From positions 2,356,001 to 2,420,000 of the forward strand of contig NZ_JAHVAO010000001.1 in assembly GCF_019264345.1 (NCBI RefSeq): a stretch of DNA of 64,000 bases, written 5' to 3'. Below, piece after piece: positions 1 through 64,000 of this stretch; the first letter of the stretch is position 1; each line of letters starts with the position of its first letter. Made by a program: the position numbers and the translations under genes. This stretch comes from Marinobacter arenosus (GTDB taxonomy: Bacteria > Pseudomonadota > Gammaproteobacteria > Pseudomonadales > Oleiphilaceae). A model generated the notes under the pieces. It saw only the letters and a program-made list of their open reading frames with translations. It did not search any database and was not told the origin of the DNA.

Positions 1-1449
1 CGCCAGCTCGTCCGTGCCCATCTTGCAGGTGCAGGAGGGGTGATAGGCGCTTTCCACCGCCTGCCGGACGAAGGCATCGATCTCGTCATCAGTCTGGACG
101 TCGACTCCGGGCTGGATTTCCGGGCCACGGTACGCGTCCATCGCCGGCTGGTTGATGATTTCCCGGGTCAGCCGGACACAATCCCGGAAGCCTTCCCGGT
201 CCGCTTCGTGCTGCAGGTAGTTGAAGCGGATTTGCGGCGCCTGGGTCGGATCGGCGGATTGCACATGCACCGTGCCCCGGCTTTTCGGCTTGTTGTGCCC
301 GATGTGCAGCTGGAAACCGTCGCCGGCAAAGGCTTCCTTACCGTCGTAGCGCATGGCCGCCGGCAGGAAGTGGTACTGCAGGTCGGGCCATTCGACGCCC
401 GCCTTGGAGCGGATAAAGCCACAGGATTCGAAGTGGTTGGTCGCGCCCAGGCCGTCTTTTTTCAGAATCCAGCGCAGGCCGATCTTGAGCTTGTTCCACC
501 AATCCAGCTTGCCGTTCAGGGACACCGGCTTGTTGCAGCGGAACTGGAAATAGAACTCCAGGTGATCCTGCAGGTTCTCGCCCACACCGGGCAGTTCGTG
601 CTTCACCTCGATGCCGGCCGATTCCAGTACCTCGCGGCGGCCGATACCGGACAACTGCAACAAGTGCGGCGAGCCGATGGAACCGGCCGACAGGATGACC
701 TCCTCGGCGGCCCGGGCTTCGTGCACCTTGCCACCCTGCTCGTAGCGAACACCGGTGGCGGTTTTGCCGTCCAGCAACACCTCGTGCACCAGGGCATGGG
801 TCACCACGGTCAGGTTCGGGCGCTCCATGGCCGGGCGCAGGTAGGCATTGGCGGTGGACCAGCGGCGGCCGTTCTTCACCGTCATGTGCATGGCACCGAA
901 GCCTTCCTGCTGGGCACCGTTGTAGTCGTTGGTGGGGAAATAGCCGGCATCCACGCCCGCATCCACGAAGGCCTGGTACAGCGGGTTCTGCATGTTGTTG
1001 CCGTTGTTCACCCCAAGCGGGCCCTGGTCGCCCCGGTAGTCATCGCCACCGAACGCCCAGGTCTCCGCCTTCTTGAAATACGGCAGTACCTGGCGGTAGT
1101 TCCAGCCCTCGGCCCCCTCGGCTTCCCATTCGTCGAAATCCCGGGCATGACCGCGGACATAGACCATGCCGTTGATGGACGAGGAGCCGCCCAGCACCTT
1201 GCCCCGGGGGCAATGCATGCGGCGGTTGTCCAGATAGGGCTCCGGCTCGGTTTCGAACTGCCAGGCGTACTTCTTGGTGTTCATCGGAATCGACAGCGCG
1301 GTCGGCATCTGGATGAAGATGCTCTTGTCGCTGCCGCCGGTTTCCAGCAGCAGCACGCGGTGTCGGGCGTCCTCGGTGAGACGGTTCGCCAGCACGCAAC
1401 CGGCGGAACCTGCCCCGACAATGATGTAGTCGTATCGGTTTTCTTTCAT
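1..1449 (-). CDS. betA: Choline dehydrogenase BetA (3' end cut by window edge)
   Basis: Flavin-dependent GMC oxidoreductase that oxidises choline to betaine aldehyde, usually at the inner membrane. The frame is open from the ATG at 1449 to base 1 with no stop (483 codons; the family is about 560 aa, so the C-terminus is missing). The N-terminus carries the FAD-binding dinucleotide fold [18 protein letters not shown] followed by an acidic residue in LLLETG. GMC signatures [15 protein letters not shown] and [15 protein letters not shown] follow. The visible right end reads [10 protein letters not shown], close to the active-site His region. It is the last gene of betI-betB-betA, 27 bp after betB, so it should be under BetI control. 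Identity is secure from motifs plus context. Confidence 0.95.
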
Positions 1450-1476
1450 AGAGTCGCTCCGGGTTGGGTCACTGGC

Positions 1477-2946
1477 TTAAAACGGCGCATCCAGGTCTTC
1501 CATGCCGATGTACACCGACTTGAGCTGGGTGTAGTAGTCGAGGGTGACCTTGCCGTTTTCGCGACCAATGCCGGAGAGCTTGTAGCCGCCCACCGGCATT
1601 TCGGCGGGCGAGGCGCCGTAGCTGTTGATCCAGCAGATCCCGGCCTGGATCTGGTGAATCACCCGGTGAGCGCGGCGGATATCCCGGGTGAACAGGCCCG
1701 CGGCCAGGCCGGTGTCGGTGCTGTTGGCCCGGGCAATCACCTCGTCCTCGTCGGAGAAGGTGAGTACCGACATCACCGGCCCGAAGATTTCCTCCCGCAC
1801 GATGGTCATGTCATCGGTGCAGTCGGTGAAAATCGTGGGCTCGACAAAATAGCCACCCTTCGAGTCTTCGGGCTCGAACGCGCGGCCACCGTGGCTCAGC
1901 GTCGCCCCTTCCGACAGGCCTTTGGCGATGTAGTCGAGCACCAGGTCCCGGTGCTTCGCCGAGATCAGGGCGCCGAAATTGGTGTCCGGATCCATCGGAT
2001 CGCCCGGCTTGATGTTCTTGCGGGTGCGCTCCAGCAGACGGTCCATGAAGCGCTCATAGATGCTCTCGTGGACAAACACCCGGGTGCCATTCGTGCAGAT
2101 TTCGCCCTGGGTGTAGAAGTTGCCCACCATGGCCGCGGAGATGGCGTTTTCCAGGTCGGCGTCGTCAAAGATGATCAGCGGGGATTTGCCGCCCAGTTCC
2201 ATGGTGACGTCTTTCAGGGTGGAGGAGGCGGCCGCCATGACCTTCTTGCCGGTACCGACCTCACCCGTGAACGACACCTTGGCGATGGCAGGCTCGTGGG
2301 TCAGCCAGGCACCCACGTCCGCCGCGCCCTGGACCACGTTAAAGACGCCCGCCGGAACGCCGGCTTCAACAAAAATCTCCGCCAGCTTGATCGCCCCCAT
2401 GGGGGTCTCTTCCGACGGCTTGAAGATCATGGCGTTACCGCAGGCCAGCGCCGGCGCCGACTTCCAGCAGGCGATCTGGATCGGGTAATTCCAGGCGCCG
2501 ATCCCGGCACAGATACCCAGCGGCTCGCGACGGGTGTAATAGAAGTCACCGCCCAGGTCCTGCTGATTGCCTTCGATGGACGGGGCCAGCCCGGCGAAGA
2601 ATTCCACGGCGTCGGCACCCGTGGCCACATCCACCGCTTCCGCCTCCTGCCAGGGTTTGCCGGTGTCCCGCACTTCGCAGGCCGCCAGTTCGTCGTTGCG
2701 CTCACGAAGCAGGGCCACGGCCTTCAGCAGGATACGGCTGCGTTCGATGGTCGGCATCGCCGACCACTCGGCGAAGCCGGCGCGGGCGCTCTCTATCGCT
2801 GCCTGCTGCACCGATTCGTCGGCCACTTCCACCTCGTAGATCACCTGGCCGGTGGCAGGATTCACCACCGGGAACACCTCACCGGTGCTGTTGGCCAGGA
2901 AGCGACCGTGGACAAAGTTCTGAAAGCGGGGTACCGAATTGGACAT
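1477..2946 (-). CDS. betB: Betaine aldehyde dehydrogenase BetB
   Basis: NAD(P)-dependent cytosolic aldehyde dehydrogenase making glycine betaine from betaine aldehyde. The 489-aa length matches the family. [16 protein letters not shown] holds the catalytic Glu, and [12 protein letters not shown] holds the catalytic Cys near residue 285. [10 protein letters not shown] and the C-terminal GIGRENG segment are typical of BetB. I chose the ATG at 2946 (MSNSVPRF). An upstream in-frame extension to 3039 would run into betI and has no homologous sequence. It lies 13 bp after betI and 27 bp before betA, so the three are one operon. Confidence 0.95.
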
Positions 2947-2959
2947 AATCTGTGAAACC

Positions 2960-3568
2960 TCAAAAAGATGAATTCGTTGTCTCGGCCTGGGACAGGGCAT
3001 CATGCACGAAGCGCTTGCACAGCGTTTCGCCGGCCTCAAAGCTCTCCTGCGGGTCGAGGCTCAGGGCACTGCGCAGCCAGAAGCCGTCGATCAAGGCCGC
3101 GGTCTGCCGAGCAGCGGCCGTTGCGGCCGTGGGCCCGAGCACCTGGGCAAAGGAGTAACGCAGATTGCTGTACAGCCGTGCGTTGTTGATCTGCTGCAGC
3201 CGCTTCAGACCCGGTTCGTGCATGGACCGGGCCCAGAAGCTGAGCCAGGTTTTCGCGGCCAGTGCCGAGCGCTGGAACTCGGAAAAATTCGACTCGATGA
3301 TGCAGTTCAGGCGCTGCTCCGGCGAACCGTCGGTTTTTGCCATGCGTTCCCGGAGTTCCTTGCCGAGCTGGTCCAACAGGTACCGCAACGCCGCTTCAAT
3401 CAGCCCCTGCTTGCCGCCGAAATAGTGGCTGATGATGCCCGAGGACATCCCCGCCCGTTTGCTGATGCTGACTATGGTCGTGTTCTGCATCCCCAGCTCT
3501 GCGATGGAATGCATGGTGGCCTCGATCAGCTGCTGCTTGCGTGTGTCTTTGACTCCGACTTTTGGCAT
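2960..3568 (-). CDS. betI: Choline-responsive TetR-type repressor BetI
   Basis: TetR-family repressor of the choline-to-betaine operon, released by choline in studied bacteria. The 202-aa protein has an N-terminal helix-turn-helix, [25 protein letters not shown], at about residues 33-57. This is the recognition-helix pattern characteristic of BetI. The C-terminal ligand/dimer domain is all helical. It is the first gene of betI-betB-betA, and a perfect 20-bp palindrome lies 33 bp upstream of its start, which fits autoregulation. No betT transporter is seen in the window. Confidence 0.93.
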
Positions 3569-3601
3569 GACAGGTTCGTTACCGTTTCCGCATCTCTTTT
3601 G

Positions 3602-3621
3602 TTAATTGAACGTTCAATTAA
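3602..3621. promoter_or_regulatory. BetI operator (perfect 20-bp palindrome)
   Basis: TTAATTGAACGTTCAATTAA is identical to its reverse complement. It lies 33 bp upstream of the betI start, in an AT-rich stretch suitable for a promoter. The core ATTGAACGTTCAAT matches the known BetI box of gammaproteobacteria. Assignment as operator is inference from sequence and position, but strong. Confidence 0.88.
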
Positions 3622-3695
3622 AATAAAGGCTACCGAAAAGATGACACGCTTGCAACGTTGTTCAAGAAACAGTCAGTGGCTCGCCGGCCAGAGCG

Positions 3696-3908
3696 TCAGT
3701 TTTTCCGCCGGTAGTGGGGATCGGTCCAGCACTGGGGCAGGGATTCGCCGGATGGGAAGCTCAGCTCGGATTTATCATAGAATTCAGGATCCTGGGCTTC
3801 CTCGCCGTAATGCAAGCTGCCTTTGATGCGGTGTTCATGGGGATCGAACAACCCCCGGGTATCCAGCACCTCAATCAGGTGTCCGGTGGATTTCTCTGCC
3901 ACAAACAT
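3696..3908 (-). CDS. Small conserved-looking protein after the HDAC-like gene
   Basis: A 70-aa soluble, charged protein with no signal peptide or membrane segment that I can see. I do not recognise a family. The ATG at 3908 is preferred to one at 3923 because AGGAGG (cctcct at 3914-3919 on the plus strand) sits 5 nt before it. It starts 35 bp after the deacetylase-like gene stop on the same strand, so the two are probably co-transcribed. The sequence is rich in Asp, Glu and His (DPHEHRIKGSLHYGEEAQDP), which could suit metal or partner binding, but this is speculation. Confidence 0.75.
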   Translation of the reverse strand: MFVAEKSTGHLIEVLDTRGLFDPHEHRIKGSLHYGEEAQDPEFYDKSELSFPSGESLPQCWTDPHYRRKN

Positions 3909-3943
3909 ATCGACCTCCTGCATCTGTCGTTTCGGGGTTGCTG

Positions 3944-5053
3944 TCAGCTACCGGGTGGGTCGTCCGTAAAAGCACTCAGGTGGAAGGCAATGGCCTCGTC
4001 CACTTCTTCCATGCCGCAGATCCTCGGCTGTGCCGCGCTGCCGCCGGCGAGCACGCTGAGTACCGATCGTACCCCGTGCGCCAGGGACTCGGTGTTGTAA
4101 CCACCTTCCAGCACAAACGCGAGGCGGCCGTCGCAGACCCGATCCGCCAGGGCCTGGACAACTTCCGTCATGGCGGCGAAGCCGTCGTAGGAGACGTTCA
4201 GGGCCAGGTCAAACCAATGGGCATCGAAACCTGCCGACACCAGGATGATGTCCGGCTTGAAGTACTCGGCCGCCGGCACCAGGATCTCGTTCAGGGCCTT
4301 GAGATAGGCCAGGTCACCGGAACCGCCGGGAATCGGGACGTTTACAGTCGTCCCCTCGCCCAGTCCGGCACCCACTTCCTGAAGACCACCACTACCCGGG
4401 TAGAACGGGGCGGACCGGTGAATGTCGAAAAACAGCACGTCCGGGTCGGCCCAGAAGATGTCCTGGGTGCCATTGCCGTGATGGGCATCCCAGTCGACAA
4501 TCAGCACACGCTGGCAACCCAGCTCCGCCTGGGCATGGGCGGCAGCCACCGCGACATTATTGAACAGGCAAAAACCCCGGGCCCGCACAGGTTCGGCGTG
4601 ATGGCCGGGGGGGCGCACCAGCGCGAACGCACTACGGGTGGTACCGGAAACCACCGCCTCAACGGCGGCAACGGCGGTACCCGCGGCCACTTCAGCGGCC
4701 TCAATGCTGCCGGGTGACACCGCGGTGGTATCCACATCCAGCCAGGCGTTCTTGTTGCGCAGGGAAAAAACATAGTCCAGATAGGACGTGGTATGGACCC
4801 GGGCGAGCTGCTCACGGGTTGCCGCCTTGCCGAGCGCAAAACGAACGCCCTCCACCGGCTCCCGTTCAAGCAGCTCGATAATTGCCCGGATGCGGCCGGG
4901 ATGCTCCGGGTATTTCCATTGCACATTCAGCCCCGACAGAATGCTTCGAACACGCTTATCGAGGCGTCCCGGCAGAAAAGCCGCGTTTACGTCAGGGGAG
5001 TGATTGAGCACCCTCTCGTCGTAGAAAACGGTGACCCCATTTGGCTCCGCCAC
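3944..5053 (-). CDS. Histone deacetylase family / acetylpolyamine amidohydrolase
   Basis: Zinc-dependent amidohydrolase of the arginase/HDAC fold, predicted to remove acyl groups from acetylated polyamines or proteins in the cytosol. The 369-aa length fits single-domain bacterial members. Diagnostic blocks are in order: EHPGRIRAI, LVRPPGHHAE with the tandem active-site His pair, GFCLFNNVA, IVDWDAHHGNGTQ (zinc Asp and His), ILVSAGFDAH (zinc Asp) and LEGGYN. The start is a GTG at 5053 with GGAG about 7 nt upstream. The substrate cannot be read from sequence. APAH-type and class II HDAC-type enzymes share all these motifs. Confidence 0.88.
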   Translation of the reverse strand: MAEPNGVTVFYDERVLNHSPDVNAAFLPGRLDKRVRSILSGLNVQWKYPEHPGRIRAIIELLEREPVEGVRFALGKAATREQLARVHTTSYLDYVFSLRNKNAWLDVDTTAVSPGSIEAAEVAAGTAVAAVEAVVSGTTRSAFALVRPPGHHAEPVRARGFCLFNNVAVAAAHAQAELGCQRVLIVDWDAHHGNGTQDIFWADPDVLFFDIHRSAPFYPGSGGLQEVGAGLGEGTTVNVPIPGGSGDLAYLKALNEILVPAAEYFKPDIILVSAGFDAHWFDLALNVSYDGFAAMTEVVQALADRVCDGRLAFVLEGGYNTESLAHGVRSVLSVLAGGSAAQPRICGMEEVDEAIAFHLSAFTDDPPGS

Positions 5054-5080
5054 AGTAGACTCCGAAATTCCGGTTTATGG

Positions 5081-5096
5081 GCTCTTGCTCAAGAGC
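5081..5096. repeat. Short inverted repeat upstream of the HDAC-like gene
   Basis: GCTCTTG-CT-CAAGAGC gives 7-bp arms about 30 bp upstream of the GTG start of the deacetylase-like gene. It is nested in a larger weak repeat (TCCGGTTT near 5070 and AAACCGGA near 5122). It could be an operator or part of a terminator for the barrel gene to the right. No T-run marks it as a terminator. Confidence 0.3.
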
Positions 5097-5167
5097 AGGT
5101 TCCTCCGAAAGCATAGTCCAAAACCGGAGAAGCGGCAGCGCCCGGACTGCCCTGACGCCTGCCGTCG

Positions 5168-6115
5168 TCAGAACTCCGCGCGCGCGGTCACGGCCGCCAC
5201 CGTCTTGTCATAATCGGCGGAATCCAGCGTGGATCGGTAATCCCGGTATTCCAGACTGGCCTCGGTGGTCAACCAGTCTGTCAGCCCCACCCCGTAGCTG
5301 ATGTCCGCCGTGGCAATCCGGTCACTGCGAGGTTCGGACCCGACCGTGTCTGAGCCCGGCAGGGGCGACAGCAGAGGCTGCTCCACCGAGGACACGGGCT
5401 CATCGTAGTCCCGGGCCTCGAAACGCCAGCCAATTTTCACCGTATTCTCATGCCCCGACACCACGAACCGGTGCTTCAGTCGCGTTTTCACCGCAAGCAT
5501 TTGGTAATCGTAGGCGTCAGAGACGGCGTCCTGGTCGTTGCCATCGAAGCCCAGAATGAACACGGTGCGGGTGTCGTTGAAAAACAGGAAACTATCAAGG
5601 CTCAGCCCGCGGGTATCCGCATCCCTCGCCTCGTTTTCCTCGAAAGATTTGCGGGCCTTCAACACGCTCGCCCGCAAATAGACGTCGTCACCCACCAGTT
5701 TGCCGAGGTAGAGACTGCTGCGGTTGTAATCCAGGAAGGGATCGGAGGCGAGCATTGACCGGGAAAAATGGTGACTGGCACCCAGGGTGACGGACCCGAT
5801 GTCGTAACTCAGATCCGCGGACACCAGGTGCGTGTCCTGGTCGAACTCGTCGTTGTCCCGGTAGTTTCGGGAGGTGAAATCATAGGTACCGGTCAGCTTG
5901 ACGTTGTCGGTCGGCCGACCGCTCGCCTCCACGCCCGCACCGAGAACCCAGGCCTGATCGCTCTGGCCGGACGAGGTGTCCAGCTCATCAACGTTCAGGT
6001 TGCTGTCGTATTCGTAGCCGGTCTCGACGTGCCCCCCGACCGTCGCCGCCTGGGCACTGAGCGGGAAACAGCCGGACAGGATGACCAGGGGCAGCGCGTG
6101 CGTCATGCGTTGCAT
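5168..6115 (-). CDS. Outer membrane beta-barrel protein
   Basis: A 315-aa secreted protein with an N-terminal signal peptide ending at AQA-ATVGG (about residue 23). The body alternates polar and hydrophobic residues in repeated strands (for example VKLTGTYDFTSRNY, VYLRASVLKARKSF, TTEASLEYRDYRSTL). It ends in AEF; a C-terminal Phe is the signature recognised by the Bam machinery. It resembles barrels annotated as surface or capsular-biosynthesis outer membrane proteins, but I cannot name a substrate. It is monocistronic, with a terminator of the upstream gene at 6132-6156. Confidence 0.82.
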   Translation of the reverse strand: MQRMTHALPLVILSGCFPLSAQAATVGGHVETGYEYDSNLNVDELDTSSGQSDQAWVLGAGVEASGRPTDNVKLTGTYDFTSRNYRDNDEFDQDTHLVSADLSYDIGSVTLGASHHFSRSMLASDPFLDYNRSSLYLGKLVGDDVYLRASVLKARKSFEENEARDADTRGLSLDSFLFFNDTRTVFILGFDGNDQDAVSDAYDYQMLAVKTRLKHRFVVSGHENTVKIGWRFEARDYDEPVSSVEQPLLSPLPGSDTVGSEPRSDRIATADISYGVGLTDWLTTEASLEYRDYRSTLDSADYDKTVAAVTARAEF

Positions 6116-6131
6116 TGAGCCACTCCTTCAA

Positions 6132-6156
6132 TAAAAACGGGCCGCTGGGCGGCCCG
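6132..6156 (-). terminator. Rho-independent terminator
   Basis: The perfect 8-bp stem CGGGCCGC / GCGGCCCG (6138-6145 and 6149-6156) has a 3-nt loop. On the minus strand it is followed by TTTTTAT. It lies 24 bp past the stop of the Ala-rich secreted protein gene and upstream of the barrel gene. Confidence 0.88.
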
Positions 6157-6179
6157 ATTGGATGGGTTGGGTCACGGCG

Positions 6180-6725
6180 TTAAAGCAGGCCACCCTCGGT
6201 GGCACTCTGCACAGACCCCTGAACGCTGTTCTGAACTTCCGATCTCACGCTCTCGGAGACCGAACTGCCCACTTCCTGACGGGTCTGGGCATTTACCTCG
6301 GCCTTCTGGCTGGCTTCCAGGCTGCCCTTGGCGCTTTTGCCCATGTCACCGGCGCGTTCACCCGCGGCCCGGGCCTCGGACCTCGCCTGGCCCTGGGCTT
6401 GCTGCCCGGTGGACACGGCGGTCTCTGCGGCTTCGCGGCCCGTGGCGCGCGCCTCCTCACTGACAGACACGGCGGCACTCCGGGCGCTCTCACCGGTGCC
6501 TCGAGCCTCGGCCGCCATTTGATCGCCGGCGTCCCGGGCAGACTCCGAATCGCCCTGGGCATTGGCGCTCGCACTCGCGCCTCCGTTGGCGTTGGTGCCG
6601 CCGGCCTGGGCGCTCATCCGGGCATCCGCCTCAACGCTGGCGTTGGCGGAACCGCTGGTTTCCGCAGCAACTGCGGAGACGGCCATGAGGGAGCAAATGG
6701 CAAGAGTCAACGTACGTTTCATCAT
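6180..6725 (-). CDS. Ala/Ser-rich low-complexity secreted protein
   Basis: A 181-aa protein with a clear signal peptide (MMKRTLTLAICSLMAVSAVAA). The mature part is almost all Ala, Ser, Glu, Gly, Arg and Gln, with no Trp, Tyr, Phe or Cys. Repeated short units such as ESARDAGDQMAAEARGTGES suggest long amphipathic helix or a disordered helical rod in the periplasm. GGAGGT sits 5 nt before the ATG at 6725 and fixes that start. No family is recognised. Composition is similar to LEA-like or coiled-coil stress proteins, but that is a compositional likeness only. A strong terminator follows. Confidence 0.75.
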   Translation of the reverse strand: MMKRTLTLAICSLMAVSAVAAETSGSANASVEADARMSAQAGGTNANGGASASANAQGDSESARDAGDQMAAEARGTGESARSAAVSVSEEARATGREAAETAVSTGQQAQGQARSEARAAGERAGDMGKSAKGSLEASQKAEVNAQTRQEVGSSVSESVRSEVQNSVQGSVQSATEGGLL

Positions 6726-6871
6726 CGTTTACCTCCAGAATTTCCGTTGTATTCACCCCGTTAACGGATCAGTTCGGGATTTATTCCCCACCACGGAAAA
6801 TTTTTTCTGGGGTTCCAGACGAGACGACCTTTTTGGCGTGTTATTAACAAGCCGTAATCGGACAGCGCCGT

Positions 6872-8758
6872 TCAGTGCTCCACCGGCGGCGTCCAGATCG
6901 GCACATCCTCTTTCTTTGGCTCCTCCCAATCCTTCTGCATGGCGCTGTTGAGGGCCTCTTCCAGCTTCATGAACAGTTCACCGTAGCGTGGACTGAAGCC
7001 GATGCCCTCCTCGATTTCCTGCCAGGCCTCGAACAGTTCGTCTTCGTGCGCCTCCTCATTTTCGACGAATGCCCAGGTCATCTGTTTGGCCCGAAGCGGG
7101 TGCACCCCCATGGCCGTCAGGGCATGGCCGCCGAGCTCCAGCGCCGAGTGATAGGTTTCGCTGACCACGTCGTCGGCACCCGCCACGCGCAGCTGGTAGC
7201 TGTGGCCACGGTCGAACGCCCGCGCCAGAACCCAGACACCGGGGTAGAATTTCTTCACGTGCTCGACAATCCGCACCGTCCGGTCCCGGTCGTCGATGGC
7301 CACCACCAGCAGCCGCGCCTCCTCGATGCCCGCGGTTTCCAGCAACTCCGGACGGCTGGCGTCGCCGAAGAAGCTCTTGATGTTGATCCGGCGGACGTTC
7401 TCGATCTGCTCGATCTCATGGTCCAACACCACAATGGGAATGTTATTGGCCCGCAGCAGCCGGCAGACAATCTGCCCGAACCGGCCAACACCGGCGACGA
7501 TGACGGGTGCCCGTTCGTCGATCGTGTCTGCCTGTCGCTCATCATTCTTGGAGCGCCGGTACCGGGGCAACACCACACGGTCGTAGACGATAAACAGCAC
7601 CGGCGTCAGGAACATCGACAGCGCCACCACCAGTGACAGGACCTGTGAAATGTCGACCGGGATAACGGCGTTCTGAACGCTGTAAGTGAGCAGCACGAAC
7701 CCGAATTCGCCGGCCTGGGCCAGTCCCAGGGTAAACAGCCAGCCGTTGCTGCCGTGAATTCTGAACAGCAACGCCAGCGCCAGCAGGATCAGTGCCTTGA
7801 CGACGATGACGGCCACCCCCAGGGAGACAATCGTGCCCCATTCCGCCACCAGTACATCGAAGTTGATCCCCGCCCCCACTGTGATGAAAAACAACCCCAG
7901 CAGCAGGCCCTTGAACGGTTCGATGTTGGCTTCCAGCTCATGCCGGAATTCGCTGTTGGCGAGCACCACCCCGGCGAGGAAGGCGCCCAATGCCGGGGAC
8001 AGATTGACCAGGCTCATCAGGGCAGCAATCCCGATAACCAGCATCAGGGCCATGGCGGTAAACACTTCCCGTAGCCCCGACTGCACCACGTACCGGAACA
8101 TTGGCCGGCTCAGATAAAAGCCGCCCACAATCACCACGGCAATCGCTCCGATCACCACCAGGCCGTGGGCCCAAGCCGGCAAGTGCGCCACCAGGCTCAG
8201 TCCGCTGTCGTGGCCGGCCTCGGTTCCGGAGGCTGCCATCAGTTCCGGAAGCGCGAGCAAGGGGATCAGGGCCAGCATCGGGATCACCGCGATGTCCTGG
8301 AACAGCAGCACGGAAAACGCACTTCGCCCGCCCTCGGTCTTGGCCAGGCCTTTCTCGTTGAGCGTCTGCAACACGATCGCCGTGGATGACAGCGCGAAGA
8401 TCAGGCCCACCGTCAGCGCGGTCTGCCACTGCAGGCCCAGCCACCAGGCCACCGCCGTGCCGGCCGCCGCGGTCAGCACCACCTGCAGTCCGCCCAGACC
8501 CACCAGCCGGACCCGCATGGCCCAGAGTGCCTTGGGATCGAGCTCCATGCCCACCAGGAACAGCATCATCACCACACCGAACTCGGCGAAATGCTGGATG
8601 GTTGTGGCCTCCTGCCCCACCAGACCGGTGATCGGACCGATCACGACACCGGCCACCAGGTACCCGAGAACCGAACCGAGGCCCAACCGCTTCGCCAGCG
8701 GAACCGCGATCACGGCCGCCGCCAGGTAGATGAAAGCCTGTATGAAATACGCTGTCAT
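6872..8758 (-). CDS. CPA2-family cation/proton antiporter with RCK (TrkA-N) domain, KefB/KefC type
   Basis: Inner-membrane K+ (or Na+)/H+ antiporter. Residues 1 to about 390 form the multi-helix Na_H_Exchanger domain, starting YFIQAFIYLAAAVIAVPLAK. A cytosolic RCK/TrkA-N Rossmann domain begins near residue 405 with VAGVGRFGQIVCRLL and binds nucleotide. A 60-residue acidic tail with AWQEIEEGIGF follows. The 628-aa length matches KefC-like proteins. KefB/KefC are gated by glutathione adducts, and the next divergent gene is a glutathione S-transferase, which fits electrophile defence. No KefF/KefG partner is present. Confidence 0.88.
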   Translation of the reverse strand: MTAYFIQAFIYLAAAVIAVPLAKRLGLGSVLGYLVAGVVIGPITGLVGQEATTIQHFAEFGVVMMLFLVGMELDPKALWAMRVRLVGLGGLQVVLTAAAGTAVAWWLGLQWQTALTVGLIFALSSTAIVLQTLNEKGLAKTEGGRSAFSVLLFQDIAVIPMLALIPLLALPELMAASGTEAGHDSGLSLVAHLPAWAHGLVVIGAIAVVIVGGFYLSRPMFRYVVQSGLREVFTAMALMLVIGIAALMSLVNLSPALGAFLAGVVLANSEFRHELEANIEPFKGLLLGLFFITVGAGINFDVLVAEWGTIVSLGVAVIVVKALILLALALLFRIHGSNGWLFTLGLAQAGEFGFVLLTYSVQNAVIPVDISQVLSLVVALSMFLTPVLFIVYDRVVLPRYRRSKNDERQADTIDERAPVIVAGVGRFGQIVCRLLRANNIPIVVLDHEIEQIENVRRINIKSFFGDASRPELLETAGIEEARLLVVAIDDRDRTVRIVEHVKKFYPGVWVLARAFDRGHSYQLRVAGADDVVSETYHSALELGGHALTAMGVHPLRAKQMTWAFVENEEAHEDELFEAWQEIEEGIGFSPRYGELFMKLEEALNSAMQKDWEEPKKEDVPIWTPPVEH

Positions 8759-8902
8759 GCCGCGTTCTCCCTGAGTGATGCCGACCAGAGCCGATCCGGG
8801 GCGTGATTATGGATAGACCAATGATATCCCGGACTTATAGAGTGTAATGAGGTACAGACTCTGCGAGCATAACCCAACCCACTACGGAAAGGACCCCACG
8901 CC

Positions 8903-9598
8903 ATGACCACCCTCTATATTGGCAACAAGAACTATTCCTCCTGGTCGCTGAGAGCCTGGCTGCTGATGCGCGAACTCGGTATCCCCTTCGAGGAACACAT
9001 GCTGCCGTTCGGCGATCAACCGGCCTGGGCCGCGTTCCGGGCGGAGGGGGGCAGCGGCAAGGTGCCGACTTTGCAGGATGGCGACGTCAGGGTCTGGGAC
9101 TCCCTCGCGATTGCCGAGCACCTGGCTGATGACTACCCGGAGGTCTGGCCGGCCGATCCGATCGCCCGGGCCTGGGCTCGCAGCACCTGCGCCGAGATGC
9201 ACTCCGGTTTCCAGGCCCTGCGGGACCTCTGTTCCATGAACATCGGTGTGAGCGTGCGCGTGACCGAGGTGCCGCCGGAACTGGCGCGGGATGTCGAGCG
9301 CATCGCCACCGTCTGGCAGGACGGCCTGAAACGGTTCGGAGGTCCCTTCCTGGCGGGCGGGCGCTTCACCGCGGTGGACGCCTTCTTCGCCCCGGTGGTG
9401 TTCCGCTTCGAAACCTATGGTCTGGAACGGACCCCGGCCATGGCTGACTACATCCGGCACATGCTGGCCTCACCCGGCATGCAGACGTGGGCCGAGGAGG
9501 CCCTGGTGGAACCCTGGATCGACCAGGAGCACGAAGGCGACTGTGAGCGGATCGGTACCGTGGTGGAGGACAGACGAACCGCCGTAACCGCCAGATAA
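8903..9598 (+). CDS. Glutathione S-transferase
   Basis: A 231-aa cytosolic GST with the usual two domains. The N-terminal thioredoxin-like part has NKNYSSWSLRAWLLMRELG with a candidate catalytic Ser, GKVPTL with the cis-Pro that contacts glutathione, and WDSLAIAEHLAD, the gamma-Glu-binding Asp/Ser pair. The rest is helical (FAGGRFTAVDAFFAPV style). AAGGA lies 9 nt before the ATG. It is divergent from the Kef-type antiporter across 144 bp, so both could share regulation in electrophile stress. Substrate class is unknown. Confidence 0.88.
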   Translation: MTTLYIGNKNYSSWSLRAWLLMRELGIPFEEHMLPFGDQPAWAAFRAEGGSGKVPTLQDGDVRVWDSLAIAEHLADDYPEVWPADPIARAWARSTCAEMHSGFQALRDLCSMNIGVSVRVTEVPPELARDVERIATVWQDGLKRFGGPFLAGGRFTAVDAFFAPVVFRFETYGLERTPAMADYIRHMLASPGMQTWAEEALVEPWIDQEHEGDCERIGTVVEDRRTAVTAR

Positions 9599-9737
9599 GT
9601 CGTCAAACACGCCACAAATCTGCACCGAATTGAGGTTCGAGGGGAATAAACAGCGGTTTCAAGGCAGATTATTCGACAAATGTCAGACAATCGCCTAATT
9701 TTTAACCGATGCTCTCTTAGCAAAGGAGGCTAAGACC

Positions 9738-10289
9738 ATGAAACCTGTTATTCCTCTCACTCTAGCAGTCTCCCTATTTGCAGTATCGGGCACGACCCTA
9801 GCAGGCAGCGACAGCGGCCTGTACCTCGGCGCTTCCGTCGGCCAGGCTCAATTGGATTTCGACGACGAGCTTCCGGATATCGGTGATGTCGATTTTGACG
9901 ACGACGATACCGGGTACAAGATATTTGGGGGCTACAACTTTGGCCTGATTCCCCTGGTGGATCTGGCGGTTGAAGGCGCCTATGTCGATTTCGGTAAATT
10001 CAAAGGCACCCTAGGCCCCCTCAGTAACGCGGATTTTGAAGTCGACGGCTGGACCGGTGCCGGACTGGCCGGTTTCAAGTTAGGCCCGGTGGGTATCTTT
10101 GGCAAAGCCGGTTTTATCAGCTGGGACGGTGACTTCGATGGGGGTAGCGACGACGGTACCGATCCGCTGTATGGCATCGGTGCCCGATTCAACCTGTTTT
10201 CCTTCCAGTTGCGGGCCGAATACGAGCGCTACGATCTCGATAACTTCGATATCGACTACTTCTCCGTAGGCGCCGCCTACACTTTCTGA
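9738..10289 (+). CDS. Small outer membrane beta-barrel protein (OmpA/OmpW-like fold)
   Basis: A 183-aa protein with a signal peptide cleaved after TTLAG (about residue 22), then eight or so amphipathic strands (for example GLYLGASVGQAQLDF, GFKLGPVGIFGKAGF, FNLFSFQLRAEYERY). It ends GAAYTF with a terminal Phe, as in small 8-stranded barrels. The early loop is highly acidic (FDDELPDIGDVDFDDDD), possibly cation-binding. GGAGG sits just before the ATG. It is convergent with the HerA-like gene. Confidence 0.83.
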   Translation: MKPVIPLTLAVSLFAVSGTTLAGSDSGLYLGASVGQAQLDFDDELPDIGDVDFDDDDTGYKIFGGYNFGLIPLVDLAVEGAYVDFGKFKGTLGPLSNADFEVDGWTGAGLAGFKLGPVGIFGKAGFISWDGDFDGGSDDGTDPLYGIGARFNLFSFQLRAEYERYDLDNFDIDYFSVGAAYTF

Positions 10290-10342
10290 CCCCACAACAC
10301 CGGGCGGTACCCCAGGTACTGGCGGTCCCGGCATTTTTACCC

Positions 10343-11839
10343 TCATCGCCTTCGCGACCCACCCAAGATACCACCCAACAAACCCCGCAGGATCTGGCGC
10401 CCGAGCTGACTGCCCACCGAACGCGCAGCGGACTTGGCCATGGCTTCGACAACGCCCTGCCGACGCCCCTTGCCCCAGAGCATGTCACTCAGCGGATTGC
10501 TGTCGGCGTCCACGGGCTGAGGCGATGCACCCTTCGCTTCCGCGGCCTTGACGGCCTCTTCGGCTCGCCGGGTCAGAATTTCATGGGCGGATTCCCGGTT
10601 CACCGGCGTGTCGTACCGGCTGCCCACCGGACTGCGGCTACGCACCATGGCCCGCTCCTCGGCGCTGACCGGCCCCATGCGGCAACGGGGTGGGGAAATC
10701 CGGGTGCGCTCAACCGGCATGGGGATGCCGTTGTCCTGCAACGTGGACACCAGCGCCTCACCCACACCCAGCTCTGAAATCACTCGGGCGACATCGAGAC
10801 CGGGGTTCGCGACAAAGGTTTCCGCGGCGGTCTTGACCGCCTTCTGATCCCTCGGTGTGAAGGCTCGGAGGGCATGCTGGAAGCGGTTGCCCAGTTGTCC
10901 GAGAACCTCACCGGGCAAATCGTCCGGGAACTGTGAACAAAAATAGATGCCCACCCCCTTGGAGCGGATCAGCCGCACCACCTGCTCGATTCGCTTCAGC
11001 AGGATAGGCGGAGCGTCGTCAAACAGCAGGTGGGCCTCATCAAAGAAAAACACCATCCGTGGCTTCTCGGGATCACCCACCTCCGCCAGGTTCTCGAACA
11101 GTTCGGACATGAGCCACAGCAGAAAACTCGAGTAAAGACGGGGTTTCAGGATGAGCTGCTCGGCGGCAAACACATTGATGATGCCCCGGCCGCTCAGATC
11201 CGTGCCCATGAGGTCGTTCAGATCCAGGGCCGGCTCACCGAACATCAGATCGCCGCCGTCACGCTCCAGTGACAGCAGGGCCCGCTGGATGGCGGCGATC
11301 GACTGGGGACTGACCAGGCCGTAGGTCCGGGAGATCTCCTTGCGGGTCTCGGCGACCAGACCCAACAGCGCCCGGAGGTCCTCCAGGTCCAACAGCAAAA
11401 GGCCCTGATCGTCGGCGAGCCGGAATGCGACCTCCAGCACACCGGTCTGGGTGTCGTTCAGCTCCAGGACACGGGCCAGCAGGCTCGGCCCCATCTCACT
11501 GATGGTCGTGCGCACCGGATGCCCGAGTTTGCCGTACAGGTCCCAGAACACCACGGGGCTGGCCTCGTTGGCGTAGCCCTGCACCCCGATTTCCGAGGCC
11601 CGGGCGCGCAGTTTCTCACTGGCTTCCCCGGCCTGGGACAGGCCAGCCACGTCGCCCTTCACGTCCGCGACAAACACCGGCACCCCGAGCCGGGAAAACC
11701 CTTCCGCCAGCACCATCATGGTGATGGTCTTGCCGGTGCCAGTGGCGCCAGCAATCAAACCGTGCCGGTTGCCATACCGGCCAAGTAAATGCACCGGGCG
11801 TTCACCCTTGCCGATCAGTATCTGGTTCACCGGGAACAT
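10343..11839 (-). CDS. DUF853 / HerA-like P-loop ATPase (YjgR type)
   Basis: Cytosolic HerA/FtsK-superfamily ATPase. Near the N-terminus are NRHGLIAGATGTGKTITM (Walker A) and VADVKGDVAGLSQ. MVFFFDEAHLLFDDAP is Walker B, and YFCSQFPDDLPGEVLGQLGNR is the arginine-finger region. The C-terminal tail is basic and Gly-rich. From the ATG at 11839 the protein is 498 aa, the usual size of this family. In-frame starts at 11872 and at a GTG at 11920 (overlapping the previous stop by 4 bases) are also possible, and no ribosome site decides between them. The role of the family is poorly known. Confidence 0.87.
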   Translation of the reverse strand: MFPVNQILIGKGERPVHLLGRYGNRHGLIAGATGTGKTITMMVLAEGFSRLGVPVFVADVKGDVAGLSQAGEASEKLRARASEIGVQGYANEASPVVFWDLYGKLGHPVRTTISEMGPSLLARVLELNDTQTGVLEVAFRLADDQGLLLLDLEDLRALLGLVAETRKEISRTYGLVSPQSIAAIQRALLSLERDGGDLMFGEPALDLNDLMGTDLSGRGIINVFAAEQLILKPRLYSSFLLWLMSELFENLAEVGDPEKPRMVFFFDEAHLLFDDAPPILLKRIEQVVRLIRSKGVGIYFCSQFPDDLPGEVLGQLGNRFQHALRAFTPRDQKAVKTAAETFVANPGLDVARVISELGVGEALVSTLQDNGIPMPVERTRISPPRCRMGPVSAEERAMVRSRSPVGSRYDTPVNRESAHEILTRRAEEAVKAAEAKGASPQPVDADSNPLSDMLWGKGRRQGVVEAMAKSAARSVGSQLGRQILRGLLGGILGGSRRR

Positions 11840-11916
11840 CCTCACAGGGCATGCTGCGGTGGCAGCTTTCATCCACGAGTATAGCCCCGGCCGGGACACC
11901 GTGGCGGGCGTGGCAC

Positions 11917-13017
11917 TCACTCATAGACGTCGTGCAGAGTCAGGGCTTTGAAATCCGGCGTAACCCCCAAACCGGGCCGGTCGCTCAGGGTCATCCGCCC
12001 GGCGGACACCTCGGGCGCGCCGTCCGCCAGCTGCACCGTGTTGTAGTTGTGCAGATCGGTGGTGTTCAACAGGGCACGGGACGGTGTGCTGGCCGCCAGA
12101 TGGGCATACGCCGCGGTGGCGATGCCGCTGCCCCAGGCGTCCTCAATGGTCATGGCAATACCGGCATCCACGCAGACGTCGCGAATGACGCGGGCCGGTG
12201 TCAGGCCGCCAAACTTGCTCACTTTCAGCGCCATGGCATCCATCGCATCGTCCCGAATGGCGCGCTGCACATCGGCGAGGCAGTTCAGGCTCTCATCCAG
12301 CTTCACCGGGTGCCGACACCGGCGTCGCACCGACAGGCCTTCCTCGTATCCGCGGCAGGGCTGTTCCAGATAGAGGTCCAGGTCCTCCACCGCCCGGGAG
12401 AAGCGCAGGGCCTGGTCTCGGCGCCAGGCGCCGTTCATGTCACCGACCCAGATTTCATCCGGCTGCTTCTTTCTGGCCAGGGTCTGAATCAGCTCGATGT
12501 CCTCGTCAACACGGTGGCCAAGCTTGATCTGGATGTGCCGGAAACCCTCCGAACGGTATCGACCCAGGGAGGCTTCCATTTCTGCCGGTTCCGCCAGCGG
12601 CACAATCCGGTGCAGGGGCATGGACGGGGTCAGCAAGCCACCCAACAGGGTGTAGACCGGCATCCGCGCGGCTTTGCCCAACAGATCCCAACAGGCCATA
12701 TCAATGGCCGCCTTGGCCACCGCATGGCCGGTCAGTGCCTGGTCCATGCTTTCGTGGATCCGGGTGAGGTGGCGGGGGTCGCTGCCAATGACACTGGGCG
12801 CCAACACCGACAGACACGAGGGCAGCCCCTCGGCAAAGGCTGCCATGTAATTGGGTCCGCAGGGACAGACCTCCCCGTAGCCGGTCTGGCCGGCGTTGGT
12901 GGTCAGGACCACCACGGTACTGGTAAACACCCGATGCGAGCGCCCACCCGCAAAGGCGTAGGCCGTGCCGGTGTATGGCAATTCGGCGGTGTAGACCGCA
13001 ATGCTCTCGATACGCAT
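11917..13017 (-). CDS. Enolase-superfamily (mandelate racemase/muconate lactonizing) enzyme
   Basis: A 366-aa metal-dependent racemase, epimerase or dehydratase. The capping domain is N-terminal. The barrel shows IQIKLGH with a catalytic Lys on strand 2, three metal ligands in VGDMNGAW, YLEQPC and VKLDES, and a second catalytic Lys in ALKVSKFGG. A Lys/Lys pair is typical of dipeptide epimerases, muconate cycloisomerases and cis-3-hydroxyproline dehydratases. The substrate cannot be decided here. Start ATG at 13017 has a purine-rich GGAAGGGGG before it; an upstream in-frame start to 13059 adds unlikely sequence. It is followed closely by the HerA-like gene. Confidence 0.85.
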   Translation of the reverse strand: MRIESIAVYTAELPYTGTAYAFAGGRSHRVFTSTVVVLTTNAGQTGYGEVCPCGPNYMAAFAEGLPSCLSVLAPSVIGSDPRHLTRIHESMDQALTGHAVAKAAIDMACWDLLGKAARMPVYTLLGGLLTPSMPLHRIVPLAEPAEMEASLGRYRSEGFRHIQIKLGHRVDEDIELIQTLARKKQPDEIWVGDMNGAWRRDQALRFSRAVEDLDLYLEQPCRGYEEGLSVRRRCRHPVKLDESLNCLADVQRAIRDDAMDAMALKVSKFGGLTPARVIRDVCVDAGIAMTIEDAWGSGIATAAYAHLAASTPSRALLNTTDLHNYNTVQLADGAPEVSAGRMTLSDRPGLGVTPDFKALTLHDVYE

Positions 13018-13087
13018 GCCCTGCCCCCTTCCCTGGCCGTTGCTGCATCTTCTGAGCATAGACCGCCTGCGGCCTCGGCGCCGCTAT

Positions 13088-13342
13088 TTACCGGCGGTTG
13101 GGCGGATTGGAATAACCGTCGCCTTTGACCCCCAGACGATCAAGGTAGGCATGAAGCTCGGCTTCGCTCATATCAACGTATTCCAGCACCCGGCCATAGA
13201 GCATGGCCGTCGGCACATTACGACCGTTCAGCTCCCGCTGGGTCTCGTGGATGACGTACAGGATCAGCCGTTCGGTGCGGGTGAGGCCGTCGCGAACGTC
13301 GGGGATGGTCTCGAGCACGGTCTGCCATTGTTCGGGGGTCAT
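13088..13342 (-). CDS. Small hypothetical protein
   Basis: An 84-aa soluble protein predicted mostly helical (TPEQWQTVLETIPDVRDGL, LTRTERLILYVIHETQREL). No family is recognised. ATG at 13342 is preferred over a GTG at 13351 because AGGTG lies 6 nt before it. It ends 70 bp before the enolase-superfamily gene on the same strand, so co-transcription is possible. Acidic/amphipathic helices and the repeated Tyr/Leu pattern make a helix-bundle likely. Confidence 0.65.
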   Translation of the reverse strand: MTPEQWQTVLETIPDVRDGLTRTERLILYVIHETQRELNGRNVPTAMLYGRVLEYVDMSEAELHAYLDRLGVKGDGYSNPPNRR

Positions 13343-13437
13343 GAGGGGCACCTGACAGGCCTGGGGTTCCGTCTTTCATCGCATCTGTTTCGAAAATTCA
13401 GAAACATCGCACAAAAACGGAACATCAAGCGGGAAAT

Positions 13438-13451
13438 TGAACACATGTTCA
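13438..13451. promoter_or_regulatory. Inverted repeat TGAAC-N4-GTTCA, candidate operator
   Basis: TGAACACATGTTCA lies in the 194-bp divergent gap before the secreted lipase-like gene, about 86 bp upstream of its ATG. TetR-type lipid regulators such as PsrA bind similar GAAC-N4-GTTC repeats, so lipid-linked control of the hydrolase is a possibility. Regulator assignment is inference only. Confidence 0.35.
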
Positions 13452-13536
13452 TTTTTATTCCAAGGTTTCTTTGCTACGTTCCAGAGCGGGTTATCAACCC
13501 ACACCAACACAACAACAATACAGGTTTGAATATTCC

Positions 13537-14685
13537 ATGCTTAAACCACTCCGATCCATCCTCGTGATGTTATTGGCATCCGTTCTGTTCATGCCCCTGA
13601 CTGCCCACGCCGTGCCCGACACGCTCGACTATGGCCTGTACTGGTTCGACGGCAACAACACGGCGGTCAAAGCCGTCGAAGCAGACGGTACGGTCAACAA
13701 CGTACCCCTGCGTTTCTACGATCCCTCGAAACCCACCATTGTTCATTTCCACGGTTGGCAGCCAGGCGCGGCCACCCGCGGCGACGGCTACGACCGGGAA
13801 GATTTTCGCTTTGTCTGGGGCGATGAAGACGTGATTACCTCCACGTCCTGGAAGAACAAGGGGTGGAACATCGCCTATTTCTACTGGGACCAGTTCGCCG
13901 ACGAGTCGGAAGTAAAAGACGCCGAAGCCAAGATGTGGACCGCCAATGGGCCACGGGGCATGCGGTATGCCCTGAGCGACGGCTCGTACAGCACACTGCA
14001 TTCACCGGCCAAATCGGTGGGCCAGATTGCCTTTGAGCAGGTGACCGCGGCACTGGCCGGCAACACCTCGTACTACCTGCGCCTCTCCGGCCACTCGCTG
14101 GGCAACCAGCTGGCCACCATCGTCGCCCGCAAGATCAGCGATGCGGTCTACGCCGGCAGCGTGGGCACCAACGTGCTGGTCGACCGCCTGGAGCTGCTGG
14201 ATCCCTTCTGGTCCCAGGATGGCAAAGGCTACCTGGGTGATGCCAACAACGACGGCGCCAATGACTGGGTGGGCGAGCGCACCAAGTGGTCCATTGAGGA
14301 ACTGATCCAGCGCCATGACACGCCGGTGACCTGGTACAAATCCTCCGGCATTCAGGACGTCTGGATCGGCGACAAGAACACCGAGCTCGAAGGCATCGTG
14401 ACCTTTATCCACAACCGCTTCTGGTACCTGGCCTCCGCCGATTACGTCAACAAGCACAATCACGTGGTGCCCTGGTATTTCCGGTCGATGGCCTCGGCGG
14501 CTCCGGAGGAAGTCACCATCAACTGGTGGAATAACCGCACGGCCACCGGCGCGGACGCCGCCAGTGCCGCGACGGACGACAGCCGCATTCGGGCCATGAT
14601 GGGCGACACCTACCATTGGGACCAGGTGGAAGGCCGCTACACCGCGGATCCGGAAGACGACCAGTTTGAAGTGAAGGATTACTGA
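13537..14685 (+). CDS. Secreted lipase-like alpha/beta hydrolase
   Basis: A 382-aa exported protein with a signal peptide ending TAHA-VPDT (about residue 25). IVHFHGWQPGAA provides the oxyanion-hole region. LRLSGHSLGNQLA is the nucleophile elbow (G-H-S-L-G) of lipases, with the Ser near residue 188. LELLDPFW likely holds the acid Asp, and HNHVVPWYF offers the catalytic His. The segment GDANNDGANDW resembles a calcium-binding loop. The likely role is extracellular ester or lipid hydrolysis; the substrate is unknown. A 13-bp hairpin terminator follows. Confidence 0.8.
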   Translation: MLKPLRSILVMLLASVLFMPLTAHAVPDTLDYGLYWFDGNNTAVKAVEADGTVNNVPLRFYDPSKPTIVHFHGWQPGAATRGDGYDREDFRFVWGDEDVITSTSWKNKGWNIAYFYWDQFADESEVKDAEAKMWTANGPRGMRYALSDGSYSTLHSPAKSVGQIAFEQVTAALAGNTSYYLRLSGHSLGNQLATIVARKISDAVYAGSVGTNVLVDRLELLDPFWSQDGKGYLGDANNDGANDWVGERTKWSIEELIQRHDTPVTWYKSSGIQDVWIGDKNTELEGIVTFIHNRFWYLASADYVNKHNHVVPWYFRSMASAAPEEVTINWWNNRTATGADAASAATDDSRIRAMMGDTYHWDQVEGRYTADPEDDQFEVKDY

Positions 14686-14697
14686 GGCCGTGACCCT

Positions 14698-14729
14698 GAA
14701 CAACCGCGGGCTGATCCCCGCGGTTGTTC
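14698..14729 (+). terminator. Long stem-loop terminator
   Basis: A perfect 13-bp inverted repeat (14698-14710 with 14717-14729), loop CTGATC, starts 13 bp after the lipase-like stop. The last arm ends GTTGTTC and then GTTG, so the T-tract is weak; it may work with Rho or mainly stabilise the mRNA end. Confidence 0.7.
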
Positions 14730-14817
14730 GTTGAGTGCAGGTTGGTTGGCGAACCGGTTGCCGAAATCTCTTCCGGTGGTCCACTATAAACAGACACCCC
14801 CACAGAGAGTCCTGCTC

Positions 14818-14994
14818 ATGCCAACCATCGGATGGCTATTCGTAATCCTTGCCCTGGCGCTGATTGTCGGGGGGCTGATGATCCTTCGCAATTCCGCCAA
14901 CAGCATGCACATCTCCGACGAAAAGATGGACAAAATACGCAAACGGAAGGCGGAACTGGAAGCCAGGGAAAAAGCGGAGGACGACTGGAAATAG
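14818..14994 (+). CDS. DUF2897 small membrane protein
   Basis: A 58-aa protein with one N-terminal membrane helix (GWLFVILALALIVGGLMIL) and a highly charged cytosolic tail (KMDKIRKRKAELEAREKAEDD). This is the layout of DUF2897, a small gammaproteobacterial family of unknown role. ATG at 14818 begins exactly at the hydrophobic segment; longer in-frame readings add unrelated sequence. It is convergent with the large c-di-GMP/kinase gene, stops 24 bp apart. Confidence 0.8.
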   Translation: MPTIGWLFVILALALIVGGLMILRNSANSMHISDEKMDKIRKRKAELEAREKAEDDWK

Positions 14995-15017
14995 CAGGCA
15001 GTTTTACCCGCGCCAAC

Positions 15018-18000
15018 CTAGCTGGCCTTCCAGTCGTGATACCAGTGCGTGAATTCGTTTGCAGCCAGGGGCGGGCAGATGTGAAACCCCTGGAAGTCCC
15101 GGCAGCCAGCTGACTGCAGCGTGGTCAGTATGCCGGCGTTCTCAATCCCCTCGGCCACCACCTGAAAGCCCAGGGTCGACCCCATCGACACAATGCTGTT
15201 TACCACGGCCAGCTGAATCGCATCACTGCCGTTCGATTTACTGAATTTCTGGTCCATCTTGAGGGTGTCCGGCGCCAACTCCACCAGGTGGTTGAGGTTG
15301 GACTCTTCTTTGCCAAAGTGATCAAGCGCCAGTTTGAAACCCACCGACCGGAGCTTTTTGAGGAGCTTCAGAATGTCCGTGTCGTCGCCCTTGAACAGTT
15401 CGCACGCCGAGATCTCAATCTGCAGAGAGCTCGGGGGCAGCCCGTTTTCGGCAGCCGACCGCATCAAACGTCGCACCAACTGAGCCTGCCGGCACTGCAT
15501 GGGAGAGACATTAATGGACAGCGTAATCGGCGGCATGCCTTCATCACCCCACACCCTCAACTGGTGGCAGGCCTCGTTGATTATCCAGTCTCCGAGCTTT
15601 TCCATCAGGCCACATTGTTCGGCGACCGGGAGAAAATCTTTCGGCCCGAAGCTGCTGCCCGGCCAGCGGATAAGCGCCTCGACACCGGTCAGCTGCCCGT
15701 TCTGCAGATCGACCACAGGCTGGTAATGGAGTTCGAATTCGCCTCTCGAAAACGCGCCCTTGAAGCGATGCTCGATTCGGCTGATCTGCTGCTCGTGCTG
15801 ATTGGCCTGCTTCTCACAGAACTGAATCTTCCCGGGGCCCGCCAGCTTGGCCAGATACATGGCCTGGTCGGCGGCACGGGTCAATTGATCGGGGGTTTTG
15901 CCATCCTCGGGGTAGATCGCAATGCCAATGCTCGGTGTGGTGTGCAGTACCAGGCCGTCCACCCGGTAAGGTCGGGACAGGACTTTAACCAGATGCCGGG
16001 CAACCTTCGCCGCATCGGAAGGAGACGAGAGGTGGGACAGCGCTGCCAGGAATTCATCGCCCCCGATTCGGCCCACGGAATCCTCTTCGCGTACCCCTTC
16101 CCTGAGCCTGCAGGCGACTTCCGCAAGCACGGCGTCACCGATCGCATGCCCGTGCTCATCGTTGATCGGCTTGAAGCGATCCATGTCGATGAACAGCACC
16201 GCCATGTGCGTGTGCGCCCGCTCGGCGCCAGCAATCAGTCGCTCCGCAAACTCGTAGATCAGCGTGCGGTTGGGGAGATCCGTCAGATCGTCATGCTGCG
16301 CCTTCTCAACGGCCAGCCTCCGGGAACGCCCAGAGCTCAATCGCAACTGGACCCGGGCGATCAGCTCCGCGACGGAGAAAGGTTTGACCAGATAATCGTC
16401 AGCACCAGAGCTCAGGCCTTTCACCCGCGCGTTCTCATCAGCTTGGGCAGACAGCAGGATAACCGGCAATCGAGTCGTGGTCTCCGATGCCCGAATCGCC
16501 TCAACGAGCTCAAATCCGTCCATTTTGGGAAGCATGAGATCACTGATGAGCAGGTCCGGCGGGTCTGTTCGGATCGCCTCCAACGCCTGCTCACCATCCG
16601 CCAGGGTTTCGACCTGACAGTAGGGCGAGAGGATATCGTAAAGGTACCGACGCATATCGGCGGTATCGTCGACCACCAGCACGCGGGCGATCGTCGACTC
16701 GCCGGTGTGTGCCTGCGATTTTGGCGTGGGCGTGACGTCGATGCCTAACCACTGCATCGCTTCGGCGATGTAGGCCTGCCCGGTCAGGCTTGCGTCATAG
16801 GGCAGTGCGCCGGTCACTTGATCGTCGGGCAGATGGGCTTTTCCCCGCGGAACGCTGACGGTAAATCGGGACCCCCGATCCGGCGTGCTATCCGCGGTAA
16901 TGGTGCCGGTATGCAGGTTCACCAGCTCCCGGACCAGCGCAAGGCCAATCCCGCTGCCCCCGTAGGTTCGGCCGGCAACGTTTGGTGCCCGGTGGAACCG
17001 CTCGAAAATTTTCGGCAGCTCGTTCTCGGCAATGCCGATGCCGGTATCCTCCACCGTCAACTCGATATGGTCCGCCTGCCAGACCAACCGAAGCGTCACA
17101 CGGCCACGAAGTGTGAACTTGAAGGCATTGGACAGCAGATTGAGGACAATCTTCTCCCACATGCCGATATCCACGTACGCCGGTTCCGGCGCGTCCGGGC
17201 AGTCAATGTCAAACTCGACGCCGGCCATCTCGAACGCGGATTCGAACATGCTCGCGATCTCGCGGGTAACTTTGGGAAGGTCGACGGGGGCGTAGCTGGG
17301 CTGGGCCCGGCCAGCTTCGATCTGGGCAAAGTCGAGTAACGAATTCACCAGCTTCATCAACCGCAGGGCATTCCGGTGCACAATTTCAAGGCGACGACGA
17401 TCCCCCTTGTTCAGACTGCGCCCCCGGGCTTTGAGCGTTTCCGACACGGGCCCGAGCAGTAACGTGAGGGGCGTGCGCAATTCGTGGCTGATGTGCGTGA
17501 AGAAGGTCGTTTTTACGCGATCCAGCTCCTCCAGCGCCTCGGTCTGCAGACGCACACGCTCGTAGGAAAGCGCGTGGGACAATTCTTTTTCAACGGTGTA
17601 GCGCAGCATGTCGAAGAAATTCCGGTACGCCGTGTCCAATCGTCGGCGGGCGCTGACCCCGGCAATCAGAACCGCGTTCGGGAAATCGCCCTCGGCCACC
17701 GTGATCGGCATCAGAATGGCCTCCCGAACCGGCTCATCGTAGGGCGAGCCAACAATTACTGCACGCGTGTGCAGGTCGGTTAATTCCAGGCTGTCGCCTG
17801 AAACCAGAACCTCATCGACGGGCCAGATTGAAAGGTTGTTGCGAAGATCGATGGCCGGCACCCGCGCGTCGCTGCTGTCGGCGTCCAAACCGGTTTCAGC
17901 CCGCAGGTAGGCCTCACGACCGGAGGGGTCGATGAGGTAAAACAGGGCAAACGGCACTTCAAGCTTGTGACGTGTCAGCGCATGGATGGTCTTGTTGATC

Positions 18001-18569
18001 GCGCTTTCCAGGGTGGTGGCGTCGAAAAACAGATCCGTAACCGATTGCACCACCCGCAAACGCCGTTCACCCAGAACCTGCTGGGTCAGCTCCGTCACGG
18101 GATGAAAAACACCGGCCACGGTGCCATCGTCGTCGAAAATCGGGCTGAAATTCGAGGTGAAGAAAGCTTCTTCCAGGTAGCCGACCCGATCCAGAAACAC
18201 GCGCCGGTTGACGAGGCGCGAAGGCTTGCCGCTGGTGGCCATTTCAAACGCGTCGTCCACGAGGTGCCAGATTGAGCCCCACATCTCGCGGAAGTCCTGT
18301 CCCATGGACTCCGGATGCTTGTCGCCGCAGAAGGCCCGGTAACTGTCGTTATAAATCTGAACGCGGTGAGGCCCCCAGACCACGTTGATCGGGAAGCTGG
18401 TATTGAGGCAAAGATTCGTCACCGACCGCATAATGTGCGGCCAGTTTTCTCGGGGGCCGAGCGGGGTCCTGGACCAATCCATGGACCGCACCAGCTCACC
18501 CATCTCGCCGCCGCCCAGTAGCCATTCACCGCCGGGCGGTTGCAAGCGGTCAGCAGAGTCGTTTTCCAT
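15018..18569 (-). CDS. Hybrid histidine kinase - receiver - GGDEF - (degenerate) EAL protein
   Basis: A cytosolic 1183-aa signalling protein with no membrane segment. In order: a PAS-like sensor (about 20-160), a GAF-like domain (about 165-330), HisKA with H362 in FTHISHELRTPLTLLLG, an HATPase (VEDTGIGI, GGSGIGLALV), a receiver with D677 in LLISDLMLPKMDG, and GGDEF at 836-840 with an intact I-site REED five residues before it. The EAL domain starts with EAL at 964-966. The cyclase motif is complete. In the EAL domain the catalytic Asp pair is D1083-H1084 and loop 6 reads FGKEESNL instead of FGTGYSSL, so phosphodiesterase activity is probably lost. Kinase, phosphoreceiver and c-di-GMP output are joined in one chain. 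It is divergent from the next c-di-GMP gene. Confidence 0.92.
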   Translation of the reverse strand: MENDSADRLQPPGGEWLLGGGEMGELVRSMDWSRTPLGPRENWPHIMRSVTNLCLNTSFPINVVWGPHRVQIYNDSYRAFCGDKHPESMGQDFREMWGSIWHLVDDAFEMATSGKPSRLVNRRVFLDRVGYLEEAFFTSNFSPIFDDDGTVAGVFHPVTELTQQVLGERRLRVVQSVTDLFFDATTLESAINKTIHALTRHKLEVPFALFYLIDPSGREAYLRAETGLDADSSDARVPAIDLRNNLSIWPVDEVLVSGDSLELTDLHTRAVIVGSPYDEPVREAILMPITVAEGDFPNAVLIAGVSARRRLDTAYRNFFDMLRYTVEKELSHALSYERVRLQTEALEELDRVKTTFFTHISHELRTPLTLLLGPVSETLKARGRSLNKGDRRRLEIVHRNALRLMKLVNSLLDFAQIEAGRAQPSYAPVDLPKVTREIASMFESAFEMAGVEFDIDCPDAPEPAYVDIGMWEKIVLNLLSNAFKFTLRGRVTLRLVWQADHIELTVEDTGIGIAENELPKIFERFHRAPNVAGRTYGGSGIGLALVRELVNLHTGTITADSTPDRGSRFTVSVPRGKAHLPDDQVTGALPYDASLTGQAYIAEAMQWLGIDVTPTPKSQAHTGESTIARVLVVDDTADMRRYLYDILSPYCQVETLADGEQALEAIRTDPPDLLISDLMLPKMDGFELVEAIRASETTTRLPVILLSAQADENARVKGLSSGADDYLVKPFSVAELIARVQLRLSSGRSRRLAVEKAQHDDLTDLPNRTLIYEFAERLIAGAERAHTHMAVLFIDMDRFKPINDEHGHAIGDAVLAEVACRLREGVREEDSVGRIGGDEFLAALSHLSSPSDAAKVARHLVKVLSRPYRVDGLVLHTTPSIGIAIYPEDGKTPDQLTRAADQAMYLAKLAGPGKIQFCEKQANQHEQQISRIEHRFKGAFSRGEFELHYQPVVDLQNGQLTGVEALIRWPGSSFGPKDFLPVAEQCGLMEKLGDWIINEACHQLRVWGDEGMPPITLSINVSPMQCRQAQLVRRLMRSAAENGLPPSSLQIEISACELFKGDDTDILKLLKKLRSVGFKLALDHFGKEESNLNHLVELAPDTLKMDQKFSKSNGSDAIQLAVVNSIVSMGSTLGFQVVAEGIENAGILTTLQSAGCRDFQGFHICPPLAANEFTHWYHDWKAS

Positions 18570-18840
18570 AAAACCTACAGGCGCAGCCTATTCCCTGAGC
18601 GTAACACCTGATCTGACAGCCGCATTCCACGCGCTAGACAGGACCTTCTTAAGGTATAGCATAGGAAAGGACCACCCCCTCCCCAATCTTCAGCAACTCG
18701 CCACGCCCTAAAAGGGTCCCCAGGGCGGGTTTGTCGGGAGATTGCACGCAGAATCAGACTGTTAGAAATCTGTACACATTTTTCTACATGAAATTCATTC
18801 AGTTTGGACGACCCTGGACGATAGGATTAAATATTGATCA

Positions 18841-21504
18841 ATGACTAGAACAACAATTAGACTCCACGACCGAAAAGATGGTTGGTTGATCGTGATCCTA
18901 TCGAGAACGTTGCGCTTCAGTTTAGCGGTGATGTGTTTACTGGCCTGGAACGCCGTTCAGGCGGAAACGCAGCCCATTGTCGTGGCCGGGGCCGCCCCCA
19001 TCCAGAGCCATTTCGAGTACTGGGAGGACCCCGAGGGTCAGGCCGATCTCGAGCAGGTCGTCGGTTTGCCCGATACCCGATGGCAGGCCATGCCCTCCGG
19101 CAGCGCCACCTTTGGCATGACGCCCTCCACCTACTGGCTCCGGTTTGCCGTCACCAACCAGACGCCGGACGCGCTGAACCTGATTGCCGAGCTCGCATAC
19201 TCGCAACTGGACGACGTGATCTTTCACGTCTTCTCGGGTACCGAAAAGGTCCAGGAATTCAGAACCGGCGACACCCGCCCGTTTTATCCCAGGGACGTTG
19301 AACACCCCAACATGTTGCTGCGGTTCACGCTGGCGCCGGAGCAGACCAAGACCCTGTATGTCCGGGCCGAAACCGCAGGCCCGATGATTCTGCCGCTGCG
19401 GATCTGGCGAGAAAACCAGTTCTTTGGCGCCGCCTCCAACGAACAGAAGCTGCATTTCTTCTATTACGGCTGCCTCACCGTCATCATCCTGATCAACCTC
19501 GCGGTGTTCCTGACCCTGCGGGAGCGCCTGTACCTGTATTACGCGCTGGCCATTTCCGGCTACCTGCTGTTCTTTGCGTCCAGCAAGGGCTACAGCTTCC
19601 AGCTGCTGTATCCCGACGTCCCGTGGCTGCATGCCCGGGCCTTATTGGCCTCGATGCCAATCCTGGCCCTGTTCTCGGTGCTGTTCTGCCGCACCTTCCT
19701 GAAGGTCCAGTCCCACAGCCCCCGCCTTGATCTGGCCATGCGGGCGATGATCTGCTTCGAAATCGTCAACTTCGCCTGTGCCATGGTGCTGGACTACAAC
19801 AGCGCCATGAAGCTCTCTGCCATCTCGGCGCTGGTCTTCTTCTCGCTGCTGTTCGTGGCCGGTCCCATTACCTGGGCTGCGGGCGTTCGGGCCGGCGCCT
19901 TCTTTACCCTCGCCTGGACCCCGCTGACCGTGGGCGTGCTGGCCACCGCCGGCCGGGCGCTGGGGTTTTTCCCGGTCAACTTCATGACCGAGTACGCCAT
20001 GCAGATCGGGTCCGGCCTCGAGGCCTTCATTCTGACCCTGGCGCTGGCGGATCGCCTGTACCGTGAACGGGAAGAGAAGATCAAAGCCCAGGCGGACAGC
20101 CTGCGAAAAGAGATTGCCCGCAACGAAGCCCGGAACAAACTGAACGAGGCCATGACCCATGACCCGGTTACCGGCCTGCCGAACCGGAACCGGTTCGAAT
20201 GGATGGTGAACCAGCAGCTGGAGCAGGACCCGGGCGGCCGGTACATGGTGGGCGTGGCGCGGATTACCCGGCTCGATGAGATCAACCGCACCCTGGGCCT
20301 GAGCCGCAGTGAGCGCTTGCTCCGGCGTCTGGCCCGGCAAATGACCAAACTGGCCGTGCAGCTACCGGTGGTCCATCGCATCCAGGACGACCAGGGCCGG
20401 GATGAATGCGTGTACCAGCTGTCTGGCGACTGCTTCGGGATACTGGTCAACGTCGGCAAGGCGACGGACAACTTTGACGGGCTCAATAAGGCGCTGGGGC
20501 TGCTGTCCGAGCCGATTCTGCAGGATAACCTGGCCATCGAGCTGCATCCGAAGTTCGGCGCCGCCAGTTTCCCGTCCCAGGGTGACAATGCCGCCCAGCT
20601 CATACGCAACGCGCACGTCGGCATGGAAATCGCGCCGCGGGGGCCCTTTGCCACCGGCCTGTATTCCCAGGCGTTCGACATCTACAGCGAAAGCCGGCTG
20701 ACGCTGATGTCGGATCTCCGGGAGGCCCTCCAGCGCAACCAGACCGAGCTCTACTACCAGCCCAAGGTGTGCCTGAACAGCGGCGACATCGTGGGCCTGG
20801 AAGCCCTGATTCGCTGGCACCACCCCGAGCGGGGCTGGGTCTGCCCGTCGGATTTCGTGCCACTCGCCGAGGAAACCGGCGTTATTCGACAGTTGACCCA
20901 CTGGGCGATCGGCCGAAGCATCCGGGACCTGGCGGCGTTGCTCACGGAGCACCCCAGGCTGTCCCTGTCGATCAACATCTCGACCCGGGACCTGGCATCA
21001 AGGGAGCTCGGCGAACGGCTCGACGCCGTCCTGGCGGAGCACGGTGTTGACGCCAAGCGCCTCACCCTGGAGCTCACCGAGACCGCGGCCATGGAAGACC
21101 CGGAAAAGGGCCTGCGGGCATTGCAGGCGCTGGCCGATACCGGGCTCCAGGTTTCCATCGACGATTTTGGCAGTGGCTATTCGTCCCTGTCCTACCTGAA
21201 ACAGTTGCCCGCCTCCGAGATCAAGCTGGACCGCTCGCTGATCACCGACGTGTGCGGGAGCGACAGTTCCCAAGTGATTGTGGAGACGGCCATCAACATG
21301 GTGCACGGGCTGGGTTACAAGGTGGTCGCCGAAGGCGTCGAGAACGAGGAAACCGCGCGCATCCTGCAAGCCATGGGGTGCGACAAGCTGCAGGGTTTCT
21401 GGCTGTGCCACCCCTTACCTCTGAAGGACCTGAAAGTCTGGCTGGCGGAGCACCAGAATGTCCCGGCCCGGGCCAGGCCCACGGTCCGGCTGCTGACCAA
21501 CTGA
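18841..21504 (+). CDS. 7TMR-DISM c-di-GMP phosphodiesterase with degenerate GGDEF
   Basis: An 887-aa inner-membrane protein. A signal/first helix ending VQA is followed by a periplasmic 7TMR-DISM extracellular domain (about 45-190) and seven transmembrane helices (about 200-400). Then come a short coiled linker, GGDEF and EAL. The GGDEF motif is SGDCF (528-532), so cyclase activity is unlikely. The EAL part is intact: EALIRW (654-656), NIST, ELTETA, DDFGSGYSSL, KLDRSL and VVAEGVEN. It probably degrades c-di-GMP in answer to a periplasmic ligand, often a carbohydrate in this sensor family. Next to it is a DISM-GGDEF paralogue. Confidence 0.92.
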   Translation: MTRTTIRLHDRKDGWLIVILSRTLRFSLAVMCLLAWNAVQAETQPIVVAGAAPIQSHFEYWEDPEGQADLEQVVGLPDTRWQAMPSGSATFGMTPSTYWLRFAVTNQTPDALNLIAELAYSQLDDVIFHVFSGTEKVQEFRTGDTRPFYPRDVEHPNMLLRFTLAPEQTKTLYVRAETAGPMILPLRIWRENQFFGAASNEQKLHFFYYGCLTVIILINLAVFLTLRERLYLYYALAISGYLLFFASSKGYSFQLLYPDVPWLHARALLASMPILALFSVLFCRTFLKVQSHSPRLDLAMRAMICFEIVNFACAMVLDYNSAMKLSAISALVFFSLLFVAGPITWAAGVRAGAFFTLAWTPLTVGVLATAGRALGFFPVNFMTEYAMQIGSGLEAFILTLALADRLYREREEKIKAQADSLRKEIARNEARNKLNEAMTHDPVTGLPNRNRFEWMVNQQLEQDPGGRYMVGVARITRLDEINRTLGLSRSERLLRRLARQMTKLAVQLPVVHRIQDDQGRDECVYQLSGDCFGILVNVGKATDNFDGLNKALGLLSEPILQDNLAIELHPKFGAASFPSQGDNAAQLIRNAHVGMEIAPRGPFATGLYSQAFDIYSESRLTLMSDLREALQRNQTELYYQPKVCLNSGDIVGLEALIRWHHPERGWVCPSDFVPLAEETGVIRQLTHWAIGRSIRDLAALLTEHPRLSLSINISTRDLASRELGERLDAVLAEHGVDAKRLTLELTETAAMEDPEKGLRALQALADTGLQVSIDDFGSGYSSLSYLKQLPASEIKLDRSLITDVCGSDSSQVIVETAINMVHGLGYKVVAEGVENEETARILQAMGCDKLQGFWLCHPLPLKDLKVWLAEHQNVPARARPTVRLLTN

Positions 21505-21691
21505 TCCGGCAAGACCACCTCGGCGGGAGAAGCGCGAGCCGCAGCCGGGCAGCCTGCTTCAGGGCCAGGTTTTTGCTCTGGCACAGGAGGTGCGAAGCCG
21601 GACACCTGGAGCGTCCCGAGAACCTGCCGATGTCGTAGACACAGCCCACCCCCCCGTTTATTCTTTAACCGGGCTTCCAGCAGTGACCACC

Positions 21692-23515
21692 ATGAATCAT
21701 CAACCGTCCCTCATCCTCCGCGCCATTCTCGTGCCCCTGCTATGTTTGCTGTCCGCAGCCGTGTCTGCCAACACGCCCATCACGGTGAGTGAGGAAGAGC
21801 GGGGAATTCAGAAGACCGGCCATGCCCGGGTTCTGCATGATCCCCAGGGCGATCTGGATCTCAGCCAGGTACGGTCTGCCCTGGCGGCGGGTAAATTCGA
21901 GCCTCTGGCGAGTGCCGGCTCCACCGGCCTGAAACCCGGGGCCTACTGGAGCCATTTCGAGTTACGCAATCCGTCGGCGCAGCCACTGACGCTGCACCTG
22001 GAATACGTCGACCACCAGCTCATCCAGCTGGACGCATTCACCCGGCCCCGGGACACCGGCGACTTCACCAGGGTAGCCAGCCTCTCCATGGAACGGCCGT
22101 TTTCCCACCGCCTCGTTGAGCACAACCGCTTTATCGTGCCCCTGACCATCGCCGGCAATGAGACCCGGGAGGTGCTGGTTCGCTATGGTTCCAAGGAGAG
22201 CGGCTATGCCTTCCCCAGCATGCGCATCTGGTCACCCAAACAGCTTGAAGCCCAGCAGTTGCGGGAAACCACCCTGATCGGCTTCCTGTTTGGCGGCTTT
22301 CTCCTGATGGCGATGTTCGCCTTGATCGCCGGCGTGGTCAGCCGCAAGCGCCTGTTTTTCGTTTACTCGGCCTACGCGCTGTCCAAAATCACCTGCTGGG
22401 CCACGATTCTCGGTTACACCCACCAGTTTTTCCTCCGCGATCAGTTTCACTGGAGCCTGATGTCAATCAGCGGTGCCCTGACCATCCTGCTGGGGCTGGC
22501 CTTCGCCCGGATGTTCCTGCAAACCCGCCAGCACGTCCGCCGCCTCGATTACGTCATCCTGTTCATGATTGCCAACGCCGGCCTGCTCCTGGTCGCCGGA
22601 GCCTTCCAGATCAAGATCATCGCCCTGATTACCATTACCCTGGCGCTCCTGCTGTACCCGATGGTGATCGTGGCCGGAGTGATCCGGTGGCGGCAGGGCC
22701 TGACCGAAGCCGGTATCTTTTCCCTGGCCTGGAGTTTCCTGGTCATGGGGCTGTTCATGCAGGCATTCCGTGACCTCGGCGTGGTGGAGCATACCCTGTT
22801 CAACTATTACTGGCCGCCGGTGGCGTCGTTCTCGGAAATGCTCACCATCATGTTTGCCATGGGCTTCCAGATGCGCCGGGTGTATCAGGACAAGAAAAGC
22901 ACCGAGCGCCAATACCGGGAACACCTCGAGCTTTCAAAGTCCCGACTGGAGGCCGAGGTGCGGGTTCGTACCCGGGAACTGGAACAGGCCAAGCGGATCG
23001 CCGAACTGGAAGCCCGCACCGACGCCCTGACCGGAATCCTGAACCGCCGGAGCTTCCTGCACGATGCCTCGCTCCGACTCAAACTGGCGCAGCGCAAGCA
23101 CAAGCCCTGCTGCCTGTTCATGATTGATCTCGACCATTTCAAGCGTATCAACGACACCTGCGGCCACAGCACCGGCGATGCCGTGCTGTGCCGGTTCGCC
23201 GACACCATCAGCCAGAGTATTCGGGTCACCGACGTGTTTGGTCGGCTGGGTGGCGAGGAGTTCGCCCTGCTTGTGGAGGAACCGAAGGCTTCTGCCCTGG
23301 CGCTGGCGGAACGCCTGCGTAACGACATCGCCGGCATCGAGATCCATGCGGGTGACGAGCGCCTGGTCCTCACCGCCAGCATCGGCCTGGCTTTCACTGA
23401 GGGTCAGGCAACCATCGAGGGCTTGCTGAAGCTGGCGGACGAGGCGATGTATCGGGCCAAGACGGACGGCCGGAACCGGGTGGTTGGCGCGCCGTCGCCG
23501 AGCATCACCGAGTAG
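21692..23515 (+). CDS. 7TMR-DISM diguanylate cyclase
   Basis: A 607-aa inner-membrane protein. The signal peptide ends VSA-NTPI; then come the DISM extracellular domain (about 30-170), seven membrane helices (about 185-390), a coiled coil (QYREHLELSKSRLEAEVRVR), and GGDEF with GGEEF at 520-524 and an I-site RVTD five residues upstream. All cyclase motifs look active. It is paralogous to the gene before it (same sensor, different output). The ATG at 21692 begins the signal peptide; a GTG 9 bases earlier (21683) is also possible. Confidence 0.91.
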   Translation: MNHQPSLILRAILVPLLCLLSAAVSANTPITVSEEERGIQKTGHARVLHDPQGDLDLSQVRSALAAGKFEPLASAGSTGLKPGAYWSHFELRNPSAQPLTLHLEYVDHQLIQLDAFTRPRDTGDFTRVASLSMERPFSHRLVEHNRFIVPLTIAGNETREVLVRYGSKESGYAFPSMRIWSPKQLEAQQLRETTLIGFLFGGFLLMAMFALIAGVVSRKRLFFVYSAYALSKITCWATILGYTHQFFLRDQFHWSLMSISGALTILLGLAFARMFLQTRQHVRRLDYVILFMIANAGLLLVAGAFQIKIIALITITLALLLYPMVIVAGVIRWRQGLTEAGIFSLAWSFLVMGLFMQAFRDLGVVEHTLFNYYWPPVASFSEMLTIMFAMGFQMRRVYQDKKSTERQYREHLELSKSRLEAEVRVRTRELEQAKRIAELEARTDALTGILNRRSFLHDASLRLKLAQRKHKPCCLFMIDLDHFKRINDTCGHSTGDAVLCRFADTISQSIRVTDVFGRLGGEEFALLVEEPKASALALAERLRNDIAGIEIHAGDERLVLTASIGLAFTEGQATIEGLLKLADEAMYRAKTDGRNRVVGAPSPSITE

Positions 23516-23594
23516 GTGGGTTTTAGCCGCAACGGCGCTCAAGGTTACGCATCAATTGATGATTGTTTGCGTTAACGTCGATAAATCTATGAAC

Positions 23595-23792
23595 TCAGTG
23601 AAAAAACAGAGCAGTCAGATAAATGAAAACCGTCTTGATCACGTACCAAAAGATGAGCACGAAGACCAGGCTGATAAAAGTGAACTTGTCCTCCAGGGAC
23701 AGCCAGAGCAAAAAAGCGACTAAAACACTGCCCCCGACTGCAACCATGTAAGCCAACACAACCGTTTTTTCTTTCATGACTGGAGCATCCAT
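23595..23792 (-). CDS. Small two-helix membrane protein, hypothetical
   Basis: A 65-aa protein with two hydrophobic helices (VVLAYMVAVGGSVLVAFLLW and FISLVFVLIFWYVIKTVFIY) separated by a short charged loop (LSLEDKFT). No family is recognised. The start is uncertain: ATG at 23792 or 23777. The open frame extends further upstream to 24020, but that part does not look like protein. Local GC is lower than in neighbours. It is convergent with the DISM-cyclase gene. Confidence 0.45.
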   Translation of the reverse strand: MDAPVMKEKTVVLAYMVAVGGSVLVAFLLWLSLEDKFTFISLVFVLIFWYVIKTVFIYLTALFFH

Positions 23793-24060
23793 TCCGTTTA
23801 TGTTCCAGCATAGTTCTTCGCGTGCCCCTTGGCGAAGCCACTGAGAAACCTCTGTTTTTCCACCCAACCCCTTATTCAGTGCGTCAGCCTGCTTTACAGG
23901 TTCCGACGCTGTGCCGGGACCCTCTCCACCCAAAATCTCCTTAACCACATGATATTGATAGCTTATTCCATCCCCGGCTGAGCATTTGCTTGGACAGCGG
24001 TGCGGTGGCCGGACAGCCACCGTAACTATCTAAAAAGGAAAGATTTTCTAGGGAGCTTTT

Positions 24061-24666
24061 ATGCACAGGATGACTGCACTGCTGGCCGGGACCGTTCTGG
24101 CCGCGTCCAACGTGGTTAACGCCGCGCCGATCAATTTCACCGGTGAGATCGATTACCACAACGATGTGATCTACACCTACTTCACGCTCGATTCGGACGC
24201 CAACGATGTGCGCGTGTGGACCGATTCCTTCCAGTCCGGCACCAACTTCGACCCCATCACCGCGCTGTGGCGGGCGGATGGCACGCTGATTGACGAGAAC
24301 GACGACAACGACACGATCAACCCCGGCACCCAGACCTACTACGACTCCGGCTTCTCGCTGGCCAGCCTGAGCGCGGGAGACTACATCTTTACCGTGGCCA
24401 CCTATAACAACTTTGCCAACGGTAGCGCTCTGAGCGACGGTTTCAGCTTCGATGGCCAGGCTCCGATTGCGCTGGAATCCTGGAACCAGCCGGCCAACGA
24501 CATTGACATGGGGCCCTTTTGGAGTGTCTGGCTGGACGGTGTCTCCAGCGCCAGCAACCCCGATGATCCGGGCGATCCCTCCAACCCGGTGCCCGAACCG
24601 GGCACGCTGGCGCTCATGGGTCTTGGGATCCTGGGCCTGGGTGTGAGAAAAGCGCGCAAAGTGTGA
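24061..24666 (+). CDS. PEP-CTERM sorted exported protein
   Basis: A 201-aa protein with a signal peptide ending VVNA-API and a C-terminal sorting signal: VPEPGTLALMGLGILGLGV (motif VPEP plus a hydrophobic helix), then the basic tail RKARK. Exosortase cuts such signals at the outer face. The body is rich in Asp, Asn, Thr and aromatic residues and resembles the DVUA0089-type PEP-CTERM domain. GGGAG precedes the ATG. No exosortase or other PEP-CTERM gene is seen in the window, so the sorting enzyme must be elsewhere. Confidence 0.88.
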   Translation: MHRMTALLAGTVLAASNVVNAAPINFTGEIDYHNDVIYTYFTLDSDANDVRVWTDSFQSGTNFDPITALWRADGTLIDENDDNDTINPGTQTYYDSGFSLASLSAGDYIFTVATYNNFANGSALSDGFSFDGQAPIALESWNQPANDIDMGPFWSVWLDGVSSASNPDDPGDPSNPVPEPGTLALMGLGILGLGVRKARKV

Positions 24667-24673
24667 ACCAGTT

Positions 24674-24694
24674 CCCCCGGGGCGTTCCCGGGGG
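24674..24694 (+). terminator. Stem-loop after the PEP-CTERM gene
   Basis: An 8-bp perfect stem (CCCCCGGG / CCCGGGGG) with loop GCGTT lies 8 bp past the stop. It has no T-run, so it is a weak or Rho-assisted terminator. Confidence 0.55.
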
Positions 24695-25017
24695 CTTCCA
24701 GGTCCGATCCGAAAAACCGGCACCGTCCCACGGTGCTCAAACGGTTGTGTATCAGCAAGTTAACACTGACCGCCTTCCAAGCTTTGCAGTCTTAAAACCG
24801 CCTATTTAGAACCAATAAGTATGAGGGTAGATCAGAAGCTACCAAATCAACTAAGGCACGTTGGCAATCCCTGCTATGTTTTTTGCGGGTATTGATGTTG
24901 GGAGTAATACCCGGTGCACAGCAGAAAAACTAGAACCACGAGACTGTCATTGCACTGATTCCACCAGCAAACCGCGTTAGATCAGGGATGACGTCTCCAA
25001 CCGACAGGGATTGCAAC
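24695..25017. other. Intergenic region before the PA/LVIVD-repeat gene
   Basis: About 320 bp without a convincing reading frame and visibly more AT-rich than the flanks. A second perfect stem (GCACCGT-CCC-ACGGTGC, 24720-24736) lies at the left end and may back up the terminator. The right part presumably holds the promoter of the next gene. I looked for a sigma-54 element and the spacing does not fit (GG-N8-GC at 24874-24885). Confidence 0.5.
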
Positions 25018-27012
25018 ATGGCTAAGACATACGCTTGGCGCTCACTGGCAGTGATCGCCTTATCTGCAACACTCACGGCCCAGGCATGGGCAGACGAACA
25101 ACACGTTGCCGATGGCAGCAAGGCCGACAATAAAAACCTGTTACACGACTCACCACTGCCGGACGGGCACGTTCCGGCCAACGTAAACTATGGCTTCGAA
25201 GTCGTCGGCCGCGATACGCTGGACGGCATCGCCAACGGCCTGTACACGGACGTGTGGGCACACGACGGCTACGCGTACATCGGCACCTTTCAGGAACCCG
25301 AGTGTAATCGCTCCGGCGTCTTCATTTCCGACATCCGGGACCCCGCCAATCCAGTGACGGTCGGCATGATCAAATCCCCTCCGGATACCCGGATCAACGA
25401 CGTCAAAGTGACCGAAGTCGGCGATCGGGATGTGCTGATCCATTCACTTGAGCCCTGCGGTCTGCTGAACGGCAACGGCACGAGACAGAGAGGCCAGTCC
25501 GGCATCGCGCTCTGGGACGTCACCAACCCGGAGAAGCCCCACGCCCTGAAGCAGAACTTTCTCGATTTTCCGGTTCATAACGTCTTCCCCTGGACAACAG
25601 CAAGTGGCAACACCTACCTGCTGATTGTCGACGACGTGGCCCTCGACGATCTCAAAATCGCCGATATCACCAAGCCCCAGGCACCCAAACTGATCACCAC
25701 CACCGGCATCGATACCTGGCTCGCGACCAACCCCGAGGTTGCTGCCGACGGACAGCTCTTCATGGGCACCTTTGCCACCCCACTGCTCCATGATATCTGG
25801 GTGAACGACATGGACCCGGGCCCGGGCGAAAACTGGCAGGCGGTGCTCTCCTACTGGGACGCCGGGTTCATCACGCTCGATATCAATGATCCCTACAACC
25901 CGGTGTTTCTGGGTGACTCCACCTACCCGGACCCGGACCCGGTCAACGGAACATCGCCTCCAGAGGGTAACGCCCACGCAGCCGTCTTTGCCGGGCCCAA
26001 TTTTGACAAAGTTTTCGCAGGTGACGAAGACTTCGATTCCCTGTTCACCGCCGTGACCATTGATGGCGAATCCTACCGGGCCAGTCAGGGCAGCAACGTG
26101 CCCCAGATCGGACCGGGCGCGGACATTACCGAACTGACGGAACAAACCGCGTACGTTGGCCTGGCCTGTGGCGACACCCTGACACCGGCGGCGGACGTGG
26201 GCGCGAGCATTGCCCTGATCGAACGCGGGGCCTGTGCCTTTACCCTCAAGGCCCAGACCATTGAGGCCGCCGGCTACAGCGCGGGCATCGTCTTCAACTC
26301 GGCCGCACCTGGCAACTGCGAAGCGTCGGTTTCCATGCTGGTGGAGGCGAATATCCCGATGCTGTTCGTGCCGCGTTCCTCGGGCTTTGCGATCCTCGGC
26401 ATCGATGGCTACGACCCGAATCTCTGTCCCGATGGGGAGGGGGCCAACCCGGCATTGCCTGCACCCGCGTCACTGGGGCTGGTAGCCACCCTGGGTGCCG
26501 TCTTTGATGGCTGGGGCTATCTGCACACCCTGAACAACACCTCAACCCAGATCACCGTTCCCCGGGGTATGGACGGCGAGACCGTCACCGTGGATTACCT
26601 GGGCGAAATGGGTTACTACGCGCCGGCAGAAGCCACCGATCCGGCATTGGCCACAGGCGCCGGCGACCTGACCATGCACAACCTGGAGATCGACCCGACC
26701 TACCCGGACCGAACCTTCATCAGCTGGTATTCCCTGGGCATGCGCGCCGTCGAGTGGCGCCCGGGCCATCTGCATGACAACAGCAAGGGCGAAGGTGTCG
26801 TGTCCTGGAACATGCACGAAGTCGGGCGCTTTATCGCCGGCGAGGAATACGGCGAAGCGGCCGGCTCCAATTTCTGGGGCGTTCATGTCACTGAAGTGAA
26901 CGGCGAACAGTACATTCTGGGCACCGACCGCAACACCGGGCTGTGGATCTTCCGGTGGACCTGTGAAGACGCCACCGACGTGCTCTACTGCAACGCGCCT
27001 GCAACGCCTTAA
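25018..27012 (+). CDS. Exported LVIVD-repeat beta-propeller protein with inserted PA domain
   Basis: A 664-aa secreted protein. The signal peptide (MAKTYAWRSLAVIALSATLT...) ends QAWA-DEQ. The N-terminal half has propeller-like LVIVD units (GVFISDIRDPANPVTVGMI, GIALWDVTNPEKPHAL, LKIADITKPQAPKLI, FITLDINDPYNPVFLG). A protease-associated domain follows (about 350-460; GASIALIERGACAFTLKAQTIEAAG and NIPMLFVPR), then another propeller portion to the end (GVHVTEVNGEQYILGTDRNTGLWIF). The Cys pairs suggest disulfides. The function is unknown; it is probably a surface binding or scaffold protein. ATG at 25018 has AGGGA before it. Confidence 0.8.
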   Translation: MAKTYAWRSLAVIALSATLTAQAWADEQHVADGSKADNKNLLHDSPLPDGHVPANVNYGFEVVGRDTLDGIANGLYTDVWAHDGYAYIGTFQEPECNRSGVFISDIRDPANPVTVGMIKSPPDTRINDVKVTEVGDRDVLIHSLEPCGLLNGNGTRQRGQSGIALWDVTNPEKPHALKQNFLDFPVHNVFPWTTASGNTYLLIVDDVALDDLKIADITKPQAPKLITTTGIDTWLATNPEVAADGQLFMGTFATPLLHDIWVNDMDPGPGENWQAVLSYWDAGFITLDINDPYNPVFLGDSTYPDPDPVNGTSPPEGNAHAAVFAGPNFDKVFAGDEDFDSLFTAVTIDGESYRASQGSNVPQIGPGADITELTEQTAYVGLACGDTLTPAADVGASIALIERGACAFTLKAQTIEAAGYSAGIVFNSAAPGNCEASVSMLVEANIPMLFVPRSSGFAILGIDGYDPNLCPDGEGANPALPAPASLGLVATLGAVFDGWGYLHTLNNTSTQITVPRGMDGETVTVDYLGEMGYYAPAEATDPALATGAGDLTMHNLEIDPTYPDRTFISWYSLGMRAVEWRPGHLHDNSKGEGVVSWNMHEVGRFIAGEEYGEAAGSNFWGVHVTEVNGEQYILGTDRNTGLWIFRWTCEDATDVLYCNAPATP

Positions 27013-27050
27013 ACCACAGACTTACCCGGGCGGTGCAACGCCGCCCGGGA

Positions 27051-27623
27051 TTATCGGGGAGAAGCCTCCAGCATTCGCAGTGTTTTCTCGTCGACTCCCA
27101 GTTGCCTCATCGCATCCGTTACCCCGTTTTCCTCCAGCCATTTCATTTGTATGCGGAGTGCCTCAGCCTCCATGGCAGGCTTTGATACCCGGACATCACG
27201 GGAAGGATCATTCACCTGGAAATGATGCACCAGTTCGTGCAGGAGATAACTGGTGTCCAGGAGATCGCCCGACTGAAAGTCGGTATTGAGGTAAACGACC
27301 GCCGCACGGGCATCGTAGGCTCCGCGAATGCTGGGAAGGCGATCGTGGGAGAATCCCGGGAAGCACAACTCTGCGAGCTCAGCCTGGGTTTTGAACTGAA
27401 TGCCCGGCAGTTCCGTTTCAGAAAAGCGGGTTTGCCCAATGATCCAGTCTCCCAAGGTAACCGCCACCCGGGAAAGTTCCGCCGCGCCACTGTCATCAAG
27501 GGCGGCATCAGCACTGAGAACCGCCGGAACTGCCAGCAACCACAGTAAAAAGACCCACACGTTGAAGGCCGGCCGTGTGGTCGCAACTGACTGCACCCAA
27601 TTTTTAGGCCTGCCCCGTCGCAT
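27051..27623 (-). CDS. Exported DUF6647-like protein with HExxH motif
   Basis: A 190-aa protein with an N-terminal hydrophobic signal (FNVWVFLLWLLAVPAVLSADA). LLHELVHHFQ at about residues 127-136 is an HExxH zinc-metalloprotease motif, and a Glu-rich helix downstream (KPAMEAEALRIQMKWLEENG) could give the third ligand. It resembles DUF6647, a family of unknown role. Start is uncertain between M1 and points closer to the signal. It is convergent with the preceding gene. Confidence 0.65.
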   Translation of the reverse strand: MRRGRPKNWVQSVATTRPAFNVWVFLLWLLAVPAVLSADAALDDSGAAELSRVAVTLGDWIIGQTRFSETELPGIQFKTQAELAELCFPGFSHDRLPSIRGAYDARAAVVYLNTDFQSGDLLDTSYLLHELVHHFQVNDPSRDVRVSKPAMEAEALRIQMKWLEENGVTDAMRQLGVDEKTLRMLEASPR

Positions 27624-27699
27624 GAGGATCGCCTTCCACGAGTTAACTTCATGGATGGTGGTCTGTCTTACTAGGCTAGCACAGCACGCTTACGAAGCT

Positions 27700-28173
27700 T
27701 CATTCAATTGCTCGAAGGGGTTTCTCCATGGCGAAATTCACCAAGGCGACCCCATTGCGTTCGACCTCGTTCTGCCGGATCACAGCAAACCCGCGGTGCT
27801 CGAAAAACGGTCGGGCAACGACGGAGGCTTCGACAAAGAGCCGTTCAAGATGCCTGGCTTTGGCATCCCTCAGCACCTGGGCATACAACGCTGACGCCAC
27901 GCCCGTACGCTGAAACTCCGGATGGGTGTAGGCACAATCAATGTGGCCGTCCGCGTCCAGTTCCATAAACCCCGCGACGCGATGATCGACGATCGCGACC
28001 AGCGGTTTCTTAGCCGCCAGCCGCTCGGCCCAGGCTTCGTAATTGGGCGGCGTCGGGGCCCAGGCTTCTTTCTGTTTCGGGCTGTACACAGAGGGGGAGA
28101 TCGCGTGAACCGCCCAGTGGAACAGGTCCGCGATCTCAGGAGCCCAATGGGCGCAGTAGGCATGAATTTTCAT
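27700..28173 (-). CDS. GNAT-family N-acetyltransferase
   Basis: A 157-aa cytosolic acetyltransferase. The acetyl-CoA-binding motif A is HPEFQRTGVASALYAQVLRDAK (R/Q-x-x-G-x-A type) near residue 85, and motif B is EASVVARPFFEHRGFAVIRQNEV. The pattern is close to YafP-like members. The substrate is unknown. It lies 20 bp after the Cys-rich gene on the same strand, so they may share a transcript. Confidence 0.85.
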   Translation of the reverse strand: MKIHAYCAHWAPEIADLFHWAVHAISPSVYSPKQKEAWAPTPPNYEAWAERLAAKKPLVAIVDHRVAGFMELDADGHIDCAYTHPEFQRTGVASALYAQVLRDAKARHLERLFVEASVVARPFFEHRGFAVIRQNEVERNGVALVNFAMEKPLRAIE

Positions 28174-28193
28174 CGTCGTCCGTGTCCGATTTG

Positions 28194-28418
28194 CTAGTCA
28201 GTGGCCGGGCCACAGCATCCAACGCCTTGTTGTACGGGTGGGCAGACAACACTGCCGTACGAACAAAACACACAGCAGTCACCGTCCTTTGGCCTCAACA
28301 ATGCCTGGCAGGCCTCACACTCGTAAAAGTACTGGCACGCATTGGTCGGCATGGTTTCCATTTTTTGATGGCCACACTCGGGACAGGTGATGGTGGATTC
28401 CAGAATAACCTCTGCCAT
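28194..28418 (-). CDS. GDCCVxC-motif small Cys-rich protein
   Basis: A 74-aa protein with a zinc-ribbon pair CPECGH (residues 12-17), CEACQ, and the family signature GDCCVFCSYGSVVCPP. Known members are named GDCCVxC domain (seleno)proteins because some carry selenocysteine at a Cys position; here all are Cys codons. The usual C-terminus is close to the PP-V/I-Q position. This copy runs 11 residues further (QGVGCCGPATD), giving two extra Cys. Probable role in redox or metal handling, unproven. Confidence 0.75.
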   Translation of the reverse strand: MAEVILESTITCPECGHQKMETMPTNACQYFYECEACQALLRPKDGDCCVFCSYGSVVCPPVQQGVGCCGPATD

Positions 28419-28617
28419 GGCTGCCTCCCAGTTTCCGGTCGTCGACGCGTGGATGCCTTCACTGAAATGCTAGCACGGTTTCCACAACCCGGACTGAGAC
28501 CGGGGAAGATCTGTCAATCAATTGGCGACGTGTCGCCATAATACTGGGACCCAGTCGGCCTTTCAGCACAGTGCCGCTGGTATACTCAGAGCAAACCTAA
28601 CAACTGAAGCAAAGGAT

Positions 28618-29310
28618 ATGCTGTTTGTTATTGCTCCCATCCTGATTCTGCTACTTGTTTTCGGGCCCCACCTCTGGATTCGCCATGTCATGAAAAAACA
28701 TGGTGCGCCGGATTCGGCTATGCCGGGCACGGGCGGCGAGCTGGCCCAGCACCTCATTAACCGGTTTGAGCTCTCCGACGTCATCGTGGAGCCGACCGAT
28801 GAAGGCGATCACTACGCCCCCTCGGACAAAGCCGTACGCCTGTCCCGCGACGTGTTTGATGGCCGTTCCGTGACGGCAGTCGCTGTGGCCGCCCATGAGG
28901 TGGGCCATGCCATTCAATACCATCGCCAGGAAGCCATCACGGGATTGCGCCACCGGTACTCGCCGGTTGCCATCATGATCCAGAAAGTGGCAGTCGGTTT
29001 CCTGATTGCCATCCCCCTGGTCGTTGCCCTCTTCAAGGTGCCGCACGTGGCACTGCTTACGGCCCTGATCGGCGTGGTTGCCATGGTGGCGTCGGTGTTG
29101 GTCCAGTTCATCATTCTGCCGATGGAATGGGACGCCAGCTTCAACAAAGCCATGCCGATTCTGGTGAAGGGCGGATATCTCCAGAACCATCAGTTTGATG
29201 CGGCTAACAGCGTACTGAAGGCAGCGGCCTTCACCTATGTGGCCGCTGCGCTGCTGGACATCCTGCGGCTTGGCCGCTGGCTCATGATTCTCAGAAGCGC
29301 CATTCGCTGA
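28618..29310 (+). CDS. Zinc metallopeptidase, YugP/DUF2268-like membrane protease
   Basis: A 230-aa integral membrane protein. The first helix (FVIAPILILLLVFGPHLWI) is followed by a cytosolic domain with the metalloprotease motif AAHEVGHAIQYH (H93, E94, H97), then two or three further helices and the segment PMEWDASFNKAMPIL typical of YugP. The start at 28618 puts the ATG right before the first helix with AAAGG upstream; the frame remains open to 28522 but that stretch looks non-coding. Confidence 0.88.
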   Translation: MLFVIAPILILLLVFGPHLWIRHVMKKHGAPDSAMPGTGGELAQHLINRFELSDVIVEPTDEGDHYAPSDKAVRLSRDVFDGRSVTAVAVAAHEVGHAIQYHRQEAITGLRHRYSPVAIMIQKVAVGFLIAIPLVVALFKVPHVALLTALIGVVAMVASVLVQFIILPMEWDASFNKAMPILVKGGYLQNHQFDAANSVLKAAAFTYVAAALLDILRLGRWLMILRSAIR

Positions 29311-29392
29311 AGGCGCCTAACCCGCGGGCACACTGCCCCTCACCCCGCATTTTCTCTACCAGGGAAGATTCGCCAAACCACAGGGAAACACC

Positions 29393-30316
29393 ATGAAAAT
29401 CGTTGCATTAATGACCTCTGTTCTACTCCTCTCGTACAGCCCGCTCAGCCTGGCCAATGAGACCGCCGATGCGCAAACACCGACCGAAGCCGAGATAACG
29501 GCGCAGGAGCAGGAGTACCGGCAGTGGGCCCAGGAATTCGTCGACAGCCTGAACTACCAGCAGGGCGAGATCAGCCTTCCTAATGGCGTGGCCACGCTGA
29601 ATGTTCCTGAAAGTTTCTACTACCTGTCACCGGAAGATACCCAACGGGTTCTGGTTGAGGCCTGGGGCAACCCCCCCGGTGGCCAAACCCTTGGCATGCT
29701 GTTTCCGTCGGACGTCACACCGCTGGATGACGCCTCCTGGGGCGTGACCATCGAATATGAAGAAGACGGGTATGTGTCCGACGAAAACGCGAGCGAGATC
29801 GACTACGCCGATCTGCTTGAGCAGATGCAGGAAGACACCCGCGAGGTAAACCCGGAGCGTGTGGAAGCCGGCTACCAGCCCATCGAACTGGTTGGCTGGG
29901 CGGCCACCCCGCATTACAACGAGGCCTCGCACAAGCTGTACTGGGCGCAGGAACTCCAATTTGGCGATGACCCCTACCACACCCTGAACTACAACATCCG
30001 GGTATTGGGCCGCCAGGGGGTTCTGGTTCTGAACTTCATTGCCGGTATGCACCAGTTGCCGGAGATCGAAGCCAACCTGGACACGGTGTTGGACATGGCG
30101 CAGTTCGATGACGGGCACCGTTACAGCGACTTTGATCCGGAGGTGGATACCGTCGCAGCCTACGGCCTGGGCGCCCTGGTGGCGGGTAAGGCGGCGGCCA
30201 AAGCCGGCTTTTTCGCGGCGGCGCTGCTCTTTCTCAAGAAATTCGGCGTGATCATTCTTGCGGGCCTCGCGGCGATTGGCGGCAAGCTGTGGAAGAGCCG
30301 GAAATCCGACACGTAA
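29393..30316 (+). CDS. DUF2167 domain protein
   Basis: A 307-aa exported/membrane protein. The signal peptide ends SLA-NET. The DUF2167 body covers about 40-250: a conserved start GEISLPNGVATLNVPESFYYL, the block WGNPPGGQTLGMLFP, then GVTIEYEEDGYVSDENA. A C-terminal Ala/Gly-rich membrane helix pair (AAKAGFFAAALLFLKKFGVIILAGLAAIGG) ends in a basic tail. It matches the length and order of the family. The role is unknown; such proteins are often envelope-stress associated. Confidence 0.85.
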   Translation: MKIVALMTSVLLLSYSPLSLANETADAQTPTEAEITAQEQEYRQWAQEFVDSLNYQQGEISLPNGVATLNVPESFYYLSPEDTQRVLVEAWGNPPGGQTLGMLFPSDVTPLDDASWGVTIEYEEDGYVSDENASEIDYADLLEQMQEDTREVNPERVEAGYQPIELVGWAATPHYNEASHKLYWAQELQFGDDPYHTLNYNIRVLGRQGVLVLNFIAGMHQLPEIEANLDTVLDMAQFDDGHRYSDFDPEVDTVAAYGLGALVAGKAAAKAGFFAAALLFLKKFGVIILAGLAAIGGKLWKSRKSDT

Positions 30317-30411
30317 AAGGGCGGCCGGGCACCTCGTTTCTCAGGGGTTTTGCCTGCCAGGCACACTGCGTTAGGCTGTTCATACATTGACCTGACAGGT
30401 GAGTCTGACTT

Positions 30412-31455
30412 ATGGGACAGGTGCCCCCGCTCGACCCCGACCGCGTCGCCCTGATCGAGGCTGAAGGTTTAACACTGAAACCGTTGGAACCGCTGGGCGT
30501 TGAGATCTATGGCGCGGATGTTCGTTCCGAACTTCCCAGGGCCGTTGTCGAGGCGCTGGCAGTGGAAATGGCCAACCGGGGCTTCATCGTGTTCAAGCAT
30601 CAGACCGACCTCTCTCCCGATGAACTGATCAACGCCAGCAAATGGTGGGGCGCTCACGAGATCCACTCCACCCACGGGGTCCATCCCGCCACGCCCGGCC
30701 AAAACCGTCACATCTTCCGCTGTTCCAACGACAGCCGCTACGGGATCCTGGGCGTCGGCCCCCAGTGGCACAACGATGGCAGTTTCGAAGCCGCGACCTT
30801 CTCGCATTCCGCGTATTACATGGCCAGAGCACCGGAGCGCGGGGGCGGTACCCACTTCGCGCATCAGGGCGCGGCCTTTGACACTCTGCCGGAGGAGAAA
30901 CAGGCGTTCTGGCAACGCCTTGTATCGGTTAATTCGGCGTCGAGTGTGACCCATCCCGTGGTCCATACGCACCCCGTCTCCGGACGAAAAAGCGTCTGGC
31001 TTCACCTGGGCATGACCGGGGCCGTGCTTGAACGGTTGCCGGAAGAGGGACTCTCGATTGAGGAACTGCAGAGGGAACCGGCAACCGCGGACAAATTTCG
31101 GTTGCTGAACGACGCCGAAATGAAGGAGCTGTTCAACGACTACAACGATCTGATGAACGACTCCTTCGAGCGGGGTTACGGGATACGTTACCACTACGAC
31201 CATGGTGATCTGCTCTACATCGACAACTGGGCCGTCGCCCACCGGGCTTCGCCCGAAGCCCATATGCCCGCCCAGGAGCAGGGGTTGAGAATCATGGATC
31301 GAGTCACGATCAAATCCGAACGGGAGTTATCACCTCACTTCGGCCTGCCGACCTACATCAACCTGTCCGGACCTCATCCCTTCAACAAGGATGGTGTTTG
31401 GCAGGCCGGTGGTGTGGGCTTCCGGTGGAAGGACGATATCCGCCTGCAGAACTGA
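30412..31455 (+). CDS. TauD/TfdA-family Fe(II)/2-oxoglutarate dioxygenase
   Basis: A 347-aa cytosolic dioxygenase. The metal site is H-x-D in PQWHNDGSFEAATF (near residue 120), with a distal His in NWAVAHRASPEA (near 280). LPRAVVEALAVEMANRGFIVFKHQ is the usual opening block. Family members hydroxylate taurine, alkyl sulfates, 2,4-D, clavaminate or amino acids with decarboxylation of 2-oxoglutarate. The substrate is not predictable. It stands alone, with a convergent NTF2-like gene after it. Confidence 0.88.
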   Translation: MGQVPPLDPDRVALIEAEGLTLKPLEPLGVEIYGADVRSELPRAVVEALAVEMANRGFIVFKHQTDLSPDELINASKWWGAHEIHSTHGVHPATPGQNRHIFRCSNDSRYGILGVGPQWHNDGSFEAATFSHSAYYMARAPERGGGTHFAHQGAAFDTLPEEKQAFWQRLVSVNSASSVTHPVVHTHPVSGRKSVWLHLGMTGAVLERLPEEGLSIEELQREPATADKFRLLNDAEMKELFNDYNDLMNDSFERGYGIRYHYDHGDLLYIDNWAVAHRASPEAHMPAQEQGLRIMDRVTIKSERELSPHFGLPTYINLSGPHPFNKDGVWQAGGVGFRWKDDIRLQN

Positions 31456-31494
31456 TCCACGACAGCAAGGAGACGCCGGTTAATGGACTGGGCA

Positions 31495-31854
31495 TCAAAA
31501 GGCCTCTTTCCATTGTTCCGTATCGATGAACCACCGCTCTTCGTAGATCTTATCGCCGCGGAACTTGAACAGCACCGCGAGCTGAGAGGCGTGCACCTTG
31601 TCAGACTTCCACTCGACAATTGAAACGACTTCACCCTCTCCTTCAATTTGCCGAAGACCGGTCACCTCGAACCCCGGCGGCAGGATTTGCCCCAACCCCT
31701 CAAGCGCCGCCCGAAACGCTCGTTTTCCCTGAAGCACATTCGACTGGCCGGGCATGATGAATGCCATATCATCCACGTAGTCAGCGACCAACGAGTCCAG
31801 GTTTCCAGCGACTACCGCATCCCATCCTCTTTGCACAATGTCCGATAGCTTCAT
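31495..31854 (-). CDS. SnoaL/ketosteroid-isomerase-like (NTF2 fold) protein
   Basis: A 119-aa cytosolic protein of the NTF2-like fold: an N-terminal helix pair (IVQRGWDAVVAGNLDSLVADYVDDMAFIMPG), then curved sheet strands ending in KIYEERWFIDTEQWK. It may be a small-molecule isomerase, hydrolase or polyketide-type enzyme; catalytic residues cannot be assigned with confidence. Convergent with the TauD-type gene. Confidence 0.8.
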   Translation of the reverse strand: MKLSDIVQRGWDAVVAGNLDSLVADYVDDMAFIMPGQSNVLQGKRAFRAALEGLGQILPPGFEVTGLRQIEGEGEVVSIVEWKSDKVHASQLAVLFKFRGDKIYEERWFIDTEQWKEAF

Positions 31855-32241
31855 GTTCCTGCCCTCCCCTAAGAGACAAGCACAACAGTTAACGGCTCTG
31901 CCTATGCGTTAACTATAGCAACAGTCGCCGGTCGGCGACGGCCCACCCAATGACCGAGGGATCGGCACGGCCACATGCAACTGAGGGTTTGGGGAGTTCA
32001 CCGGCGCATCGAGCCATGCCAGGGTGTCGGGCTCACCGGCTGTGTAGCCCCAATCGAGAACCTGTAGCATTCCACGACTAGAAGCTTGATTCCCGAACCC
32101 GCCGAGGCTTAACTTAAACCATCCTGGCTTTTTCTCTGCGAGGAGCCGAATCAGTTTCCGGACTGTCGAACGCGGATTACAGGGGCTTTGAAAAGGAGTG
32201 AAGCTGTACTGATTGCTTGAATCCAGGAACGGAGGAAAGTT
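31855..32241. other. Intergenic region with two inverted repeats
   Basis: About 390 bp with no convincing gene. A leftward open frame at 31909-32382 overlaps the DUF3135 gene and has protein-poor composition. Two inverted repeats stand out: AGTTAACG / CGTTAACT (31887-31914, 12-nt gap), about 33 bp upstream of the NTF2-like start, and GTCGCCG-GT-CGGCGAC (31924-31939). The first could be an operator. Confidence 0.5.
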
Positions 32242-32574
32242 ATGGACCTGCCCACGTTCGATGAGCTTAAGGACCTGGCTCAACGTGATCCGGAAGCCTT
32301 TGAGACACTGCGGGCGGAACTGATCGAAGAGTGTATTCGCCACAGTTCCCAGCGCATTCAACGCAGACTGAGGGGCCTTCAATTCGTGATCGAAGCCCGG
32401 CGCCGGGTAGCCGGTAGTCCGATGAAGGCCTTATTGGATATACAGTCGATGATGTACGACTCGTTGCTCAGCCTGCGACAAGCCTTGCTGGATCAGCAGC
32501 GCCCCTGTGCGCCAACGGCGACGACAAACGCTCGAGTCCTGCGATTTCAACCGCCACTGTCGTCCGCGGATTAA
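32242..32574 (+). CDS. DUF3135 protein
   Basis: A 110-aa cytosolic protein of DUF3135, with the family opening LPTFDELKDLAQRDPEAFETLRAELIEE. The middle block RRLRGLQFVIEARRRVAGSPMKALLDIQSMMYDSLLSLRQAL is all helical. The role is unknown. GAGGAAAG before the ATG supports this start. The C-terminal 20 residues are low complexity. Confidence 0.82.
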   Translation: MDLPTFDELKDLAQRDPEAFETLRAELIEECIRHSSQRIQRRLRGLQFVIEARRRVAGSPMKALLDIQSMMYDSLLSLRQALLDQQRPCAPTATTNARVLRFQPPLSSAD

Positions 32575-32627
32575 GGCTTTGAGGCCCGGTTAACGAGGCC
32601 TCGAAGTCTGCCGTCCTTTGCGGTTCC

Positions 32628-33551
32628 CTACGAGTGCGCCAGCGCGTAGTCGATCGCCGCACACACCGCAGCAGCCTGCGCGTCATTGCATTGCCCGGGA
32701 GTCACACGGGGGCTATCAGGATAGACCTCGGTGGTGGTCGTGTAGGGGGCGCTGGTCATACCGGCGCACAGGCCCAACTGCTTGAGCGGATACTGGATGA
32801 CGCCGCGGGCGACCACCGGAGATCCGAAAATCTCGCCGCCGTCGTCCGCCGGGGCGATATGAGTCACCTGCTCCACCGCCTCGATCAGTGCCCGCTGGAA
32901 TTCCGGCTGCGGGTTCTCGGTGTCACCAACCAGGTAAAAGCCGTCGGGAATCCCGCCCGGCTCGAATGGCTTGCCGTCCCGGGCCGCCAGGGCGGGGCGA
33001 AACTCGGATTCGTCGGTATCGGTGGTCTCGTGCAGATCGATATGCAGCAGTACGCGATCACGCACCGGCGTCACCAAACGGATGAGTGCCGCCGACTCCT
33101 CAGCCGAACTGCCGTCGCGGAACGAGCGGTTCGGGTCAATCGCGTTCGCGTTCCAGCGATGGATGCGCTCGTACGCCCAGGGGCTGACACAGGGCGCGAC
33201 CAGCAGGTTAATGCGGCCCGCGTAATCCGCCGCATGCTGATCGACGAACTGCAGCGCGCCGTGCACACCGCTGGTTTCATAGCCGTGTACCCCGCCCGTT
33301 ACCAGCACCACCGGCAAGTCATCCTTCCAGTCGCGGCTCCGGATGGCCATCAGTGGATAACTGTCTGGGCCGTACTCCAGACGACCATACTCCTGTACCT
33401 CGAAGCGCGAGCGCAGGCGCTCGACCACACTCAACACCTCAGCCTCGTAGCTGCGTTGACGAGTCTGTCGTGACAACCACTCGGCGCGTTCCGCGTCGCC
33501 CCAGGCAACCCCGGGCGTACCGATCGGGTAGGAAGCGGGAGCCATGTTCAT
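32628..33551 (-). CDS. M14-family metallocarboxypeptidase
   Basis: A 307-aa cytosolic zinc peptidase of M14. GGVHGYETSGVHG gives the HxxE zinc pair (near residue 89), NANAIDPNRSFRDG the substrate-binding Asn/Arg, and LLHIDLHETTDTDESEF the third zinc ligand His. A Glu in TTTTEVYPDSP near the C-terminus is the likely base. It may trim peptides or deacylate amino acids (the succinylglutamate desuccinylase-like branch also shares these blocks). GGAGAAG precedes the ATG at 33551. Confidence 0.85.
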   Translation of the reverse strand: MNMAPASYPIGTPGVAWGDAERAEWLSRQTRQRSYEAEVLSVVERLRSRFEVQEYGRLEYGPDSYPLMAIRSRDWKDDLPVVLVTGGVHGYETSGVHGALQFVDQHAADYAGRINLLVAPCVSPWAYERIHRWNANAIDPNRSFRDGSSAEESAALIRLVTPVRDRVLLHIDLHETTDTDESEFRPALAARDGKPFEPGGIPDGFYLVGDTENPQPEFQRALIEAVEQVTHIAPADDGGEIFGSPVVARGVIQYPLKQLGLCAGMTSAPYTTTTEVYPDSPRVTPGQCNDAQAAAVCAAIDYALAHS

Positions 33552-33694
33552 ATCGCATCTTCTCCAGTGCTGGCCAATTCAGGGAGGCATTCTAGCAGCC
33601 GCAGCCCAACAACCGAGGATTTTCACGACGCGATAAAGCCCTGGCACTGCGAAGCAACGGAATCACTGAGGTGTCGTGGCAGGCGAAACTCCCT

Positions 33695-35278
33695 CTACAG
33701 GAGATCGGCACGCTGGAGCAGGCCAATTTCGTCTGTGCTCGCAAAGCGGGCAATATCTTTGATGGACAACCCTGGCCGAATGCGCCGGGCATCCCCAAGT
33801 GCCAAGGCGGCCGCCGCCTGATTGCCCGCGACAATCTGGGCAATTGCCAGAACCACCCGAGGCAGAAAAATCTTGTCATCACAGCGGCACGCAGCCGCCG
33901 CGGTGGCAATGGCCTCATCAAGCCTTCCGTAATTGATCATGCCGCGCGCCAGCAAAGCGCCCCAGGCCGCCAGACGGTTATCTCGGGGACTGATTCGAAT
34001 GCCGTGGAGCATATAGTCGATCCCACCTTCCTCGCCCGTTTGTAGCAAAGCAGCGCCCAGGGCTGCCAGGGCCTGGGCATTACTCGGGTCGATCTCGACC
34101 GCTCTGCGAAGCATGTCGATACCACGCTGGTAGTCACCCATGTCGGCAAACGCACAGCCCGCGTACCCCAACACATCGGAGTCCTGACTATCCAGTGCCA
34201 CCGCCGTTTCCGCGGCTTCGGTCGCCTCGCGCTTCCAGTCGCCTCCGTGGACCAGCCCCACCAGATGCCCTATGGCCAGAATCAGGGCGAGATACGCATG
34301 CGCAAACGCGAGCTCCGGATCCTGGGCAATCGCCTGGCGCAGCAAATCCGCCGCTTCGGTAAAACTCTCCTCACTCCAACCTTTCATTCCCAGCGTCGCG
34401 TGGGCCTGTCGGTACAGGGCCCAGGCTCCGAGATCCACAGTACGCCGCCTGCGCAACGTCTCAAGCTCGGCACGATTGAGTTCCGGCTCGATACAACCGA
34501 CGATCTCGCACACCAGCTCCTCCTGCAACTCGGCAAGTTGGTCAGCCGGGATCACCCTGCGTTCGGACCATAACAGTCGACCGCTGGCTATTTCCTGTAA
34601 CTGCAGCCCGACCCGAAGGTTCTCACCCCTGGCCCATACCGACCCTTCAATCACATAGTCGGCGCCCAGTTCTCGGCCGATCTCATCGATACTGATTTCC
34701 CGCAGGCGGTAATAGGCAGAGGTATTGCGCGACAGCACCATGAATCCCGGGATGCGGGCAAGCTGGATACCGATGTCCTCACCAAGCACATCGGCAATCC
34801 AGGCAACCTCGTCACTGCCCTGACTGTGTGAAAACGGCAGCACTGCCAATACCGGACGATCGTGGCTCTGGCCCTTGAACTGTGGGAACAGACACGCGGA
34901 GCCCAGGGCTTCGCTGCCGGCGAGGGCATTGTCACGCAAAAGCGCTTCGCGTTCCGAAAGCGGGGGCGGCGATTCCTGGGTCTGCGCCACGAACCGATAA
35001 CCCCGACGATTGTAGGTGGCAATACGTTGCTGCTCGCGGCCGTTATCCCCCAGGGCCTGCCTGACCGCCTTTATGCGACTGCTCAACGTGGACTCGGTGA
35101 CAATCTTCCCGGCCCATAGCTCATCCAGCAGCTCCTGCCGGCTGACAATACGGTCCCGGTGCCTCACCAGGTAGGCAAGCAAATCAAAGACCTGGGGCTC
35201 AAGCGACCGGAGTTCGCCGGCACAGCGAAGCTCAAACAGGTCGGTGTCCAGCTCGTAGTCGCCAAATGCTAGCCGCAT
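33695..35278 (-). CDS. Winged-helix / FlgO-like / TPR transcriptional regulator (CadC-like)
   Basis: A 527-aa cytosolic protein. Residues 1-100 form an OmpR/PhoB-type winged helix (LRSLEPQVFDLLAYLVRHRDRIVSRQELLDELW, then TLSSRIKAVRQALGDNG). A FlgO-like middle (LAVLPFSHSQGSDEVAWIADVLGEDI) is followed by TPR-type helical repeats (AVEIDPSNAQALAALGAALLQTG). No membrane helix is visible, unlike CadC. This architecture is common in gammaproteobacteria for signal-linked transcription factors. It is divergent from a small membrane protein, which may be its target. Confidence 0.85.
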   Translation of the reverse strand: MRLAFGDYELDTDLFELRCAGELRSLEPQVFDLLAYLVRHRDRIVSRQELLDELWAGKIVTESTLSSRIKAVRQALGDNGREQQRIATYNRRGYRFVAQTQESPPPLSEREALLRDNALAGSEALGSACLFPQFKGQSHDRPVLAVLPFSHSQGSDEVAWIADVLGEDIGIQLARIPGFMVLSRNTSAYYRLREISIDEIGRELGADYVIEGSVWARGENLRVGLQLQEIASGRLLWSERRVIPADQLAELQEELVCEIVGCIEPELNRAELETLRRRRTVDLGAWALYRQAHATLGMKGWSEESFTEAADLLRQAIAQDPELAFAHAYLALILAIGHLVGLVHGGDWKREATEAAETAVALDSQDSDVLGYAGCAFADMGDYQRGIDMLRRAVEIDPSNAQALAALGAALLQTGEEGGIDYMLHGIRISPRDNRLAAWGALLARGMINYGRLDEAIATAAAACRCDDKIFLPRVVLAIAQIVAGNQAAAALALGDARRIRPGLSIKDIARFASTDEIGLLQRADLL

Positions 35279-35434
35279 CGCGCGCTCTCCAGGCTCTGAT
35301 TATTCAATTGAAAGTAGCAAAAAACCTCCACAAAAGCTCCACAGAAGCTCCCGCTCATCCGCATGTAACGCGGTTCGGGCCTGTTTAAACTGGTTCTCAG
35401 ATTGAAGCGCGGACGAAGAAACAGGGGGCTCAGG

Positions 35435-35830
35435 GTGATTCGATACACACGACACATTGGCTGGATATTCACCAACCTGTTCCTGGCTGCTGGCCTGGTG
35501 TTTTGGCCCCCGGCACTGTACGCGGCCATTCTGGTCACTGTGGCTCACTGCCTGGTTTTTGTGGCGCGGTACGACGGGCCATCCAGTTTTCCGCTGCAGG
35601 TGCGCTTTGTTTACCTGGCGCTGTTGATCATCGGCCTCATGCCTTACTGCCAATGGATCAACTGGATTCAGCTGCTGGGAACCACTGCCCTGATCACGGT
35701 GGATTACTGCCCGCTCGCACGGCTGCTTTCGCTGGCAAGCTGGAATCGTGACAAGCCACTCAGTCTGGAACTGATCCGAACAACGTTTTTAACGCCGCCG
35801 GTATCCGGCAGCTTTCTAAAGGTGGTTTAA
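35435..35830 (+). CDS. Small integral membrane protein, hypothetical
   Basis: A 131-aa protein with about three or four hydrophobic helices (GWIFTNLFLAAGLVFWPPALYAAILVTVAHCLVFV, VYLALLIIGLMPYCQWI, IQLLGTTALITVDYC). No family is recognised. GTG at 35435 with AGGGGG upstream is preferred; a TTG at 35402 is also possible. It is divergent from the winged-helix/TPR regulator and 39 bp ahead of a tautomerase gene. It could be regulated by its neighbour. Confidence 0.55.
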   Translation: MIRYTRHIGWIFTNLFLAAGLVFWPPALYAAILVTVAHCLVFVARYDGPSSFPLQVRFVYLALLIIGLMPYCQWINWIQLLGTTALITVDYCPLARLLSLASWNRDKPLSLELIRTTFLTPPVSGSFLKVV

Positions 35831-35869
35831 CCATTCTGGTAACCACCCTCAACCCGAAGGAGACACACC

Positions 35870-36091
35870 ATGCCACTCGTTACAATCAACGTCATCGAAA
35901 ACGTATTCAGCAAGGAACAGAAGCGGGAAATGATCGAGAAGGTCACCGATGCCATGGTCGCCATTGAAGGCGAAGCCATGCGCGGCGTTACCTGGGTCGT
36001 CGTCAAGGATGTCAAGGAAGGCGAATGGGGCATCGGCGGCCAGCCGTTGGGTAGCAGCGACGTCAGAAAAATACAGGCCGGCGCTGCCTGA
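35870..36091 (+). CDS. Tautomerase-superfamily (4-oxalocrotonate tautomerase-like) protein
   Basis: A 73-aa protein with Pro directly after the initiator Met (the catalytic base once Met is removed) and the usual MPLVTINVIENVFSKEQKREMIEKVTDAM opening. GGAG before the ATG. It matches the compact tautomerase fold, but the natural substrate is unknown. It is the last clear backbone gene before the low-GC cassette region. Confidence 0.85.
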   Translation: MPLVTINVIENVFSKEQKREMIEKVTDAMVAIEGEAMRGVTWVVVKDVKEGEWGIGGQPLGSSDVRKIQAGAA

Positions 36092-36511
36092 GGCGTTTAT
36101 GTCGCCCTTCCAGGCGGAACTGGACTTCCCTTCTCCAGAGAAGGGAAGTCCAACACTGAAGCGGTGCAAGATCAGCGCTGCGTGGTCTCACCGCGCGGCG
36201 TCTTCACGGAACCATTTCCACCGCAAGGTTCGGCAGCGCAATACCTTGCAGGTGCGTTTCCCAAGACTCGCCGGACCGAACGGCTTGAGCCGTTGTGATG
36301 GTGCCAGTCGTCACAATCTCATTGGAAACCGATTTTTCGGCCTACGGGCACGGCGCCCTCCAACAAGCGCGAAATTTTTCGGAGTTTACGCAGCCCGAAG
36401 CTCAACCTGGCCACCTATTTAGAATTCGCGCGCTTGCGAGCTTTGCCAGCACATCAGTAGGGTTAGCACTTTTTCTGTGCCAGCTATGAAGCGAACCTTC
36501 CCGAGTTAGCT
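36092..36511. other. Gene-free stretch with long perfect inverted repeat
   Basis: About 420 bp with no protein-like frame. 36121-36152 is a perfect 15-bp inverted repeat with a 2-nt centre (TGGACTTCCCTTCTC and its complement); without a T-run it is an unusual terminator for the tautomerase or the left boundary of the foreign block. A second short repeat AACGGCT-TG-AGCCGTT is at 36279-36294. At 36400-36511 an attC-like pair of ends (GCTCAAC and GTTAGCT) flanks the lipoprotein gene stop, but the inner arms do not pair well. Confidence 0.5.
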
Positions 36512-37069
36512 TCAATCGCAAAGACCCACTGACCTCTCAATCTTGCTAACGTCCGTCGCCGCCCCGGCGATTGGGATGATGAGAAACCCAGTGCCTGCAA
36601 ACGAGACGGATTGACTGATACGACCTTGCCCTTGTGCGTCGAGACCTAAAACCGTTTTAGCTGTCCCGACGCCAATAAACACATTCCCGGGCTCATGGGC
36701 CCCAGACGCTACGTATTCACGGTTCAATTCGATACGGCCGTCTGTGAACTCAAAATCTCTCCCTGCCTCGAAGGTCGATGTTCTTAGCATCATTCCATTC
36801 GAGATTGCAGAAACGATTATTCGATGGTTGTCTTCTTGCTTGATGAAAACGGCTTCAGGCTTGCTTTCTGGCTCAAACACCTTCGGCCATACGATATCGC
36901 TCAGACAAGCCAACGCTGAGCCATCCGCGGTGTTGCTGCAGTTTCTGTAGCATCCCTCAAAAGCTGTTAGGTTGACCACTTCGACGAACCCCGAATCATT
37001 ACGAGGCACGGTTGACGACGCACAGCCGGCCAACGTTGCTATTGCCAGAAAGATAAATACGCGGTTCAT
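36512..37069 (-). CDS. Lipoprotein of unknown function
   Basis: A 185-aa protein with lipobox LAGC at residue 13-16 (MNRVFIFLAIATLAGCASS), so it is attached to the envelope by lipid. No family is recognised. An extended upstream start at 37129, overlapping the DJ-1 stop, would hide the signal peptide, so 37069 is preferred although its ribosome site is weak. Cys pairs CYRNC and the end LCD suggest disulfides. It has lower GC than the backbone and lies in the cassette cluster. Confidence 0.65.
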   Translation of the reverse strand: MNRVFIFLAIATLAGCASSTVPRNDSGFVEVVNLTAFEGCYRNCSNTADGSALACLSDIVWPKVFEPESKPEAVFIKQEDNHRIIVSAISNGMMLRTSTFEAGRDFEFTDGRIELNREYVASGAHEPGNVFIGVGTAKTVLGLDAQGQGRISQSVSFAGTGFLIIPIAGAATDVSKIERSVGLCD

Positions 37070-37125
37070 TGTGCGCTCATGCCGTGCGAAACGGCGGCTG
37101 AAAACCCTCAGCCTTACGCGGTTGG

Positions 37126-37710
37126 TCATGTGTTTTTTGTCCAGAAAAACTCCATCTGATGCGCCGTTTTCTCCGCCAGTTCGTCACTGTGCAAACGACT
37201 CACCAAATGTAAGCTCATATCAATGCCGGCAGATATCCCGCCTGAACTCACGATATTGCCCTCGTCGACCCACCGCACACCGTCGACCACGTTGAGCCGG
37301 CTAAACAGGTTCCGGAGATCCGGAATGTCCTCCCAGTGCGTGGTGACTTTGCAGGACAAAGACTGAACGGCTTGTGCGAGCAGGAAAACACCGGTGCAAA
37401 CGGTAGCGATGAGTTTCACGGACTGAGCCTGGTCCCTGATCCAATCGGTGACCACTTTATTTTCCAATTCGGACGTGTACACCCCGCCTGAAATTACCAG
37501 CACATCCAGCGGCGGATGATCCTTAATCGAGTAATCGGGAAGGACTTTATAATCGGCTCTGGCAGACACCACGGCATTGTGTTCGGCAATTAAAAATACC
37601 GAGAAGGCTTTGTTCCCGTCACACAAGCGCGAAGCGGTGGAAAACACTTCGAACGGCCCGGAAAAATCGAGCACTTCAGCATCGGGGTAGATAAAAATGC
37701 CGATGTTCAT
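37126..37710 (-). CDS. DJ-1/PfpI-family protein
   Basis: A 194-aa cytosolic protein of the class I glutamine-amidotransferase-like fold. The nucleophile-elbow Cys is in LIATVCTGVFLLAQA (near residue 100), preceded by LVISGGVYTSELENKVV and followed by VRWVDEGNIVSSGGISAGIDMSLHLVSR, the DJ-1/AraC-domain-free subtype. It could be a chaperone/deglycase-like or isonitrile-hydratase-like enzyme. It starts 17 bp after an attC-like site. Confidence 0.82.
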   Translation of the reverse strand: MNIGIFIYPDAEVLDFSGPFEVFSTASRLCDGNKAFSVFLIAEHNAVVSARADYKVLPDYSIKDHPPLDVLVISGGVYTSELENKVVTDWIRDQAQSVKLIATVCTGVFLLAQAVQSLSCKVTTHWEDIPDLRNLFSRLNVVDGVRWVDEGNIVSSGGISAGIDMSLHLVSRLHSDELAEKTAHQMEFFWTKNT

Positions 37711-37727
37711 TCAATGCTCCTCAAACA

Positions 37728-37786
37728 CATAACGTTAATGGCAGCGGCGCGACGTCAGCAGCGTCCCCTGACCGCCCTTGTTAGCC
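37728..37786 (-). repeat. attC-like recombination site (59 bp)
   Basis: Read on the minus strand it starts GGCTAAC and ends GTTATG, the paired outer boxes of an integron attC. It has the classical 59-bp size. Inner arms GGTCAGGGGACGC and GCGCCGCTGCC pair except for two unpaired bases on one side, as the extrahelical bases of attC hairpins do. The TAA stop of the PaiB-like gene is in the first box. Confidence 0.55.
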
Positions 37787-38407
37787 GATGAACCCTGACA
37801 TTGCATCCGAACGTGGCGCATGCTCACCTTTCAGACCATCTTTGACACCGGCCTGATTACGCTCAGGCTGGTTTTGACTGGCCTTCAACTTTCCAGTCAA
37901 CTTCTTGATCTTGACCTCGACTCCAACGATCCCCTGCACCAAGCGTTCAGTGAAATCCGTTGGTGCGTCATCGACAGCCCAAGGCTGTGCTCGACCTTTT
38001 TCGTGTTGGTCTGTTAGCTGACGCACGTGCTCCTTGAGCCAAACAGGGTCCTGTATAACACGGGCACTGCCTTCAACATGCACGGCCAGATAATTCCAGG
38101 TTGGAACGACGCGACCGGTTTCCGCTTTCGTGGGATACCAAGATGGCGACACGTAAGCATCTGGGCCCTGAAAAATGGCCAGGACAGCCTCACCGTTTTG
38201 AATGCGCTGCCATACCGGATTACTCCGTGCCAGATGACACTGCAACGTACCGAGTGAGTCGTCTGCTTCCATGCTCAAGTGGAAAGGAACATGGTTCGCT
38301 TCAATACCCTCATCGTCGGCGGTCACAAGTAACCCGAAGCCATAGTCACGGATATATTGATGAAGTTTTTCTGTGTCATCTTCCCTGAAGTGATTTGGCA
38401 CGTACAT
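37781..38407 (-). CDS. PaiB-family FMN-binding protein
   Basis: A 208-aa flavin-binding protein of the PaiB family (FMN-binding negative transcriptional regulator): MYVPNHFREDD opening, DYGFGLLVTADDEGIEANHVPFHL, IFQGPDAYVSPSWYPTK and VPTWNYLAVHVEGSARV. Family members repress sporulation or protease genes, or simply handle oxidants. Its TAA stop overlaps an attC-like site and its start lies 33 bp past another, so it looks like a single-gene cassette. Confidence 0.82.
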   Translation of the reverse strand: MYVPNHFREDDTEKLHQYIRDYGFGLLVTADDEGIEANHVPFHLSMEADDSLGTLQCHLARSNPVWQRIQNGEAVLAIFQGPDAYVSPSWYPTKAETGRVVPTWNYLAVHVEGSARVIQDPVWLKEHVRQLTDQHEKGRAQPWAVDDAPTDFTERLVQGIVGVEVKIKKLTGKLKASQNQPERNQAGVKDGLKGEHAPRSDAMSGFIG

Positions 38408-38440
38408 CCAGCATCGACTCCCTTGCAGATTTTCTATTCA

Positions 38441-38481
38441 GCTAACGCCGCGGTTCAGCGGCTTGCCCGGCCCTGTTATAC
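38441..38481 (-). repeat. Shortened attC-like recombination site
   Basis: On the minus strand it runs from GTATAACAGG to GCGGCGTTAGC, both typical attC outer boxes, with inner arms GCCGC/GCGGC. At 41 bp it is shorter than usual and the spacer is one-sided, so it may be degenerate. The TAA stop of the cupin gene lies in its first box. Confidence 0.45.
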
Positions 38482-38787
38482 GCTGCCCTCGCTCTCAACG
38501 ACAAGCACACGCACCTCACCTCTTGGGTGGGCAACATGCTCCGTACCGACTGAAGCAAAGAATATGTCCCCTACCTCCAGAGCAGCGACTTCCTCAGTGC
38601 CATTTAAGCGGTAGTGCATATCGACTACACCATCTAAAACCACGAAGACTTCCTCGCCATCGTTTACGTGCCATTTGTATGGCTTATCCGTCCAGTGCAG
38701 GCTGGTGGTGATTCCTCGCATGTTTGCGATTTGCTTTGATCCCCACGCGCGATCGGCAATGAAATGCTTACTTTTTATAACTTCCAT
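38476..38787 (-). CDS. Small cupin-domain protein
   Basis: A 103-aa single-cupin protein with metal-site pattern KWHVNDGEEVFVVLDGVVDMHY (first motif His and Glu) and the second motif VGDIFFASVGTEHVAHPRGE. Such proteins are isomerases, dioxygenases or simple ligand binders. The stop is in an attC-like site. AAGGA lies before the ATG. It is the first gene of the candidate cassette row. Confidence 0.78.
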   Translation of the reverse strand: MEVIKSKHFIADRAWGSKQIANMRGITTSLHWTDKPYKWHVNDGEEVFVVLDGVVDMHYRLNGTEEVAALEVGDIFFASVGTEHVAHPRGEVRVLVVESEGSV

Positions 38788-39347
38788 TTTTTGGATCCTT
38801 ACTACTCACTCAGAGCTCAATCTGCGTATGGCGACTGGCATCACCGGTGAAGAAACCGGCACATAGCGAGAAAAATCAATGTTGGGCGGAACCCAAGTTT
38901 CGCTGCCTGCATCGAAGATCCTGGGACCATCGGCGCTACCTACCTCCACTTTGATGCCTTCCTATTTGCACTGGACGTAGGTTGGGGCCCAACCTTCCTC
39001 CTGGCGGTGAGCGGCAGCTTTGGATACAAATTCTTTGCCAGCTTGAACCACCAATGGGACGTGTTCACCAGGGACGAAAAGGTCGATGTCACATAGCTCA
39101 CGCTGCGTCTATTTCCGAACCCGCGCCGGTCATTCTTTCGCGTTAATAGTTATAAATCAGCGAACTACAGCATAGACCAATGGAGTGCCAACAGGAAATA
39201 AGCGTTATTTGTCGTTGAACTCCGGGCCAGCTCAGCGAATTCCCCGGCTGATCGCGGCAACGCCCATTTCATGATTCGGTCCCCAACTTTAAATATTACA
39301 TGGAGTTAAGATAGTATCGCTCTGGATTGATTCTAAAAGGGACTTGT
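38788..39347. other. Gene-free 560-bp stretch, possible cassette remnants
   Basis: No intact gene seen. A stop-to-stop frame on the minus strand (38962-39108, 48 codons, no ATG) reads like a protein end (LFVPGEHVPLVVQAGKE), and an overlapping plus-strand frame (38851-39096) also lacks a start. These may be parts of a decayed cassette. GTTATAA/TATTAACGC at 39137-39155 resembles attC or attI core sequence but no paired box was found. No intI gene is present. Confidence 0.45.
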
Positions 39348-40646
39348 ATGAAACGCCTGCTGATTGTTCTCGTTGTCGCTGTTGCCGGTCTTTTGGGTTC
39401 CGCGTACTACAAAATCACCAGTTCAGTGACCGACGGTCTGGAACTCGCCAAGATGCAGCTGGCGCCGTTTGCCGCCATGGAGTACGGCAGCGTAACCACG
39501 AACTTCTCGGGGGACGTTGAGGTGCACGATCTCCGCTTCACCTCCCGGGCAACGTCCGAGGTGATTGCGGTGGACAAGGTCGCTCTCGGGACCGGCAGCC
39601 CCTGGGCCCTGCTGACGCTCAGGGATCATTTCCAGTCCGGTCAGATGCCGGACTACCTGAAATTCTCCATTGAAGGGCTCAAGGCCGACATGGCGTTCAT
39701 GTCCAACCTGGAAGAGGCCGCCCAGGGCAGCAATCCGTTCAGCCAACTGGAAACCGCGGGGTGCGGAGCGCGTAGCTACTTCAACCGAAGCGACCTGGCG
39801 CGCATGGGCTACGACTACCTCACGCTCGATATGGACGTGGCGTACCGGCTCTCCGAAACCGGCAACCAACTCACGCTGACCACTGAGATGGTCTCCCGGA
39901 ACCAGATGGCGGTGGGCCTGGAAATGGTCGTCTACCATTCCGGCTCGTTCAGCGAGATGGCCTTGTCGCCACAGGTGGCGCAAACGGCGCAACTGGAGGC
40001 GGCCACGATTGAATTTGAAGATCTCGGCTACCTGAACCGTACCCTGGATTTCTGCGCCAAGGCGCTGGCGATGGAAACCGAGGCGTACCGAACCCACCAT
40101 CTGGAGGCCTGGGTCGCCGAATGGCAGGCGATGGGACTCAAGCCCAGCGCAAGCCTGGTCGACATTTACCAGGATTACCTTACGCATCCGGGCAGTACGC
40201 TGACGTTCCAGATGGAGCCCTTCCCGGCTCTGGATCTCGGGGACAACTATCTGAGCCCGGACCCCGTCTACCTGAGCGGGCGACTGAACCCGAAACTGGG
40301 CACGGAACGGTCCGGACTGCAGGCCATCAGCGTCAGCCGGGCGGACACGGCAGTGGCCGAGGAACGCCGCAGCCCGGTGTCTGTCCCGGAATCCGCGCCA
40401 TCGCAGCCGGCGGCACCGGAGCCTGCTCAATCCGCTCCGGCCTCCTCCGAGGGCAGGATCTCCCTGGCCCAGCTTGATGATCATCTCCAGCACGATGTGC
40501 AGATCCAGCTGGCCAACGGCCGAGCGATTGAGGGGCGTATCCAGGCGGTGGAGGGCAATGCCCTGAAGCTCAAGCGCCACATGTACGGCGGCACCATGGT
40601 GGTTCCCGTTCCCCTGGCTGACATCCGTAGCGTAACCCTGCTCTAG
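39348..40646 (+). CDS. Membrane-anchored hypothetical protein with C-terminal Sm-like strand repeat
   Basis: A 432-aa protein with an N-terminal membrane anchor or signal (MKRLLIVLVVAVAGLLGSAYY). The middle is beta-rich with repeated LTL and EVHDLRF strands and resembles AsmA/DUF945-like envelope proteins in style, although I cannot assign a family. A Pro/Ala/Ser-rich linker (about 350-375) leads to VQIQLANGRAIEGRIQAVEGNALKLKRH..VVPVPLADIRSVTLL, a small beta-barrel-like tail. AAAAGG before the ATG at 39348. Envelope role likely, otherwise unknown. Confidence 0.7.
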   Translation: MKRLLIVLVVAVAGLLGSAYYKITSSVTDGLELAKMQLAPFAAMEYGSVTTNFSGDVEVHDLRFTSRATSEVIAVDKVALGTGSPWALLTLRDHFQSGQMPDYLKFSIEGLKADMAFMSNLEEAAQGSNPFSQLETAGCGARSYFNRSDLARMGYDYLTLDMDVAYRLSETGNQLTLTTEMVSRNQMAVGLEMVVYHSGSFSEMALSPQVAQTAQLEAATIEFEDLGYLNRTLDFCAKALAMETEAYRTHHLEAWVAEWQAMGLKPSASLVDIYQDYLTHPGSTLTFQMEPFPALDLGDNYLSPDPVYLSGRLNPKLGTERSGLQAISVSRADTAVAEERRSPVSVPESAPSQPAAPEPAQSAPASSEGRISLAQLDDHLQHDVQIQLANGRAIEGRIQAVEGNALKLKRHMYGGTMVVPVPLADIRSVTLL

Positions 40647-40661
40647 CGCTCACGACCGCCC

Positions 40662-40691
40662 CGCTCTCCCCGATGGTGTCCGGGAAGAGCG
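40662..40691. terminator. Bidirectional stem-loop between convergent genes
   Basis: CGCTCT-x-CCCG paired with CGGG-x-AGAGCG (one mismatch, 8-nt loop) lies between the stop of the hypothetical gene at 40646 and the nrdB stop at 40704. It probably ends both transcripts. No strong T-run. Confidence 0.5.
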
Positions 40692-40703
40692 AGGCCGACG
40701 CGG

Positions 40704-41777
40704 TTACCACTCCAACTGTGCCCCGGTCTGGTACTCGATCACCCGGGTCTCAAAGAAGTTCTTTTCCTTCCTGAGGGTGGCCTGCTCGTCCAGCCAGGGG
40801 GAGACGTTCCTTGCGCCGGGGAACGGCTCTTCCAGGCCCACGGTCCGGGCCCGTCGGTTGGCCACGAAGCGGAACTGTTCGCTGTGGTACTCGGCAGAGT
40901 AGCCGAGGATCGGATCCCGCAGGATGTAGTTGGCGTAGTCGGTTTCGGCGGCTTCGGATTCGTCCCACATGGCGCGCACGGCTTTCGGATCGAAGCGGAT
41001 GTTCTCCTCCTCCACGATCTGGTTCACCACCTTCAGGCCGAAGGAGAAGTGCATGGCTTCGTCCCGCAGGATGTACTGCAGCTGTTCGCCGGTGCCGCGC
41101 ATGAGGCCGCGGCGCTGGAGGGCGAAGATGGGGCTGAAGCCGTTGTAGAACCAGGTGCCTTCGAACACCGCCGCAAAGAACAGGTAGGACATGATGAATT
41201 CCTGCAGGTCGTCCCTGTTGCGCAGGTTCATGTCCGGGCGCATGGCCGCGTCCAGACGGCGGTTGGCGATCTGGATCTTGCCGTTGATGGCAGGCACCAC
41301 GCGGTAGCGGTTGTAGATCTCGCTCTGGTCCAGGTTCAGGGTTTCGATGCAGTGCTGGTAGGCCCAGGTGTGCATGGCCTCTTCGTACACCTGCCGGGCC
41401 TGGTAGATCTGCAGTTCCGGTGCGCTCATCTTCTCCATCACCGCCAGGCCGATGTTGCGCATGGCCAAAATGTCGGAGGTGGTGAGGTAGGCCAGCACGT
41501 TCTCGTACACGTGCTTTTCCGGCGCGGTGAGCCGGTGGTGGTAGTCGTGGACGTCCTGGGCCATGTTCACGTCCAGCGGGGTCCAGTGGTTCTTGTTGGC
41601 GTTCATGAAGTATTCCCAGGCCCAGGGATACTTGAACGGGGCGAGCTGGTTGATGTCCGTCTCGCCATTGATCACGCGTTTGTCGTCCGCGTTGACCGGC
41701 GCCGGAGCGCCGGGGTTGGCGCCGGCCTGAGCGGCCGGCGTGCTGGTGGTTTTCGGTTCGTCGTCCCAGTCGAGCAT
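40704..41777 (-). CDS. nrdB: Class Ia ribonucleotide reductase beta subunit
   Basis: A 357-aa cytosolic radical-carrying subunit. The di-iron/tyrosyl motifs are visible: the Asp of YLTTSDILAMRNI, EEAMHTWAYQH with Glu, His and the radical Tyr at E-x2-H-x3-Y, Glu in VFEGTWFYNG, and Glu/His in LRDEAMHFSFG. This is the tyrosyl-radical arrangement. The N-terminal 30 residues are a Pro/Ala-rich extension. It lies 31 bp after nrdA on the same strand, hence nrdAB. Confidence 0.95.
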   Translation of the reverse strand: MLDWDDEPKTTSTPAAQAGANPGAPAPVNADDKRVINGETDINQLAPFKYPWAWEYFMNANKNHWTPLDVNMAQDVHDYHHRLTAPEKHVYENVLAYLTTSDILAMRNIGLAVMEKMSAPELQIYQARQVYEEAMHTWAYQHCIETLNLDQSEIYNRYRVVPAINGKIQIANRRLDAAMRPDMNLRNRDDLQEFIMSYLFFAAVFEGTWFYNGFSPIFALQRRGLMRGTGEQLQYILRDEAMHFSFGLKVVNQIVEEENIRFDPKAVRAMWDESEAAETDYANYILRDPILGYSAEYHSEQFRFVANRRARTVGLEEPFPGARNVSPWLDEQATLRKEKNFFETRVIEYQTGAQLEW

Positions 41778-41808
41778 GGTCTGAGCCTCTTCAAATGAAA
41801 GTAAGTGG

Positions 41809-44598
41809 TTACTGACAAGCTTCGCAGTCAGGGTCGTCGATGCTGCATACCTGGGGCTGGGGTGCGGTAGAAGGCGCCATGGAAGATGCCGACACCGAGG
41901 CGGTTTTCTCGGCCCCGGTGGCCCCGAGCGAGCGCAGGTAATAGGTGGTTTTCAGGCCCCGCTCCCACGCCAGCTGGTACAGGGCATCCAGCTTCTTGCC
42001 GCTGGGTTCGGCCATGTACAGGTTCAGGCTCTGGGCCTGGTCGAGCCATTTCTGGCGACGGGCGGCGGCTTCCACCAGCCAGCGGGCGTCGATCTCGAAC
42101 GCGGTGGCGTAGCGGGCCTTGAGTTGGGCCGGGATGCGGTCGATCTGCTGTACGGAGCCGTCGAAGTACTTGAGGTCGTTGACCATCACGTTGTCCCACA
42201 GGCCCTCGGCCTTGAGGTCACGGACCAGCGACGGATTCACCACCGTGAACTCGCCGGACAGGTTCGATTTCACGAACAGGTTCTGGTACGCCGGCTCAAT
42301 GGACTGGGAGACCCCAACGATGTTGGAGATGGTCGCCGTGGGCGCGATGGCCATCACGTTGCTGTTGCGCATGCCATGCTGGGCGATCAGTTCGCGCACC
42401 GGGGTCCAGTCCAGCCGGGCGCGGGTATCCACGGACAGATCCCCTTCCCGGCGCGCCTGCTGAAGCAGGCTGATGGAATCGATGGGCAGGATGCCCTGCT
42501 GCCACAGGGAGCCCTCGTAGCTGTCGTAAGCGCCCCGTTCCGCCGCCAGCGTGGCAGAGGCGCGAATGGCAAAGTAGCTGAGCTGCTCCATGGCCACGTC
42601 GGCAAACTCCACGGCTTCCGGGCTGGTGTACGGCAGGCCCAGTTGGTAGAGCGCGTCCTGAAAGCCCATCAGGCCCAGGCCCACCGGGCGATGCTTGAGG
42701 TTGGAGTTTTTCGCCTGGGGCACGGCGTAGTAGTTGATGTCGATGACGTTATCGAGCATGCGCACGGCCGTGGTCACCGTGCGCTCCAGGCGCTGCACAT
42801 CCAGCTCGCCGTTGGCAATGTGGGCGGCCAGGTTCACCGAACCCAGGTTGCACACGGCTATCTCGTCCGCGTTGGTGTTCAGGGTGATCTCGGTGCAAAG
42901 GTTGGAGCTGTGCACCACGCCCTGGTGCTGCTGGGGCGAGCGCAGGTTGCAGGGGTCTTTGAAAGTGATCCACGGGTGGCCGGTCTCGAACAGCACAGTC
43001 AGCATCTTGCGCCAGAGCTGCTTGGCGGGAAGTGTCTTGAACAGCTTGATTTTGCCCTGTTCCGCCAGCGCCTCGTAATGTTCATACCGCTCCCGGAATT
43101 CGTTGCCGTAGAGGTCGTGCAGGTCCGGCACGTCGCTGGGGGAGAACAGGGTCCAGTCCCGGTCCTCGCGCATGCGTTCGATCAGCAGGTCCGGCACCCA
43201 GTTGGCGGTGTTCATGTCGTGGGTGCGGCGGCGTTCGTCGCCGGTGTTCTTGCGCAGTTCCAGGAATTCCTCGATGTCCAGGTGCCAGCTTTCCAGGTAG
43301 GCGCACACCGCGCCCTTGCGCTTGCCGCCCTGGTTCACCGCCACGGCGGTGTCGTTGACCACTTTCAGGAACGGCACCACACCCTGGCTCTGGCCGTTGG
43401 TGCCCTTGATGTGGGCGCCGAGGGAGCGCACCGGGGTCCAGTCGTTGCCCAGGCCGCCGGCCCATTTCGACAGCATGGCGTTGTCGCGAATAGCCTCGTA
43501 GATGGCTTCCAGGTCATCCCCCACGGTGGTCAGGTAGCAGGAGGACAGCTGGGAATGCCGGGTGCCGCTGTTGAACAGCGTCGGCGTGCTGGCCATGTAG
43601 TCGAACGAGGACAGCAGGTCATAGAACTCGATGGCGCGGGCGTTGGGGTCGTCCTCCCGCAGCGCCAGGCCCATGGCCACGCGCATGAAAAACACCTGGG
43701 GCAGTTCCAGGCGGGCGCCATCCCAATGGATAAAATAACGGTCGTACAGGGTCTGCAAGCCGAGGAAGCCGAACTGCCGGTCCCGCTCCGGTTTCAGGGC
43801 CGCGCCCAGGCGCTCCAGATCAAAGGCCGCCAGCGCATCGTCCAGCAGCTCGTAGCGGATGCCGGCGGCAATGAAGGCACTCAGGGCCTGTGGATAGATC
43901 TCCGACAGCGGCAGCTCTGTGGACAAGTTCAGGGCCGTGGCGTTTTCCAGCCGCAGCTGCTCCAGCAACAGGCGGGCGGTGACGGCGCTGTAGTCCGGCT
44001 CCTGTTCGATGCGCCCGCGGGCAGTCATCACCAGCGCCGACAGCACGTCTTCCTCGGCAATGCCGTCGTACAGGTTGGTCAGCGCGTCGTCCACCAGGGA
44101 GTCACCGTCGATGCCGTCCAGGCCGGTGGCGGCCTGCTCCACCTGAAGTTTCATCCGGCCCAGGTCCAGCGGGGCGATCTCGCCACCGGCCTTCTTCACG
44201 GTCAGGTGCGGGTGCGCTTCCATGGGATGATCGTGGGCACGCTGCCGGGCGTGTTCTTCCCGGTAGAGCACATAGGCGCGGGCCACTTTCTGTTCCTCGG
44301 CGCGCATCAGCGCCAGTTCCACCTGGTCCTGGATGTCTTCGATGTGAACCTTGCCGCCGGCTTTCAGGCGCCGGCCGATGGCCTGGAGGACCTGGTCGGT
44401 GACCCGGTGCACGGCGTCGTTGATGCGGGCGGAGCCGGCGGCCTTGTCGCCTTCCACGGCCAGAAACGCCTTGGTCACGGCGACGGTGATCTTGGACGGA
44501 TTGAAGCCCACGAGGGTGCCGTTGCGTTTGATGACCTGCAGGGATTCGGTGTCGGTTGGGGACGACGGCTGGGGTTCAGCCAGGGCAGAGCTGGACAT
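41809..44598 (-). CDS. nrdA: Class Ia ribonucleotide reductase alpha subunit
   Basis: A 929-aa catalytic subunit reducing all four NDPs. Two ATP-cone domains are stacked at the N-terminus (LQVIKRNGTLVGFNPSKIT at about 10-100, and a second unit LTVKKAGGEIAPLDLGRMK at about 120-205), as in Pseudomonas aeruginosa NrdA. The barrel follows (TPTLFNSGTRHSQLSSCYL with an active-site Cys, and SSNLCTEI). The tail CSIDDPDCEACQ has the redox Cys pair. ATG at 44598 has AGGAG 8 nt before it. Upstream there is a cobalamin riboswitch, so B12 should turn it off. Confidence 0.95.
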   Translation of the reverse strand: MSSSALAEPQPSSPTDTESLQVIKRNGTLVGFNPSKITVAVTKAFLAVEGDKAAGSARINDAVHRVTDQVLQAIGRRLKAGGKVHIEDIQDQVELALMRAEEQKVARAYVLYREEHARQRAHDHPMEAHPHLTVKKAGGEIAPLDLGRMKLQVEQAATGLDGIDGDSLVDDALTNLYDGIAEEDVLSALVMTARGRIEQEPDYSAVTARLLLEQLRLENATALNLSTELPLSEIYPQALSAFIAAGIRYELLDDALAAFDLERLGAALKPERDRQFGFLGLQTLYDRYFIHWDGARLELPQVFFMRVAMGLALREDDPNARAIEFYDLLSSFDYMASTPTLFNSGTRHSQLSSCYLTTVGDDLEAIYEAIRDNAMLSKWAGGLGNDWTPVRSLGAHIKGTNGQSQGVVPFLKVVNDTAVAVNQGGKRKGAVCAYLESWHLDIEEFLELRKNTGDERRRTHDMNTANWVPDLLIERMREDRDWTLFSPSDVPDLHDLYGNEFRERYEHYEALAEQGKIKLFKTLPAKQLWRKMLTVLFETGHPWITFKDPCNLRSPQQHQGVVHSSNLCTEITLNTNADEIAVCNLGSVNLAAHIANGELDVQRLERTVTTAVRMLDNVIDINYYAVPQAKNSNLKHRPVGLGLMGFQDALYQLGLPYTSPEAVEFADVAMEQLSYFAIRASATLAAERGAYDSYEGSLWQQGILPIDSISLLQQARREGDLSVDTRARLDWTPVRELIAQHGMRNSNVMAIAPTATISNIVGVSQSIEPAYQNLFVKSNLSGEFTVVNPSLVRDLKAEGLWDNVMVNDLKYFDGSVQQIDRIPAQLKARYATAFEIDARWLVEAAARRQKWLDQAQSLNLYMAEPSGKKLDALYQLAWERGLKTTYYLRSLGATGAEKTASVSASSMAPSTAPQPQVCSIDDPDCEACQ

Positions 44599-44631
44599 GT
44601 CTGTACTCCTGAATACGCGTTGGGTTCCGTT

Positions 44632-44713
44632 CACCTTCGCGTACGCAGGGGCGCACCTTGCCCGGGAGACAGGCAGGCACTACCGATCTGCTCACCCTGA
44701 GTCGCGAAGGTGC
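44632..44713 (-). promoter_or_regulatory. nrdA: Candidate expression platform of the nrdA riboswitch
   Basis: On the minus strand, GCACCTTCGCG (44713-44703) can pair either with AAGGTGC (44659-44653) or with CGCGAAGGTG (44641-44632), so two mutually exclusive hairpins are possible between the aptamer and the nrdA start. In addition CTCCTG in the aptamer (plus strand 44741-44746) is complementary to the CAGGAG ribosome site at 44607-44612. There is no T-run, so translational control or Rho is more likely than an intrinsic terminator. Inference from pairing only. Confidence 0.5.
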
Positions 44714-44714
44714 A

Positions 44715-44880
44715 GTTGTATCCCTGGCAGGTCTTCGGACTCAGGAGCATGAATCGTTCGATTCGGCCTCGCGTGGCGACTTCCCGGCTTGCGCCAGTGT
44801 CTTGATGCCACGCTCGTTCTCCAATACCGCTGCGCGTCAGTTCCGGATTCCCACCGGATTCCCGCTACCGAGATGCTCAA
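44715..44880 (-). promoter_or_regulatory. Cobalamin (adenosylcobalamin) riboswitch upstream of nrdA
   Basis: Read on the minus strand it carries the landmarks of a B12 riboswitch in order: GGGAATCCGGTGGGAATCC near 44865, CTGACGCGCAGCGGTA (like the conserved CTGACGCGCAACGGTA), GACACTGG and GCCGGGAAG in the core, and the B12 box AGTCCGAAGACCTGCC at its 3' end (44726-44741). Aptamer identity is clear by eye; exact edges are approximate. Cobalamin should repress nrdAB. Confidence 0.93.
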
Positions 44881-44914
44881 AAAAACAACATCTGGTAGTT
44901 GACCAAGGATGAAA

Positions 44915-44945
44915 ACACTATATACACGATATTCGGGCGGAACAA
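44915..44945 (-). promoter_or_regulatory. nrdA promoter with NrdR-box-like sequence
   Basis: ACACTATATACACGAT (44915-44930) matches 12 of 16 positions of the NrdR box consensus ACACTATATATAGTGT. On the minus strand a promoter is possible: TTGTTC (44945-44940), 17 nt, TATAGT (44922-44917). The box overlaps the -10 element, which fits repression. I found no convincing second box at the usual 31-bp distance. Confidence 0.5.
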
Positions 44946-44956
44946 GGCGGGACAAC

Positions 44957-44978
44957 AAAAAAGGCCCCCGGAGGGGCC
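44957..44978 (-). terminator. Rho-independent terminator after fmdB
   Basis: On the minus strand GGCCCC-TCCG-GGGGCC is followed by TTTTTT. It lies 28 bp past the fmdB stop and ends the amide/urea operon before the nrdA promoter. Confidence 0.92.
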
Positions 44979-45006
44979 AAACACGTGACAGACTCGATAC
45001 TGAGAG

Positions 45007-45360
45007 TCAGTGGCTGATCATCCAGGGCCGCATGGAGGGGAACATTTTCTTCCCGTCGGCGGTGTAGAACAGCATCGACTTGCCAGGCTTCGGGGAACCA
45101 CAACCGCAACTGCGGCTGTGCTCCTGGTCGTGGGCCCGGCGGTCGGCGGTGGAAAACACCGGTTCGTGCCGGGATTTTTCATTCCGGTCCTGGGCCGCCC
45201 GGTTGGCCGGGTCCATGGCCGCAATGTGCGACGGCAACACGATCACCCGGGGCGACAGCACCTTGCAGGTGGGGCATTCCGCCGGCTTGGCGGCGTCGTC
45301 CATGGTGGCCAGGGTGTTGAACAGGCCGTGCTCCCGGCACTTGTAGTCATACACGGGCAT
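45007..45360 (-). CDS. fmdB: FmdB-family zinc-ribbon protein
   Basis: A 117-aa cytosolic protein with a FmdB-type zinc ribbon: MPVYDYKCREHGLF followed by AECPTCK about residues 27-34, then a Lys/Ser linker and a second Cys-rich patch (SRSCGCGSPKPGK). FmdB proteins accompany formamidase genes and were proposed as regulators; the molecular role is unproven. It starts 5 bp after fmdA and is the last gene of the operon. Confidence 0.85.
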   Translation of the reverse strand: MPVYDYKCREHGLFNTLATMDDAAKPAECPTCKVLSPRVIVLPSHIAAMDPANRAAQDRNEKSRHEPVFSTADRRAHDQEHSRSCGCGSPKPGKSMLFYTADGKKMFPSMRPWMISH

Positions 45361-45365
45361 GGCGG

Positions 45366-46598
45366 TTACTCCTTATCTTTCGACAGGGGTACGTCCATGC
45401 CGCCACTGACTTTCTTCTGGGGACCATCGGCCGACGGGTTGATGTCGAAGTCGAAGATGCCGGTGGGCAGCCAGAGCGTGGCGCAGGCGTTGGGGATGTC
45501 CACCACACCGCTGATATGGCCTTCCACCGGCGCGCAGCCGAGGATCGCGTAGGCCTGGGCCCTGGTGTAACCGAACTTGGTCATGTATTCGATGGCGTTC
45601 AGGCAGGCCTGGCGATAGGCCACGTGCACGTCGAGGTAATGCTGGCCGCCGTCTTCGTCCACCGAGATGCCTTCGAAGATCACGTAGTCGTCGTAGCGGG
45701 GCTTGATCGGGCTGGGCTTGAACACCGGGTTCTTGATGCCGTATTTCTTCACGCCGTCCTTGATCAGGTTCACCCGCAGGTGGATCCAGCCAGCCATTTC
45801 GATGGCGCCACAGAAGGTGATCTCACCGTCGCCCTGGCTGAAGTGCAGGTCGCCCACGGACAGGCCGGCGCCGTCCACGTACACCGGGAAATACACCTTG
45901 GAACCCCGGGACAGGTCCTTGATGTCGCAGTTCCCGCCGTGCTCTCGCGGCGGCACGGTGCGGGCGGCTTCCGCGCCGGCGGCCTTGGCGGCCTCACCGC
46001 GCATCTGGCCCATGTGGGCGGTCTCGCCGTTCGGCAGGGTGGCCAGCTCAGGCACCCGCTCCGGGTCGGTGGCCACCAGGCCGGCTTCCCGCTTGTTCCA
46101 GGTCTCCAGCAGTTCCTTGGAGGGCAGGCAGCCGATCAGGCCCGGGTGAATCAGGCCGGCGAATTCCACGTTCGGAATGTGGCGGGATTTGGTGAACATG
46201 CCGTTGAAGTCCCAGATGGATTTCTGGGCCTCCGGGAAGTGTTCGGTCAGGAAGCCACCGCCGTTCTGCTTGGAGAAGAACCCGTTGAAGCCCCACTGGC
46301 TCTCTTCGAAGGTGCCGATGTCGAGGATGTCCACTTCCAGCAGGTCGCCGGGCTCCGCGCCCTCAACCCCGATCGGGCCAGACAGGAAGTGCACCTGGCT
46401 GAGGTCCACATCGCGCACATCGTCGGCGCTGTCGTCGTTCTTGATCTGGCCGCCGGTCCAGTCATAGCACTCGACGATGAAGTCATCACCGGGTTTGACG
46501 GTGGCCACCAGGGGAATGTCCGGGTGCCAGCGGTTGTGGATTTTGTCGTTCTCATAGGCCGACTTGTTCAGATCAATCTTGATTATGGTTTCAGCCAT
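45366..46598 (-). CDS. fmdA: Formamidase/acetamidase FmdA
   Basis: A 410-aa cytosolic amidase of the FmdA_AmdA family (not related to AmiE): NKSAYENDKIHNRWHPDIPLVATVKPGDDF opening, LHFSQGDGEITFCGAIEMAG in the middle and CAPVEGHISGVVDIPNACATLWLP near the end. It hydrolyses formamide (perhaps acetamide) to ammonia and formate. Its promoter region holds a copy of the CTACGTCATTYGACGYATT motif. A 101-bp gap separates it from the AAA+ gene, so it may have a second promoter. Confidence 0.92.
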   Translation of the reverse strand: MAETIIKIDLNKSAYENDKIHNRWHPDIPLVATVKPGDDFIVECYDWTGGQIKNDDSADDVRDVDLSQVHFLSGPIGVEGAEPGDLLEVDILDIGTFEESQWGFNGFFSKQNGGGFLTEHFPEAQKSIWDFNGMFTKSRHIPNVEFAGLIHPGLIGCLPSKELLETWNKREAGLVATDPERVPELATLPNGETAHMGQMRGEAAKAAGAEAARTVPPREHGGNCDIKDLSRGSKVYFPVYVDGAGLSVGDLHFSQGDGEITFCGAIEMAGWIHLRVNLIKDGVKKYGIKNPVFKPSPIKPRYDDYVIFEGISVDEDGGQHYLDVHVAYRQACLNAIEYMTKFGYTRAQAYAILGCAPVEGHISGVVDIPNACATLWLPTGIFDFDINPSADGPQKKVSGGMDVPLSKDKE

Positions 46599-46695
46599 AA
46601 CGGGCGCTCCTTGGTCTTGGCTTACACGTTTAGGTAACGGCTTTACTATCCGAAATCCGGTGCCGGCGAGGTATTCGCGAAATGCCCCCGGTGCC

Positions 46696-46711
46696 TACGT
46701 CATTCGACGTA
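46696..46711. promoter_or_regulatory. Perfect inverted repeat TACGTC-ATTC-GACGTA upstream of fmdA
   Basis: The arms TACGTC and GACGTA are perfect complements around ATTC. The site overlaps the end of the AAA+ gene and lies about 100 bp upstream of the fmdA ATG. It is one of only two copies of the longer motif CTACGTCATTYGACGYATT seen in the window; the other is in the urtA/sensor divergent region (53898-53913). Candidate operator of the LuxR-type regulator. Confidence 0.6.
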
Positions 46712-47743
46712 TTGGTACACGGTGACGGCCCTGCCCTTCAGGCCGGCCTCAAACCGGTGGCAGTTCGGATAGGCCAGCAGTGCCCGGGCCACGGCCGGCT
46801 CCAGGCGCTGACGGAAGGCCCGCAACAGTTCCCGGGCGCCGTAACGGGCGTCGTAGCCCCGGCACAGGTCCGCGCGCAGGTCGGGCGACACGGTGAGTTC
46901 GGCGTGCTTTTTGGCCAGACGGCGATTGAGGCCCGCCAGCTCGATGTCCAGCAGGGCTTCCAGCCAGTTGTCGGAAAGCGGGTTATAGGTGAGGATCTGG
47001 TCGATCCGATTGAGGAATTCCGGATCGAAATGTCGTCGCAACGCAGCATCGCGAATGGCCTCGCCCTTACCGGGCGATAACCCGAGCCAGCGGCGCCAGC
47101 TCTTTTGGTAATGCTGCAGATGGGCTTCGGCGTCCAGGGCGCCGGCGTTGCTGGTCATGAAAATCAGGGTGTTGCGAAAGTCGATCTCGCGGTTGCCGGA
47201 GGGGAAGACCAGGCGGCCGGTGTCCAGCACGTTGAGCAGGGTACGAACCACCTCCTTGCTGGCCTTTTCAATTTCATCGAACAGCACAATGCCGGGTTTG
47301 CTGAATGACCCCTGAACCTTGTCCAGATCGAACAGGCTGTGGCCTTCCTTGCTGCCCACATAGCCTGGTGGTGCCCCGGTGAGGGCGGCGGCGTAGTGCT
47401 CCTGGGCCAGGGTGTTCATGTCGATGCGGCACAGACCATCGCGGTTGCCGTGAATCGCCTCGGCGATAAGACGCACGGTCTCCGTCTTGCCGACACCGGT
47501 GGGCCCCAGGAACAGGTGCACTGCCAGCGGCCGGTTGTCCTCGCCGATGTCGGCCTTCACCCTCACCAGCATGGCTTCCATGGTCGCGAGGGCCTCTTCC
47601 TGGCCGACGATGTTGTCCCGCAGGCGGGCCATGACGGCCTCGGGCTCGAAGCGGAACCGGGAAACACGAACCGGGCCTGAAGCGGCCCGGTTCTTTGCAA
47701 TGGACTCCCGGTTGGCTTCCAGCCGTTCGTTGATAAACGGCAT
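46700..47743 (-). CDS. Clp/Hsp100-like AAA+ ATPase
   Basis: A 347-aa AAA+ protein. HLFLGPTGVGKTETVR is Walker A (near residue 80), GIVLFDEIEKASKEVV Walker B, IFMTSNAGALD sensor 1, FDPEFLNRIDQIL the arginine finger region and the C-terminal YGARELLRAFRQRLEPAVA the ClpB-D2-like small domain. It has no N-domain or second AAA module and no ClpP loop, so it is a single-module remodeller. It sits between amiE and fmdA in an operon for amide use. Its client is unknown; a role in amidase assembly or transport control would be reasonable. Confidence 0.86.
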   Translation of the reverse strand: MPFINERLEANRESIAKNRAASGPVRVSRFRFEPEAVMARLRDNIVGQEEALATMEAMLVRVKADIGEDNRPLAVHLFLGPTGVGKTETVRLIAEAIHGNRDGLCRIDMNTLAQEHYAAALTGAPPGYVGSKEGHSLFDLDKVQGSFSKPGIVLFDEIEKASKEVVRTLLNVLDTGRLVFPSGNREIDFRNTLIFMTSNAGALDAEAHLQHYQKSWRRWLGLSPGKGEAIRDAALRRHFDPEFLNRIDQILTYNPLSDNWLEALLDIELAGLNRRLAKKHAELTVSPDLRADLCRGYDARYGARELLRAFRQRLEPAVARALLAYPNCHRFEAGLKGRAVTVYQYVE

Positions 47744-47758
47744 CAGTGCCTCCCGGGC

Positions 47759-48805
47759 TTAGGCCCCTGCGGATTTTTCCTTGCCGTCGAACGGCAGCTC
47801 GCCGACTGGGCACTCGGCGGTACCGACGGTCTTGCGGGTCATGGCCTCCACATTCTCCTGCGCTTTCTGGGCGTCCATCACCCAGGTGCGGTAGAACTCG
47901 AACGGGCAGTCGGCCACGCCCTTGTCGCCATCACCGGAGGCATGCACGCCGGTGTAGCCCCGGTGCAGCAGCTTGAACAGGTGGTTCTGGGACTGGTCGT
48001 TGGCGCGGGCATCGCGGATCTGGCTGACCGAGAGCTGGGCGTACTGCACGCCCATGTCTTCCTCGCCGCACTCACCCAGGGTGCGGCCGTCGAAGCCGAT
48101 GATCGCCGAGTGGCCAAAGTAGGAATAGACGCCGTCAAAGCCGGAGGCGTTGGCCACGGCCACGTAGCAGTTGTTGGCCCAGGCCATGCTCTTGGCCATC
48201 ATGATCTGCTGTTCCTTGGCCGGGTACATGTAGCCCTGGCAGCGCACGATCAGCTCCGCCCCCTTCATGGCGCAGTCGCGCCAGATTTCCGGGTAGTTGC
48301 CGTCGTCGCAGATGATCAGGCTGATCTTCATGCCCTTGGGGCCTTCGGTGACGTAGGTGGTGTCACCGGGATACCAGCCTTCGATGGGGCACCAGGGAAT
48401 GCACTTGCGGTACTTCTGGACGATCTCGCCCTCGTTGTTGATCAAAACCAGGGTGTTGTAGGGCGCCTTTTTCGGGTGCTCCTCGTGGCGCTCGCCGGTC
48501 AGGGAGAACACGCCCCAGGTGTTGGCCTCTCGACAGGCGGCGGCGAAGATGGCGGTCTCGTCGCCGGGAATGGTGGCGGCGGTTTCCATCATCTCGTCGT
48601 TGTCGTACATGATGCCCATGGTGCTGTATTCCGGGAACACCACCAGGTCCATGCCCGGCAGGCCCACCTTCATGCCCTTGATCATGTCCGCGATCCGGCG
48701 GGCGTTGGCGAGCACATCGTCCCGGGTGTGCAGCCGGGGCATCTTGTAGTTCACCACCGCCACGCCGACGGTGTCGTTACTGCTGGATATATCACCGTGT
48801 CTCAT
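47759..48805 (-). CDS. amiE: Aliphatic amidase AmiE
   Basis: A 348-aa nitrilase-superfamily amidase that hydrolyses acetamide, propionamide and similar to ammonia and acid in the cytosol. The sequence opens [21 protein letters not shown], as in Pseudomonas aeruginosa AmiE, with the catalytic triad in VFPEYS (Glu), [14 protein letters not shown] (Lys) and [11 protein letters not shown] (Cys). The ATG at 48805 has GAGGAG upstream and equals the family N-terminus. No amiC or amiR genes are seen; a different sensor (permease-kinase) is nearby. Confidence 0.95.
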
Positions 48806-48818
48806 GTTTATCTCCTCG

Positions 48819-49508
48819 TTACACCGCCAGATAGCTGGCAATCTTGTCCTGGTCCGCTTCCGCCCGGCTCTCTTCGTGCACGATGGCACCCTTCTCGATC
48901 ACCAGAATCCGGTCGGCCGCATCCATCACGAAGCTCAGCACCTGCTCCGACACCACAATGGACAACCCCCGCTCATCGCGGATGCGCCGCAGGGTCTGGG
49001 CGATGTCCTTGATGATGTTGGGCTGGATGCCTTCGGTGGGTTCGTCGAGCAGCAGCACCTTGGGCCGGGTGGCCAGCGCCCGGGCGATGGCCAGCTGTTG
49101 CTGTTGGCCGCCGGACAGGTTGCCGCCGCGACGGTTCTGCATTTCCTTGAGCACCGGGAACAGTTCGTACAGGTCCTCCGGCACCTTCTTCTCCCCCACC
49201 GCGGCCAGGCCGGTCTCGATGTTTTCCCGCACCGTCAGGGTGGGAAAGATCATCCGCCCCTGGGGCACGAAGCCGATGCCGGCGCGCACCCGCTGGAAGC
49301 TCTTCAGGCTGGAAAGATCGGTGCCGTCCAGGCTGACTTCACCTCCTTTTGTGGGCGTCATCCCCACCAGGGATTTCATCAGCGTGGTCTTGCCCATGCC
49401 GTTACGGCCCACCACGGCGACGATTTCGTTCTTTGCCACATCGAGGTTCAGGTCATCGATGATGGTGCTCTGGCCATAGGCCACCGAATGATGTTTTACG
49501 TTCAGCAT
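48819..49508 (-). CDS. urtE: Urea/amide ABC transporter ATPase UrtE
   Basis: A 229-aa ABC ATPase of the branched-chain/urea type (LivF-like): Walker [12 protein letters not shown], signature [17 protein letters not shown], Walker [14 protein letters not shown], and an H-loop replaced by VVSEQVLSF as usual in UrtE. It is 2 bp after urtD and 13 bp before amiE. It should drive uptake with UrtD. Confidence 0.92.
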
Positions 49509-49510
49509 GA

Positions 49511-50269
49511 TCAGTGCCCCAGGTAGACTTCGATGACTTTCGGGTCCGATTTCACGTGCTCGATGGACCCTTCTGAGAGAACCTTGCCCTGATGCATGAC
49601 GGTGACCCGGTCGGCGATGTCGCCGACGAACTGCATGTCATGCTCGATCACCAGCACCGTGTGGTCCTTGGTGATCACCTTGAGCAGTTCGGCGGTTTTC
49701 TTGCGCTCGGCCACCGACATGCCGGCCACCGGCTCATCCAGCATCAGCAAGTCCGGTTTCTGGATCAGCAGCATGCCGATCTCCAGCCACTGCTTCTGGC
49801 CGTGGCTGAGCATGGCCGCCGGCTGGTCCAGGGCATCGGAGAGGAAGATGGTTTCCGCCACCTCCTCCACCGCCTCGATCACCGCCGGGTCGCGCTTGAA
49901 CGCCAGCGCGCCCATCACGCTGTGGCCCCGGGGAAACGACAGCTCCAGGTTCTCGAACACGGTCAGGTCCTCGAACACCGAGGGGGTCTGGAACTTGCGC
50001 CCGACCCCGTTGTGGACGATCTGGTGCTCCTTGAGTTTGGTCAGCTCCTTGCCGGCGAACTTGATGGACCCGGCCGTGGCCTTGGTCTTGCCGCAGATCA
50101 GGTCCAGCACCGTGGTCTTGCCGGCACCGTTCGGGCCGATGATGACCCGGATTTCCTTGGGGTCGAGGTAGAACGAGAGGTCATCCACGGCCTTGAAGCC
50201 GTCGAAGGACACGGTGAGCCCCTCCACCGCCAGCAGGAAGTCATTGCTCTTGGATTTGGCTGCGTTCAT
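49511..50269 (-). CDS. urtD: Urea/amide ABC transporter ATPase UrtD
   Basis: A 252-aa ABC ATPase of the LivG-like type: Walker A GPNGAGKTTVLDLICG, signature MLSHGQKQWLEIGMLL (the SHGQ variant typical of UrtD), Walker B LLMLDEPVAGMS and IEHDMQFV with the switch His. The start codon overlaps the urtC stop by one base (TGATG), a sign of translational coupling. Confidence 0.93.
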   Translation of the reverse strand: MNAAKSKSNDFLLAVEGLTVSFDGFKAVDDLSFYLDPKEIRVIIGPNGAGKTTVLDLICGKTKATAGSIKFAGKELTKLKEHQIVHNGVGRKFQTPSVFEDLTVFENLELSFPRGHSVMGALAFKRDPAVIEAVEEVAETIFLSDALDQPAAMLSHGQKQWLEIGMLLIQKPDLLMLDEPVAGMSVAERKKTAELLKVITKDHTVLVIEHDMQFVGDIADRVTVMHQGKVLSEGSIEHVKSDPKVIEVYLGH

Positions 50270-51489
50270 CAGGATTTCTCCGGGCTGTAGTGATCAAGCA
50301 TCGGGTCGTAGTCATGCGCTTCCTTCGCCTCAACCGCCGGCTTGCGCGCCTCGGCGGTTGGCTCGGGCTCGGATACCGGCTGGGCCTCGGCCTTGGACTT
50401 ACGCTTGAACAGGCGCTCTTCCAGCGGCATCACGTAGCTCTGGTAAAGGCCGGCCAGACCGTTCGGGAACGCCAGTACCACGCCGATGAACAGGGCACCC
50501 ATGGCGAAAGGCCAGAGTTCCGGGAAGGATTCCGAGAAACCACTCTTGGCCGCGTTCACCAGAAGCGCGCCGTAGACCGCACCGAGGATCGACAACCGCC
50601 CACCGAGGGCACAGAAGATGACCATCTCGATGGAGGCGACGATGCCGATGAACGACGGCGACATGAAGCCGACGATCAGAGTGAACAGCGCGCCGCCGAT
50701 GCCGGCGAAAGCCGCGGCCAGGCAGAACACGAAGATCTTGAAGGCGGCGACGTCATAGCCGGAGAAACGCACCCGGTTTTCCTGGGCGTTCATGGCCACC
50801 AGGATGCGGCCGAGCTTGCGGTTCTGGACCAGCCGGGCCACGAACAGGCACAGGAACAGCATGCCCACGCAGATAAAGTACAGGGTGGTTTTCGCCGCAT
50901 CGCTGCGGATGTCCCAGCCCATCAGGGTCTGCAGGTCGGTAATGCCGTTCACGCCACCGGTGTAACCCTGCTGCCCGATGATCAGGATGGTCAGGATCGC
51001 GGCGATGGCCTGGGTGATGATGGCGAAGTACACGCCACCCACCCGCCGGGTGAACATGGCCAGGCCGATGATGAAGGCCAGCAGCATGGGCACTCCGATC
51101 ACCGCCAGCAGGGTGAAGGAGAAGCTGTGGAACGGTTCCCAGAACCACGGCAGTTCGGTGAGCTGGTTCCAGTCCATGAAATCCGGAATGCCGGGTGTGG
51201 ACTGGATGGCGGTGGCCTCCGGCGTGGAGGCCTCCAGCTTCAGGAACATCGCCATGCAGTAGCCGCCAAGGCCGAAGAACACGCCCTGGCCCAGGCTGAG
51301 AATGCCGGCCTTGCCCCAGCACATCACCAGGCCGATGGCCACGAAGGCGTAGGTCAGGTACTTGCCCACCATGTTCAGGCGGAAGGGGTCGAGCGCCAGC
51401 GGCAGGATGACCACCAGCAGGGCGGCCAGCGCGAGGTAATACAGCCCCTCGCGGGAGGAAAACCATTTCAATGGGGATGAACTCTTCAT
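50269..51489 (-). CDS. urtC: Urea/amide ABC transporter permease UrtC
   Basis: A 406-aa inner-membrane permease of the LivM type with about ten helices (YYLALAALLVVILPLAL, YLTYAFVAIGLVMCWGKAGILSLGQGVFFGLGGYC and so on) and the conserved block RLVQNRKLGRILVAMNAQENRVRFSGYD. The cytosolic tail is long, charged and Pro/Glu-rich. It starts 9 bp after urtB. Confidence 0.93.
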   Translation of the reverse strand: MKSSSPLKWFSSREGLYYLALAALLVVILPLALDPFRLNMVGKYLTYAFVAIGLVMCWGKAGILSLGQGVFFGLGGYCMAMFLKLEASTPEATAIQSTPGIPDFMDWNQLTELPWFWEPFHSFSFTLLAVIGVPMLLAFIIGLAMFTRRVGGVYFAIITQAIAAILTILIIGQQGYTGGVNGITDLQTLMGWDIRSDAAKTTLYFICVGMLFLCLFVARLVQNRKLGRILVAMNAQENRVRFSGYDVAAFKIFVFCLAAAFAGIGGALFTLIVGFMSPSFIGIVASIEMVIFCALGGRLSILGAVYGALLVNAAKSGFSESFPELWPFAMGALFIGVVLAFPNGLAGLYQSYVMPLEERLFKRKSKAEAQPVSEPEPTAEARKPAVEAKEAHDYDPMLDHYSPEKS

Positions 51490-51498
51490 GACAATCTC

Positions 51499-52425
51499 CT
51501 AGCGACGGACCTTGAGGGCCATGAGTCCTTCCGGACGCAGCATCAGGATGCCGACAACGACCAGCAGGGTGAGGACCTTGGCCATGGAACCACTGAGGAA
51601 GAACTCCATGGTGGACTGGGCCTGGGAGATGCCGAAGGCCGACACAATGGTGCCGATCAGGCTCTGGGCGCCGCCAAACACGACCACCAGGAAGGTGTCG
51701 ACGATGTAGGCCTGGCCGGATGACGGGCCGGTGGAGCCGATCATGGTGAACGCCGCACCGGCGATGCCGGCAATGCCACAGCCAAGGGCAAAGGTGGCGC
51801 GGTCGATGCCGGCGCTGTTGATGCCCACCGCTTCCGCCATGGGGCGGTTCTGGACCACGGCCCGCACTTTCTTGCCGTAGCCGGAGCGGTACATCAACAG
51901 GTAGACGCCGACGGCGATGGAGAGCGCGATGATCATCACGAACAGACCATTGATCGGCAGCTCCACCAGGTCGGTTACCTGGAACGCCCCCATCATCCAC
52001 TCGGGCAGTTCCACGCCCACTTCGCGGGCGCCGAAGATGGAGCGGTAGGCCTGCTGCATGATCAGGCTGAGGCCCCAGGTGGCCAGGAGCGTGTCGAGGG
52101 GCCGGTGGTAGAGTCGCCGTATCATGAGCCATTCGACGAGCGCACCCAGTGCGGCACAGATCAGGAAGGCCAGTATCATGGCGACGAAGAAGTACCCGCC
52201 GAACAGGCTGGGCAGGTAGCTCTGGAAGAAACCCGAGGTCAGGTAGGTGGTGTAGGCGCCGAGGATCATGAACTCCCCGTGGGCCATATTGATGACACCC
52301 ATCTGACCGAAGATGATGGCCAGGCCCATTGCCATCAGTACGAACACTGAAAACAGGGAGAGCCCGGCAAACCCCTGCATGGCAAATATCGACATCAATT
52401 CACTGCTGGTGTAGCCATCGAACAT
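51499..52425 (-). CDS. urtB: Urea/amide ABC transporter permease UrtB
   Basis: A 308-aa inner-membrane permease of the LivH type: VFVLMAMGLAIIFGQMGVINMAHGEFMILGAY opening, TLLATWGLSLIMQQAYRSIFGAREVGVELPEW with the family Arg-Glu block and NRPMAEAVGINSAGIDRATFALG. It pairs with UrtC. GGGGAG precedes the ATG. It is separated from urtA by an 83-bp gap with a strong hairpin, so it may be expressed at lower level than the binding protein. Confidence 0.93.
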   Translation of the reverse strand: MFDGYTSSELMSIFAMQGFAGLSLFSVFVLMAMGLAIIFGQMGVINMAHGEFMILGAYTTYLTSGFFQSYLPSLFGGYFFVAMILAFLICAALGALVEWLMIRRLYHRPLDTLLATWGLSLIMQQAYRSIFGAREVGVELPEWMMGAFQVTDLVELPINGLFVMIIALSIAVGVYLLMYRSGYGKKVRAVVQNRPMAEAVGINSAGIDRATFALGCGIAGIAGAAFTMIGSTGPSSGQAYIVDTFLVVVFGGAQSLIGTIVSAFGISQAQSTMEFFLSGSMAKVLTLLVVVGILMLRPEGLMALKVRR

Positions 52426-52477
52426 GACCCTTACTCCCCTTCAAACCAACATGCTTTGCGTTGTGGAGGCGGTGGCT

Positions 52478-52499
52478 GCCGGCGCACGGAGGCGCCGGC
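52478..52499 (-). repeat. Strong hairpin between urtA and urtB
   Basis: GCCGGCGC / GCGCCGGC with a 6-nt loop lies 9 bp past the urtA stop. With no T-run, it is more likely an mRNA-stabilising or attenuating stem that raises binding protein over permease, as common for solute-binding proteins. Confidence 0.6.
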
Positions 52500-52508
52500 C
52501 ATCCACAC

Positions 52509-53777
52509 TTACTGGTAGCCTTCCGGGAACGGGTCCGGCTCCATCAGCTCGTCGGTCTCGTAAACCACCTGGTACTGGCCGTCGGTCTGGGCACGGCCGA
52601 TGCGGGTCTTGGACCAGAGGTGGTGGTTCTCGTGAATGCGCACGTAGCCTTCCGGTGCCTTCTTGAACTCGATGCCAGCGAAGACTTCGCGGATCTTGTC
52701 GATGTCGAAGGAGCCGGCCTTCTCGACCGCCGCTTTCCACAACCAGGGGCCGAGGTAGGCCGCCTGGGTGACGTCACCAATGACCATGTCGTCGCCGTAG
52801 GCTTCCTTGAACGCCTTGACGAATTCCTGGTTGTTGGGGTTGTCGAGGCTCTGGAAGTACTTCATGGAGGCGTAGATACCTTCCACGTTCTCACCACCGA
52901 TGCCGCGGATTTCGTCCTCGGTCACCGAGATGGTCAGCAGCAGGGGATCTTCCTCGGTGAAATCCACGCCGGCGGCCTTCATCTGCTTGTAGAAGGCGAC
53001 GTTGGAGCCACCCACAACCGAGGCGAAGATCACGTCCGGCTTCTTCAGCTTGATCTTGTTGATCACCGAGTTGAACTGGGTGTGGCCCAATGGGTAGTAC
53101 TCCTCACCCACGACCTTGAGGCCCAGCTTGTCGATGTGCTTGCGGGCGATCTTGTTGGAGGTGCGCGGCCAGATGTAGTCCGAACCGAGCAGGTAGAAGG
53201 TCTTGGCCCCCTTCTCCTTCACGGCCCAGTCGATACCCGCCAGGATCTGCTGGGTGGCTTCCTGGCCGGTGTAAATCACGTTCGGGGACTGCTCGAGGCC
53301 TTCGTAAAAGGTGGGGTAGTAGAGCATGCCGTTGTACTGCTCGATCACCGGCAGGATGGCCTTCCGGGACGCGGAGGTCCAGGCGCCGAAAATGGCGGCG
53401 ACGTCGTCCTGGCGCAGCAGTTTACGGGATTTCTCGGCAAACGTCGGCCAGTCACTGGCGCCGTCTTCCTGGACGTACTTGATCTCACGACCCAGCACGC
53501 CGCCGGAGGCGTTGATCTGTTCGATCGCCAGTTTTTCCGCCTGCACCGAGCCGATCTCACTGATTGCCATCGTGCCGGTGATGGAGTGCAGGATGCCGAC
53601 CGTGACGGTGTCATCGGTGACCGCCAACCCCGTGGTGTTGACCTCGTCGGTGCTCGGCACGGCCGCTTGCGCGGAGGTGGCCAGCATGACCGACGCCGCC
53701 AGTGTCATCAGGCTCTTTCGAAACCCGAGCCCCTTGCCTATCGACCGCCCACCGGCGGTTATCTCTGTCGTACCCAT
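52509..53777 (-). CDS. urtA: Urea/short-chain amide binding protein UrtA (FmdD-like)
   Basis: A 422-aa periplasmic binding protein of type 1 fold. The signal peptide ends ATSAQA-AVPS (about residue 38). The block VGILHSITGTMAISEIGSVQAEKLAIEQINASGGVLGREI is typical of UrtA and of the FmdD amide-binding proteins. IFGAWTSASRKAILPVIEQYNGMLYYPTFYEGLE lines the ligand site. It could bind urea, formamide or acetamide; the nearby amidases favour amides. GAGGAA precedes the ATG. First gene of the operon, divergent from the permease-kinase. Confidence 0.92.
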   Translation of the reverse strand: MGTTEITAGGRSIGKGLGFRKSLMTLAASVMLATSAQAAVPSTDEVNTTGLAVTDDTVTVGILHSITGTMAISEIGSVQAEKLAIEQINASGGVLGREIKYVQEDGASDWPTFAEKSRKLLRQDDVAAIFGAWTSASRKAILPVIEQYNGMLYYPTFYEGLEQSPNVIYTGQEATQQILAGIDWAVKEKGAKTFYLLGSDYIWPRTSNKIARKHIDKLGLKVVGEEYYPLGHTQFNSVINKIKLKKPDVIFASVVGGSNVAFYKQMKAAGVDFTEEDPLLLTISVTEDEIRGIGGENVEGIYASMKYFQSLDNPNNQEFVKAFKEAYGDDMVIGDVTQAAYLGPWLWKAAVEKAGSFDIDKIREVFAGIEFKKAPEGYVRIHENHHLWSKTRIGRAQTDGQYQVVYETDELMEPDPFPEGYQ

Positions 53778-53897
53778 GGTGATTCCTCGCAGTGGTTGAA
53801 AGCCGGTGCCGCGCTTCCTTGCGAAAGCACAGCGCCCACGTCAACCATTCTGCTCAGCCCCTTCATGGGTGCCCATTCGGCAATCACCCCAGCGCCC

Positions 53898-53913
53898 TAC
53901 GTCATTTGACGCA
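53898..53913. promoter_or_regulatory. Inverted repeat TACGTC-ATTT-GACGCA in the urtA/sensor divergent region
   Basis: Near-palindrome with one mismatch, in the 310-bp divergent gap. It sits 120 bp upstream of urtA and 175 bp upstream of the sensor gene. Together with the fmdA-upstream copy it matches CTACGTCATTYGACGYATT over 19 bases. The rest of the 310-bp gap shows no gene. Candidate operator. Confidence 0.6.
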
Positions 53914-54087
53914 TTCCGGTCCCCGGCCGAACCGGCTAAAACGCAGGTACACGAATTAAATGTCACCGCATCTCATCGCGCACCGGAGAATGGCACGGAA
54001 CTTGTTGAGGCTTTCAAATCCGGTGCGCGGAACCCCAAAACCGCCCCAAAACCGGGCATTTTCCCAGGTTACACAGGCAAGGCAGCG

Positions 54088-57000
54088 ATGGCCGCACGAC
54101 AGAACATTTTCCGGGTTCGGCGCAGTTACAATCAGTGGGTCGCCAACCAGACGCTGGAAGACTACGCCCTGAGGTTTACCGCCAAGAGCGCCCGGCGCTG
54201 GTCGGCTGCCCGGGTCAGCAACACCGCCCTGGGTGCAATCTCGTTCCTGGCCATGGAAGCCATCGGCGGCTCCATCACCCTGCACTACGGCTTCGATAAT
54301 GCGGTTGCCGCCATCCTGGTGGTCAGCCTGGTGATCTTCCTGACCGCCATCCCGATCAGTTACTACGCCGCCCGCTACGGCGTGGACATTGACCTGCTGA
54401 CCCGGGGCGCGGGCTTCGGCTACATCGGCTCCACCATCACCTCGCTGATCTACGCCTCGTTCACCTTCATCTTCTTTGCCATCGAGGCGGCCATCATGGC
54501 CATGGCCCTGGAGATGCTGTTCGGCATCCCCCTGGTGCTGGGCTACCTGATCTGCGCGGTGGCGATCATCCCGCTGGTGATTCACGGCATCACCACCATC
54601 AGCCGGTTCCAGGTCTGGACCCAGCCGGTGTGGATCCTGCTGCAGCTGGCGCCGTTCGTGTTCATCATCTACGCCGATGCCTCGTCCATCAGCGACTGGA
54701 CAAAATTCGAGGGCCTGGGCGAGGCCGCCGGCCAGGGCCTGAACGTGGTGATGTTTGGCGCGGCCGCCGCCGTGGTGTTCTCGCTGATTGCCCAGATTGG
54801 CGAGCAGGTGGATTTCCTGCGGTTCATTCCGGAACCCCGGAACCGGGAGGAGAAACGCCGGTGGTGGGTGGCGGTGATGTCCGGCGGGCCGGGCTGGATC
54901 GTGATTGGCATGCTCAAGATCCTGGCCGGCTCCTTCCTGGCGGTACTGGCCCTGAACCAGGGCATCTCGGCCACGGAGGCGGCGGATCCGACCCAGATGT
55001 ACGTGATCGCCTTCAACTACATCACCCACTCGCCGGAGATCTCCCTGGCCATGGCGGGTATCTTTGTGATTCTGTGCCAGCTCAAGATCAACGTCACCAA
55101 CGCCTACGCCGGCTCCATTGCCTGGTCCAACTTCTTCTCCCGGCTCACCCACAGCCACCCGGGCCGGGTGGTCTGGCTGTTCTTCAACGTCGCGATCGCG
55201 CTGCTGGTGATGGAACTGGGGGTCTACCGGGCGCTGGAGGAAACCCTCGGCTTCTACGGCATCATCGCCATCGCCTGGGTCGGGGCGCTGGTGGCGGACC
55301 TGGTGATCAACAAGCCGCTGGGGCTCAGCCCCAAACACATTGAGTTCAAGCGCGCGCACCTGTACGACATCAACCCGGTGGGCGTCGGTGCCATGATCAC
55401 CGCCTCGGTGGTGGGCATTACCTGCCACACCGGCGTCCTCGGGGCCTATGCGGAAGCCCTGTCTCACTTCATTGCCCTGGCCGTGGCACTGGTGACGGCG
55501 CCGTTGATCGCCTGGAAGACCGGCGGCCGGTTTTACACCGCCCGTCCGTTTACGCCCCTCGCCACGGACCATCAACTGGTTCAGTGCACCATCTGCGAGC
55601 ACAGATTCGAGCCGGAGGACGTGACCAGCTGTCCGGCTTACGACGGCACCATCTGTTCCCTGTGTTGCTCCCTGGACGCCCGCTGCGGGGACGTCTGCAA
55701 ACCCGGCGCCGGTTACCAGGAACAGTTGCAGCAGTTTCTCGGCAAGCTGATGCCCGGTGCGCTCCTGAGCCGACTCCACTCCCGCCTCGGTCACTTCCTG
55801 AGCCTGCTGTTTCTGATCAATGGCCTGTCCGGCCTGCTGCTGTCGCTGATTTACTTCAAGACGCCGGTGGCCTCGGCACCCGAAGCCCTGCTGCTGTCCG
55901 TCACCCTCTGGAAGGTATTTTTCATCCTGGTGATTGTTACCGGGGTGATCTGCTGGCTGTTTGTGCTGGCCCACGAAAGCCGCGTGGTGGCGGAGGAAGA
56001 GTCCGGCCGTCAGACCCGGCTGCTGATGGAGGAAATTGTCGCTCACGAGCGCACCGATCAGGCCCTGCAGCAGGCGAAAGAGCAGGCAGAGGCCGCAAAT
56101 GGCGCGAAAAGCCGCTATCTGACCGGTATCAGTCACGAACTCCGGTCACCGCTGAACGCCATTCTCGGCTATGCCCAGTTGTTGGAGAACGACGACTCGG
56201 TCCCGCCCCACCGCAAGGAAGCCCTGGGGGTGATCCGCCGCAGCGGCGAATACCTGGCCGATCTGATCGAGGGGCTGCTGGACATCTCCAAGATCGAGGC
56301 CGGACGGCTGGACCTGCACCGGGACCAGGTCCGCATCGAGTTGCTGATGGAACAGCTGGTCACCATGTTCCAGCTGCAGGCCGAGGAGAAGGGCCTGGCG
56401 TTCGATTACCACTGCCCCTTCCCGTTGCCGGAAATGGTGACCACCGACGAGAAACGCCTGCGCCAGATCCTGATCAACCTGCTCTCAAACGCCATCAAGT
56501 ACACCGACAAGGGCGGGGTCTCCCTGACGCTGCGCTACCGCAGCCAGGTGGCGGAGTTCACCATCCGGGACACCGGTGAAGGCATCGCCCAGGAGAACAT
56601 CGAACGGATCTTCCGGCCGTTCGAGCGTATCCGTACCCCGGGCCAGAGCCGCAGTGGCACCGGACTTGGCCTGACCATTACCCGGCTGCTTACCGAGATC
56701 ATGGGCGGCGATATCTCTGTGGCCAGTGAACCCGGCCAGGGCAGCACCTTCAAGGTGAGCCTGATGCTCTCCAGCCTGCACAGCTCCAGCCCCCGATCGA
56801 TCAGCGCCCCGGCTCGCCGGATCTACGGCTATCACGGCACCCGGCGCAAGGTCCTGCTGGTGGACGACGACATCTCCCACCGCCAGGTCATCCGCGCCAT
56901 GCTGTCGCCACTGGGTTTCGAGATTATCGACATCGGCAATGCCCTCCGGGTCGAGGAAACGGTGGCCACCGAACGCCCGGACCTGGTGCTGCTGGACGTG

Positions 57001-57457
57001 TCCATGCCGGGGCGTACCGGCTGGGAGGTTCTCCAGCAGCTGCGGGCGGACAAACACGCCATGCCGGTGGTGATGGTGTCCGCCGATGCCAACGAGGGCC
57101 ACCATGCCGCGGACTCACCGCGCCTGCACGACGGTTACATCATCAAGCCCGTGCGACTGAACCTGTTGCTGGACACCATCGCCGGGGTGCTGGACCTGGA
57201 GTGGCGGTTCGAGAAGAGTGCCGAACCGCTCGCCGCCCTCCCGGTGTCGGACACCGGCGACCTGCCGCTGCCCGCCCTGGCCTACCGACAGGAACTGGCG
57301 GACCTGGCCCGTATCGGGCACCGCAAGGGACTGCTGGAAGCCCTGCACGGACTCAGGCACCGCGGCGAGGCGGACCAACGCTTCACCGACGAACTCTCCC
57401 AGCTCACCAACGATTTTCAGTTCGAAAAAATTCTGGAATTACTTGAGGTAGCCGAAC

Positions 57458-57471
<14 letters not shown>
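54088..57471 (+). CDS. NCS1 permease - Cys-rich linker - histidine kinase - receiver fusion
   Basis: A 1127-aa inner-membrane sensor. Residues about 10-490 are a multi-helix NCS1-type permease (nucleobase/cytosine/allantoin family; RVSNTALGAISFLAMEAIGGSITLHYG, LTRGAGFGYIGSTI). Residues 499-540 form a Cys-rich segment: CTICEH, CPAYDGTICSLCCS and CGDVCKP, about nine Cys, fit to bind zinc or an Fe-S centre. Two more helices follow (about 570-630). HisKA has H683 in GISHELRSPLNAILG; the HATPase carries DTGEGI and GTGLGL; a receiver has D970 in LLDVSMPGRTGW. A further C-terminal helical segment ends the protein. ATG at 54088 has AAGG nearby. It overlaps the next regulator gene by 14 bases. Predicted to sense amide/urea or nitrogen status. 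Confidence 0.9.
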
Positions 57472-58363
<892 letters not shown>

Positions 58364-58438
58364 AGGCGTTCGGGCACTTTTCAGGGCGTCGGCTGTCACC
58401 CGGGTAATCCCACGCGATTGCAGACCGAGGAGAGCATT

Positions 58439-59179
58439 GTGCGCCTGACGCCACTGAAAACATTGATCCCCGCACTGGTCCTGGCCACCGGCCCCTGGCT
58501 GAGCTCCACCGCGCAGGCGGAAGCCATTGAACTACCGGTTTTTTCCCAGCTTGAATCTCTGGGGCAAGGCTCCGGCTGGGAACCGCTGGAATTTCCCAAG
58601 ATCGACGAGCACTCCCGCTATGAGTTGGTGACCGAGGACGGCACCCAGGTGGTTCGGGCCGACACCAATGGCGGCGCCTCCGGCATGATCACCCGGCTGG
58701 ATGTGCAGCCCGGGGACTCGTTGATCCTGCGCTGGCGCTGGAAAGTCTCGAACGTGTTTGAGCAGGGCGATGCCCGGGAAAAGTCCGGCGACGACTACCC
58801 GGCGCGGATCTACGTGGCGTTCAAGTTCCAGCCGGAAAAGGCCGGTTTCTTCGAACGCGCCAAGCGCAAGACCGTCGAGGTGTTGTTTGGTGAAAGCCTG
58901 CCCGGCAATGCCCTCAACTACATCTGGGCCAACACCCTGCCCGAGGGCGAGACGGTCCCCAATCCCTACACCGAGAAAACCATGATGGTGGCGGTGAATT
59001 CCGGCAATGAACGGGCCGGCGAATGGGTGACCGTGGAGCGGGATATCGTGGCGGATTACCGCCGGGCGTTCGGGGAGGCACCACCGCCGCTGGTCGGCAT
59101 CGCCATCATGTCTGACTCCGACAACACCGGGGAAACGGCCACCGCCTGGTACGGCGACATCAGCCTGTCGACCGAATGA
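58439..59179 (+). CDS. DUF3047 exported protein
   Basis: A 246-aa protein with a signal peptide ending TAQA-EAIE. The DUF3047 body is recognised by LILRWRWKVSNVFEQGDAREKSGDDYPARIYVAFKF in the middle and the closing GIAIMSDSDNTGETATAWYGDISL. The fold resembles a beta-sandwich. The start is a GTG at 58439 with GAGGAG 7 nt before it; a TTG at 58418 is less likely. Unknown function. Confidence 0.82.
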   Translation: MRLTPLKTLIPALVLATGPWLSSTAQAEAIELPVFSQLESLGQGSGWEPLEFPKIDEHSRYELVTEDGTQVVRADTNGGASGMITRLDVQPGDSLILRWRWKVSNVFEQGDAREKSGDDYPARIYVAFKFQPEKAGFFERAKRKTVEVLFGESLPGNALNYIWANTLPEGETVPNPYTEKTMMVAVNSGNERAGEWVTVERDIVADYRRAFGEAPPPLVGIAIMSDSDNTGETATAWYGDISLSTE

Positions 59180-59194
59180 GGTGAATTGACCGGG

Positions 59195-60025
59195 CTAGCG
59201 ATAGGCCTCGGGAAAACCGGGAATGACGTAGCCCGGGGTGACGGTGCGCACCTGGGGGACTTCGCCCTTCTCGGCCAGTCTCAGGTAGGCATCGTCGAAC
59301 TCCTCCCGGAGCACGGCCGCGCGGGGGCTGGCCAGGGAGAACAGCCAGGCGAGGTCGCGGCTGCGTACCGCCGTTTCGCCAATCTTCTCCATTTCAGGCC
59401 GGTCGAGGATTTCCAGCACGGGTTCCCGATAATCGAGCAGGTAGTCGCCGCGATTGCGCTTGAGCATGTCGATGGCCGAGCGGTGATTGGGGGCCTCGGT
59501 GATGCGGATGTCCTCCGCGTTGTTCAGCCAGTTGATCAACCCGGCGTAGGTGTAGCCGCCAATCACGATCACGGTCTTGCCCCGGAGCTGATCAAAATTC
59601 TCCAACGGGCTCATTTTCTTCTCGACATACCAGGCACTGAGACGGATCGGCATCGGGCTGGCCCAGCTTTCCAGCACTTCACCCTCGAGCGTGGGAATGT
59701 CGGTCGGACCCGGCCAGAGGTCGATCAGACCGTTGCGCAAATAGAGGTAGACCCGGCTGACCGGCAGGTAGACGAACTCCGGGGTGTATCCGGCTTCGAT
59801 CGCCACTTTCCGGGTGATGTCGATCATGGCCCCGTCGGCCTCTCCGGCGTGATTCCGGAAGGTAATCGGCGGAAACTCCACGTAGGCAATTCGCAGGGTT
59901 TTCGACGCCATCTCTTCGGCCGAGGCCGTTGTTGGCCAGGCCAGAATGAACACCACCAGCCAAAGGGCAAAGGTGGCGATGCCGACAGGGTTGGATGCGG
60001 AGCGACGGATACAGCAGCTGTTCAT
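59195..60025 (-). CDS. Periplasmic substrate-binding protein (SBP_bac_3-like)
   Basis: A 276-aa exported protein with signal ending TASA-EEM. It shows the extracellular binding protein fold: LRIAYVEFPPITFRNHAGEADGAMIDITRKVAIEAGY, then VYLYLRNGLIDLWPGPT and LRGKTVIVIGGYTYAG. No permease genes are beside it. It may serve a separate transporter or act as a sensor domain-like protein. Convergent with the DUF3047 gene. Confidence 0.8.
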   Translation of the reverse strand: MNSCCIRRSASNPVGIATFALWLVVFILAWPTTASAEEMASKTLRIAYVEFPPITFRNHAGEADGAMIDITRKVAIEAGYTPEFVYLPVSRVYLYLRNGLIDLWPGPTDIPTLEGEVLESWASPMPIRLSAWYVEKKMSPLENFDQLRGKTVIVIGGYTYAGLINWLNNAEDIRITEAPNHRSAIDMLKRNRGDYLLDYREPVLEILDRPEMEKIGETAVRSRDLAWLFSLASPRAAVLREEFDDAYLRLAEKGEVPQVRTVTPGYVIPGFPEAYR

Positions 60026-60115
60026 GAATTCCGGTTCTTGTAATCGCTTTTAGCAGAGCTTATCAGACCGTAAAAATTGTGCACGGACAGCGGCCGCAAA
60101 TTGACAAAATCACCC

Positions 60116-61621
60116 TCAGATGTGGTTGACCACCATGTACAGGCCAACGCCGCCCATCACCAGGGTGTAGGGGAAGGCCATGATCACCATGCGCCCGTAA
60201 GACAGCCGAACCAGGGGCGCAATGGCCGAGGTCAGCAGGAACAGGAACGCCGCCTGGCCGTTGGGGGTGGCCACACTGGGCAGGTTGGTCCCGGTGTTGA
60301 TCGCAACCGCCAGGGCCTGGAAGTGCTCGTAGCTGATGCTGCCGGCATCCAGCGCCTGCTTGACTTCGCTGATGTACACGGTGGCCACGAACACGTTGTC
60401 GCTGATCATGGAGAGCACACCGTTGGCGATGAAGAACATGCCCGGCTGCTGCCCTTCGGGCAGGGACAGCACGTAATCGATAATGGGCTTGAACAGGTGC
60501 TGCTCGTGGATCACCGCCACCACGGCAAAAAACACCACCAGCAGGGAGGTAAACGGCAGGGATTCCTGGAACGCCTTGCCAATCTGGTGTTCATCGGTGA
60601 TGCCGGTGAACGAGGTAACCAGGATGATGACCAGCAGGCCAATCAGGCCAACTTCGGCGAGGTGGAACGCCAGACCAATCACCAGGATACCCGCAGCGAT
60701 GGCCTGGACCCAAAGTGCGGCCTGATCGGCCTTGGTGCGCTTGGCCCGCTCATTCTCGGCGAACTCTTCCAGCACTTGCCGGACCGGCCGGGGCAGACGC
60801 CCGCCGTACCCGAACCAGCGCAATTTCTCCAGCGCCCAGCAGGTAAACAGGCCCGCGGCCAGCACCGGCAGGCTGACCGGTGCCATGTGCAGGAAAAAGC
60901 CCGCGAAGTCCCAGTCCACCACCTTGGCAATCAACAGGTTCTGGGGCTCACCCACCATGGTGGCGACCCCACCCAGGGCGGTACCAATGGCACCGTGCAT
61001 CAACAGGCTGCGCAGGAAGGCCCGGAAGTTTTCCAGATCCTCCCGATGCAGCTCGACCACCTCGTCGTCACTGCCGGCGTTGTGGTCGCTGTGGTGGTAG
61101 CCTTTGCCGGACGCCACCTTGTGGTAGACCGAGTAGAAACCCACGGCCACGCTGATGATCACCGCGGTGACGGTCAGGGCATCCAGAAACGCCGACAGCA
61201 CCGCCGCTGCACTGCAGAACAGCAACGACAGCGCGGACTTGGAGCGCACGCCCACCAGGATCTGGGTAAAGGTCACCAGCAGCAGTTCCTTCATGAAATA
61301 GATGCCTGCGACCATGAACATCAGCAGCAGGATCACCGGGAAGTTGGTGAGCACTTCCAGGTACACCGCATCCGGTGTGGTCAGGCCAATCAGCAACGCT
61401 TCCACCGCCAGCAGGCCGCCCGGCAACAGCGGGTAGCATTTCAGCGCCATGGCGAGGGTGAAAATGAACTCGGCGATCAGCAGCCAGCCGGCTGTCCCCG
61501 GCCCCAACAGATACATCACGATAGGGTTGGCGATCAGAAACAGCAGGATGACCTGTTTGTACCAGACGGGCGCCTTGCCAAGGAAATTGTGGGTAAAGCC
61601 GGAGATGACGGTTGTGGGCAT
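60116..61621 (-). CDS. nhaB: Sodium/proton antiporter NhaB
   Basis: A 501-aa inner-membrane antiporter of the NhaB family: [29 protein letters not shown] opening, TTVISGF start, the conserved [20 protein letters not shown] and [16 protein letters not shown] blocks, and [14 protein letters not shown]. It exports Na+ for pH/salt balance, useful in a marine cell together with betaine synthesis. Confidence 0.95.
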
Positions 61622-61854
61622 TGCGGGTTTCTTTTAAAAAAAGGGTTACTGGAAGGGTGCGGCAGACAGCCCGCATCTTCCTTGATATTTGTGTACCGGG
61701 GTATGGTCCGAAGGTACGCTTTGCGACCACTTTTGGTCCTGGCAATTAAGACTGCCCTGCGGGCCATGACTGGATTTCAGTGACAACGCTGCCCGCATTT
61801 TAACCGATTTCCGGCAGCATGCGGGCACCGGGTTAAAAAATAAAACACAACTGC

Positions 61855-62631
61855 CTACCGATGTTTCCACTCGGGCGATCGTTTCTCCAGAAACGCCGCC
61901 ATGCCCTCGCGGCGGTCTTCCGTGTCAAAACTTGCCCAAAGCAACCGGCGTTCGTAATCCACACCGGACTTCAGGGTGGTCTCGAACGCCTGGTTCACGG
62001 CTTCCTTGTTGAGCATGGTGGCAATCCGGGACATGCCGGCAATGTCCCGGGCAGCCGACAGGGCTTCCTCCAACAGGGTATCGGCGGGAACCACCCGGCT
62101 GACCAGGCCACTGCGCTCGGCCTCTTCGGCATCCATCAGACGGCCGGTCAGACACATGTCCATCGCTTTCGCTTTGCCGATGGCCCGGGTAAGGCGTTGG
62201 GTTCCGCCGGCTCCGGGCAGGATGCCGAGCCTGACTTCCGGCTGGCCAAACCGCGCTGAATCGGCAGCGATCAACACATCACACATCATGGCCAGCTCGC
62301 ATCCGCCACCCAGGGCGACGCCGGCGACGGCCGCAATCACGGGTTTGCGGCACCGGGTCACCTGTTCCCAGTTGGCGGTGATGAATTCCTCCCGGTAGGC
62401 CCTGGAAAAATCCAGATGCTGCATTTCAGAGATATCGGCACCGGCGGCAAAGGCTTTCTCGTTGCCCGTGATCACGATGGCACCGACAGACTCGTCCGCA
62501 TCCAACGCTTTCAACAGGTCGGATAACTCGGCCATCAGGGCGTTGTTCAGGGCATTGTGCACCGTTGGACGATTCAGCCTGATCAGCGCAACCGCATCGT
62601 ACCTCTCTAACAATATGTTGTTGTATGTCAT
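61855..62631 (-). CDS. Enoyl-CoA hydratase/isomerase (crotonase) family
   Basis: A 258-aa cytosolic crotonase-fold enzyme. [11 protein letters not shown] and [17 protein letters not shown] form the oxyanion hole; catalytic Glu candidates lie in [20 protein letters not shown], both Glu-like positions present (QPE, and the GILPG loop of hydratases). It probably hydrates 2-enoyl-CoA in fatty or aromatic acid breakdown. ATG at 62631 with GGAGAGG upstream. Divergent from the acyl-CoA synthetase gene, which suggests a joint pathway. Confidence 0.9.
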
Positions 62632-62725
62632 GACCTCTCCGAATGGTTCAGGCATCAAAGGATGCTTTTTTTAAGTTACCGAACATACCCCACCCGATTG
62701 CCAAACCCAAATTTAAAGCAACATC

Positions 62726-62755
62726 TTGACATAATATTTTGGAGGGGCGTATGTT
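62726..62755 (+). promoter_or_regulatory. Candidate sigma-70 promoter of the acyl-CoA synthetase gene
   Basis: TTGACA (62726-62731), 18 nt, TATGTT (62750-62755) with an AT-rich flank. The -10 overlaps the start of the small leader frame at 62751, so either the promoter or the leader may be wrong. Confidence 0.4.
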
Positions 62756-62813
62756 AAAAGACACGCTGGCGGCCCTGCCGGGCCCATCACCAATGACTGA
62801 CAAAAACCGATAA
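62751..62813 (+). CDS. Possible 20-codon leader peptide
   Basis: ATG to TAA with a strong GGAGGGG 3 nt before the ATG. It ends 15 bp before the acyl-CoA synthetase ATG. The peptide has a GGCGGCC-rich middle (LAALPGPSP). It might be a leader or a false frame; no attenuator hairpin is obvious. Confidence 0.3.
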   Translation: MLKDTLAALPGPSPMTDKNR

Positions 62814-62828
62814 CAACAGGTGGATCGC

Positions 62829-64000
<1,172 letters not shown>

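Follow-up and report, generated by a model that had tools for sequence, protein, structure and literature searches.

A permease-kinase of NCS1 type beside the urt, fmd and ami genes of Marinobacter arenosus: a predicted receptor for amides and urea

The window, a stretch of 64,000 nucleotides from Marinobacter arenosus (contig NZ_JAHVAO010000001.1, positions 2,356,001 to 2,420,000), encodes a permease-kinase of 1127 residues on its forward strand (54088..57471, +), comprising an NCS1 permease, an eight-Cys segment, two helices, HisKA, HATPase and a receiver. The end of the kinase gene, including its stop codon, is overlapped by 14 bases by the gene of a LuxR/NarL-type response regulator with Response_reg and GerE domains (57458..58363, +), as had been noticed from the sequence alone, and this regulator adjoins the kinase in most loci. 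On the opposite strand (−) lie the genes for an amide-type UrtA-like substrate-binding protein (52509..53777), urtB (51499..52425), urtC (50269..51489), urtD (49511..50269) and urtE (48819..49508), followed by the aliphatic amidase gene amiE (47759..48805), a ClpA/B-type AAA ATPase gene (46700..47743), the formamidase gene fmdA (45366..46598) and the gene of an FmdB-family zinc ribbon protein (45007..45360). The ATPase is a single-domain protein whose gene is often part of the same cluster, being found between amiE and fmdA in many cases. A DUF3047 protein (58418-59179) follows the regulator in many Marinobacter, and elsewhere it was located upstream of the urt cluster or not found; it is likely not part of the system. 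Two palindromes complete the locus. The first, TACGTCATTTGACGCA (53898..53913), is situated between urtA (start 121 bp away) and the kinase gene (175 bp), upstream of both, and the second, TACGTCATTCGACGTA (46696..46711), about 98 bp upstream of fmdA. Moreover, a sigma54-like −24/−12 element, TGGCAC-N5-TTG, assigned by consensus match, precedes the kinase gene (53991..54004, +). It is present in most aligned Marinobacter, with two more matches elsewhere in the window, and suggests an added layer of nitrogen control.

Domain matches place HisKA at residues 673-739 (56104..56304, +), with phospho-acceptor His683, HATPase_c at residues 786-894 (56443..56769, +) and the receiver at residues 922-1031 (56851..57180, +), with Asp970, all in the same chain as the permease. 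His683 is kept in 52/52 aligned proteins and Asp970 in 50/52, both gaps (L130 and L131) belonging to proteins without a receiver. In the AF2 model, two helices (residues 566-591 and 597-661; 55783..56070, +) enter the kinase. The two helices, HisKA, HATPase and the receiver had been described in the sequence-only reading and are borne out here. With a full transporter fold and a complete HisKA-HATPase core in one chain, the protein classifies as a transporter-fused histidine kinase.

The permease domain (residues 1-493; 54088..55566, +) adopts a LeuT-type fold in the AF2 model and is closest to CodB and Mhp1 in the PDB. NCS1 structures rank on top and SSS-fold chains below (SiaT at 22-23, CHT1 at up to 25.3); the LeuT fold is common to NCS1 and SSS, so that this ranking alone is not exclusive of SLC5. 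The Pfam profile Transp_cyt_pur (PF02133), proposed earlier as a check, did not match the window protein at E values up to 10, nor any of 49 family members at E up to 1, and the NCBIfam model PRK11017 matched the permease domain with E 9e-5, below its cut-off. A bridging homologue that is 43% identical to the window permease (L196) does score with PF02133 (31.8, cut-off 23.5). Fold and bridging homologue thus support the assignment to the NCS1 type, and the permease part proposed from the sequence stands by this route rather than by the profile search.

The permease is followed by a segment with the signature C-x2-C-x11-C-x7-C-x2-CC-x5-C-x3-C (residues 500-538; 55585..55701, +). The Cys-rich character and the C-x2-C pairs recognised earlier were confirmed, but the count is eight (positions 500, 503, 515, 523, 526, 527, 533 and 537) and not about nine. 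Every one of the eight is kept in 52/52 aligned proteins. The full signature was found in 160/160 fusion rows and in 7/14 short rows, a count that leaves out five distant permeases (L134, L135, L136, L150 and L215); the seven short rows without it are six urease-linked relatives and one sequence cut by the end of its stretch. As the same signature closes seven free-standing permeases that carry no kinase, the segment is not merely a linker. In the model it forms a hairpin and a helix, and a Foldseek comparison listed RING, ZZ and Slac2-a-type domains among the best, albeit weak, matches (E 0.4 or worse). The segment is probably a binuclear treble-clef zinc or metal site, as predicted from the model.

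Neighbouring genes were labelled by our own identity thresholds within 9.5 kb, and operons were typed as amide (urtABCDE-fmdA-amiE) or urea (urease, a different kind of urtABCDE, or both). NCBIfam matches confirmed UreC, UreG and the UrtA of this second kind. The nearest named locus, L040, matches the window protein at 99% in residues 1-620 and places the genome in Marinobacter. At least 8000 candidate homologues were obtained at E 0.001 or better, and among the best 120 the named ones are kinases, ATP-binding proteins and response regulators, with one purine-cytosine permease-like protein. Of 160 fusion rows examined, 142 lie beside an amide or urea operon. The association suspected from the single locus holds widely, though not always, 18/160 being without such a neighbour by the thresholds applied. 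Seventy-seven of the 80 top-ranking loci from named genomes adjoin amide-type urt/fmd genes, the other three being two contig ends (L031, L063) and a locus with an amidase only (L052). A further 80 rows from whole-genome searches, which represent a selection of the matches partly picked for interest, divide into 42 amide-type, 23 urea-type and 15 of neither type. Within these fifteen, the sequence flanking L132, L147, L183, L184 and L185 is shorter than 2 kb on one side or both; L216 is the second permease-kinase of genome G535, about 9.5 kb from its amide-type first copy (L182); L228 adjoins a third kind of urt operon (44-49%); and L192, L194 and L195 carry other outputs. For L190, L204-L206 and L210 no amide or urea neighbour was detected by the thresholds and no near contig end explains this; L204-L206 form one group from another class, in which two neighbours were scanned and gave no NCBIfam match at E 1e-10. 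In a quick tree of 87 permease domains at least seven amide/urea changes are needed, and the well-supported branches force five (counted on the amide group) to seven (urea group). The distribution is patchy, with a match in an open frame of >800 aa in 38/299 sampled genomes of the phylum (counted by eye). A congeneric genome that lacks the sensor (G070, C10:1044843-1044968; L178) has a 42-residue match to the helix-kinase linker alone, perhaps a remnant of the sensor.

The permease also occurs without a kinase. In six genomes (L189 and L217-L221) the gene divergent from the permease-kinase encodes a free permease, complete with the Cys signature, and fmdA and amiE come next; no urt match at 33% or more was obtained in these stretches. 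In L234 and L235, from the genus group of L217-L219, urtABCDE occupies the place of the free permease. The free permease of L189 (L189:10767-12446) is identical to a protein of Acidihalobacter prosperus annotated as purine-cytosine permease family protein, and its close relatives listed under that family name include proteins of Acidithiobacillus and Acidocella among the best 120 matches. A second set of six genomes (L196 and L223-L227) has an NCS1 permease relative adjoining ureG of a urease operon, followed in five of the six by a NicO nickel carrier; two of these genomes (G940 and G942) are also among the six with the free amide-cluster permease. This urease-linked permease, exemplified by L196:8589-10211 and lacking the full Cys signature, is a candidate urea carrier. 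Another free permease precedes an amidase gene (L222). Judged from gene order, the positions of the free-standing permeases are the strongest hint that the fold may handle amides and urea. In most rows, a hybrid kinase is the output joined to the unit of permease, Cys segment and two helices. Plain kinases take this place in L192 and, beside fmdA, in L130 and L131; L195 carries PAS-PAS-kinase-receiver, and L194 (L194:7352-11020), with PAS-GGDEF-EAL, is a possible amide-controlled c-di-GMP enzyme.

Alignment of the urtA-kinase intergenic regions revealed one conserved palindrome. In a comparison of every 5+2+5 palindrome within 450 bp upstream, made across 87 rows (four loci contributing two rows each, the single L219 site being counted for both), CGTCA-N2-TGACG was found in 24 rows and the runner-up in 4; other parts of those loci hold CGTCA-N2-TGACG three times. 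Sites upstream of the kinase in these same loci served to derive the extended form TACGTCA-N2-TGACGTA, to which the sites at fmdA, amiE and urea-type urtA did not contribute. In 83 loci, 58/61 sites with up to two mismatches and 41/42 with up to one fall in promoter bases, i.e. upstream of sensor, urtA, fmdA, amiE or free permease genes, which make up 88,732 of 1,584,068 bases. As control, 200 shuffled half-sites gave on average 0.24 of 3.55 sites in promoters, the best reaching 8 of 10. In the 4.1-Mb genome of the window, TACGTCA-N2-TGACGYA with at most one mismatch occurs only at 53898-53913 and 46696-46711. The 12-base core by itself occurs at one more place, with no recognised amide gene nearby. 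At two mismatches the genome holds 22 sites, equal to the 22 of the reversed control, and at three mismatches the window has 6 sites against 5.2 expected, i.e. no excess.

The site was found at least once in 23 of 25 sensor-bearing genomes picked by hand; of its 27 places there, 26 are at the cluster, the single exception being in G012. For twenty-one of these 26, the distance to the permease match of the sensor is 91-404 bp. Others are found 105 bp before fmdA (G458), 74 bp before amiE (G246) and 143 bp before a urea-type urtA (G158), and two (G174 and G186) were assigned to fmdA from distance only, as in the window and L037. Twenty-five genomes without the sensor showed 2 places, and the reversed pattern gave 6 and 9 places in the two sets. 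At up to two mismatches, the site is present in 29/31 gammaproteobacterial amide-type loci and in 4/18 of those from other class(es); for urea-type loci the numbers are 4/16 and 4/6, respectively. Because of this class split, the palindrome is foremost a feature of the window's own lineage, and its rarity outside gammaproteobacterial amide loci implies that motif or regulator drifted there. Within gammaproteobacterial amide loci it appears to link sensor, urtA, fmdA and amiE. The idea that the kinase controls the urt/fmd genes facing it, first put forward from their positions, gains computational support from linkage and promoter palindrome alike. The LuxR-type regulator is the proposed binder of the palindrome, by its position and by analogy with CrbR, a LuxR-type protein reported to need an imperfect inverted repeat (PMC5715377).

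We consider it probable that the protein is an NCS1-based receptor kinase for amides or urea that drives a urt/fmd/ami regulon. A short-chain amide from outside the cell, such as formamide or acetamide, or urea in the case of sister proteins, would bind in the permease pocket, and the ensuing conformational change of the transporter would be passed through the presumed metal-binding Cys domain and the two helices to the HisKA-HATPase core. Phosphate would then reach the co-encoded LuxR-type regulator, perhaps via the built-in receiver, and the regulator would act on the TACGTCA-N2-TGACGYA palindromes before urtABCDE-amiE, fmdAB and the sensor itself, presumably by activation rather than repression. 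As a result, amide import and hydrolysis would be made when amide is present. Nitrogen control through sigma54 could explain part of the regulation. CbrA activities were reported to be not significantly affected by L-histidine (PMC7096432), which counts, by analogy, against a simple ligand switch here.

The pocket itself bears on how such a receptor might work. Site residues were placed by alignment of TM1, TM3 and TM6 to CodB, the site being taken from PMC9379551. T126, L233, Q236, E239, Q240 and D242, together with K333, I334 and N335 on TM8, are near-fixed, and these pocket-region residues are as fixed as the cysteines. The TM8 pattern QxKIN..N.Y is present in 174/174 rows, a count that leaves out five distant rows, with Arg for Lys in L134-L136. 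The sodium ligands of CodB are the adjacent Thr278-Thr279 (PMC9379551); no adjacent Ser/Thr pair of this Na2 type is found in residues 328-341 of the window protein, which has the invariant Lys333 there, in a helix whose register to CodB differs between manual and MAFFT alignment. At the TM6 breakpoint, the counterpart of CodB Ser206 is position 235. Ala occupies it in 36/49 amide-type sensors, but 17/19 urea-type sensors have P (7), A (6) or T (4) there; F129, aligned with Trp108, is Leu in 8/19 urea-type rows. Residue 235 and F129 are candidates for specificity. The sensors and the seven tabulated free-standing permeases have identical residues at Q236, E239, Q240, D242, K333 and N335, an agreement that would fit a true transceptor, i.e. 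a permease that mainly transports its ligand or measures flux while the kinase reports turnover, rather than a pure receptor. CbrA, reported as both histidine transporter and sensor kinase (PMC7096432), offers a precedent. However, Glu57 on TM1 is kept in all 49 amide-type and all 19 urea-type sensors and replaced by F (4) or Q (3) in the free-standing permeases, a difference hinting at altered gating, and Ks-Amt5 is reported to bind ammonium without translocating it (PMC5764959). We hold the transceptor to be a serious but less likely alternative.

It is improbable, in our assessment, that the permease is a mere anchor and that general nitrogen or redox state is sensed via the Cys segment. 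The invariance of the eight-Cys signature in the fusions and the sigma54-like element upstream of the kinase gene would agree with such a role. The neighbour type, however, switches between amide and urea along the permease tree, the pocket region is no less fixed than the cysteines, and the signature is shared with permeases that lack a kinase. That the permease-kinase regulates some other target and is a passenger of a mobile amide/urea island, as its patchy distribution might suggest, is most improbable given that the linkage is seen for both operon types and beyond a single class, and that the palindrome recurs at fmdA, amiE and urtA promoters of gammaproteobacterial loci and is rare elsewhere in the genome.

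Beyond the receptor kinase itself, we lean towards a broader reading, with somewhat less confidence. The NCS1 clade with the eight-Cys tail would comprise unrecognised carriers of short-chain amides and urea, and a single portable module of permease, Cys domain and two helices would have been turned into a receptor for hybrid kinases, plain kinases, a PAS-kinase-receiver and a PAS-GGDEF-EAL protein. The free form could replace the five-gene Urt system, and the receptor would have switched between amide and urea several times, residue 235 being the candidate switch. If so, carriers for formamide/acetamide and for urea would exist outside the types known to us, namely Urt, UT, UreI and DUR3. The repeated amide-urea switch would provide a natural series in which to study signalling from transporter fold to kinase and the determinants of specificity. 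In the literature searched we found no description of an NCS1-type sensor kinase, of its Cys domain or of its motif. NCS1 would be a third transporter family besides the SLC5 and Amt transporter-kinases, few of which have been studied, and its kinases come with a predicted ligand class, a two-site regulon and a DNA motif.

Among known systems, CodB and Mhp1 share the fold and alignable site residues on TM1, TM3 and TM6 but have no kinase; amide or ureide groups are present in cytosine and hydantoin. The same operon type is found in Bradyrhizobium japonicum (blr0968-0973) beside formamidase and amidase; this amide-linked urt cluster was noticed in 2010 by authors who doubted urea as its cargo, and the portion of their paper at hand describes no sensor (PMC3098086). 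In Ectopseudomonas guguanensis G3, a two-component system with a LuxR-type regulator adjoins urtABCDE operon III, and a hybrid kinase beside urtABCDE appears in a figure legend (PMC13296017, 2026); the available text gives no NCS1 permease part, motif or function, and the term NCS1 does not occur in it. Transporter-kinases of SLC5 and Amt folds are known (PMC13022988, PMC7096432, PMC5764959, PMC9100948). In the ammonium sensor kinase Ks-Amt5, too, the fold of a transporter for a nitrogen nutrient serves as the sensor of a kinase, but the fold is Amt, the ligand is ammonium and no Cys domain is mentioned in the part of the source available (PMC5764959). The SLC5-STAC kinases CbrA, CrbS and RpuS are alike in fusing a complete LeuT-fold transporter to a histidine kinase and in acting, together with a response regulator, on genes for uptake or utilisation. 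The protein described here differs in that its transporter fold ranks nearest to NCS1 and not SLC5, in its predicted ligands, amides or urea, in its palindrome, and, as far as the model shows, in an eight-Cys domain with two long helices in place of the STAC four-helix bundle. Finally, SLC5-STAC units have also been reported fused to a diguanylate cyclase (PMC7096432), an arrangement that the NCS1 relative L194 resembles with its PAS-GGDEF-EAL output.
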